Shown here piece by piece: positions 1 through 64,000 of a DNA stretch of 64,000 nt. Source of the stretch: Trichinella spiralis (lineage: Eukaryota > Nematoda > Enoplea > Trichinellida > Trichinellidae); NCBI GenBank assembly GCA_000181795.3, contig CM012954.1:6585205-6649204 (forward strand), given 5' to 3'. The position numbers and the translations under genes are program-made. The first letter of the stretch is position 1; each line of letters begins with the position of its first letter. Below the pieces are notes generated by a model. The model saw only the letters and a list, made by a program, of their open reading frames with translations. It had not been told where the DNA came from and made no database searches.

Positions 1-27
1 AGTTTCACCTTTTATTTCCTTTTGCAG

Positions 28-396
28 CACTTTCCATTTAACATTTCTTTCCTTCAGATCATTCACTTCAGTCAAGATCCAGACCGCATTTTGCAAGCAG
101 AAATCGATCCTGAATCTGTTCATCTAACCAATGCAGTACATTTTTTTGTTTATAACTATTCATAATATAAAGTATAAATATATGTACGTAATTTCAGGAA
201 ATTTCTCTTATTATTGAAGTACGAGAATCAATTCCACAATTGAAACTGCTGCTTCATTTATATTCCGAGGCTCAGAGATTGCTGTACGTGCTTACAAGAA
301 GAAGAAATTGTTAACAAAAGTTTAATAAAATTATTTATTTTCAGAAACATTCAGCTTACACGTGCAATCGCATCTGGTCGACGTAGACGACAATAA
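28..396 (+). CDS. C-terminal exons of an unrecognised protein (5' part outside window)
   Basis: Three exons can be joined in frame: 28 or 58 to 135, 198–283 and 345–396. Each is bounded by AG and GT (GTACAT, GTACGT) and the last ends in TAA at 394–396. The encoded tail is helical and hydrophilic, with a Leu-rich stretch (IPQLKLLLHLYSEAQRLL) and a basic end, GRRRRQ. Two alternative acceptors (after 27 or after 57) keep the same frame. I do not recognise the family; the tail could be a coiled-coil or armadillo-like end. An AATAAA follows at 616–621. Gene-hood rests on splice signals and an open frame only. Confidence 0.5.
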
Positions 397-615
397 TTAT
401 GTTGAAAGACCAAACTACAACGAACTGGAAATTTACACAAAGAAAGCATATAACTTATTAGTAATTATACCTACAGGAATATATAACTTATTATACCTGC
501 TCATATCATACCCATTCGTAAATATCCATCCGAATACTTTTTCCTATACAACTACTCATTATACGCTTTTCATTTTACATAAACTACAACGTTGTAGTTT
601 TTCTATTTAAATTCA

Positions 616-621
616 AATAAA
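616..621 (+). terminator. Poly(A) signal of the first gene
   Basis: A canonical AATAAA sits 220 bases after the stop codon at 394–396, on the same strand and in an AT-rich 3' region. It is the first such hexamer downstream, so it is the likely cleavage signal. Confidence 0.4.
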
Positions 622-1673
622 TATATTTATTATAAAACTGATTCGGTTGTTTTGATATGCAATATGAACAAATGGCAAATAAACACATCTTAACAAATTC
701 TGATGAAATAACAATAAATATATTGCAAACTTAAATATTCCAAATGCAGCACAAATATCTTATCTTAAAAAACTATATTCAAACTGTTTGAAATAGGAAA
801 ATTTTATGCACACGTTACAAGCATACTTAATATTAATAAATTACTTAAATTGAAAACAGATTTTTAAAGCATAATGTTAAAATAAATCTCATTTTTCATT
901 ATACAACTAAAAGTGATCGACACAATAATTATAACGACAATTAAATCCAGGTACAACTCAACTTATAGTGCTGAAATGTTACATATCTATATTGAATACC
1001 ATGTACAAATACTTTACAAAACACGTAACTCTGGCTAATTGTTCAACCTAGCATCAAACGGTTAACCTGGATTTCGACAAAACAATGCGCTTATCACTCT
1101 AGTACATCTGACACGTGCCATATTATTTTAGTTAATTGGCTTTGTGAAAAATTCATAATCCATGACTGTTTGGAAAAAGTTTGCCACTAACAAAGAGCAG
1201 ATTTGATTCAAAGAGCTTAACCTAATTGCACAAGCATACGCCTTTATTACAGTATGGGTCTTTGAGGAAATTCAGATAATTGCACTGACACTGAAAATAA
1301 CCTTCTTGAAAGATAATTATATGGATTTCAGTGATAAAAATCACTACAGACCGATGTCTGTATCTGATAAAATACTTCAATCAAAAACAATGAATGCACT
1401 CTTTTATTAACTCTTGAACAATCAAGCAAAAATATTATCCACAAAAACTTGTATTACATAAACGATTGTTATCAACCTATCTTATACAAGCAAATACAAA
1501 GATATATGAAAAGCAACTGCTCAAAATCGGTCGCAGATATGACCGCGCCAACGGAAAAAAATATTCTATGGCCATTTCTAGGAAGATATGAAAAACAACA
1601 GCTACCATCAATTAGGAATTCTGCTAAAATAGAACGATAAAGTTTTCATGGAATTCAGAAGTTCATTTCACCA

Positions 1674-1709
<36 letters not shown>

Positions 1710-3208
1710 ATCTCAGTCTTATAGGTAGTACACTTTGTTCGAATAATCATTATGATAAGATTAGTAATAAGTGGAATAAAATTTTTAAATATGCAATAAA
1801 TAATGTGATGGAAGAACGAAAAAGTAAAGTTAACCTTCGTCTAGCAGTTAAAGTAAACTTTCATATCATGTCATATCACAACATGTTGATATTTTGCCAC
1901 ATGCACACAAAACAAATATGTATGTGGAAGTAAATGTATTCAATGTTTGCGTTGATTTGCACCAAATTGGCACATGAGGATGAGTCAAAAGAAAGCAATG
2001 AAAAATAGGTAGTGTTGGCGATTGGTCGTTTACACCAATGTGGGATTATTTTCCAAGTGGCTAATTCCAACAAATTGTGCAACAATTGGAAGATCTTGTT
2101 GTTGACGTCTTCGGACGTTGTTTTACTTTGTGAGGGAAACTTTGCATTATTGCACTAGCAAACCAGAATAGTGCATAAGCTATTTAATAGAAAATTCAAG
2201 TCTGCAAATTCCATTTTCTCTTATTGCTGTGCTTAACGTTAACTTCCTTGTATTCTTCATCATCATCGTTGCTTTGAGATTTCTCAGAGACGGAGATGGA
2301 TAATGATATAATTCAGTTCGTAACTGCCCAAAGGAACCAACAAAAATTAGCATACAGCGGTCAGTGTAGTGCTGCATCCTGAAGCGCACAAACCGCAATG
2401 ACAAATGTTCGAGTTACGGAGTCCAGCAGCGACGAATAGATTAAATCCTAATGAAATTAGTACAGAACATTTTTTAAGTCCCATATCTTATCATACTCCT
2501 GCACCTCCTAGATTCACAGTAAAATTTAAATAAACCGTACATAAACCTTACCTTTTTGTCCAATGTATATATTGTAATACTGATTTGTTCGTTGTTGATT
2601 ATTTATTAAGGAGCATTTTTTTAAATCACGTATAACACTTCTTTATTGCCATGTTCATGTAAAGTAAGACATCTTTTTAAATTTTGTTCTTGAAAATATG
2701 CACAGAAAATTCTCAGCAAATGTAAAGAAGTTAAACACTGGTTATGAGCATACTTACTTTACAATAGCTATAATTCGTTTAACGCAATAAAAGTTATCTA
2801 TCACTAATCCACATTATATATATATATAAAAGAAAAATTTTGTTATAAAAATTGGGAAATGTGATTATTTATGTCCACATGAGGGAATTTAATGGCGAAG
2901 CACTCCATATTTGAGAAAACTTTGATGGAAAACAATCATCCAATCAATGATCAAATCTGAGTGACTAATCAAATGCCACAAGTTATTCGACCAATTAGTA
3001 ATGAGAAATGGATAACTAATAAAATAGCAAAACTAATTAGCCATTTACCGACCTATCGCCGTACAGCCAATCAGTGACTCGCCAATCACCAAAACGGGAA
3101 GGAGTTCGGGGAAACGGACAAAAACGGACAAGCCCATCAAAAACTTTAAATATCAGAAAACTGACCATTAAAAAGGAAGCCAAAATTTGACGAATAGCAC
3201 GCATTACA
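622..3208. other. Intergenic region, no gene recognised
   Basis: AT-rich sequence in which the only open frames are short, cross strands and lack splice-site support. It contains a (CT)n(AT)n microsatellite at about 1674–1709 and a short TA run near 2817–2829. The last 270 bases before the next gene carry four CCAAT pentamers, listed separately. Confidence 0.5.
2940..3086 (+). promoter_or_regulatory. Cluster of four CCAAT boxes upstream of the carotenoid-oxygenase-like gene
   Basis: CCAAT occurs at 2940–2944, 2991–2995, 3067–3071 and 3082–3086, all on the coding strand and within 270 bases of the ATG at 3209. CCAAT is the NF-Y binding core. That this is the working promoter is an inference from position. 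Confidence 0.35.
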
Positions 3209-6200
3209 ATGACAAACATTAAGAATTTGGTTCGCTATCAGTCATTTGGTTTGGTGAATATGCTTGCCGCTCGTACGACTCTTTGGTTGTTGTTTCTCGT
3301 CAACGTTGATTCAGTTTACTGCTTTGACATCACTGCATTTCCAAAAACTTTGGAAAACGTTGAAGAAGTCCATGGCGAATCCCAGAACATCCCGACTTGG
3401 ATCAACGGTATTTAAGCCTATTCAAAATTGAAAAAATATCCACAAGTTTCCATCCACATCGTTGCAGGTTATTTTGTAAGGCAATTGTGCGGTTGCGGCG
3501 GCACTGGTCTTGCAATTGAATACTATTTGGATTGTGTGGGCAGTTTAGGAATTTATCACATTAATGATGGTTCTGTCAAATATTCAAGCAGGTGAAATTC
3601 AGAAGAAGTAGAAATTATTTTCATCGTTTCTTTTCATAATTTTTTTCACAATTTCAGACCGTACAATACACGAGCTACTTACTGCCTTAAAAATGGTACC
3701 TATGATGCTCCCGCTTGGCGGACGCTTCGAAGCAGAATTGTACATAATAAATTTATGAAATCGAAAAAAAAATTTTCAACAAAATTTCAATACAATTTCA
3801 GGATGACGCAGATTACTACAAGTGTAAACGGAAAAATCGCTCTCTGACGGATGCCAATCCTAATCTTGGAATGTTCACTGTGGAAAATGATTCTGTTATT
3901 GTGCATTCAAATTTCCCTCATATGCATAAAATCAACCTGAAAAATCCGACCATCACAGATACACTAGTATTCGAAAACGAAGAAGACGACGACGACGAAA
4001 TAGTTCTGTATGATTCGGATAAGACGACCGACCCTTCAACTGGCACAGTTTGGTTCACACGTTTGACAATGCTCCGAAATGGAATAGATCATGCCCATAT
4101 TAAGTAAACAAAAGTTAGCAAATTCATTTTGTTCCATTTTCATTTCCTCAATTTTCCACATAAAAAAACGAAACGGATAAAAATCGTTTTCCTCCTTTAA
4201 ATTTTCACCAAGAGCACATAATTTCATTTAATTTAGTATTCGGCTTGTTGTTTGCCTACGTTCATCACTGCTTCGAGACGTTTCTCAAAATCAGATAAAA
4301 AAATAGAACAGTCATTTTGTCAACTTTCATGGATGCAATTTTACTGAGTAATACAAAATTCGAATCGATTCAGGAAAATGTGATCGGAAATTTAGGCAAA
4401 GTCAACACTGAATGTGTATTTGTTTTTTTTTCACTGCCATTTTTCAAATAAGGTCCATTTCTCTTTTGTAAAAATATAACATATTTTAAAAATAGCTTAA
4501 GAAATAAACAGGAAATAAATCAAATAATAAAAAAACAATTTCCATTCAAATGTTGCAACAGAGTAGGCTGTTCTAAAATAAAAAACTGATGACTGTAATT
4601 TGTCGTTTAAAAAATATGATGGATAGGAATTATAAAATAACACCTATTAGTAAATATAAACAATGGATTGAAATATGTATAATTGGGATGGTCGATTTCG
4701 GGACAAATTTTCACCGTCTAATTTTACTGGTCGTTGAACTCGCTATTTTATTGGACTTTCGTGCCGTTGTCTTATTGGTTTTCCTTGTCTAATTCCTAAT
4801 TGATTCAAACTCTTCAGTTGTGATTAGCTGCAATGTTCTTTATTTCATTGGTTCAAATATTCCATTTAGGATTACCTAACTTTAATAGTAGTGACGTGAC
4901 GGTCCAGTACCGATTTCCCTCCTGATATATAAATCTACTCCCACTTTTTGTAAATAAATTTGTTGCCTGTTGAAATTTATCAAGATTGGATGTTAACATC
5001 CGGGTGTAATGTCAGAATACCGAAAAATCTGGAATGTTGTGGCAACACTTCCAATTTCCCGGTTACAAATGGCGCTAATACTGAAGTTACGTGTTGGCTC
5101 GCAATTTCACTTAATTTTACGCATGATTTAACGAATATGCCTTTGTCAAACATTCTTCGCTTTTCGCGTCACATCACATATGTTGGTAAAAGCGATTTTA
5201 ATACAAAGGAAAAATGCACAATTGACAAATTGTTCACAGTTGCAGCTCTCAAGCTGAACCAAGGAGTAACAACTACTAAATTGTTAGCATCTGATTAATT
5301 AATTTGATTCAAATCAGCTGCAATTCGAAGCTGAATTTAAATTTAAAAATTAAAAATGATGAATGAAATGTATTTTCAGACGATATTTCTACAAAATTGA
5401 AAAAAATTCCCAAAAAATGATAAAAGTAGGCGAATATATAGTATCAACAGTATACACTGAAGACTGCAGTTGGAGAAATGGAAACTATGCATTCCTTGCA
5501 TATTCTTTGGAAGGTGTGGTTAACAGTATTGCTGTTACGGAAAATTACATTATATACTGGATGTTTCAATCAACTTTCAATCCGTGTACAATTTTGAAAA
5601 GGCCCGACGCATTTCGTATGTATAAATAAACCATTTGAAAATTCACTTTCAATATAAAATCATTTCAGCCACAGTACCACTGTTGGATAATTTTGATTTT
5701 GACTCCTCTGGCATTTTGGAAATTGTCGTTATTTCAAAGTCAGATGAAACGGTTATAATTTTCGAAGACAGTCCTTTGCAACAGTTCACCGGCCATGTGG
5801 TACAGTTTTTACTGAATAACTGATACTAACTAAATGCAGAATGCTATTCTATGGTTTACAGGTAAATGCAATGGAAACTGGAAGTGATGAAAACCTTCAG
5901 TTAACAATGGATCTGATAACACATCCTTTGAAAAATTATTACGATACCTTCGATATGGACTTTATGAGAAACCACGTAAGCTTTCATTTTATAACTTTCT
6001 ACGCACGCATAACTCGGCACTGCCCATTTTACACGAATATAATAAAAAAAGAACGTTCTATTACCTTTTGTAATTGGCATGATGAATTAATTTTCAGCAG
6101 ATTATTAATATTTTTCCATTTTGTACGGCATGCTCACTTCCTCAATTAAAACAAAGCTGTTCACAGTTAACGAAACAGTTTGTGCCATTAAGTCTACCTA

Positions 6201-7343
6201 CTGTAGATGAAGATTTTTCAAGTTAGTATATTTTCAAAAAATTTTTCAGAATTTTTTTAAATAAAATGAACTGCGTTAAATTGAACACAAATAAATAATT
6301 AAATAAATTTTTAAATAAACAGAAACAAATTTATCTTTCAGAAAATATGAAGTTTAAAATTTCAAATTGCATCAACTGTTTTCAACGTTTAATATTTTTA
6401 AGTGCTTTCAGTTTAAAAATAATGAATTTTAGGGATATATGAAAGTTAATTGTTCCACGTGGATGATTCGATATATTTTGGAACCGTCCGCTATGTATTT
6501 GAGTCGCATAACACTTCATGACCCTGTTGATGAGTTCGTTGATTTTCCAGTGATCAATCCTTCGTATTACAACAATCCAAATTATTCTATAATCTACGCG
6601 CAGGCGACTTCTTTTAATCGTATTACACGCATCAAAAAAGTAATGATACTGATGATATGCTTTGCTTTGATTTCTTGTTTTCATGTTTTAAAATTTACCA
6701 CTTTACGGTTAGTTTGTAATAAAAGACCACGAAGTAACAAATGTACTTAGTTGGAAGCCACGAGAAGCTAATCTTCTCCCGTACGGAATGACATTTTTGA
6801 AGCATCCAGAGTCTCGTTTTGAAGATGATGGTGTGCTGCTGTTAACAGCGACTGTGACGAATGAAGAGAAAAAAAGTATTACTTTGATTTTTCTTCTTAC
6901 CTATCAATTTATCAACAACAAATGACAAATGGAGTGATATTTTCCTGTCATTTTGTCGGGAAAATGTAAAAAAATACATATATTTCGATTTTCAGTATTG
7001 AATTTAAATTTTTGGCTAACAGATTTTTTTCTGTCGTGGCAGTTTTGAAGCAATCTGACAGATAATGTTGTCGGATAATGGTGTGTTTTTCTCAGGTGTA
7101 CTGATTGTTTTGAACGCCACAACTATGGAAGAAATCGGCCGAAGCGTTTTGCCCGTTACAGCACCGTTCGGTTACAGAGCGATGTTCATTTACAGCAGCA
7201 GTTCATCGGCCATGTATTCGGTTTTCAACTTCTACACTACAATCTTGGTCACGCTCTGCTGGTTTATGTCCGTGGTGGTTCCAACTTTACCATCTGTTCA
7301 ACAGGGGATGATAATTGGCCAAAAACTGATGTATCCCCAATAA
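3209..7343 (+). CDS. Secreted or anchored carotenoid-oxygenase (RPE65/BCO) family protein lacking the iron ligands
   Basis: Exons read as 3209–3407, 3468–3591, 3658–3739, 3802–4103, 5380–5615, 5669–5796, 5862–5975, 6098–6202, about 6433–6630, about 6765–6875 and 7096–7343; the junctions between 6202 and 6875 are uncertain. Family landmarks appear in order: PTWINGYF, the FDG-like block YYLDCVGSLGIYHINDG, TDPSTGTVW, NSIAVTENYIIY, TGHVNAME, the FPxIN block DFPVINPSYY, and FEDDGVLLL…VLNATTMEEIGRS…APFGYRAMF. The family cleaves carotenoid or retinyl substrates with Fe(II) held by four His. Here all four positions are changed: Asp or Lys, Asn, Gly and Arg. The N-terminus has a signal-like hydrophobic run (TTLWLLFLVNVDSVYC) and the C-terminus a hydrophobic segment (TTILVTLCWFMSVVVPTL), unlike the usual cytosolic enzymes. 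Estimated length is about 600 residues against 500–550 usual. Probably a non-catalytic paralogue; its role is unknown. Confidence 0.8.
4104..5379 (+). other. 1.27-kb intron 4 of the carotenoid-oxygenase-like gene, with promoter-like motifs and an open frame
   Basis: Its donor (GTAAAC at 4104) and acceptor (TTTTCAG ending at 5379) join two homologous exons in frame, but it is about 20 times longer than the gene's other early introns. It holds four ATTGG motifs (4682, 4750, 4774, 4847), a TATATAAA stretch near 4925–4932, and an open frame with ATG at 4990 and stop at 5298. That frame encodes 102 residues with several Cys and N-glycosylation sequons. Whether it is a nested gene or a relic exon cannot be decided from sequence alone. 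Confidence 0.4.
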
Positions 7344-7586
7344 TTATTTGCCCACCGTGAACTGTCTGCTTGTTACTTACCATATATATTATTTATAAAC
7401 AATTATCGTGATGAGAAAAAGAAAATTCTAACCGGTCCAGTTTTAAAAGTAAGCTACTAACAACTATATACTCTGTTTGTTGCACTTGTCGGTGAAAATA
7501 GTCCACCAAAATTGTTCGTGCGTCTCTTATTTCTTTTCTAACATCGGTGACGGTATACTAATGGACGAATGCTAGAATTTTGCTCA

Positions 7587-7592
7587 AATAAA
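7587..7592 (+). terminator. Poly(A) signal candidate for the carotenoid-oxygenase-like gene
   Basis: AATAAA lies 244 bases after the TAA at 7341–7343, with a second AATAAA at 7611–7616. The next gene ends convergently at 7813, so these are the natural 3' processing sites. Confidence 0.4.
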
Positions 7593-7812
7593 AATTAAAT
7601 AATGCAGTGCAATAAAAAGATAACATTTATTTAAAATTCGTAGCTTGTACATGTTGACTGACACGTGTTCGACGGTATAACAGAAAAAAAAAATACTTTC
7701 GACTCAGTTGATAGGCTAAGCAAAATAATCCACATAATGTGTGAATGTCGATGTAAAAAAACCCATCAATACAGTAAACTTTATGTGATAATTAAGTTCC
7801 ATAAATACAGTA

Positions 7813-8562
7813 CTACTCGTAATTGACCGTAGTAGTTTTGAAGAGGGACAGTTCGTGGTAGGGCGGCGGCGGTTCGTCGGCAACATTTTGACTACTGTAC
7901 GGCGGCGGTGGATCTGTATACGGGTGTGGTTGCTGGCGTGGTGTGGCAACAGTGTGCGACGATTCGTCCGGCAGCTGGTGGTGGTGACGATGGTCCACGG
8001 TCGACCGACGCCGGCGCCGGCGTCGCTTCAACTCGCCGAAGCAGGCTAGCAGCAAGCCGAAAAAGCAGGCGTTGACGAACGCGGCGGCGAACAGCGAACT
8101 GAAGCTCGCCCGTCGTTCGCGGCCGTCCAATTCCGGATTGAGCATCCTGGTGGCGGCGAGAACCAGGCACAGGATCACTTTCAAGCCGAGCAAGCTCATC
8201 TCGGGCAACAGGAGCCACGGTCGACCGCCGCAAACACCGACAAGCATGCAGGCGACGATCATCACGTGCAACAAGGCGCTGCTGACCGCCGACGCGGCCC
8301 CTTGGGCCAGGGTCTGTTCAGAGTTGAGCCGGCGCCAGGTGAATTCTTGTTCGTCCAAATAGTCGACGTAGGCTAGCAGTGGAGACGGGTCGACTGAATC
8401 ATCTTTCCAATAAATGAATACCACTTGAAGCAAACTGCCGGCTATTTGCAACAAGCCAACCAAAACGGCCAGACGTACCACTGAACAACACCAGCATGGT
8501 CCTCGAGGTTTTGCCAATTCGATTTCAACTGCCTGTTGTTGTTGTTGTTGTTGTTGTTGCAT
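7813..8562 (-). CDS. LAPTM4-like four-helix membrane protein with two PPPPY motifs
   Basis: A single-exon frame of 249 residues from the ATG complementary to 8560–8562 to TAG at 7813–7815. It opens with a Gln run (residues 2–10), then a Cys pair motif (PCWCCSVVR). Four hydrophobic segments follow at roughly residues 27–48, 88–112, 116–138 and 158–178. The cytosolic tail has a run of seven Arg (KRRRRRRRS) and two PPPPY motifs (DPPPPYSS and EPPPPYHEL). LAPTM4 proteins have the same layout of four helices and C-terminal PY motifs, through which they recruit NEDD4-type ubiquitin ligases for late endosomal sorting. The helices are too diverged for certainty; another tetraspan PY adaptor is possible. 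Base composition is much richer in G+C than the flanks and there is no intron, unlike nearly every other gene here. Confidence 0.65.
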   Translation of the reverse strand: MQQQQQQQQQAVEIELAKPRGPCWCCSVVRLAVLVGLLQIAGSLLQVVFIYWKDDSVDPSPLLAYVDYLDEQEFTWRRLNSEQTLAQGAASAVSSALLHVMIVACMLVGVCGGRPWLLLPEMSLLGLKVILCLVLAATRMLNPELDGRERRASFSSLFAAAFVNACFFGLLLACFGELKRRRRRRRSTVDHRHHHQLPDESSHTVATPRQQPHPYTDPPPPYSSQNVADEPPPPYHELSLFKTTTVNYE

Positions 8563-9414
8563 TGTCAACAATAAACAAACAAACAAACAAACAAATAATC
8601 AAAACCACAAGTGGGGTAATTATAAAAACAGATTAGCACAGAACCACCACAAACGATCTCTTGTCGTTCAACAAGCAGCAGCAGCAGCAGAAGCAGCAGC
8701 AGTTTGTTTTATCGACCAGCCTGTTTCACCAGTGCAAAAACAAGACAATTTTCCAACTTTTACCAACCACGCCCCGAGGCCAAATGAAGCCAGTTTGCTT
8801 GGAAAATTTGCACCAATCGCTGGGCAGTTTCTTTTCTTACAAAAACAACAAATCGAAAGTACAACTGGACCGTAAAATGAGCAACATGTGCGTGTTCCCT
8901 TTCTCCACCGCCGCCCCCCCCTCCTCCTCCTCTTCGTATGATGACGTAAAAGCTACTGTTCAACCAGCACTTACTTCTTCACGGCTTGAAAATACATTAT
9001 ACATTCTTAACCGAAAACAAATTTGATGTAATTTTCATTTTTTTTCTTATATTTTTGCTGTTGTTTAAAAATATAAAACATCGATAAAACGTAAGCGTGT
9101 TACGCCAATTTCAAAAAAATCACAACGAGATGCGGTCCAACCGCGAGCATATGACATCATCAATCTTATAAACAGAGAAAAAAACGAATTACATAAATAT
9201 ATTTAAAAAACAAAAAATGAAAAGCTGCGCACTGTGAACCGAGTAAAAAAACTTAAAGCTTGCACTGTGGATAATTCAAATGTGAAAGAAAACTGAACTG
9301 TATTACTCGTCAATATCTTCCATCATCATCATCATCCACATCTTTTTCTTTTTTGAAAACAAATTATACAGAAAGAAATGTAATTTCCACATTCCTTCTT
9401 AAGCTTTTCGTGTG
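8563..9414. other. Spacer between the LAPTM4-like gene and the end of Raf
   Basis: No gene is recognised. The sequence holds a CAAA tract just upstream of the LAPTM4-like ATG (8571–8595), a CAG/AAG tract near 8672–8702, a C/T-rich tract near 8906–8935 and a short CAT repeat near 9320. It should contain the LAPTM4-like promoter and 5' UTR plus the Raf 3' UTR, both on the minus strand. Confidence 0.4.
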
Positions 9415-17151
<7,737 letters not shown>

Positions 17152-18024
17152 TCTACGGTGAACTTCCGTGCAGCCCTAGGGCGTCCGCACTACAGTATGG
17201 TACCGGAAAGCAAATGAGGAGCAAGTACATATTACATTTTATTAACAAATATTTAATATTTTGAAATAAAAAAGAGATAAATACATTTAAAATAATGGTA
17301 TTTTGCATCAAATTACAAATATTATTTTCTTATTTCCAATTACAGAGAAAATAAATCAATTTTATTCTCCGTAAAGCTGTAAAGTGAAACACCATCATCA
17401 TATTTCATATTTTACTTTATTTTTTACTACAGAAATGTTGAATAAGTTGATTTAATGCCATGAAAATAAACGAATTTGCAACGAATAAAGTACCGCGACG
17501 TAAACTATTGATTTTGATTATTTACTGAAAAATTTAACTATGATAACTGCATCGTGTTTATTTAGTAAATATTTTAAATACCACAAAGCCAGCTAATCAT
17601 GTAAAAGCTTCCTTTGGTAAAAAAATGAATAATCGATCAGTTCATTCGTCAACCATTTTGAAAACATTGTTACCAATCTCGATTTGAATTTTCCATTTTA
17701 CAGCCAAATATCAACTCTTTAAATTATTTAAAATCTTCTCATTTCTTAAATGGGTCATGTTCCACTGCTGAGGTCTATACTGCCAGTTAAATAACAACGT
17801 TGAAATATGTTTCGTTTACATAACTTTTTCATCATAAATAAATGATAATTCCTTGATAATTGGATAAATTTTCATTTAAATCATTTAGAATTCTTTATGA
17901 TTTTATTTCAAGTCTTAATGTTTTCTGAATAACCTAACTATGCAGAAATTACAGTATACCACACTGCACGCCAAACATTTGAAGTTATTTTTTTGCGAAT
18001 TTTCAGAATAACGGTTATAATTTA
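17152..18024. promoter_or_regulatory. Shared upstream region of raf (−) and ufsp2 (+)
   Basis: The two genes are divergent, with 873 bases between their start codons. A short GC-richer stretch (17152–17215) lies just above the raf ATG and the rest is AT-rich. No TATA or CCAAT cluster stands out. This is a candidate bidirectional promoter by position alone. Confidence 0.35.
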
Positions 18025-20731
18025 ATGCAGCTCAAAGTCTATGAAAGTTATTTTAAAGTAAAATGTTTGTTTATTTTTGAAATATAAAGTTATATGATTA
18101 TTTTTTAGGAAACTTCGCGATACATTGAACATCACGGGGGATTGGCAACACATGGCATGCTTCTAGGCAGTTCTTTTAATGATGCAGTAATTATCTATCG
18201 CGCTCTGTTATTTAAAAATGAAGTGGATGTTTATTCAGAATTGAGAAGCATTTGGAACAGTCTTGTTGGAGGTAAGGAATCCTTTTTATAGCTTATTTTT
18301 TGTGTATTTTAATTTATTTCAGGTGTTGATATTGTGGGCATACTCATTTTGGAGACAGCAGAACAAAAGTTGCATGACAGTCATTCCATTATTTCAAAAT
18401 ATTTACATTTTATTAGAGAAAAAGTAATATATTAATTTAATTAGTTTATTTCGCGTGACTTGGGAAAAGTTTTACAGTTCATACCTGTAACTGCTGAACA
18501 TTTTGTGGTGGCAAAGCATTCTTCTGGCAGTGCTGATGTGCCAAATTTTTTTGCAGTAACCAGAACTGGGTCCATTGAGATGAACATAAATTTGGAGCCT
18601 GTAATCCCTCAATGGATCACAGCTCGAGAAATTCAATCTCAGCTCATCACGTTGAAAAGTTCATTAAAGTTGCAAGCTCAAATAGCTTTGGATTTACACA
18701 GCAGTAAAGGTTAGCGATTGTTATTTTTAATTCAGTACTTTATGATAAAACATTTATTTACGATAAAGCATTTCCTGCAGTATATCAACCTTTTAGTGAA
18801 TGTAGAAAAATGCACGATGAAAGCATTCGATCATTTGATTAGAAATATGAAGCAAGACAGTAATGTTTTCATTCATAAACCAAGCGAATCAATTTTTGGC
18901 ACAACATCAAAGAATGGTTTTTTAAACGGTTTGAAAGCAAATTCCACAGTTGGCGATTTACGAACTTTGGACGAAAATATGAATGGAGGCAAAAGTCGAT
19001 CATTGAACAGCATGATTCATTCGGTATAAATTTCATAGTCAAGAATAACATTGTTTGTTTGTCTTAATTATTTTAATTGAAACTATACCTAATTTGAATA
19101 TAAAGAAAAATTTTTAGTTTGTATTTTTCAAATGAATAGGCTGCATTTTTCAGAAAGTTATTCAACTTTCACATGGCAAGTTATTCACGCCTGATTTAAG
19201 TGATGACAACAAATTCGCGCTTATTGCTGATTCACAAAATAGTAAATGGATATTTTGTTGTCATATCAATATTTGGTTTAAAATTATATTTTTAGGAAAT
19301 TACAAAGTTTATTCAGTTCCAGTTAATTTAGAACCAGTGATTTGTTTACGGTCAGAAGTTGGAGTGAATGCAATTCACATCAACTTTGAAATAGCTATAA
19401 TTCGACTTTTAGAACAGGCCAAACAGTGTTTGTTGAAGAATTGTAATTTTGAAGTAATTAATTAGCAATTGCATTATTGTTGTGTAAATTAATAGAATTT
19501 CAATTTTTAGTTCTTAGAATTTCCAATACCAGAATTCACCTTGTTGCTTCCTCCACCAGCGCTGTTTTTCATCACCGTATGCCAGCCTCGGAACACCAGC
19601 GATTCAGATAATCGTAATTTTGTTGATTAACAAGCAAATATGCGTGCCTTTCAAAAATTTATAACAATTTAGTTGAATGGAGAAATGATTTGCATGCAGT
19701 GTGGAATTTGTCAACATTTCGCAGCGTATTTCGTCGGATGAATCGCTTTGTATTTTCTGACGATCCGCAATCACGTTTGAGAAACGTACATGAAGCGCTC
19801 ACTCCACCAGGAAGTACGGGAAAATGCTGCATTGTAACATAATCATACAATATTTTGTATCCTACTTTAAGAGGAATCGAATATGGCAACTGTTTATGGT
19901 TTGTATGAATATTATCATTATATGCAGGACGGTTTCGACGATCGTGGTTGGGGTTGTGCGTACCGAAGCTTGCAGACAATATGGTCATGGTTTATCCTGA
20001 ACGGTTATACAGAAAAGCCGGTTCCAAATCATAGGCAAATTCAACAAGCGCTTGCAGACATTGGTGACAAGCCGAAAAGTTTCGTTGGCACAAAACAGTG
20101 GATAGGATCTATGGAATTGAGCTACTGCATTGATCATCTATTGGGCGTCTGTTTATTTGATTTTATTTAAATTGAAAATGGGAATGAAATTTGCATAACT
20201 TCAGATTACGTGTCGAACGCTGTCACTGAATAGTCGTGAAGAACTGACTGATTGGGCTGAGGAATTGAGACGTCATTTTCATTCTGCAGGAACACCAGTA
20301 ATGATTGGTGAGCACATTTTTTAAAACAAAAATGTAAATATATAATTGAACATTTTATTCTTGTAATGTAAAGTGTTTGTTTATTTTTTATTCAAATTCA
20401 ACAGAATAGAAAGAGTGGAATTCATATGTATTTAAAAATTGTTTTCACGATATTTCAGGCGGAGGCAATCTTGCGCATACTATTCTCGGCGTTAGCATAG
20501 ATGAAGAAACGGGAGAAGCAAAATACCTGGTTTTAGACCCTCATTATGCCGGTGCAGAAGATTTGAAATCTATCACGCAAAAAGTATATTATTTTTGTTC
20601 AAATTGTTTGGTTGATCTTCTAACATCCGTTTTTAATTTTCAAGGGTTGGTGTGGCTGGAAAACGGTCGATTTTTGGAGCAGCGGTAGTTTTCACAATCT
20701 TCTGCTTCCTTTGCTACCCGACCAGCATTAA
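18025..20731 (+). CDS. ufsp2: Ufm1-specific protease 2 (UFSP2)
   Basis: Thirteen exons (18025–18057, 18109–18271, 18323–18423, 18478–18709, 18806–19023, 19154–19241, 19296–19453, 19511–19613, 19673–19813, 19872–20146, 20205–20307, 20459–20583, 20645–20731) total 1827 bases, giving 608 residues. The C-terminal peptidase domain is unmistakable: [17 protein letters not shown] with the catalytic Cys, [37 protein letters not shown] and LDPHY with the catalytic Asp and His, then GWCGW. The enzyme matures the ubiquitin-like modifier UFM1 and removes it from targets at the ER. The protein is longer than the human one (about 470 residues) because of its N-terminal half, which starts [17 protein letters not shown]. 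The first exon (33 bases, [11 protein letters not shown]) is the least certain. The stop codon overlaps AATAAA at 20730–20735. Confidence 0.93.
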
Positions 20732-20735
20732 TAAA
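20730..20735 (+). terminator. AATAAA overlapping the ufsp2 stop codon
   Basis: The stop TAA (20729–20731) shares two bases with AATAAA. If it is used, the 3' UTR would be only about 15–30 bases, which would fit in the 55 bases before the convergent gene's stop. Confidence 0.45.
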
Positions 20736-20785
20736 AATGAATAATAATTTCAATTAAATAATCACTTTTGAATTGTGATTGTTCA

Positions 20786-20791
20786 TTTATT
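20786..20791 (-). terminator. AATAAA overlapping the dnmt2 stop codon
   Basis: On the minus strand the last codons read CAA TAA A, so the TAA at 20787–20789 is contained in AATAAA. This mirrors the arrangement at the end of the convergent ufsp2. Confidence 0.45.
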
Positions 20792-22212
20792 GTCTGTTAA
20801 ATGTGTTTAAAATTGCCTGAATCAATTTGGAAACTACAAAAACATTTACACTACTTCCCAATAACTGATAACGCTGGCGAATGTTGATGTTTGCGGGGAA
20901 AACTTAAACCGGTAAATCAGATTTGAATAAAATAGAAAATTTTCAAAACATTATTACCAAAAGTTTCCGGAAAACCCATCAGTCGTTGTATTTCACTGGG
21001 GGTAAAGAATCGCAATTTTTCAGTACCATCTTGCATTTTGCACCTTAGAATCGATCCAGTTCCTTTGACGTAGCGACCATATCTGAAACAACATTTTTCA
21101 CAAAAGAGCATCACACCCAACTTGTGCTTTACCCTTTGGTGAAACAATTTGAAGAAGTATCATCTCTGCAGACAATATCCATACAATCTTTATGAATTAA
21201 AAGTCGTTCTGGAACCAAGTACTTCTGTAACTCTGTTTCTTGTAATGTGCACAAAAACTCGGAAATTGGCTTCGAACAAACCACTTTTGGACAATTGGAA
21301 AGTTGCTATAAAGAAATGATAAGGATGCAATTATGAGACGAGTAAGGTTTGCCGTACTTCACAAGCATCAACAGCAACAAGATCATCTACACTTTCATGT
21401 TCAGCAATTAAATAAGCCCGTTTTCGATGATTTGGAATGCCAAAGTCGTAGGGATCAAGTATAAAAATCTAAATTACACTGATGAAAATATACAAAATGA
21501 TCAATATAAATTAACAGTTCACCTTGCTGTTGTAGCCTTTCATTTCTAAAGTCTCGGTTAGGTTCGTACAAGCAACAGAATTGATAAATCCAGGAACATT
21601 TTCTAGCAATATATATTTTGGAAATGATTGCATTCTAAAATTTCACCTACTGTGTAATATATGACTTTAAAAGATTAGGTGTACTTCGTCAACACTTCAA
21701 TAATGTGAACAAAAGGTTCTGCACGTGAATCGTTCACATCCCGTCTGTTTCCACTTCTAAGCAAATTACCAAAATCGTTAATATAGTAAATATAACACAT
21801 TAACCTTCTTACAACATGAAAGGTTGACAGGGAGGAGAAAGCATCCAAAAATCAGACTGAAGTTGGTCTAATTCATTCCAAGTCAGCGACTGAAAATACC
21901 CCAGTTAATCAATTTAATAACAAATTTTAAAATCTTACACAAATATTTCTTCTTCTGAAAATATCTCCACCAAAATTTGCGACATATGTGCTATTGCAAG
22001 TTTCATCAATGTCGTACGCACCAACGGGAACGTATTTCACTTTAGAACCTGAAATGAAAGCAAAATTCGTTTCCAAAACATTCAGAACTTTTCAGTCTAA
22101 ACAAAAATATGCTTCAAGACAAAATTAAATTTCCCTTACATTGCAATGCAAGGCGGAAACCCCCAATTCCAGCAAACAATTCCAGAATTCGTGGTGTTCG
22201 TTCGTTCCTCAT
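20787..22212 (-). CDS. dnmt2: tRNA (cytosine-5) methyltransferase Dnmt2/TRDMT1
   Basis: Nine exons (22140–22212, 21939–22048, 21813–21889, 21685–21756, 21523–21634, 21358–21468, 21133–21305, 20958–21082, 20787–20902) total 969 bases, giving 322 residues. Motif I is LELFAGIGGFRLAL (S-adenosylmethionine binding), motif IV is SPPCQPF with the catalytic Cys, motif VI is LLENVPGF and motif VIII is GIPNHRKRAYL. The Dnmt2-specific CFTKGYGRYVKGTGS is present, followed by LRFFTPSEIQRLMGFP and QRYQLLGSSVNV (motif X). Dnmt2 methylates C38 of tRNA-Asp and a few other tRNAs, protecting them from cleavage. All catalytic elements are present, so it should be active. The gene is lost in Caenorhabditis, which bears on the organism's placement. 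Confidence 0.95.
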
Positions 22213-23427
22213 TATTGCCAGTTGTTACTTTTATTGTTTATGAATGTCTTTGAAATATATCAAAAAACATCAATCATTATCAAAATAGCAGTAAAATGAA
22301 TCATACTGAACTGTAAAACAAATACAATTGAAGATATTTTAATTGTCTGATATTTTGTGAAATGAATGACACAAAAGTACAAATTCCAAACAGTTTTTTT
22401 CACTTTATTGAATTATTATAAAGTGAGGTATTAATTAATTTGTTGCTAAGTTTAATAAATTTCATTCAATGAATTCCACGAAATATTAAAAAAAATGAAA
22501 CATATTGAAATTTTGTACATGAAAGCTACACTCAGCAATGTAAATGCAGAAATGAAGCATTACCTGCCATTGGCTGATTTTCAAAATTCGATGACCCCTA
22601 CATAATCGTAGTATGTGTAAAATATTAAATATAAACCAAAAAAATAAAACTCCTACTTTTCAATTACTGTACAAAAGTAGGTTTATTTCTGCATTCCCGC
22701 CAGTTCGCTACAGTAATGTTTCCCGCTTAAAAAATAGAAATCCTTGAAAGTAGTTTTATAAACCTGATATCGTATAAATAAGTAATGAAATGCTTGGCAA
22801 ATTGTTACAGAAGTTTTTACTCAGTATTTTCATTTATTTGATTCAAAATCATGACTAATGTAAACAATTTTACTTGATTATCCATAAAATAAGAATTTTC
22901 ATATTTGAATGCTGCATAAGTTACCTCCTTCTTTCAGACAGGATGATTTTGCGTTCAAGTTTTTTAAGTACGAATGAAAGCCAGCAACAGATGCTCTATA
23001 CGCTACCGCATGCGATATCAGTAAGCAATTTGATATTTTATAAGATTTTTCGTCTGATATATGATGTTTTATTGCTCAATTTTATACTGTTTTGCCTATT
23101 TTATTATCGAAGTCGTTCTTATGGTTTTCAATTAAATGATTGATTTTTTGAATTGAGTATCCAGTTTTTTAATTATAATAATGACTATTATTACAATTAG
23201 GCCAGAATATGATACATTTAAAGAAAAAGTATATGCAATTTTCAAAGGTTGTCAAAAACCCATTTTTTATTTTGAACTGACTTTGACGTTGACTATTGTA
23301 TAAGGAAATCCAAGACAGCATGTTATAAAGTGTCAGACAGAACAAATTAGAGTAACTGTTTAATGATAATGAGATTAGCGAAATGTAAATGAAGAATCAA
23401 TTATACTGTCTACAATTTTGCCTGCAA
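22213..23427. other. Intergenic region between dnmt2 and hikeshi
   Basis: AT-rich with no supported exon. A short + strand frame with ATG at 22944 reaches a possible splice donor near 23021 but matches nothing I recognise. It should contain the dnmt2 promoter and the hikeshi 3' end. Confidence 0.4.
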
Positions 23428-24367
23428 TTAATTTTTCCAGAAATTTGGATCCGCCGCCAGTCTCCGTGAAAATTGTTCGTACCAGCCTTGTACAACGTTC
23501 ACCGGAACATACGGCCCGTCAGCTTTGTTTACGATGTCTGCTTTATTAGCCGAAAATGACAAAGCATAGTTGAAAAAACTCTGAAGCATGTTTTGGGTGA
23601 ATTGCACAAAGTTGTCTGTTATCGGTGGATCCAGATCACCCACCGGCGTCAATGAAGTGATTGATGTAAGCGGTTCCACCGATATACCAAGCTGAACCAC
23701 AGTACTTGACTTGTTAAAACCCACAAAACCACCAGGTACGTTTGTTTGTGGAACTACTGAAAAAAATAATACTTGCCTTCTTCAGAAATTCATACTAATT
23801 GTAAATAGTGGATAAATTTTAAAAATTGTTATCATTATCTTACTCATTGACTTCAGCTTTGTCACTCTAAAAATAGCGCTCGGTTTTTCATTGCTTACAA
23901 AGCCTAGGTATAGCCAAGCTTGTTGTCCATCAGAGGAAGGATAGCACAGATATACTAAAAGCACATGTTAAGAATTTGAATTAGCACCTTTTGAAAGTTT
24001 CTACCAGCTCCACCATAGCCTTGTGGAAATGCTACTTGCCCTGTTAGCAAAACGATAATGTGGTTAACATGTTCGGCGTCGTCTAAACTGAAAACGCAAT
24101 GGGTGTCGTCAATTTGAGTGAAATTGGTTTGCACCTGAAACAACATTCAGTTGCTATACTCTCGAGGAATAGAACTGTTAATTAGGTTATATAATGTGAA
24201 ACAATACAGTTGAAGTTTATTTGCAGAAAACTCTATTGTATAATAATGCTTAACGTTCAGAATTTCTATCATGATAATTTCATTTTATTTTTATATTTAT
24301 ATACGTGAAATTTTATTTCTAATATTTATGAGCTTACCGCTCTTCCTGGTACAAGAACACCGAACAT
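23428..24367 (-). CDS. hikeshi: Hikeshi, nuclear import carrier of Hsp70
   Basis: Four exons (24338–24367, 24005–24134, 23844–23954, 23428–23756) sum to 600 bases, giving 199 residues against 197 in human. The N-terminus MFGVLVPGRA–VQTNF is followed by HIIVLLTGQVAFPQGYGGA, VYLCYPSSDGQQAW, LGFVSNEKPSAIFRVTKLK, VQLGISVEPL, FTQFTQ-like FVQFTQNMLQSFFNYA and the C-terminal WYEQFSRRLAADPNFWKN. Every conserved block of the family is present. Hikeshi binds nucleoporin FG repeats and carries ATP-bound Hsp70 into the nucleus during heat stress. The protein looks complete. Confidence 0.95.
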
Positions 24368-26378
24368 GCTTTACGAGTAAATGAAATTAAAAAAAAGTGA
24401 ATTAGGTTTACTGTAACTTGCAAGTACAATTGACTATTTATAAATTCAATTCTTCAAATTGTTTTTCATAAAATGTTGAACGTTTCAAATATGAAATATT
24501 AATAACATCAATTGAAGAATTGAACTGTGTATTTTGCATAGTGCAAAGTGAAGTGATTGAGCATGGTGAATTGAATTATTTCTTTTTCACAGTTTATTTT
24601 TGATTAGAATGAAATTCAGTATCCTATCAGAGTTATTAGAGAGCGTTGAAGAGATACGTTTAAAATTGTAGATTGTGAGAAGGATAATTTGCCATTGATA
24701 TTCAAAAAGTTCAATGAAATAAAAAATTGTTCTCATATTCATTTTCCATGTTTTTGTATTCAGTATATAATATGTTCAGCATGAAGAATGATAATGAATA
24801 TCAAAACTGTGTTCACTATTATCAAAGATGTTTGTTTGTTAATAAAATAGTTGTCAACATTCGCAGTAGTGAAGTTTCTAATGTTTTTTTCCTGCTTTTT
24901 CATACCAGCTTTATATCTGTTAACTGATGATTGTTTTGCTTGCATTTTTGAACAGCTGTCACAACGATGTAGCCAACAAGCCAGTGAATTGCAGATCGTT
25001 TCCAATGACGCGCGTGTGTTGTGTTAGCTTTGTCGGAAGTCGTCTGGCGCTTTCTATTTGCAGCCGCTGCTTTTTCTTTTTTTCCTTAATAAAAATCTCT
25101 CTTTGATATATATATATATATATATATACATATATTCAAGCATATATATCTGCGAGCAGGGTTTGAAATTTTTTTTACCAAGCAGAACGCACTTTTCGTG
25201 CCTGCTTTTAACAGGCGTAATCATTTCCTGTTGAATTGTGTGTGTTTTTTATGGCTTTTATTTGTTTTCTTTGTTGTAGTATGAAAAAATTTTTTTTATT
25301 ATATCAATTTTTACAAAAGAATTTTTTGCTTATTTTTTTAGCTTCGTGACTGCAGGTGGAATGCTTCTTCAACGTCTCGTCGGTCAAATTTGTCTTTGAA
25401 GTCTTTGGTAAGTGTTCATTTCGGTGTTTGATACTTTTTCACGCGTTCAAAATTTCATCTGTTGCAATTACAATAATAAGATGGCGAATATTTTTCACGC
25501 GCTTTTTTGTTTGTTCAACAAATTGTCTTTCATACTGTATCATTTGTTCAAATTAACCATTTTATTATCGTGAGGTTCAAAAATTATCATCAGTGAATTC
25601 ATTAATTTATTCCATATTTGCTTTGAGAATGGGATTTTCCTTTTCAAAGATTCTTGTGGAGCTGATGGGCAAGCTTAGTGTAGTAGATTTTGACTGTTTC
25701 GGGTGACAAATTGGTAAGTTTGGGTATTTTGGCAACGAATGAAAAAAAATTAGCATATCAAATAAATTGTTTGATTTATGTGTCAATGTAAGCTATTTGT
25801 ACTTTTGTTCGTCAAGTGGATTAAGATGTCAACAGTGAAGTGATGTGAGATTTTTGTCATTGCCGAATAGCAGAGATATGCAATCTCGAATTGATCAGTG
25901 TCGTTGATGTTATTTTTGTTTTTATTATTATTCCAACATTATCAAGCTAAAATTATTCTCTATGAAAAAGCAAGAAAACAGTTGCTATGGAAGTGTTCAA
26001 GTGTTTATTTATTTGTTTATTAGTTAGGTGGTTAGTTAGTACACAGATAGAAGATGTCAGTTGGCTTTCGTCGTGTTATTTATTACAATAACAGTGTTCG
26101 AATGAATGACAATTGGAACCACGTCGAGCCAGGTAGAAATTTTCTACCTGTGATATATTGCCAATATTGTCAATAGCAGCAGGCAATTATAATAAGTGGT
26201 GAATATTTATTTTTTAAATCATGAACAAAATAAGAAAAATAAATTGTATCATATATAAGGAATTTGACCAGACATACAGACATACAGACAGACTGACAGA
26301 CAGATAAATTATATTATGATAATTGAATACTTAGAATAAATCTAAGATCAGTAAATATGAGACGAAGTAGGAAGACTA
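24368..26378. other. Upstream region of hikeshi and possible leader exons on the + strand
   Basis: No firm gene. From about 24.7 kb the + strand becomes T-rich. A TA microsatellite lies at about 25105–25128. Two exon-like stretches with good splice signals (25358–25410 and 26053–26131) are discussed under findings. The tail (26270–26305) holds a CAGA-type short tandem repeat. Confidence 0.4.
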
Positions 26379-26762
26379 CTACTCGTCGGATTCTTCGGAT
26401 TCATCCTCACTATCTATGTTCACCAGAGCATTCCAAATGGCCAAGCATACCTTTATACAGTTGTCTTCGGATAGATTGTTGAAGTCTATTTGCAAAGTGA
26501 AAACGTCTTTATCTGGATTGTAGAAGAGGTACGGCTCTCCGATGTAATCTTTATTATCCATCGATTGCTGGTGTTCCACAATTCGTTCAACTTGTTCCAT
26601 GTTGTAGTGAGTTTCATTCAAGAATTGGATGAGTTCCTCTTTTTCTCGGGAGGTCTCCCAATGGTCCAACAGGTATCTGGCCATGTGCAGGAAAATTGCC
26701 AACACGACCAGCCACAGCATCAAGTCGACATTGTCAAAATCGAGAATTCTCCAGTCTTCCAT
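26379..26762 (-). CDS. Orphan single-pass membrane protein with acidic tail (127 aa)
   Basis: One uninterrupted frame from the ATG complementary to 26760–26762 to the stop at 26379–26381. Residues about 12–30 form a hydrophobic helix (VDLMLWLVVLAIFLHMARYL). A charged, probably helical segment follows (SREKEELIQFLNETHYNMEQVERIVEHQQ), then a more globular stretch and a strongly acidic end (DSEDESEESDE). The codon pattern and the absence of stops over 127 codons in a region this AT-rich argue for a real gene. I recognise no family. It may lie inside a large + strand intron. A TTTTATAC stretch lies just upstream at 26831–26838, and a 33-bp repeat array lies beyond it. Confidence 0.6.
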   Translation of the reverse strand: MEDWRILDFDNVDLMLWLVVLAIFLHMARYLLDHWETSREKEELIQFLNETHYNMEQVERIVEHQQSMDNKDYIGEPYLFYNPDKDVFTLQIDFNNLSEDNCIKVCLAIWNALVNIDSEDESEESDE

Positions 26763-26847
26763 CGTGTGTAAGTTTGTACCACCGACAAACGAAAACGATA
26801 GAAATGGAAATTTGAACTGGAATTCGCTCTTTTTATACTAGTCGGTT

Positions 26848-26930
26848 TAGTTTAAATTTAAACGTTTTTAGTTTTAGCTTTAGTTTAAATTTAAACGTTT
26901 TTAGTTTTAGTTTTAGTTTAAATTTAAAAC
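26848..26930. repeat. Three 33-bp tandem repeats, each with a 14-bp palindrome
   Basis: GTTTAAATTTAAAC occurs at 26850–26863 and 26883–26896, and with one extra A at 26916–26930, at exactly 33-base spacing. The units are separated by GTTTTTAGTTTTAG-type sequence. The array lies about 90–170 bases upstream of the orphan gene's start codon. Confidence 0.85.
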
Positions 26931-26953
26931 TTTTTCACTTTAAAATATTGAAA

Positions 26954-26955
<2 letters not shown>

Positions 26956-27005
<50 letters not shown>
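26956..27005. repeat. (TA)n microsatellite
   Basis: About 25 uninterrupted TA units, following the palindromic 33-bp array. Confidence 0.9.
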
Positions 27006-27010
<5 letters not shown>

Positions 27011-30000
27011 GAAAATAAAAAATTAAATTAAAAAAAATCATTCCAAGGGTACGGTAGTGCAGGTGAAAAATGACAGTTTCTCTTCAACTCGACCAGCGTA
27101 GTAGCATTGTGTTTACGCTTGGTTTCGTGCCAAGATTGGAAATATTTGTTTTTATTTATTCATAAAATCACATATATATTGTCTGTCTGGTCAACTTGGT
27201 GCGTTGGTTAATTTTTCTCTGCTTTTGCTGTCCAGGGAAATACGAAAACTGATGCTCACTATTACGTATTATAAATCGCTTTTCAATCTACCATTTAATT
27301 TAGCTTCCTGTTATTATTGATTGTGAAAAAGTTGATTTTAACTAAATGAATATACATATAGATAGACAGATATATGTACATGTAGGTATGTGTGTGGGAG
27401 GGGGGGTTGTAATTTTATTAAAATGAATTATGACTTTGAATCAACACGTTGTATTTGTATCATTAGGAAAGCAGAGTAAAAATATTTCAATAAGACAAAG
27501 AGAAAGATAGAGAGAATATTTTTTTAATTTGATGTGTGTGCAATAAAATTGTCTCATAAGAAAGCTATCAGATCGAGTGAAAAGATTTTTTGAGAAATAA
27601 ATACTCATTAATTTGACTTGAAGGATTATGTCTCTGTGGCAAGGATGAATTTTATATGTTAGTTTATTTATTAATTATGATCATGTTGTTGTTTTATTTT
27701 TTTTCAAATTTATGAATTTCAGTTTTCATATATCAAACAAGTGATACGTTGAATAATGATAATAATAATAATAGTAATAATAGTTTCTTGCCTTTATTGG
27801 TTAAATGTACTCAGTCGTCGGTTTGAAATTGATTTAACGGTTGTGTAAACGGCTTCGTCTTTAATCAATTAAGTATAGCATCGGCCGTAAACTGCGAACA
27901 TTGGTCTGGTACGTCAATTTTTAATCATAATTTTGTCGAATAACACAAAATATAATTTTTTGATTTTATTTTCTTCGTCAACAATGATTATAGGAATAAA
28001 ATTTAAAAATAAAAATTGTTTTGTAATTAAATTTTAATATTTGTTTTTTGATATGATTTTGTTCACGAATTATTTTTGATTATGATTATGGTGGTGACTT
28101 GTTGTTTTCTATAACAAAACGGTAGGCGTTAATTTTTGTTTGAATAGATTATTACTGTGGCTTTAAATGTAAATTTTGTTGTTGTTGTTGTTGATGATCG
28201 TTAAAAGCTAATGGCATGCTATTGATCCGCTTCTGTTTATCCTAAACGGACAATTGAATGAGTGAAAGGGAGAAGAAGAGTCATCGTGACCATGACAGTT
28301 GTGTGTTAATTTCAGCACCATTTCCGGCAGCAACAACAACAATCCCCACCTTTGCCCATTGCCCAATAAGAATATTAATATTAATAATATGAGCTGCTTA
28401 TAGGTTTAGGTTATTTTTGCTTTTCAAAGTTTCTTTTTTATTGTCATCTTCACAGAATTCTATTGGTATGAAATATATATATATCTATTACATTATAAGC
28501 AGAATGGAAATTATGATTTGATAAATAAGAAATATTAAAATTTTTCCCTTTGAGAAGAGGAGATGTTTCTTTCCAATGGCAACAGGTTCAAATATTTTGC
28601 CATTGCATGTCACCTTGAACTGGTTATTATAAAATGCGTCATCAATTTTTTCCATCTGTCCGGCGCTTGCTTTGTTGTTGTGCTTGGATTGGCTGACGCC
28701 GGCTTGCCAGCTGTTAATATGTCAGCAGTCATTTTATAATTTCAGAACTTTGTTTTCAGTGTGTGTATTTATCCGATTTGGATCTGCAATCAGTGTGCTG
28801 CTCTGCTCGTTTAGGCTTTTGTTGGCTTAGCTTTTTTGCGTTTAGCTTTCTTTTCACTTGTATGTTTGTTTGTTTGTTTGTTGTTTAGCACGTGACGACG
28901 GAAGGGATTATTATTCAAATTTTATTTTACTTTTTCGCTTCTTCTTTTGGTAAGATAAGAATAATATGATTGTATTTATATTTGAAATGGTTACTGTAGC
29001 CGTTGTTATATTTCTACAAAAATGAGTAAAAAGAAATTTATTTACTCTTTTATTATTATTATTATTATTATGGTTTGTTTTGTTTCAAAAGCATAAAATA
29101 TAGGTGTTTTATAAATTGTGCACTTGATTTTACGCGTTTTTGTTAGAAAATTTGAAATTTATTTGCCTCATTTGAAAGTGATCAAAAATAGAGCTTGCAT
29201 TTAATAATGGTTGTTGAATTGTTGTTATTGTTTTTTTTCTCTTATTTATTTATTTATGTTGTTAGCATGTGAGGAATAATTGTCAGCTAAATTCACTGTT
29301 TCGTTTGTTTCACTTCTTCGGCTAGATCGATGCCCACCAAGCTGGGCGGATTTGGCTCTGTGCTGTTCGGGAGCCGCTTTTTAGCATCTCTTTTTCTCTT
29401 TCTCTATCGCTTGATGGAACAGCTTCTGACAGGTGCTTGCTTGTCGGCTTTGCAACGTCGTTTCTCTCTTCTCCATCTAGCCAGCCAGTTAGCTAGCTAA
29501 CAAGCTAACCAAGCCGACGAGCTAACTAATATTTCATTTTGCAAAAATGATCAATTCGTTCGTGTTGTTGTTTTCCGCCTTTTTTTTTCCTCTTCTTCTC
29601 CCTCGGTGGAATTTTTTTCAAAAATTATCACTAAACTCTGACAATTCGAATTTTTTCAACACATACACACTGCCTGTTGTTTGTTTGTGAACAAAAAAAA
29701 GATATGCAAATGTTTCTTTGTTGCATGTGAACGAAATTTGGTACGTTTTTTTTCTATTTTATTCATTCAATCGTTACGTTCGAAATTTCTCTAGTTTTTA
29801 CACTTTCTTATTAATAATAATTTATTCAACCTATATATATTTTTTTTCTTTCAAAAATTAAATCACAACATCGAACGTGAAGGTTTTTTTTTATACAAAT
29901 TGAATGCTCATTTACTGATGTGCAGGTTCTGTATTACTTTTTTCTCGTCAATTTTTGTATGTCATGTCGGTCAAGGAGGATCAAAAAAAACTTTATGCTA

Positions 30001-33000
30001 ATTTTATTACCGACTGAAATTCGATGATAATTAAGTTCAACTGTGTTGTTCAACATGAATTATGGTCGACATCATAAATGAAAATTACTTATAAATTCGG
30101 TTTTTCATTCGATTGATTTGTTCTTATTTTTTTTTATTTTGAAATTTTTTAAAAATTTTCAATCACACTTTTAAAGCTATTTTGAAACATTCTGACGGAA
30201 AGGAGAGAAGAGAAAACGGACAACATTGTAGATGGCGCGTTGATTTGATGAAAATTTGTGTGTCTATTTTTAGTTAACTCGAAGCGGATGTAGTTGTACT
30301 TTCATTTTTGTATATTTTGTTCGTTGTTTTCTTCAGTGATGATTGAAAATTTTCATCATCATTATCATTTATGATTTGAAACAGTGCAAATGTATCTTTT
30401 CTTTGATTCGAACTGTGAGCACACTGTCTTTTTTGCTTTACATTTGTTGAAGCGATGAAGCAGTATCTGAAGTTGGCGATGCTTTCTTTGTGTATATATA
30501 TATATTTTTTTGTTCTCAAATTCGTTGTACTTTCTTCTTTTGTATATTGCGCTCAGTTTTATGTTTTTGCACGTGCCTATATGTAGATAGTCATATGTAT
30601 AAAATGTAGATGACATTTTGGAAAATGTTTCATGTGTTTACTTTTGTTGTTGTTAGCTACAGTGATATTAAGCAAGCTGTTTGAATATTTCGGTTGAAAT
30701 TATTGGTGTGCTTATGTGCGAATGTTTGATCGAAATTATTTTAATTAATCAATTTCCACTGATTTTACCATGATAAGAAATTAAGAAAAATAGCTTTGCA
30801 AATTCTTTTCAACACATATTTTGCACCGATCGATCTTCGTCATTAGTTAATTTTTATTTTATTATTCACATTGTAATTTACAATCTTGAAAAGACAAAGC
30901 AAGAATAATGATACAACATTTTCAACACTGCATAGCTGCTTACATGTATGTATATTGTTGTTTTCTCTTCTAAGTTGCATATATTTTGAAAGTCTGTAAA
31001 AAAGAGTATAATATGAATACTGACCTGGTAATCAATTATGTAGAATAAGGGAAGCGTAAAATGGGTCTGTCTCACATTTGCTGTGTTAAAGATCAAACAA
31101 TGTTCTTTAAGCCTGAGAATCTGTCTGTTGGGTTGTTTGCTGGTCAAAGCACCTATATCAAATTGATTTCCAAGTTGAAAAGATTTTGACTTTTTTGCAA
31201 ACAGTTATTTAATTAATTGGTGATGATTTTCAAATGTGGAGCTTGTTTGTTTGTTTGTTTGTTTGTTTTTTCCTCTTCAAATTTTTAAAATAATTTGTGT
31301 GAATATTTGCATACAGGGTAAATTACATATTACAATTTTACAAGTGCAAAACTTGAACTAGTGAGAGTCAATGCGCTTGAAATGATCAGTTTGCTCTGAC
31401 GTACACTTTTGGAACTTGTTCGTCAACAATACGGCCAAATTTTCAATAGGAGCCAACCAAACTGAACTGAACTGAACCGAACAACACACCACACTGAGAG
31501 CAAAGAATAACAGATCGGGTTGCAAATTTTATAATTTTTTTTGTTAATTCTATTTTTTTAATAACGATATGTATTTTTATTTAAATTAATATGATGTTAG
31601 CTACTTGTAAAATTGTCGTTGTCAGCGTTATTTGTTTTGTTGTATAAGCTGGTTTTGTTTTCTTATTAAATTGAATCTCTCTTTCTCCCCTATGAATATC
31701 GATATACGGATGTCTGTATGTATGTATAAAAAGAGCACACGATCTGATTTTGATTCACTTTATTTTCTACTTTCAATTAATCATTTAATTTTCAAAATTG
31801 TCCAGTTTCTAAATGTAGGTTGTTTTCATTTTTCAACATTAAAAAACAACAACAACAACAACAATGCATTATTTACTCTGCTTTGTTTAGCATTTGTATA
31901 AGTTTGATAATGTAGCTTGACTTTTTTGTACAGTCTGTCTTGCTTGCAGTCGTATGTCTGTGTTTGTGTTCGATGGAATTATTTTTCAACAGTTTTCTGT
32001 ATTATGCGTATGGGAATGAAAAAAAAAGTGCCAACACGTTAATAGCAGATAGATCGTCTGGTTTTTGAAAGGTTGTCTGTGTAAGAAATTGTATTTTTCT
32101 TGAAAAAAAAAAATTTTTTTTCTTCGGATGTAGAAATTACTTTACTTTTCTACAATTGATAACAGTGAAGAGTAGTGGGAATAATTTCAGGCTGTTGTTT
32201 ATTGTCTGTTAATTATGTGCAAGTTGATGTGAGAATATTTCGATTTGAGCAGTGATTTTGTATTTTTGTACGATCAGTTGGTTTTGTCGACCATGACCAT
32301 GACCCTGTATGTTAGTTGATCCGATGTGCTATTTTTATCTTCCATTTTGATCATGGAGCCAGATGTATGTATGTATGTATGTAACAGAAATTATCCTGAG
32401 AGGTTGGTTGTTCGAGGATGAGAGGAGGTTGGTAATTATTGTTGATGGGTGAATGATCAGAATCAGTGATGACGACGTGAATGAAAGAGTGAGAAGTATT
32501 TTATTTATTATAATAAAAACTTTTTCAGAAATGAGAATATTATTTGATAGATTAATGTTGTAAGCAGTTTTGCACCTCTTGTTCCAGCCGTTGTGGTCCG
32601 TTTTGCCACCAGGCGTCCCCGTTGCTTTTACAATCAAGTCAAACTAGAACTTTAAATTTCCATCTACAGAGAGAGAGAGAGCAGAAGCAGCAACTGAGTG
32701 AATTGAGAGAGAGAGAGAATGAAAATACGACGACACATACTGGTCAGATTTTTAAATTCTAGGCTTGTAATAATTTTTCACTTGTTCTCTAGCCCTACTT
32801 TGTTAGCTATACTGTACACTTTTTGCAACTTTAAAATTGTCTACCAAATTGAAATCATGCTATGGTTAAGTTTTTTTTTTCTTTACAAAACTGCTTCTAC
32901 TTTAAACACTATCTATTTTATGTGTGTATTTGTTCTTATTGCCAGTGATGTGTATATATATATTTTTTTTTGTGTAATTGCAAATTTAATAATTTTGATT

Positions 33001-36000
33001 CAATCAAATAAATATATTAAAAATAAAATTGTTCACAACTTTTCTTCCACATGCATACATACATGTCAGTTCTACTTTGATGAGTTGCGCTCTGAATGTC
33101 CAGGTCGACTTGTATTTCATTTTTTAATTGTATTTCTTCGATAAAACTAGGCGTATTTGGAATATTTTATACGTTCAATTTTTATTCTATTGTGAGTAAT
33201 TTTTTAAATAAAATATTATTTAATTAAATTAAATGTTATGAACAAAAAAGGTAATAAATCATTTTTATCATCATCGTCGTGTGTGTGTGTGTCAGTTAGA
33301 ATATTAAGTTTTAATTGAAAGACAATAAAATTGCAATTTACAAGTTGTCGTATCAGTTTTCAATTGTACAATAATATCACGTGTATAGAAAGAAGAGGCT
33401 TTTTATTTTGCAATTGAAGCGGGAATTTTGAAAATTGAATTGAATTTTTACAAGGGTAGAGAAAGGTAGTAGTAATAGTAGTAGTAGAGGATTAAGAGGA
33501 ATGAGATAATAGTAAGACAAATTTAAAAAAAAATACTGATAAACTTTTTGCAGATTTTTTGCCGACAACTGCCACTTCAGTGCTATTACTATTACTGCTA
33601 CCGCTGCTGCTCGATAAAACAAACAGTGCTCTTGGCCGACTTTTGCCCGTTGGCCCGTTTAAACGACAATCAGTGAACATTTTTGGCTAATCATAATTAA
33701 GAGAAACGCATCTATTTGTTATCTTCCTGAAAAAAAGGTACGTCAATAATAATAATAATTGTTGTTCTTGTCGTTTGGAAAATTAATATCTCCATTTCTG
33801 TTGATTTTCGAGATTTGTAATTTTCATGTTTTTCTTTGTTTGTTTCTTGAATATTCTCTTTTGTTGTGTAGCTGAAAATAGGAAAATTTGCTCAATTCTC
33901 CGATTATGATCATATTATTTAAATGGCTCATATCCATATTATAAGTTTGTATAAACGGGTTGGGGTAAGGTGTTATTTGAAGGATATAATGATGAATACA
34001 TAACATACAGAGGGAGAGAGATACATTTGATGGCTAATGTATGGTAAAGGTTGATTCGATTTTTGCACACCGTGTGTGTTTTAAGTAGTTCAACTTGTGT
34101 CAAACGCACGTTCTGGTTTATCATTATCATCATTCAACTTCGCAGAACAGCAGTAGCAGCAGTGTAATAGAACAAGGAAATTATTGCTTTGCTTCTTATT
34201 GTGTCCAGAAGCGACATTTCATTGTCTGCTGTGGGAAAAACGACGACTTTCAATCCGCTCTACACACATCTGCTTGTAATCTTATTTTTCATTATTAAAT
34301 TATTATCTAATTATTCTATAGAAATGTTTTTATTTTTATTTTGATTATTCGACAGGAATAGAAATTATTTTATTTTTCAGAGGGGGTGAGGTTTGTTTTA
34401 TTTTAGTTAGCTTCAGCTAGTTAGCCATATTTTGGTACTTTTATTTGTGAATCATTTGTTGTTGTTATAAAATTTTTTTTGCTGACACAACAGAACAACG
34501 ATTGGATGAATTTTGTCAATAGTTGTTGGTTGTGCTTTGAAAAATTTTTGAATTCTTTTTTTTTCAACACTTTTCACACGTGGCATTTCACCATATAGCT
34601 CAACTGACTGAACATATTCATTCTCTTTCTCATCTGTCTGTCTGTCTGTCTGGTTCAATTTCACTAGCAAAAAAAAAGAAATGCAAAATAATTTTATTCG
34701 TAAGTGATCAACCTATTATTATTATTATTATTATTATTATTTTAATGGATAAAATCCATTTTTTCCATTATGAATTGGAAAAATTGAACATCTATTTAAC
34801 CAAACCCCATAGTTTTGACGTTGGTCGATTTGGTTGGTATGTTGTTGTGTTTTTTCTCTTTGAAAAAAGAAAAGTTTCGATTTTCACTTTGCTTACGTAG
34901 TAACTAGCAGCAGTAGTATGGTGGAAATTTTCTTCTCGAAACGTCCAAGTATGCAAAAAATTGATTTAAAGCTCAAGCAAACACAACATTCCTCCAAACA
35001 GCATCATCATTCTCATTCTCATACATGCATATCTCTGTTCTGTATACTGTAGTTGTTGTTGTTTTTTTTCTTTTCAACTGAAAAGTTGAGAAGGATTAAT
35101 TTAAAAAAAAATAAATATATTTGTCCTTATTCATACTAGTGACGAAGGAATATTTTCAACAATTTGGTGTAATAATATGTTCACAACACTTATCAACGGT
35201 GCATGATGTGTTTGTGTTTGTGTGTATGTGTGTAGATTTTGTTTGAATTGGATGAAAATAATATTCAAAGTTTTTCTTATATTGCTTTTATTATTATTTA
35301 TTAGCAAAGTTGATGAAATAATAGAAAAAAAATAGCATGTCAGTAGTATTGGAAATATTTTTCAACTTTGTTGTTGCGGTTGATTTGCTGCTCTTCTTTT
35401 TTTTTACTACTGATAATTGAAAATGAACGAATGAATTAATTGCAAATGAAAATTTTTGAATTAAATCACTCGTTGTGGTGGAGGTGTATGAAGCTGAAGC
35501 ATGGCTTTATCTTTGTTAAAGATTGATTTTATTTTCTCAGTTATTTGTTTTGGTTAATAATGTTTTGTTTTTAAAAAAAATTACAGATATATTTAAATGA
35601 ATAAATTAATTAAATGATATGTTTATATTTTATTTTTCCTCTTCGTTTGTTGATTGGTCGAGAAAATGCCGAACAATTGCTGCTGCTTGTTGTTGTTGTT
35701 GTTGATGATGATGATGCTATCTCTATTCATCTGTTGTCTGTGTGGAGCAGCAGGTTGATAAGTTTCAATCAATAAATCAACTTTTGCCCGCAATCTGAAC
35801 ATTTTATTATCACCTTCGGTACACCGAAATGATGTAATTGAATTTTCAATTGTTCTGCTGTCGCTGCCGTTGTGTAGTTTTAGCAGTTTTTTTTTGATGT
35901 AGAATTATTAGTATAATTTTTTTTAATTAGAAATTATTATTATTGTTGTTTTCTTTTGATGCTGCAGTTGAATAGAATAAGTTGTATAGAATTATAGCAA

Positions 36001-37755
36001 GGAAAAATTATTCAAATTGAAAAAAATCAAGACGAAAGAAAAACTTCTCGCTCGTCTAGAGTGGATTGATTTGTGCATTCGATGGCCAACATTGTCGGTG
36101 CAGTTTTTCAGTTTTACAATTGTGAATTGATCGTTCTCGTAGTACTGGGGACAGGCGGAAAATTATTAAAAACAATTTTTCAGGTGTGGCCTTAAATTGG
36201 CACAAAAATCTTTTTCTTTTTTAAAATACGACCGACTAATCGACCTTTTTATTTAAATAAATATTTAAAATATTATTAATTTTCATTTTCAAAATAATTA
36301 AAACTGATGGTCGGGATGTGATGAGCAGCAAGTAATTTTCCCCTCAGTGAATTTTTCCACCGGTGCCGTTTTCGAGCATCGATTGATAAACAGTAGTAGT
36401 AGTTTTATTGGAAAAGGTGTCGTCAGGTCAGCACCGCCGACTGTCGCGACTGGAACGGCATGACACTTTTTCTTCCAACATTCTCCGGCTTGTCCCGCGA
36501 CAATTTTCACTCATTCACTTGTTTACTTGTTTGTTTGTTTGTTTACTTGAATAATTTGTCGAGAGGAGAATATTCATTCATTCATTTATTCATTCTTCTT
36601 CAACTTCTTCATCTTTTTTCAATGCACAATTTTTATTTTAACTTGTTGACTTTTCTTTTTCAAAAATCTAAATTGAACGAAAACGGAAAATTGCAACATC
36701 GCGGTGTTTTGTTGTTTCTTCTTCTTCTTCTTCTTCTCTGGCAGAAAATATGCAAATGAAAGAAAAATAAAAACTCCCTAAGCAACAAAGTGATACTCAG
36801 GTTCAGGTTCGAATTGTTTTTCTTTGTTTGATCGGGAAAAATATTCACTTTTATCTTTTCGAATAAATTTAATTTGGTTCAAATTAAATTGTTATATATA
36901 AATATGTTGAACTTGGTCGATTGTTTGGTGATAAAGCGTCGACTCGTTATTTCGGGCTCGGATTTGCATTTCAATTATGCAAATGAGCAAACAGTTCACT
37001 GGGCACACATTTATTCAAATTCCACTTTGTGGATTTGAGCCGTACGTTGGGGAATAATTATTGAGAAAATAAGCTAAACTGGAGAAAAGGGAAGGATCGG
37101 AGGAGGGTAGAAAATTTTTCAAACCGGCATACTGTGGTCCATGTGCGAGACATTGTCGAAGCGAACGGCCGAAGAACCTGAAAAGCAAACAAACAGTACA
37201 TGGCAGCAGTAGTGTGTAAACAGCAACACACGCACACACAGAGACCAAAGCTGTCGGTCGGTCCGTCAGTTTTGCATATTATATAGATAATTCCTATATA
37301 TGTAGAGATATGTATATGCAGAGTCGACGCTTTTTGCAAATTGGCAAAGAAAGTTGGACGAATTATTCTCATTAGCTTTTTTTAATTTTGCTAATTTTTA
37401 TCACCGTTGTTGCTGTTCGATTGTCGACCAAAGAAAGGGAGACTTGAAAGTAAGCTATTGACAGTTAGTTGTTGACAACTTTGCGCTACAATTGTGCGAT
37501 CACAAGAATTCGTAGAATATTTATATCATCGAAATTATACCCCCCCCCCTTCCTACTTGTATGTATGTATAGTTTAATGAAGTGTTTCTTCTTTTTTATT
37601 AACATAATTTAATATATTGTATCTATAAATATACTCAAATCATACTGTGTACTAATTTTCCCAGCATTCAGTGAACACATTCAATTTGTAGCAAATTCTC
37701 TTCTCTAGCATATTTTGTGATAAGGAAAAATTTGCATACTTTCATTTGCCACAGT
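27006..37755. other. Large region without recognised genes, T/G-rich on the + strand
   Basis: I found no exon with homology I can name. The + strand has far more T than A, and G exceeds C over long stretches. Tetranucleotide runs are frequent: TTTG near 28861 and 31244, ATGT near 32366, CTGT near 34640. There is an ATT run at 34714–34741. Short GC-richer islands near 29320, 33640 and 36350–36500 interrupt it. This would fit an upstream intron of the + strand gene at 48 kb, but no leader exon is proven. Confidence 0.45.
34714..34741. repeat. (ATT)n microsatellite
   Basis: Nine ATT units in the non-coding region, with no interruption. Confidence 0.85.
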
Positions 37756-39020
37756 GTCGTTCGTGTCCAGTGGGTGGATCCATCTGCACTACAGTCTTTC
37801 ACGTTTGTAAGATATATATTTTTTTTCTTTCGTTTTCTCTGCATTTCATATATTGTTGTTATCTGGTAGATATATTTTGTTACAAGCAATTTTGAACATT
37901 GTTGTGTATTTTAATAAGCAGATTGTGTATCGACTACAACTCGGTTGCTGATGGCTGGCTTAGTGTGTTTGAGTAGGTAGATAAGTAGGTGGATGGATGG
38001 GTGGGTGGGGCAGAGGCAGAGACGAAGGTAGAGATTGATGTACGTGTTCGTCTGATCCCACAGAGTTGAGATTAATCGCGTGGGCGGTAATGACGAAAAT
38101 GACGTCATTTTCACTACGCGCTTGTTCCATTGCAACTTGGCGGTGGGATCTTCTTTAGTTTAATGTTTAAATTTGTTGTTTGGTCGAATCTACCAAAAAC
38201 ATTAGCCACCCAAAAAAAAGTATTTTCAAATTATTGTACGAATAATTAATTAGAAAATTAATTATATATGAATGGAGTGAATTTTCAAATTTTCAACAAC
38301 GGTCAAATTTGAACAATTGCTTTTTAAAAATAGCGTGATAACAAGCGGACGGACAAAGTGTTGTATGAAAACCAGTTTTGTCGATCGCATCTCTTGTGGC
38401 AACAACGCTTGTCTGTTTCAAACGTGCCAATCGCGTTGGCTGTTCGTTGTCTTTCAAATATCACTTTCTGTTGATAGGGCAGTTAATGAATGATATGATT
38501 ATTATTTAATGTATTGTTTTAATTTTTATTTGTTTATTTGTGATCAAATTCAATAGCAAATAAGCAACGTTCACAACAGTTTACAACAGAACCGTTGCTG
38601 TGTGTTGTTTTTGATCGTTTGCGGTCGCGTGGCCAAGTAGAAAATTGATTTCCGTCGAGCTAAGCGAACACGCTATTGTTGGCTGGTTGGCCGGCTGGCT
38701 GGCTAGCCAGCGATCCTTCTCCTCCTCTTTTTAACCATCAGACAACGAATGGAAAAGCATTAGTAGCTCTGGTGATTGCTGTCGCCGCTCTGTTTTTCCT
38801 TTCAGCTCTGACATTTCATTCGGATTTTCAGCTAACACTTAGCAGTAGCAGTGTTGTTGACACTTTTTTGCATTTTACTGTTTTTTTGTCTGTAAATTTG
38901 CATTTTCTTTGTGGTTTTTTTTGTCTTACCGGTGGTGGTCGATTTGACTAGTCGGCCGGCTTGTTCGATTCGCGTTAGCGCCTAGGCGAGAGAGCACACG
39001 TCTGTCGGGGCCGTCTGTTC
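37756..39020. repeat. Tandem segmental duplication, left copy
   Basis: Nearly identical to 39820–41095, with only scattered single-base differences and one roughly 10-base indel (copy 2 carries extra bases near 40258). The copy includes a 16-bp CRE palindrome, a 14-bp palindrome (38698–38711) and a GC-rich end. Identity falls sharply after 39020, and a diverged continuation runs to about 39430. Confidence 0.92.
38096..38111. promoter_or_regulatory. CRE palindrome AAAATGACGTCATTTT (left copy)
   Basis: A perfect 16-bp palindrome centred on TGACGTCA, the full binding site of CREB/ATF-type bZIP factors. The same site is intact in the right copy. Function is inferred. Confidence 0.4.
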
Positions 39021-39545
39021 TCTTCCATTTTTCTGTGGTCCGGTCCATTTTTCTTTGTACCACACTTTGTGCTGATGTTCCGTGGTCTGCCAGAATATTC
39101 AGGAGTCCATTGACAGATAGGCCGACTTATTAACCTCACAGTTTGTATCGTGATTAAAAGCGTTCAACGCTGATTGACTTAACATTTGGAAAACAGTGTT
39201 CTTAATTTCCGATACGACGACCTATTTTGTTCGAGCATTTTCTTTTTCTCTCTATATTCAAAGCTTTTTCCTGCTTTCGTATTTTTTTGCCTTGTGATCT
39301 CTTGCCATCTTATAGTATTATGTTCTTCTCTACGACCATTTATTTTAGAAATTACATACTTCTCCTCATTTTCTTACGAAAAAGAAACTGTGAGTGATCA
39401 TTCTCATTATGGCATTTTATAATCAGTTTCTACCAATGCTCATTACTATATCTTTCTTCTTCTTAATTTTTTGTCGACAAAATCATCCCCTTCGCTGCGA
39501 ATCTCATGTTCAACACATTGATTCATTATCGACGAAATGGCTTGT

Positions 39546-39819
39546 NNNNNNNNNNNNNNNNNNNNNNNNNNNNNNNNNNNNNNNNNNNNNNNNNNNNNNN
39601 NNNNNNNNNNNNNNNNNNNNNNNNNNNNNNNNNNNNNNNNNNNNNNNNNNNNNNNNNNNNNNNNNNNNNNNNNNNNNNNNNNNNNNNNNNNNNNNNNNNN
39701 NNNNNNNNNNNNNNNNNNNNNNNNNNNNNNNNNNNNNNNNNNNNNNNNNNNNNNNNNNNNNNNNNNNNNNNNNNNNNNNNNNNNNNNNNNNNNNNNNNNN
39801 NNNNNNNNNNNNNNNNNNN
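39546..39819. other. Assembly gap (274 N)
   Basis: A run of N between the two copies of the duplication. Open frames that run across it are meaningless. Confidence 0.99.
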
Positions 39820-41095
39820 GTCGTTCGTGTCCAGTGGGTGGAATCCATCTGCACTACAGTCTTTCACGTTTGTAAGATATATATTTTTTTCTTTCGTTTT
39901 CTCTGCATTTCATATATTGTTGTAATCTGGTAGATATATTTTGTTACAAGCAATTTTGAACATTGTTGTGTATTTTAATAAGCAGATTGTGTATCGACTA
40001 CAACTCGGTTGCTGATGGCTGGCTTAGTGTGTTTCAGTAGGTAGATAAGTAGGTGGTTGGATGGGTGGGTGGGGCAGAGGCAGAGACGAAGGTAGAGATT
40101 GATGTACGTGTTCGTCTGATCCCACAGAGTTGAGATTAATCGCGTGGGCGGTAATGACGAAAATGACGTCATTTTCACTACGCGCTTGTTCCATTGCAAC
40201 TTGTCGGTGGGATCTTCTTTAGTTTAATGTTTAAATTTGTTGTTTGGTCGAATCTACTACGGATCGCTAAGAACATTAGCCACCCAAAAAAAAAGTATTT
40301 TCAAATTATTGTACGAATAATTAATTAGAAAATTAATTATATATGAATGGAGTGAATTTTTAAATTTTCAACAACGGTCAAATTTGAACAATTGCTTTTT
40401 AAAAATAGCGTGATAACAAGCGGACGGACAAAGTGTTGTATGAAAACCAGTTTTGTCGATCGCATCTCTTGTGGCAACAACGCTTGTCTGTTTCAAACGT
40501 GCCAATCGCGTTGGCTGTTCGTTGTCTTTCAAATATCACTTTCTGATGATAGGGCAGTTAATGAATGATATGATTATTATTTAATGTATTGTTTTAATTT
40601 TTATTTGTTTATTTGTGATCAAATTCAATAGCAAATAAGCAACGTTCACAACAGTTTACAACAGAACCGTTGCCGTGTGTTGTTTTTGATCGTTTGCGGT
40701 CGCGTGGCCAAGTAGAAAATTGATTTCCGTCGAGCTAAGCGAACACGCTATTGTTGGCTGGTTGGCCGGCTGGCTGGCTAGCCAGCGATCCTTCTCCTCC
40801 TCTTTTTAACCATCAGACAACGAATGGAAAAGCATTAGTAGCTCTGGTGATTGCTGTCGCCGCTCTGTTTTTCCTTTCAGCTCTGACATTTCATTCGGAT
40901 TTTCAGCTAACACTTAGCAGTAGCAGTGTTGTTGACACTTTTTTGCATTTTACTGTTTTTTTGTCTGTAAATTTGCATTTTCTTTGTGGTTTTTTTTGTC
41001 TTACCGGTGGTGGTCGATTTGACTAGTCGGCCGGCTTGTTCGATTCGCGTTAGCGCCTAGGCGAGAGAGCACACGTCTGTCGGGGCCGTCTGTTC
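39820..41095. repeat. Tandem segmental duplication, right copy
   Basis: Matches 37756–39020 and begins exactly at the gap edge. It continues into a CpG-rich stretch (41020–41260) whose counterpart in the left copy is heavily altered. Confidence 0.92.
40160..40175. promoter_or_regulatory. CRE palindrome AAAATGACGTCATTTT (right copy)
   Basis: The same 16-bp palindrome as at 38096–38111, conserved between the copies. Confidence 0.4.
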
Positions 41096-41280
41096 GCTTC
41101 CGCGTCGTTGTCGTCCGGCCGAGGCCGGTCACTACCACACTTTGTGGTCAAACGGTCAGTGTCGCACAACACAGTCAGTTGTCCATTGTCTGACCGGCCG
41201 ACGGACGACCCTCACGGGTCAGCTCGTGACAAAAAGCGTTCAACGCTGATTGGTCAGAACAGTTGTCGACCAGTGGTCAT
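41020..41280. promoter_or_regulatory. CpG-rich, promoter-like stretch
   Basis: Locally GC- and CpG-rich in an AT-rich region (CGGCCGGC, GCGCCTAGGCG, CCGGCCGAGGCCGG), ending with an inverted CCAAT (ATTGG within CGCTGATTGG, 41244–41253) and the GACCAGTGGTC palindrome (41268–41278). This is a candidate transcription start region. The strand cannot be told. Confidence 0.3.
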
Positions 41281-44200
41281 TTTTCCTATACGACGACCTA
41301 GTTTGTTCGGCTTTTTCTTTTTCTCTCTATTTTCAACGCTTTTTCCAATCTTTCCTCTATTTCGCCTTGTGATCACTTGCCAGTTCAATTGTCACTGTTC
41401 TTCTCTACGACGATTATTTTAATAAATAAAAACATCGACGCACGTTCCGACGACAAAGAAACTGAAAGAAAGCATTCGCATTACGGCAGCAGCAGCAGCA
41501 GTGAACAACCAACAATCAACACTTGATCATTTCTTCTTCCTCATTTTTGTCGTCATATTCATCTCTTCATCTGCGTTATCTTCTTCTTCTTCGTATTTTT
41601 TAATTTTTCAAATTTTGTCTTTTTTTTTTAAATATTTCTCCCAAAAAAAATCACGTCCTCAACTTTAGAACTTTCATTGATTTTGTATTATTATTTGCAT
41701 TTTTATTGCTAGTAAGTTGGAATTTTTCAATTTTGTTTGTGCATTATTCACTCAAAAATAAGTAGATATCAAATGTAAACTATATAATTCATAATGTATG
41801 CGTACACACAGAGAGAGGGAGATTAGTGAGAGTGAAACAGATAATTCGTATGTGAAACTTGGAAAAGATGGAGCAATAAGAAGATGAGGAGGAGGCGGAG
41901 GAGCGTATACAATGAACAGTAAGTAAGTGAGTGCTTTCAAGGACACCACCGCACGTTTCCTAGGGTCGAATTTTCCGTTTGCTTTTTCCAACTCTTCTAT
42001 TGTGTCTGCTCCACAACATCCATGACCTTGTGGTAGCGTGGCCTTTGAAATTTGCAAACCAGATCTATCTTTATTTTTTTTCTGCTTATTTGTTGTTTGG
42101 TTGTTGATCCGCTTTTTAATAACTCAAGCAATATAATATATTATAATATTTTGCTTGTTGTCAATGGAAATTGTATCCAATATACGGGGGGGGGGGAAGA
42201 GAAAGTGTCTGTGTGGATTTTCAGTTGCTTCTGTTGAAATGTATCCGTATATATAAATTTGGCGCGAATGTTCTTTTTTTCAAACAACTGTGTCGTCGTC
42301 GTTGTTAGCACCGTTCCCTGGAGAGAAAGCGAGAACCGCGTGGCCGACGACTGACCCTCAGCCCAACCTCGTGCCGCGCCACATGCCACAGCAAGTTTCC
42401 GTTTGACCCGTCTGTAGACGACGAATGGCGTCGTTTGGTCACACCACCACCTGGCTGGTCTGTGTCGATAAGGTCTGAGGTGCCCACATTTTAGCGGCAC
42501 TCGCGTCGGAAATTAGCTTCATTAGACCAAAAGATGGGCGGGGTAGATTATACGGTTCAAATTATCTGTAAAAGAGGCAAAACCCACGCGCCGACACGTT
42601 TTTTATTTTAAATTGGGATTCATTTTGATATATATATATACATCACCACATTTACATTTAGGGTTGTCTTCAATTTTGTGTAATTTTTGAAAAAAAAAAT
42701 TAATAATTTTACATTACTTACCTTTTTCCCTAAAAACGATCGAATTTCTTCATCACATCGTCTTATGATGATGATGATGATAACATGCGGAAAAATTTGA
42801 TTGCTTTTTAGCCGACTAATCAAAAGCATCGATTCTTTGATTGTTCTTTTGCTTCGTTTTATTTCTGTTATTTTTTCCTCTTCTATTCTCATCTGTTGGT
42901 TTTATTGATTTTACTCATAATTTTTCTTCCTGTTTTCAAGCAAATAAAAGGGAAAGAAAATTTTCAACATATTATAAATAATGTATGCTTGTTGTTGTTT
43001 TTTTTTTGATTTATTGTTAATTTCTGATCAACATATACATACATACAGTTGTCGACTGAGAATGATTTACTTTGTTGCTGTATATTTGTTTTTATTCCGG
43101 AAAAAAAGTAGAAAAAATTCACAGCTTTTCTTAATTTGTTCAGCTGGCAAAAAAGCAAGCTGAGGAGCACGCATGATCAGCTACTGTACACAATAATCAG
43201 TTGTCGTCATTTGCATTATTGTGGGTCTGGAAAATTGATTCTCTTTTTTCATCTCTTCTGTTAGCCTGGCTTGTGTTTTGTGTATTTATTAATATGCCCG
43301 TGTATTTGTGTCTGTGGAGGTTGACCAATTTTTGATCTGAAAGAGCTTCAGAAAGCTAAGAGAAAATACCATGTGCGCTTGCGTCTTTTGATTGATTCTT
43401 ATTTGGTGCCGAAAGATGAGAAAATCAATGACCAAAGGTTGGGAATGGATTGGGCTGAATTTTCCAAAACGCTAATGTTTCTCCTTTTATTATCATACAC
43501 ATATGTATATGTATATATATAGTCTACTGTAGCGGTTATTCCTGTGGACGGCTCCAATACTGACCAGATAGATAGATAGATAGATGATGATGATTGGTTT
43601 GCTTACCAGAAATCGATTGACATGCACTTTTATCCAAGACAAAGAAAAACATAAAGAAAATAATAATATTTTTGCATTTCCATTTTTTCCATTCAATTCA
43701 TTGACATTTTTTGTATGTTTGCTCAGTAATTTATTTCTTACTTTGTTACCGGGTCGGCGCCATGATCAAGCTAAGCCGGATGTGGCCTCGTAGCATTTTT
43801 TCTATTTTTCTTTTTTTCGATTGTTTAATGTTATTCCATTTTTATTTCTTTGTCTTCGTATGCTTTTTCGTTTTTTGTTGTTGCTGCTGGTGTCGGTCGT
43901 CGTCGTATTCTATTGGTCAGTTTTAATCCTACGTTGCACGTGATGATTTAATTGTTGTGCCACTTTGACAGAAATTACTTAATCGTTTTGTCGACACCAT
44001 TGTCTGCGCTGTCTGTTCAACATGTTCTTATCATCGTTAATAAGTTGGTAATTCGCTGATTGGTTGGTGACCAGTGGTCATTTTGTGTCTTAACTGGCTA
44101 ATCACGATTTCTGAGCAGTGTGGGGTTCAGTGTGGAATAAGTTTTTCGTCCGTGCGTCCGTGACTTTTTTTTGTCTCTGGTGAAGAAACAGCAACTGCGA

Positions 44201-47200
44201 CCGTCTGCTTCTACAACACTATCCCCCACTAGTGCATCTCATGTTTGTATTATTGTTTTCTAGTCTGTTGCCGTTTTTATTTTTTTTAAGCTTTATCTGA
44301 ATTTGATGAATAATGACGATGATCTGAAGCTAACTAGGTGGCTAGAGCTAGCTAGATAGCTAGCTAACTAGATGGCTAGCTTTTTCTTTCTTTTTGTTTG
44401 TGTGTGCATTCGAAGGTAGTTTTAGTTAGTTTGATTGGTTGGTTGGTTTCGTTGTTGGTTAGTTATAGGCTTTATCAGTCGGTCTAGTTGGAGATGCGTG
44501 TGTGCAACTTGTTGCAAAAATACGCCATGAGCATTGGCAACACAACAACAGCAGTCCGAATCTTCTTCTTGCTGGCCACCTTGTGTGAGATGATCACAGC
44601 TTTCGATTTGACTTTCTTTTATTGACATCAAATTATTAAACACGCGCACACAAGCAAAGCGACAAGCGTTTTCAACCAGCTGCAACGAACAGCAGAAGTT
44701 TTTTTGTTGCTTGTTTTTTTTCACTTGATACTTACTTAGCTTACACAGTAGTTAGTTTTGTTGGTCTCTTATTGCGTTATGTGGTTTAGAGAGAGAGAAC
44801 GTTAGTTCACTTTGTAATTTTTTCGAGCTTATAAATCATATATTATTAATAATATATATCATCGTTATCCACATTGCTTTAATAGTGCTGATACAATCTG
44901 CCTCAAAGTGAGAAAGAGTTAACTGAGCTAATTGACACACATCAATCAATCACTCTGTACAGTATTTGGTCTGTATTTCTTTTTTCTTTGCTTTTTTACA
45001 ACACAATTTTATCATTGCTTACTAAGCGTGGAAAGGTGTGTATGTATGCAAATTTAGCAAACATCATTTTAAGGAATGAGACATCATCTCACTTTTTCAT
45101 ACTATATATATATATATATATGTATAATAAGAGCTGATGGTTGTTGTTGTTGTTGTTGTTAGTAAACGATTAATTCCGTCAGCCAGTTCAATCAAACGTT
45201 AGTTTGCTGTACGCGTTGGCCTTTTTATTTGCTCTCTCGTTTGCGGGCTTTCAGGCTAGCTTTCAACAACAACAACAACAACCATTACCTACCTCATCAT
45301 CCTTCTTAATGGACAGTTCAACGTATAGTTTAGCTTGAATTTTTTTTTCTTACATTGTACTTTTGATCACTTGACCAACATCATCAAAAATGTAAAAATT
45401 CATTTGCCACATTGTTTGTCTGTCATGCTCAGATGGCAGAAATTTGCAGTTACTTTTTCTTTTTCAAATTTAGCTTTTTCACTCACGCTAGAGGTTTTCA
45501 CATGCAGGTGATGATTTTTCAAAGCTGCTTGTTCTAGGCTAGGTTGGATGACTTAGTTTGTCGTCTGGCTGGCTAGTTGATGTTGGGTTGCTGCTGAATA
45601 ATAGCTGCAACTATATTGCCGTAGCCATCCATTGCTTGCTTACATGCGCACTTGCCTGCTTTGCTTGCTTGCTTGCTTGCTTGCTCGCTCGCTTTCTCGC
45701 TTGTTTGCGCCGATGCTACTGATCAAGTCGGTCAGCAGTCGCAGTCGATTGATATAATAGTAAAGAGATGATAGCTGGCTGGCTGGCTGGCTTGTACGCT
45801 TGTGACGAATTTTTTGCTCCCTCGATAAGTACTGTAGGCAATTTAATGATTATCATGTTTAGAGCGACCCAATATTGTGATATTTATTATACACTCACTC
45901 ACTCTTCGTGTTTGCTGTTTGTTTGTTGACTGTTCTGGGCGAATAGTTTCAACACCAATTGGTTGAGCATTTTTTCGTTTGTTATTGTTTCCAAATTGAA
46001 TTTATTAATTTTTAATATAATATCCTTTATCAGTTTAATTTGACAGTTTTTTTTGTTCAAAAATGATCCCATTCGTGTGATATTATAATCGAATTACAAC
46101 AACCTTTTAGTCCACTGTTGACATCTTGTTGTTATTGTTGTTTTCACTGTTGCGCTCCCGTTGCACAAAATTAGCCTTGTTAAATAAAACAGTATAATTG
46201 AAGTAATAATGATAATAATGTTCATTGACTCGATTGTTGTCATTATTGCCTAACAGGCCTAATCGTTGATAAGCTTTTGTTTTAATCAGATTATTATTTG
46301 TGATAAGTGATTTCTGAATCGACGAATGATTGTAGACTAATTATATTTATATATAAAGTAGATGGTATCTACTTTTTTTCTCTTTCTTCTGCTTTACAAA
46401 CTCTGGTGCAACATGATAGTTGTCCCTGATGTGTGTAAGTAAGATAGATGTATATTTCGAACTCAGACCTGCGACATTGTTCGCGTTGTTTTCCATCATG
46501 GGTCAGTTGACATAATCCAGAAGCGATCATGTAAAATTTCAATTTTTGAAATTTGAATATTTTCAGTTGTTGATCGTTTGCATGTGTGTGTGTGTGTATG
46601 TGTGGAAGGGGGGGGATGTTGTTGAACAAATTTGGTGGTAGCTGTAGTGCTTGGCAAACACGTGTGTTGCCGTTGTCGTGTGTATCCTTGTGTGTGTGGC
46701 AGTGTCGATTTTTCTACACAACTCTGCTTTGCTTGTGAAAACAATGTTGCGCGACGTCAGTAATCAACATTTCCAAGTTGTCTTTACAAGCTTATTCTAC
46801 CTAGCAAGTAAGCAGGTCCGGTTTATCTTTTGAACGTCGAGAAATGCGTACGGATAGATGGATAGATAGATAGATAGATGAAGAGAGAGAGAGAGAGAGA
46901 GAACGGCATACTCAGCAGCGTGTATAATAATATTGTCGTCGGTACACTGATGTATGTTGTGGTGGTTGGTGTTCGTTCGATTTCTGCAACGCTTGCACTT
47001 TCGCTTGTCGCCTCTCCTGAAATTCTTCTTGTTTGTTATCCGCTCACAAGATTGACGGGATAATGCAGAAAGTGATTGGTCGACGACGATTGTAGAGAGC
47101 AGGGTTTCACGTAAAATCAATTCTCTGATTTGTTCCTCCTCACCACTGACGCTGTCACTAGCACCAGTTTCGACTATTATTGGTCTCGTTTTGCTCAACC

Positions 47201-48007
47201 CTCCCCTTCCCCCTCCACTTCTCCTCCTCTTACCCTGCCTCTTTTATACCATCTATCCATTTCCTCTTCTCTGTGACCATATTGTTTTTCTTTTTGTTGT
47301 TATATTTTTTATTTGAATCTTCCCATATTCTTCTTCATTTCAAATATTGATTTTTTATTAGCATTCAGGTATCTCGAATTTTATGCTAATGCAATTATGT
47401 TGTTAATGTTAATTTTGTCGTTGTTCCAGTAATTAAAATAATAAATAAACAAAGTGGAATAAATTTACCGCGATCGCGTCTGTTTTATCATCATCACAAG
47501 TAGAATATACCTCTTAGGATGATGGCCGTTTTCTAATTTGTCTGCTTCTGATGCTGCTGCTGCTGCTGCTGCTGTGTGGCGCGACGACGTGCCGCGCTAG
47601 ATCGCGTTTCCGAAACAATTTTGCGCGTCATTGGCCGATCGCGTTCAATTTGTTGTTTACATTTTCCAATTCTCGGCTTTCGCTCGCTTGTTTGTTTATT
47701 TGTTTATTTGTTTGTTACTTTTTCGACAAACCGAAGCATAAATATAAATATTATGTGCTGCTTTTTTAGTCATGCGCCGCCGTTACGGGCTGTGGATGTT
47801 GTTTTGTCAACGTTGATCGTTGTTGATTAGCAAGCAAGAGAGAGAGAGAGAGAAAGAGAAAGAGAGGTAGAGTAATAACATCCTCGAAGCTCGGCGGCCG
47901 TTGTACAGAAGAGTGCAAAAAGCATAAATATTAAAGCTTTCTTCAAAATAAGTAAATCCAAACTGCACAGAAAGCAGCATCGTTCTGCTGGCAGAACTGT
48001 GTCTGCG
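41281..48007. other. Region without recognised genes upstream of the ZMIZ-type gene
   Basis: T/G-rich on the + strand with many short repeats: GCTT near 45661, GGCT near 45776, GATA then GA near 46857–46902, GA near 47837–47854. CpG-rich islands lie at about 42290–42560 and 47565–47660. One coding-like fragment (43325–43522) is described under findings. The last 150 bases before 48008 probably form the 5' UTR of the ZMIZ-type gene. Confidence 0.45.
46881..46902. repeat. (AG)n microsatellite next to a GATA run
   Basis: About eleven AG units following several GATA units (46857–46879). Confidence 0.85.
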
Positions 48008-51000
48008 ATGATCGATAATAAAATGATTTCAAAGCCTTCGATGGTCACTGCCACTCAACAGTATGAGTAAGTATATGCTGTTTTATTATTATTATGTATT
48101 AATTTGAGCATATAATTGTATTATCATAAGGACACAAAAATATTCATGCAAGCTATACTGATATATATATATATATATGTATGTATGTGTATATGTGTGG
48201 CCATCATTCTCTTCTAGCTAGAACAACTGCTGTTGTATGTATGTACAAAATTAGGCCGTGTTACACATTTTAAACTGGGGTTTTGTTTGTTTGTTTGTCT
48301 TTTTCTTCCACTCTTCTCTGGTCTGCAATATATGTGATAGGAGTGAATGAAAATTTGGACAGTAGGACAGTTTTCTCTTTTGTACTTATCACAAACTATT
48401 GTTCAACGTAACCTGCTTTTTCTTTTACATTTCCAATTCAGCTTGGTGGCTCATAAGCACGAGCCTAATTTGAATTTGTGTTTTATTATTTTTTTCCTCT
48501 TTTGATTTGATAAAAATGTTGTGTTAGATTTTTTTTTCTTCTTATAACTTATATTATGTTCGTTCCTTGGCGAAGTATTTTTCGAAAGCTTGTTATGATC
48601 ATTGCTGTTTCCGACTATTACTAGTAGTATTTATTGATTTTTGCCGTTCAACGTCTGGCGTTGGCACTGGTATTGGTGAACATCGTCGTCTGGTCACAGG
48701 CACAGACTGATCTATCGATATATAGCAGCTACTCAAGTCGACAATTGTCGCAAAATATGGACTGACTGACTGACTGACTGAGTGAGTGAGTGAGTGAATG
48801 AATGGGATGGGATGAATGAATGAATGAAGAAGGAACGAACGAATGAGAGAATAGCCAGAGTAGAGCAAGCAAGTTAGCCAGCTAACTTGCTGCTGCTATC
48901 TAACTTTGAACTGGTTGGTTGGTTGGTTGGTTGGTGCAGAAGATTGTGAGAATGTAGCGAGCGAAATTGTTGTTGACGCTTTTAACATACGTACAACTTA
49001 GATAAACAACACTGACTGCTGCTGTCCAGCTAACTGTGAAATTGAATGTTTCTCTGGTGAAATAGATTTTGTCATTTCCTCTCATCAAATTGCTCCTTTC
49101 ATAACACATGTATATATGTATAGATGTGCTGTTAAAATTCAAATTTTCCACTTTTTCCAACGTGAAAATAACACAGCAATATGTAAATATTTTCTTTCAA
49201 TTTTAATTTAAATCAAGCAATTTTGTATCTATTGCAATAGACTGTTTAAATGAAAAAAATATCATTTCAAAGACCAATATGTATTCATAATAATTGGCTG
49301 TGTTGTTGTTGTTGTTGTTGGATTGTTAATTTGCTAATTATAGATCGATTAGTTACAAAGAATACTATTTGTTATAATTTAATTTGAATTATCCATTTCA
49401 TATTTTTCTTTTCTCCTTTATTAGAATGGTAAAGGAAATTGTATGTTTATGTGTGTTTATATAGGTAAAAAAATTGTGTATGTGTTGTGTTAGTTTAGTT
49501 GGTTGATGGGTGGTTAGTTAGTTAGTTAGTCAGTCAGTCGTCAAGCATCGATACTGGCGTGTTGCGCAATTTCCGTGTTGCTGTGCAAACGCCTGTGACG
49601 TCGTCTGCTTTTGTTGTTTATACCGACGACAGTCAAGTCAGTGCAAATGTATTCATGTGAAATCTGTGAGCTTCAGATGACGTCTTGACAACGGCCGAAT
49701 CATTTTCATCAAATTTCATTTGAAATTTTATTTTAAATGTTATAAACCCATATATGTATATATATATGCGGATGTGGAGAACAGTTTTCAGAAGAAGAAT
49801 TTGAATGGATTGACTTGTGAAAGTTGTTCGATCGAAATTCTGGAAGAGAAAAGCATTAGCTTTTTTATGGGGAAATTGCTGAATTTATGAGAGCAGTAGT
49901 AGAGAGAGTCGAGAAAAATGCACTATCGCGTTGCGTAAAGCGGAGGCGAAAAGAGGAAGAAAAAGAAGCACAGCCTGAAAATCAATGCTTTTGTCGTCGA
50001 GCTATTTTTCACGCCTTTGTCGCATGCACAGGTTATTTTCCCCAGATGATAGCTGTCTCTTGTTGTTTTTGGCCATCCGATCATACATCTCTGTTTGGCT
50101 TTTTCTTCACTTTAAGAGAATATCTATTTCAGTTGACTGAATTTTTTTTCTTTCACTTAACATTCAGGGAACAGTTTTCCTAGCTGTTATCAGTATTAGC
50201 ATTAGCATTACTTTTTTTCGTCGTTGTTGTTGTTTGCAATGCATTCAATCTATTCTCCTGTTGGATTTTTTTTTCTTTTTTGTAGTTGATCGACAGAACT
50301 TCCTTTTTTCTTTCATTTCCAGCTTCTACACTCTGACGACATTTCACCGACTTTTTAAATGGCTAGGCTAGAGAAAAACTTTCTCAATAACTTAATGAGA
50401 AGGAGGAGGATTGTGGAAAACTTTTTCTTTTTTTTCTTATCTCCAGAAAAAAATTTGTTGGAAAATTCGCGTTCATATGTAATTTCATTTCTAGCTCCAC
50501 GCAACAGTACAGTGTGATGATGAATTTGAATAATTACGTGCGTTTGTTGCATTTTTAGCGAATTACTTTGGTCGAGAAATGGCTCGCCACACGGGTCTGC
50601 ATATACTCCGTCATATTCAGGCATGCCACCAGCCTATGCGAACGGGACCACAATGCTGAATTACAATTCGAATCCTTTGTCCGCTGCAACTGCAAATGTG
50701 GCTGGGCCAGTTAGTGGGTACAGCGGCGATTCGACTGTTGTAAACGGTTCTAAAGCAGTTACTCAGCCAACGCCCAATGTCAATACCTGTTATCCGCCTC
50801 AGGATATGGGTGCTGGTCCGGTACCAGGCCCGTTCAATTCTGCGGCCGCTTCCGTTTACGGGCCTGGCTCAACTGCTGCTGATTTTGGTCCACCAAGCGC
50901 GGCTGCACCGCCGGTTGCTGCTGCTGTCGATCATAATCAATATGCTGCTGCTACCTACCAACATCAATCTGCTCCGCAGGTTAATAGAAGAAATTTTTTT

Positions 51001-51219
51001 TTGTTGTAAATTTCTCAGTTTTCACCTGTGCTTGTTGGGTATTTTCAGATTCCCGTTTACAACGGGCAGCAGTATCCGCCAGTGGGAAACGGCCCACCTC
51101 CGTCGTATCCAATGCAAGGTCGTCTGATGCAGCAGAACGCTATGACTCGTTCGCAGGTATGTAATGTTGAATAAAATCTTTTTTGCCAAGAATTAATTTC
51201 AAAATATGCATCATTTTTG

Positions 51220-51253
<34 letters not shown>

Positions 51254-54200
51254 GGTTCTAGATGCCGGTTAGCTACATGAACAGCGGTTCTCGCGTTCAG
51301 TCGTCCAATATGACCGTTGGTCAAAGTCAATCGACATCGGCACTTCGTTATTCACTGCAGCAAACTCAACAATGCGTCACCAATAGCGGACGGCCACCTA
51401 CGGCACTTCCAGTGATGACACCGACTATGCAAGCCCAACAACAGCAGCAACAACAACAGCAACAGCAGCAGCAACAACAACAACAACAACAACAACAGCA
51501 ACAATCGCAGTCGTTATCAGCACAGCAGTCGCAACAGCAGTCCCAACTTCAACAGTATCCATCTAACATGCCATCCATTGGTCAAACAGGTGCCACGTTA
51601 CATCATTCTCAGCAGACCGTTGTCGACCCTACTACGGGTGCTGTGACGCCGTATGGTACGGCCTCCCAACCGCCAATTGTCAATGGACCATACGCGAAAT
51701 ATCCGCCGAATATGCCGCCAAGAAACACGATCTATTATGGCAATCCAAGTTCGGCCAGTCAAGCCGCTGCTTTGCCAGGCAAAGCTGTATGCAATTACGT
51801 AAATCAGAATTTCAACCCACAAAGTACCATGACACCTGGTTATCCGGTGAGTTCATTTTGGTCGTTTTGTTTGTTTGTTTGTTATTTATTTAATTTGTTG
51901 CCTTCTTTTAGCACGTTCAAGCGGTACGCCAAACGCACCAAATGCCGATCGTGCCACCGAACATGGTTCCAAATCAGAGGCCAATCTATCCGACGGCAAA
52001 TCAATACCAAGTACCAACTCCTATTCCTGCACTTTATTCTGATGTCAAGCCTGTAATTTTACCAAGTGAGTTATAATATATATATATATATATATATTTG
52101 GGTGTGGGTGTTCATAAACTAGATGATTTTGGAAAAAATTAATTGTTGTTTGTTTCAGGCGACGACGCTGATCCAAGAATGGCGTTTCCGGTGAAAGATG
52201 GCGTGATTTTGCAACCCTTTCGCCTGGAACACAACATTCCTGTTTCACAAATTTGTTTTTTCATTGCACCGGAGCAGTTTGGTTTGCTCTGCTCAGAGTA
52301 AGTCAGTTAACGAATATAGACAAATTCTTTTGAAAAAATAATAAATTGTCCAATTTCTGATGTTGTATTATTGAATGATGATATCTATTGTTGTTGATTT
52401 GTTTTTAGCCCAGATTTGGATATTCAATTGAAATGCTTTCACGCTGATGACCGGCTGATGTACAACAACTGGCCACACAATGCCAACGTGCAGATTGTTG
52501 TTAACAATACTCCTGTTGTGGTTCGCCACATAGATCGTCCATTGTACGTCAAAACTCTTTGCCAACCCAACAAAAATACCTTGCAAATTGCCGTTCAGCA
52601 GTGCTGTTGTGTATGGGATTTTGTTTTTTATAAAATTTGCACTGTACAATCTTATTATATATGCATTGTTGTTGTTGTACTTTTTCAGTCGCATCTGTTC
52701 ATGCTGAGTTTGACAAGCAGACCACCAGTTGAACGCGTGTTGAGCAACTTGGTTCGTCGCAAGCTACTATCGGTTGACAATGCCATTGACAAAAGTAAGC
52801 GATAATTATTATTGTTAATGTCATTTATGTTGATTTTATTCTTAATATGTGTTTTGTTAATTTTCAGTTTGTATTTTTTTTTTTCCTTATTTGCATTTTA
52901 TTTTATTTGTGTTTGTTTTTATGTAACACATCATACTTTTTTATGCTTTTGAACTTTGAAGTCAAGCTAATATTTATTTGTTGATAGATAAAATAGTTGT
53001 TTATTATGCTTATAAGTTATATGGTTATATGGTGGAGAAGTTGTGACGGTTTAATTAATTTCAAAATTTGACTGAGCAGTACGGTGACGTAGTAGCGATG
53101 GGCAAAAAGCTTATCTCCATTTAATTAAATTCCATCTCCGCTTTTGGTTGTGTCCATTTTATTCATTATTATCAATAATTTATCTGTACACACCAATTTC
53201 TTGTTGTACGTATTTGTAATTTGATTTTTTTTAAGTCAAACGGTCATTCCAATTGGCCGAGATGGGCGACGGTCAGGTTGCTGACATTGAACGGATGTCA
53301 ACCACGATCTCTTTGAAATGCCCAATCACTATGGGCAAGATAACGCTTCCGGCTCGATGTCAAGACTGCCGCCATATACAGGTGAATAAATTGAGGAGAA
53401 TTATTTGTTGTTTAATTTTTAATTTTAATTGTTTTGTTTAGTGCTTTGATTTGAAAGCGTTTTTAATTCTTAACAAAGATCGTTTGCATTGGCAGTGTCC
53501 ACTTTGCGGGTAAGTTTTTGCTTTTTAAAAAACCTTAGATGACTAACTAACTGTTTGTTCGTATTATATTAATGGATTTGAATATATGTTATTTATTATT
53601 GGTTTGTTTAGGCGTCCAGCAATTCTTGACAATTTAGAAATTGACCAATATGTTTGGGGTATTTTGACCAATTTGGTAAAGTTTCCTGAAGTGGGCGAAG
53701 TTTTTATTGATTCAAATGCTTCGTGGAAAGCGCACGCTTCGATTGGCAGAGAGCAGCAGCAATCATGTAAATAACAACACTACGTTTTTTTGGATATTGC
53801 TACTAACATATAGCGTGCATAATAATAATAATAAGTTGTATTTGCAGAATGAAAATAATTTCTTTTCTCTAGTGTCTTTCTAGTCTTTTCTAATATTATT
53901 TTTTAATTAGATTTAGTGGGATGCAATCCTCCGAAACGGGCGAAAACTTCTGAAGCAAACTGCAGTACGGACCCATCCGTATGCAACTGGAACGTGACTT
54001 CAGTCCGAAACTATGCATCAACGAGCAACAATAATAACCCTGTTGCCGCTACTGGTTTGCAAGTTCCTATTGAGCGGGTTCCGAATACCAGCATTTCTCA
54101 AATTATGGACATGAAAACGACAGTTCCACCGAATCATACTGTCAAGAAGCAGTCACAGCAACAACAGCAGCAACAACAACAGCAGCAGCAGCAATTACAA

Positions 54201-55468
54201 CAACAACAACAGTATCAATATTACGTAAGTTCAGTATTATTATTGTTTTGTCGTGAAATCCCAAGAAATTTACGTATTTAAATTTTTAGTTGAGTCCAGA
54301 GCAGCAACAGCAAATGATGCATCAGCAGCAGCAGCAGCAAATGATGCAACAGCAGCAGCAGCAGCAACAAATGATGCAACAGCAACAGCAACAACAGCAC
54401 CACCACCACCAACAACAGCAACAACAACAACAAGCATTGATGAACAGTGTCGGTAGTGGTGGTAGTGCTGCTGGTGGTGGTCATCAGACAGGATCGATAG
54501 AGAATGGCAACAGCCGTTTGATTGCAGAGCCTTCAACGCCAAAGCAAATGTTAAAGTATGGCCCGCCAACACCGGCCACGCCCAGTGCGAATCCTCCTTC
54601 TGTTGGCGGTCCTCGCAGTGTCGGCAATCCACCGTCTGTGGAAGGAACTAGTGGCAATAGTGGTGGTGGTGGTGGTAATAGTGGTTATGTGATGCAGCAG
54701 TGTTCAACGCAAGCAAATTTGCAGTTGAACATCGACGGTAATCCTACTGGTTAGTAGATTTTTTTCTCATTTTATATTGTTTTTATATGTGTAAAATTGA
54801 CTTTTTATTTAATGCAGTAAATTTAAGCGTTATACTGCTGCTGATAATAATGATTAAACATGTTAATTTCTTTTTTTTCTCTCTTTCTACAATCAGGATC
54901 TGCGCCTTACACACCAGCCTCAGTCGGCAGTGCTGGCAGTCAACAAGGATCTCATTGTGTGAATGTAGCTTCGAATGAGATGTGCAACACGGAATTCAGC
55001 GATCTGACCTTCGACACCGCTGATCTCTTGCCCGGCGATACCGCATCAGAAAATTTAGGAGTAAGAGATTTCAAAGATTATTTTTCTATTTTTGATCAAT
55101 TTTGTATTTGATTTCAAAAATTTCAGAATTTTTTCGCCGACTCTACAATGCCAGATCCGGGTGAATTTATACAATATTTTGAAAGCACAAATTTTGGTGA
55201 ATTCGGTTTGTCCACTGATCGGCTCGACGTTCCATTGTTCGATTTGGAAGATGGGAAACGGAAAAGCGTTGGCATACTGGACGACATTTCTTCCAACCCA
55301 AGCAAATTATTGCTCGACGATCGTAAAAAAACCGCTAATCCAAAGAAAACCCATTTGAAAGAGGAGAAGAAGCGGTCGATGGCCGGTGACGACGACGACG
55401 ATCCATTAAAGGCGACCCTGCTCAGCTCAAGCGAAATGGACGACATTTTGTCCTTGCTTCAAAGCTGA
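48008..55468 (+). CDS. zmiz: ZMIZ/Tonalli-type SP-RING transcriptional coregulator
   Basis: Fifteen exons (48008–48066, 50559–50979, 51049–51156, 51262–51846, 51912–52065, 52159–52297, 52409–52610, 52689–52794, 53236–53381, 53442–53509, 53612–53766, 53911–54224, 54290–54749, 54897–55060, 55127–55468) sum to 3423 bases, giving 1140 residues. A Gln/Pro/Asn-rich N-terminal half with long polyQ precedes the conserved core: VKDGVILQPFRLEHNIPVS, LCQPNKNTLQIAVQQCCCSH and SLKCPIT. The SP-RING follows (C-x2-C-H in RCQDCRHIQCFDLKAF, then WQCPLCG), then LEIDQYVWGIL. More polyQ and a short acidic C-terminus (DDDDPLKATLLSSSEMDD) follow. ZMIZ proteins are PIAS-like nuclear coactivators of nuclear receptor, Smad and Notch transcription; fly Tonalli interacts with the Brahma complex. 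The vertebrate N-terminal domain is absent: the protein starts MIDNKMISKPSMV in a 59-base exon, which I chose because its phase (GA|C) matches the next exon. Confidence 0.93.
48067..50558 (+). other. 2.5-kb first coding intron of the ZMIZ-type gene
   Basis: The donor GTAAGT at 48067 and acceptor TTTTTAG ending at 50558 join phase-matched exons. It is T/G-rich and full of tetranucleotide arrays (48759–48846, GGTT 48909–48934, GTTA/GTCA 49513–49538). Two partial CRE-like TGACGTC sites lie near 49597 and 49678. Confidence 0.6.
48759..48846. repeat. Compound tetranucleotide array that shifts unit along its length
   Basis: GACT units (48760–48780) change to GAGT (48781–48795), then GAAT with a GGGAT interruption, then GAAC. 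Each step changes one base of the four-base unit. Confidence 0.8.
51222..51253. repeat. (TTA)n tract just before a 3' splice site
   Basis: About ten TTA units ending some ten bases before the acceptor of the 51262 exon in the ZMIZ-type gene, where the polypyrimidine tract is expected. Confidence 0.85.
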
Positions 55469-57199
55469 TGCTTTGAAATCGGGTCTTTTATTTTTTTTTC
55501 ACTGAATTTTATATGTACAGAAAAAAAATAGTACTCCACGTCTGGACGACTAAAAAATTATCATCAGCAACAACAATAATGTATGACAATCAGGCAACCA
55601 AAAAAAAAGAAAAAAAAAATAATGCTATATCACAAAAGTCACCCGTCGCCGTCGACACTCAGCGATCGTTATCCTGGCTTTGCATTAATCAATCTCTTCT
55701 AGCCGATACTCTTTTTCTCTCTCTCTTCATTTTATCGACTAGAGAGAATTATTTATGCCGACCATATTTTTATTATTTTTTCTTCGCCAGAGTTAGATGT
55801 TCATCATTTCATCGAAGTGGTGCAATGATGCACTTCACGTGCCTGGACAGTAGTCCGTCCATTGAATAGCAAGTTTGGCGCCAAATTTTATTTATTTATT
55901 TATTTTATGAATTTCACTTTACATCTTTTATCCATTTTAAATGGAAAATATACATTGTTGACTTAACGGCGTCGTGTGTGATCAATCAATCGTCCTTCGA
56001 TTGCTGCTTGTGTAAGAAGAAGTGTACAGCTCAGGCGGGCCTGTTTTGACCGTTTTTATTACTGTTTTATGCTGTTTTTCTATTTATTATTATTATCATT
56101 ATTATTACTATTACTATTATTATCATGGTTTACTTGCACTTCTTTCGTATGAGTGCTATGTGCACTAAAATTTTTCTCCCCTCAACTCTCTTTTTTTCAT
56201 TTTTTCCTAAAAATGCATATATACAGTTATCTTTTGGTTTCTTTTTTTTGCGCCGGTTAGCGTTGGCAAAGTACTGCTGTTCGTATCTTCTTTTATCATG
56301 GATACTTCTGCTGCTTAAACTCAATACAAACAACAACAGCTGCTGCTGCTTGCTATCTTGTGAAGCTGCACACAAGATACAAAGGTGGAGAACGAACAAA
56401 CCAACGCGAAACTGTGGTGCTATACATTTTCTTTTTGTGTAGTCTTCCTTTTCAAAGTGAGAAATACTTAAAAGTTGGATTTTGCTCATTCAACGTTAAT
56501 GATGAGTCTCTTTCTGAATGAACAATTTCATCAATAAAGCATATATATTATTTGTTTTTAGTTTTTCCCTTTGCCATGAAAATAAAGAGGAAACGAACAA
56601 AAACGTTTCCTGAAGTTTAATTCTTAACTCCATTCAGCTCAAGCATCCATTCATATTCATCATCAAGGGGATAATGTTTGAAACGTTAGTAATAATAATA
56701 ATAATATTAATGAACAGCATTTGCAAACGGTAAATGAAAACCAGTATTCAATTCAACAAATTCAGAAACCACGCATTAATGAACACAAAAACAATTTATA
56801 TGATGTTATGCATAAAAAAGTTTTTTCAAACTTGTTAGCATAACAAAAAAGTAGGCATACTGCATACAACGACGGTAGGTGAATGAATTGAATGATTATA
56901 ACATGTGTGTAAGTGACAACTGAAAATAAAAATGTAAATTTAATAAATATAACTGAATAGAAATTGCTTTTTTATTTATTTTATTCATACATGCATTTTA
57001 TAATATTATTCAGCACATGCATCCTGAAAACTTTTCATACTGTAATAATATTAATTAATGGAGATTTTTTATTTAATCGCAGGTTCTTTCTATTTCTGCT
57101 GCGTTAATTCTTATTTATCTGTCACAAGTGGATGAATATAAATCATTATTTTTGTTGTTGTTGTTGTGGTGGTGTAATTATTAGAGGCAAACCTTTTCA
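55469..57199. other. 3' UTR of the ZMIZ-type gene and spacer
   Basis: No second gene is seen. The first kilobase is probably the long 3' UTR of the ZMIZ-type gene. ATT and TTG runs lie near 56085–56120 and 57151–57170. Confidence 0.45.
56533..56538 (+). terminator. Poly(A) signal candidate of the ZMIZ-type gene
   Basis: AATAAA about 1.07 kb after the stop codon at 55466–55468, with a second AATAAA about 50 bases on (in GAAAATAAAGAGG). Confidence 0.35.
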
Positions 57200-57995
57200 A
57201 TGCGGTAAGTATTGTATATTTTATCTAGTTTATTGAACAATTAGGCACAAATAACGACAAAATTTACATTTTTTATTGAAAAACATAATTTAAAATTGCC
57301 TAATCTTTGTCAGACGTTCAACATCATTGTATAAATATGCACTGCTTGTTATCGATATGCAAGAAGAGTTTCGTCAATGTGCAGTGAAAATTGTTGATCA
57401 ACTGAACAAGACGATTCAAATTTGTCGTCAAAACAACGTGCCAGTAATCTTTACCCAACATGGACATCGTCAGCCGTCTATTGATGCTGGTCAGCTTGTA
57501 GAGCAGTGGGGATCGGTTATTGAGTACGGTTCCAAAGAATGGCAAATGATGCCCGAAGTGAACCTCTTGCCTACTGATTATATAATTTCTGAAAAACGAC
57601 GTTACGACGCTTTCTATGGAACTGTTCTCGGCGAGATGTTGCGCAAATTGAACGTACGTATAAAACAATTCATTATTGTTTGGTGTGTGTTTTGAAAAAC
57701 GACTTTCAAATTTGCATTCATGTCACTTTCAACAACAACAACAACAACAACAATTTTAAATTGATATAATAATCAAATTTAGGTTAATACTTTGGCAATT
57801 TCCGGAGTGATGACAAATCTCTGTTGCGAAACTACTACCAGAAGTGCGTTTGTACGTGACTTCCGGGTGTTCTTTTTAAGTGATGGAACGGCGACAGTTT
57901 CTGAAGAAATGCACAACGCTTCTTTGTTGAATATTTCTTACGGTTTTGCGACAGTATTAACGTGCGATGAATTTTGCGACATTATTCATAAATAA
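57200..57995 (+). CDS. Isochorismatase-family cysteine hydrolase
   Basis: Three exons (57200–57204, 57314–57653, 57783–57995) total 558 bases, giving 185 residues. The first carries only ATGCG before a strong GTAAGT donor. The catalytic triad of the family is visible: Asp in [10 protein letters not shown], Lys in [10 protein letters not shown], and Cys in [17 protein letters not shown]. The fold strands between them ([29 protein letters not shown]) are intact and the length is normal for a single-domain member. The family includes isochorismatases, nicotinamidases and N-carbamoyl hydrolases; the substrate here cannot be told. Probably cytosolic, since no signal peptide is visible. The DAFYGTxL and R-x-A-F-x-R-D-F patterns are typical of bacterial members. 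The stop codon lies inside AATAAA. Confidence 0.88.
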
Positions 57996-57996
57996 A
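57991..57996 (+). terminator. AATAAA overlapping the isochorismatase stop codon
   Basis: The last codons read AAA TAA A, so the stop (57993–57995) sits inside AATAAA. A small stem, AAAAGCC/GGCTTTT (57994–58000 with 58010–58016), and a T-run follow at once. Confidence 0.45.
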
Positions 57997-59664
57997 AGCC
58001 TTCTTTAACGGCTTTTTGTATTTTTTGAAGTAAGAAATTGTAGATTTGAAAATGTCTTTTGCTTGAATTCTCTGTTGGAATGCTTTTATTTAGAACGCAA
58101 TAATAGTATTTACTACTTACTGCAAGCTCAGACGGTGAAAAGGTTAAGCAATTTATCCAGTAGTAAAATCGAAACAAATCCACAAAACTGGTATATTTTC
58201 TTTTTATTTTTACTTTACATCAACAATTTTCAATGGGCATTTTCGTCAAGTGAATAGTTTTCCCAATACGCTTGGTACATTTTTGAAAACTATACAGCAC
58301 AGTAACTATAGTTAGCTGTTGTAATTTTAAGCCGAATTTTTGTTTTTTTTATTTATTGAAAAAAATCAATTGTACTATACGAACTGCTGTTAATGGACGA
58401 ACATGGCATATTTAATTCAATATTAAATGATCAAATACTAATTCATACTTTAATATCAGTTGTGTTCTACAGTAATTTGCTCGACAGTAGAAAATTTTCA
58501 GTGGAAATAATTTTTCAGTAACTGTGAACGTTTTTCTGACAGTCTGAGTGTTGATCAACGATTTAATTTTATTCTTGAACTTCTTCAGATTGCCTTACTT
58601 TTTTTGTTTCAGAATCACTAAAGAAAATGTAAGCAGTGTGTGTTATTCGCTTTTTCTCCTTTCGAATAATTTTAATTTTATGCAAACAGTTTCTATTTTT
58701 ATCAGCTGATTTTCATTTCAAGGTTGTTCACTTGTATGGTTTCAGTGTAGATTTGTAAGATTTAGTGTAGAATTTTTCAAAAACGAATTCAACGCTCTAT
58801 TAATAAATTTATTCCGAAATCTTTCCGTTATTGAATTTGTTAAATGTAGACTTGCTTGAAGCAGTTGTTGCTTCCATTATGAAATGCTTTTTATTTTCAT
58901 TTCTCCCTCTGTATTGTTCTGTTATTTTTTTTTAGAAAATTTAGAATGCGAAAATACTGTTGATAAAATATTGATATGTTTTGCTTAATTTCATCTTCAA
59001 GGAAATTATTAATTCTTTATAAATTGTCTTGCAATTAAAATTGGTTTATTTTTAACGTGCTACGTTTTTTGTTTTCCTTTGATACAGCTGTTGATGTATT
59101 GCTGTTTGGAATGCAGTTTTCATAAATGTCATATTTGACTGCATCATTTCTTAGCATGCTTTTATTTCAACTTGCTCAATGCTTTTTGTCACTGTTATGA
59201 CGTTGTTTGTTCCTGTTTACTTTTGCATACTAATAAGAGCGTTATTGATCTCATTTTCCTTATAGAAATATATTTAATGTATTTTTTTTATTATTTACAT
59301 TTATCATGTATGTAGAAGGTTAATAAGTGTGAAATTTTGAATAAAATAATTCTTTTCTATAACGTTAATGTTGAAATGTATGTGCGTATATTATAATAAG
59401 GTAAATGAATTCAGTTGGGAAATTTCACAATTTTTAGTTATTTGTTTGTTCTAACCATACATAGTTTCTAGTTTGTAGTTTGCTTTTGTTAATTGTAAAA
59501 TTAATTATGCAAGCGAAATTTTAAAATTATTTTATAACAGTGTACTAGTGTTAACTTTGCCGATTTTTTAAGAATGTTTTTCTTTCAGCAAAGTGCAACG
59601 TTTAAATTACACACGAAACGTTTAATAATAAAATCACTTTAGGAGCTTTCCCGGCAATAATTCA
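57996..59664. other. Spacer between the isochorismatase gene and sec24
   Basis: AT-rich with no recognised gene. A splice acceptor (CTTTAG ending at 59642) 22 bases before the sec24 ATG suggests that an upstream sec24 leader exon lies somewhere in this stretch. Confidence 0.4.
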
Positions 59665-62600
59665 ATGAAAATGACCGATCCAGTTTGGAATTCATCCCGA
59701 CCAGCTGGTTCACATCCTGCTAATCTTTTCTTGAATAATCCACCCAATTTTGCGATGCCTTCTGCCCAGTTACAGCCATCACCGGCAAATTTTTTACCGC
59801 CACCTTTGTCAAGTGTAAATACGGCTGTACCGAAGTCTACAACTTCATTGGTGCAAGGATCGGTGCCATCATTTCCAGTGCCTTCTGGTTTACCGTCCAT
59901 GAATGGACTAGTACAGCCTCCTAATTTATCTACTTTTCGGTCAGAAGATTTATTTACGGATGTAGCATTATCTCCTCCTGTAACTGCTGCACCGGTAACA
60001 AATGTTGCTCAGGCAGTATCGAATTTTTCTTCTTCAACCGTTGGCAAAACCTTCCTGCCTTTGCTTCCATTGCCGGATGATCCACATTTTGTAAAGCAAC
60101 ATGTACCACCTCCGACTGTGCATCCATCTGGCAGAAGTATGAGTTCTGTTTCAGGTCATGGAATTGGCAGTTCACCAATCTCAGAAGTGCAGCACAATTT
60201 TGCAGGTTTACAATATCCAATTTCTTCACCCATTAATGCCATTATTCCGGATATGGGGAATTTAAACTTGAATGCCGTATGAACTTATTTGAACATTCAT
60301 TTATGAGTTATCTTTTGTGAAAATTTAAAAATTCGCAGGTTTCACCAACTCGTACAGCAGTAGTAGATCTTTTGCAAGAAAAGCACCCTATTCCATCGGA
60401 ATGTCTCGAACCTCCGGTTGTTACCCTGCCTAGACCGTATGATCGTGATTTGGAGAGCAGTGACTCAAGGTGAAATTCTGTTGTTGAAATTGCATCAGTT
60501 GTGCATCATATGGATATACATTTTTTTTCCATATTAGCGTTTTACGGTGCACACTTGCTGCAGTGCCAGAATCGCCATCGGTTTTGAAAAAATGTCGCCT
60601 GCCATTGGGTTTAATAGTGCATCCTTTTAAAGATTTGAAAAAATTGGTCATGGTCGAAACGTCAATAATTGTCCGATGTCGTAGTTGTCGGGCTTACATA
60701 AATCCATATGTTCGTTTTGTGGACCGTAACTGGAACTGCAATATATGCGGTCGCGCAAATCGTTGTAAATAATAGATTTTCTCTTTTTTATTTTAATTTA
60801 AATAATATAACAAACAAACATTAATAATTTTAAAAGAAAGTTTTTAAAAAAATCTTTCCCATAGTACCGGATGAATTTTATTATAATCCGCAAACTGGCA
60901 AAGTTGGCGATCCTAGTCTGCGTCCTGAAATTCAGAATTCATCAATCGAATTCATCGCCCCTGCCCATGAATATGAAGTAAGAAAATTTGAAATTGCAAT
61001 TATTTGTGTTGCTTTTTTTCTGATTTTTTGTTTTTTTTGTCATTACGATAGAATCGACCTCCGCAGCCTGCTTGTTACATTTTTATTTTGGATGTTTCAG
61101 CACGCGCTGTACAATCAGGTACATGTTTCTTTTCTTTTTTTTTCTACAACATATGCATGACATAATTTAAAGATGTTGGAAAATATTGTTTTCAGTAATC
61201 TAAGCAATTTATCTGTTTATTTATTTTAAATGAAATTATTTTTTTATGAAAGTTAAAAGTGAATTTAGAACTAGACAAGAAGGTCAGAAGAAATTTATAA
61301 TGCATGTATAGCGTAAGAGATGCGTATAGATAGATGCAGTGCATGTTAGATATCTTTCATTCGCAAATCTATGTTGTGATGGTGAAAATATAGGTTTTAT
61401 AGCCTTACAAAGTGAATTTTATCTTGTTGGCAGTGAATATGATGGTTTTCTTTTTTCTTTTCTTTTTATTTATCAAGTTACTTGCTTATTTTCAGGCTAT
61501 CTTGTAATATTTCGAGATGTGCTCTTAGAAAGTTTACGATTGCTTCCTGGAGATAATCGAACCATAATCGGTTTCATTGCAGTTGATTCCTTTTTGCATT
61601 TTTTTCAGCTGAGAGAAAATTTGAAACCCAAAGAATTTGTCGTTTCTGATGTCGATGGTTTGTAGGCATTTGTTTATTTGTCTGTCTGGTTTGGAAGGTT
61701 TGGTGGTATATTCTAATTTTTGAATGTACATTTTTACAGATATCGTTATGCCATCCAAAAGTTTTCTCTTATTTTACCTCGACGACTCAATTAATGTTAG
61801 TTCGTTTGTGTGTGGTTGTTTTAATTTTTAATCATCTCTTGTTGTGCGTTTAGGCTGTGGAAAGCTTTTTGAACGACTTGCCCGAACGTTTCGCTGATAA
61901 CACTGATCCGAAATGTGCCCTCGGCTCAGCCATTACGGCCGGATTCGAATTAATCGTAAGAAATGAACAATGGCTAATCAGCTATATATATATATATATA
62001 TTTTATGCCGCTTTTTCTTTAGGCTACAATTGGCGGACGTTTGACCGTTTTTCAAACAGTTCTACCGGACATTGGTAATGGTTCGCTGACAAGTCGTGAA
62101 GATCCCAATTTAAGAGCTGCAAAAGTTTGCTCGTTTATTTTCATTTTACTTTTGCATACAATAAACATCAAGTCCATTATTCAGGAAGTGACCAACATGA
62201 GTGCAGCGTCGGATTTTTACAAAAATCTGGCTTTGAAATGCACCGAAAGGATGATCGCTGTGGATCTGTTTGTTCTGGGTGACTCATACGTCGATTTGGC
62301 TACAGTTTGTAAGAAATTTGAGTTTCATCAGTTTAATGCAGTTTATTCTTTTGAATTCAATTGCTTATGTAATATACTTTTAAGGTGATGTGGTGACATT
62401 CAGCTCGGGTAGTGTTTATTATTATCCAAATTTTGATGCTTGCTCCAATCCTATGGAAATGGAACGTTTCCGGTCCGATTTGGGACGCTATTTGCGCCGT
62501 AAGATTGGCTTTGAAGCGGTGATGCGAATTCGACTATCTTACGGTATGCTTTTTGTGTAAAACCGCGCCAAATAGAATCCACTGGTTGATTGATTGTCTT

Positions 62601-63595
62601 CTTTTTTTGCTGACCAAGGTTTGAGTGTACATTCATTTTTTGGAAACTTTTTCGTTTGTTCATCGAATATGGCAAAGCTGAGCAATGTCAATCCTGATTC
62701 CGCATTCGGGGTTCTACTCAATTTGGATGACAACATTGACCAGCCGGTTGTTTGCATTCAGGCGGCAGTACTCTACTCTACATGTCACGGTATGCATGCA
62801 CACATAATTACCAGTAGTGGTGCTATTTAATAAAATAACAATATGTAAATGATGTGAGTTTAGTTTATTATTATTATTATTGAGTATGAGATAATAAATT
62901 TTTTAAAGTATTTTATACACATGAAAATGTTGTTCAGTGAATTAGTATTTTTTTTTCTTAACAGGACAACGTCGAATTCGCGTGCACACGATCTGCTTGC
63001 CAACGTCGGAATCGATTTTGGAAATTCACAACGCAGCCGATTTGCCGGCTATAATAGCATTAATATCTAGAATGGGTTAGATAGAATTTGTTTTTTTTCT
63101 TTTCTTGCAAAGTTTGCAATAGAAAAGAAAAGCCACATTTGTTTAGCTGTTGATCGTTGTTTGTATCAACAAGGGACAATTCAAATGGCACGAGAAGCTT
63201 CAGTTAATGCCGTTGTCGACTGCTTGTACGCATTTCGATCCGCCTCAGCATCCAGAGAATATGGAACACTGCTTTGCTCAAGAAATATGCGATTGTTTCC
63301 AATTTTCATTCTTGCCCTGTTGAAATGTGTCAGTTGATGAAATTTGTTGAGAGAAATCAATCTGCTGCAAAAATTTCTCCACTCTTCCCTCTTGATTTCT
63401 CTTTTTTATTTGGTTTCTTTATTTTTTATTTATTAACATTTTTTTGTTCTTTTTCAGAAAGCATTTGCTCACGGTTACAGCATCAAGTTGGACCATCGAA
63501 TTTCTGCCATGTTGCAGTTCAAAATAATGCCCATATCGAACATGATATTGGAGCTTCATCCTAATTTGTATGCGTTGCAGGCAATCAGCGAAACT
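59665..63595 (+). CDS. sec24: COPII coat subunit Sec24 (partial, C-terminal part beyond or missing)
   Basis: Fifteen exons (59665–60276, 60339–60469, 60539–60764, 60865–60978, 61052–61118, 61496–61657, 61740–61795, 61854–61955, 62023–62124, 62185–62308, 62385–62543, 62619–62789, 62965–63075, 63147–63328, 63458–63595) give 819 continuous codons. A Pro/Ser-rich N-terminus of about 200 residues leads to the zinc finger (VRCRSCRAYINPYV…WNCNICGRANR). The trunk domain follows (PACYIFILDVSA; LLPGDNRTIIGFIAVDS), then GGRLTVFQTVLPDIGNGSL, DFYKNLALKC, RRKIGFEAVMRIR, VNPDSAF and RRIRVHTICLP. The helical start ends at HPNLYAL. Sec24 binds ER export signals of cargo and pairs with Sec23 on Sar1-coated membranes. 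The gelsolin-like C-terminus (about 200 residues) is not seen in the last 400 bases. The start may instead lie in an upstream exon, because the frame stays open back to the acceptor at 59642. Confidence 0.94.
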
Positions 63596-64000
63596 GTGAG
63601 TGAGCAATATATATATCAATATTTTTTATTTGTTAATTTTCTTTTGAAATTCATTGATTGCAGCTCACGAAATGGTTGTAGGTCAGACAGAATCCGAATG
63701 CACCTTTACGGATCGGTCAAATGAAAAGATGGATCGTCAAGGTATCTTCCTGAGGCACGCCCGCAGATATAAGTAGATGTAGTAAGCTTCAGGCATCTCG
63801 GCCGCCAATATCGAGAGCATGTGCAGGGTCACATCGAGAAAAGAGATAAATTAGTAGACGGTTAGAAAAGAGATTTCGATACATAATTTTTCCTTTGTCA
63901 TGATTGCTGGTCAGACGCTCCGCTCAGAAGGTATGTCAGTCCGGAGTGGAATCGGGGAGGGGCACTCCCCTTACTGAGCAAGGCAGGTCGAATCCACCAC
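63596..64000. other. GC-richer, structured end of the window
   Basis: After the last sec24 exon a TTGCAG acceptor (ending 63662) is followed by a frame that closes at once (CTC ACG AAA TGG TTG TAG). From about 63670 base composition rises in G+C and no coding homology is visible. The final 80 bases form a long hairpin (63922–63979). This could be a non-coding RNA, a short repeat, or sequence joined by misassembly. Confidence 0.4.

What the first reader, a model, noticed from the sequence alone, without database searches (positions are those of the whole stretch)
3209..7343. Carotenoid-oxygenase family protein with all four iron-binding histidines replaced and a secretory signal
Seen: the family's landmark blocks occur in order over eleven exons, yet the four ligand positions are not His. 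The usual xxHPxxDPxTG reads SDKTTDPSTG, YHSFGxTENY reads VNSIAVTENY, FHxxNAxE reads TGHVNAME, and FGFHGMF reads FGYRAMF. The protein also has an N-terminal signal-like segment and a C-terminal hydrophobic segment. Known: in RPE65, BCO1 and BCO2 those four His hold the catalytic Fe(II), and animal members are cytosolic or peripherally bound. Inference: an exported pseudoenzyme that kept the seven-bladed propeller, perhaps as a carotenoid or lipid binder or a structural surface protein. Coordinated loss of all four ligands with the frame and other blocks kept suggests selection for a new role rather than decay.
Basis: partly seen in the sequence, partly recalled or inferred. Interest (0 to 1): 0.82.

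Follow-up and report, generated by a model that had tools for sequence, protein, structure and literature searches.

The report
Secreted carotenoid-oxygenase relative lacking its iron site
A Trichinella worm gene makes an apparently exported relative of the carotenoid-cutting enzymes whose iron-holding site is mostly gone in the Trichinella species examined, so it probably does something other than that chemistry.

Summary
The gene is real and is by homology a carotenoid cleavage oxygenase (PF03055, 103.8 bits, cut-off 27), in a Trichinella, probably T. spiralis. With the better exon-6 donor, backed by orthologues, the third ligand position is still His (H357). Ligand 2 is Asn and ligand 4 Arg or Lys in every Trichinella protein seen that covers them. 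Ligand 1 is not His in the window in any register tried, but its register is unsure. Three non-encapsulated species have Tyr at ligand 3. The iron site is broken genus-wide, but losses look stepwise, not one coordinated loss of four. Of 27 near-invariant family columns, all three full-length orthologues together keep 0 of 5 metal-shell columns and 15 of 22 others. A leader, a C-terminal hydrophobic helix and six ectodomain cysteines (absent from 19 of 19 relatives) are conserved. Export is not new: the animal BCOL subfamily is secreted (PMC5643517, PMC7221588). Best reading: a secreted, probably membrane-tethered, fast-evolving pseudoenzyme. Expression, ligand and function are untested. New variant of a known kind.

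The parts
3209..3407 (+). exon 1; start Met at 3209 or, more likely, Met18 at 3260; signal-like segment MLAARTTLWLLFLVNVDSVYC (3260-3322)
   Evidence: frame and phase; codon positions; hydropathy 1.66 for residues 13-31; T. nativa model starts at the same Met
3468..3591 (+). exon 2 (GYFVRQLCGCGG..., LDC in place of the family's FDG)
   Evidence: phase; alignment
3658..3739 (+). exon 3
   Evidence: phase; orthologues
3802..4103 (+). exon 4; ligand-1 region YDSDKTTDPSTG (4009-4044), no His; second-shell Glu/Asp replaced by Asn172 (3910-3912)
   Evidence: register of ligand 1 unsure
5380..5615 (+). exon 5; ligand 2 His replaced by Asn284 (5522-5524)
5669..5799 (+). exon 6; ligand 3 retained as His357 (5794-5796); donor at 5800, not 5797
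5862..5975 (+). exon 7
   Evidence: phase match; P0001, P0003, P0004, P0005 lack the extra exon, P0002 has it; higher Pfam score without it
6713..6875 (+). exon 9; second-shell Glu replaced by Gly490 (6785-6787)
7096..7343 (+). exon 10; ligand 4 His replaced by Arg547 (7176-7178); C-terminal hydrophobic helix about residues 555-583 (7200-7286); stop
4681..5309 (.). dispersed genomic repeat inside intron 4, which accounts for much of that intron's length
   Evidence: 62 further matches in the own genome, some of them pieces of one copy; 40 of 316 candidates scored

Best explanation
A very fast-evolving Trichinella descendant of an animal carotenoid cleavage oxygenase, perhaps of the secreted BCOL subfamily. 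It enters the secretory pathway through an N-terminal signal and is probably held to a membrane by a C-terminal hydrophobic helix or a GPI signal (inferred). Its seven-bladed propeller is kept (predicted), but the Fe(II) site is not: ligands 2 and 4 became Asn and Arg/Lys before the sampled species split, while ligands 1 and 3 differ by lineage. It therefore very probably cannot do family-type oxygenase chemistry and most likely acts by binding, as an extracellular or surface protein. Shown here: homology, substitutions, conservation across species. Inferred: topology, lack of activity. Guessed: what it binds.
Against: No transcript, protein, metal or binding data. Orthologues are predicted gene models and could have skipped stops; they disagree with each other in places. 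No orthologue DNA was available, so dN/dS was not computed. The fold model depends on 84 relatives in its alignment; with six Trichinella rows alone it failed (pLDDT 40.2, pTM 0.35). Ligand 1 register is unsure. The second-shell Glu behind ligand 4 is still Glu in T. papuae and T. pseudospiralis. BCOL placement is weak (89/86, not starred; rival placements not rejected). Identity of 46 to 53% to the other clade could reflect relaxed constraint.
Confidence: 0.6

Rival explanations
1. The gene has lost its function and drifts under relaxed selection; the lost ligands are the first visible damage and the open frame is not old enough, or the gene models too forgiving, to show stops.
For: 46-53% identity between clades; different residues at ligands 1 and 3 by lineage; published gene models disagree with each other; no transcript seen.
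Against: Ten exons open in phase with usable splice sites; predicted proteins from T. spiralis (from exon 5 on), T8, T. papuae, T. pseudospiralis, and in pieces T. zimbabwensis and T. nativa across a split of about 21 My; 15 of 22 non-metal near-invariant columns kept; six Cys and the C-terminal stretch kept.
Confidence: 0.25
2. It is still a metal enzyme with an altered coordination set, for example His357 with an acidic neighbour, possibly with another metal.
For: His is kept at ligand 3 in the window and T8; one register gives His at ligand 1 in T8 and T. nativa.
Against: A basic residue sits at ligand 4 in all rows covering it, and Tyr replaces His at ligand 3 in three species; the acid behind ligand 2 is Asn in 5 of 5 rows.
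Confidence: 0.08
3. The substitutions come from a wrong gene model and true exons restore the His residues.
Against: Ligands 2 and 4 lie inside exons, away from splice sites, and are of the same class in all orthologues covering them.
Confidence: 0.03

Closest known systems
BCOL (BCO-like) secreted carotenoid oxygenases of lancelets, molluscs, annelids; BCOLg, PDB 9plv
   Same: family homology, leader, no PDPC(K) motif; best-scoring animal chain in the PDB sequence search with the Trichinella profile (71.5 bits)
   Different: the relatives aligned keep the ligand His. Their tails after the last ligand are 4-19 residues in the 6 of 11 printed relatives where my script found the motif; it missed 5. 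Tree placement unresolved
C. elegans BCMO-1 and BCMO-2 (PDB 7wh0, 7wh1; PMC8866865)
   Same: nematode members of the family; no carotene cleavage was detected for them either (section read)
   Different: they keep four His and three Glu and bind iron (passages); lower score (45.9 and 45.2 bits)
Nitrosotalea devanaterra CCD (PDB 6vcf)
   Different: archaeal, no leader in the close relative P0102, complete iron site
RPE65 / NinaB
   Same: same predicted fold; NinaB ranks first in Foldseek
   Different: intact four-His iron centre in RPE65 and, from general knowledge, NinaB; low identity (15-19%)

Membership tests
Carotenoid cleavage oxygenase superfamily (PF03055), by homology | profile match over the whole domain | tested here: met
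   103.8 bits, cut-off 27, residues 60-550 to profile 20-467 of 469; hhalign of orthologues against relatives: probability 99.8, 439 columns
Carotenoid cleavage oxygenase superfamily (PF03055), by homology | seven-bladed propeller fold | tested here: met
Carotenoid cleavage oxygenase as iron enzyme | four His iron ligands | tested here: not met
   Asn284 and Arg547 at ligands 2 and 4, no His at ligand 1 in any register tried, His357 at ligand 3
Carotenoid cleavage oxygenase as iron enzyme | three second-shell Glu/Asp | tested here: not met
   window: Asn172 and Gly490, Asp433 at the third; Glu kept at the Gly490 column in T. papuae and T. pseudospiralis
Carotenoid cleavage oxygenase as iron enzyme | oxidative cleavage activity | not testable with these tools
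   needs protein
BCOL subfamily | signal peptide | tested here: inconclusive
   hydrophobic leader by hydropathy and inspection; no predictor on hand
BCOL subfamily | absence of PDPC(K) | tested here: met
   read by eye: no PDPC in the window protein or in P0001, P0003, P0004
BCOL subfamily | groups with BCOL in a tree | tested here: inconclusive
   89/86, not starred; stem branch 2.85; rival groupings not rejected, p-AU 0.125-0.38

The most novel reading that the evidence does not exclude
A metal-free carotenoid-oxygenase propeller turned into a dedicated surface or secreted binding protein of a parasite, using the old substrate tunnel to hold host retinoid, carotenoid or other lipid, or using the outer propeller face to meet host molecules: a lasting pseudoenzyme branch of a family described, in the papers I searched, only as metal enzymes.
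Probability: 0.2. Interest if true: 0.75.

Novelty: new variant of a known kind. Interest (0 to 1): 0.5.

Why it matters
The four-His iron site is described as conserved throughout this family (PMC8866865 'absolutely conserved', PMC5643517 'all CCO enzymes'; passages). A genus-wide loss with the fold kept would be a natural pseudoenzyme of the family, and would let one ask what the propeller can do without its metal. In Trichinella it also marks a fast-changing, probably exported protein. I found no description of it in the library held: search listings (15 of 68 papers listed; 3; 7; 0; 12 of 20; 0; 10 of 28), and a word search of the main texts of PMC4740406, PMC13334664, PMC11242134 and PMC7846577, where 'carotene' does not occur. 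Supplements were not read, and papers outside the library not seen.

Tried and rejected
Eleven-exon model with the 6098-6221 exon: needs a weak internal acceptor (6446) or a poor donor (6203) and is absent from four of five orthologue models; rejected. Possible frameshift in the exon at 6433 (a neighbouring frame also resembled RPE65 by eye): dropped because the ET..RY.LEP frame is kept in P0003, P0004 and P0005. One search used wrong acceptor positions and its translations are void. P0002's N-terminus comes from the intron-4 repeat and was not used. Paralogues and canonical oxygenases in the own genome: only this locus with the window protein and with P0004; nothing with PF03055, BCOLg, RPE65 or a BCMO-1 fragment. 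Those four queries missed this locus too, so absence of a canonical enzyme is not shown. BCOLg is not among the fold rows shown; that shows nothing. Tunnel residues: of the BCMO-1 tunnel positions compared, several stay hydrophobic in Trichinella, while F307 becomes Gly or Asn; no conclusion on binding. The Trichinella-only structure job failed. A charge-pair idea (Asp at ligand 1 with Arg/Lys at ligand 4) could not be tested: no coordinates, unsure register. The neighbourhood was only sampled: 20 open frames scanned by Pfam plus the first ten; no tRNA, no Rfam match.

Samples: homologue searches keep only candidates that share exact words; the two with Trichinella queries returned 5 and 7 proteins, all Trichinella. 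Alignment A3 held 90 rows: 6 of the 7 Trichinella homologues (P0002 left out) and 84 of the 120 family hits listed out of 2370. A5 held 23 of those listed plus RPE65. The tree held 23 rows, 19 of them out of the 127 proteins found. In the Cys and tunnel comparison the relatives are the 19 non-Trichinella rows of that tree. The 17 members of the P0001 cluster were not seen one by one.

Full report
What it is. The window belongs to a Trichinella, probably T. spiralis: the homologues found are all Trichinella (5 proteins, 7), and the deposited T. spiralis protein P0002 reads like the window in the exons they share, by eye. The genome held is 53.1 Mb in 14 contigs, the window at C2:6585205-6649204. 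The gene at 3209-7343 on the + strand encodes a member, by descent, of the carotenoid cleavage oxygenase superfamily: PF03055 at E 1.5e-29, 103.8 bits against a cut-off of 27.

Gene model. Ten exons in consistent phase give 601 aa. The extra exon is not supported by phase or by four of five orthologue models, and removing it improves the Pfam score. Exon 6 most likely ends at 5799. That adds one Val and moves His357 into the ligand column; three other species keep the same spacing, with Tyr. Intron 4 holds a dispersed repeat with 62 further matches in the genome, some of them pieces of one copy (40 of 316 candidates scored). P0002 starts inside that repeat and lacks exons 1 to 4 of this model.

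The metal site. In an alignment of 6 Trichinella rows with 84 other family members (84 of 120 listed, out of 2370 found), ligand 2 is Asn in 4 of 4 rows that cover it, against His in 83 of 84 (one gap). Ligand 4 is Arg or Lys in 4 of 4, against His in 84 of 84. Ligand 3 is His in T8 and Tyr in T. papuae, T. pseudospiralis and T. zimbabwensis, against His in 84 of 84. The window protein reads Asn284, His357, Arg547. A profile built without Trichinella aligns these three places with high posterior values. Ligand 1 is not settled. In MAFFT the column holds His in T8 and Asp in T. papuae and T. pseudospiralis, and hhalign agrees for T. papuae; the window has Pro213 at the equivalent place and T. 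nativa reads TDHSTG like T8. L-INS-i puts the column at Met or Ile. Anchoring on the following TG gives Asp208 or Lys209. None is His in the window. The Glu/Asp behind ligand 2 (84 of 84) is Asn in 5 of 5 Trichinella rows. The Glu behind ligand 4 (84 of 84) is Gly in T8 and the window, Gln in T. zimbabwensis, but still Glu in T. papuae and T. pseudospiralis. The third second-shell acid is Asp in T8 and the window, Gln in T. papuae, Glu in T. pseudospiralis and T. zimbabwensis.

Not plain divergence. Of 27 columns at least 95% one residue in the 84 others, the three full-length Trichinella rows (T8, T. papuae, T. pseudospiralis) all keep none of the 5 metal-shell columns and 15 of the 22 others (Fisher p 0.0098; C-terminal half alone 0 of 4 against 13 of 19, p 0.024). 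The test asks that all three rows keep the residue; singly, T8 keeps two of the five and the other two keep one each. Rows are related, so p is a guide only. Three of the seven other lost columns lie within two residues of a ligand.

Export. The leader (about residues 13-31) and the C-terminal stretch are the two most hydrophobic separate 19-residue windows of the protein; AlphaFold makes the tail one long helix, residues 554-582 in T8. Six cysteines outside the tail are kept in 4 of 4 Trichinella rows, the window included, and in 0 of 19 relatives; an even number, which fits disulphides (inference). A leader is a known trait of BCOL proteins: PMC5643517 Table 1 (section read); BCOLg was partly secreted from cells (PMC7221588, passage). 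The tail and the cysteines are what is special here.

Kinship. The Trichinella stem is 2.85 changes per column long. BCOLg is the best animal chain by score (71.5 bits, against 53.4 for NinaB, 47.7 for RPE65 and 45.9 for BCMO-1), and the best tree puts Trichinella on the BCOL side at 89/86, but other groupings are not rejected. I do not file it as BCOL.

Interpretation. An iron-dependent cleavage is very unlikely. Ligands 2 and 4 were gone before the encapsulated and non-encapsulated clades split about 21 Mya (PMC4740406, passage), while ligand 3, and in one register ligand 1, differ by lineage. That looks stepwise, not coordinated. A kept frame, kept fold landmarks, cysteines and tail argue for a working protein; 46 to 53% identity between the clades argues for fast change or weak constraint, though I had no control gene for the usual identity between these species. 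Relaxed decay stays a serious rival because no orthologue DNA or transcript could be examined.

Noticed in passing
window 4681-5309: Dispersed repeat in intron 4, 73-95% identical to 62 further matches on contigs C1 and C3, some of them pieces of one copy; it supplies the false N-terminus of the deposited T. spiralis protein P0002.
   Followed up: partly
window 7813-8598, - strand: 261-aa open frame directly downstream, convergent, with several hydrophobic segments and a C-terminal tail rich in proline and tyrosine (by eye); only sub-threshold Pfam matches.
   Followed up: no
window 57294-57695 (+), 23428-23781 (-), 62023-62388 (+): Frames matching an isochorismatase domain, a Hikeshi-like C-terminal domain and a Sec23/Sec24 trunk domain; no link to carotenoid metabolism seen.
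   Followed up: no
P0003, P0004, P0005: Deposited names such as 'Carotenoid cleavage dioxygenase 8-like protein A, chloroplastic' and 'Retinoid isomerohydrolase' are misleading for these proteins, which lack most of the iron ligands.
   Followed up: yes
T8 P0001 residue 198; T. nativa P0006: These two carry His where the window protein has Pro213, in the register that MAFFT and hhalign prefer for ligand 1.
   Followed up: partly
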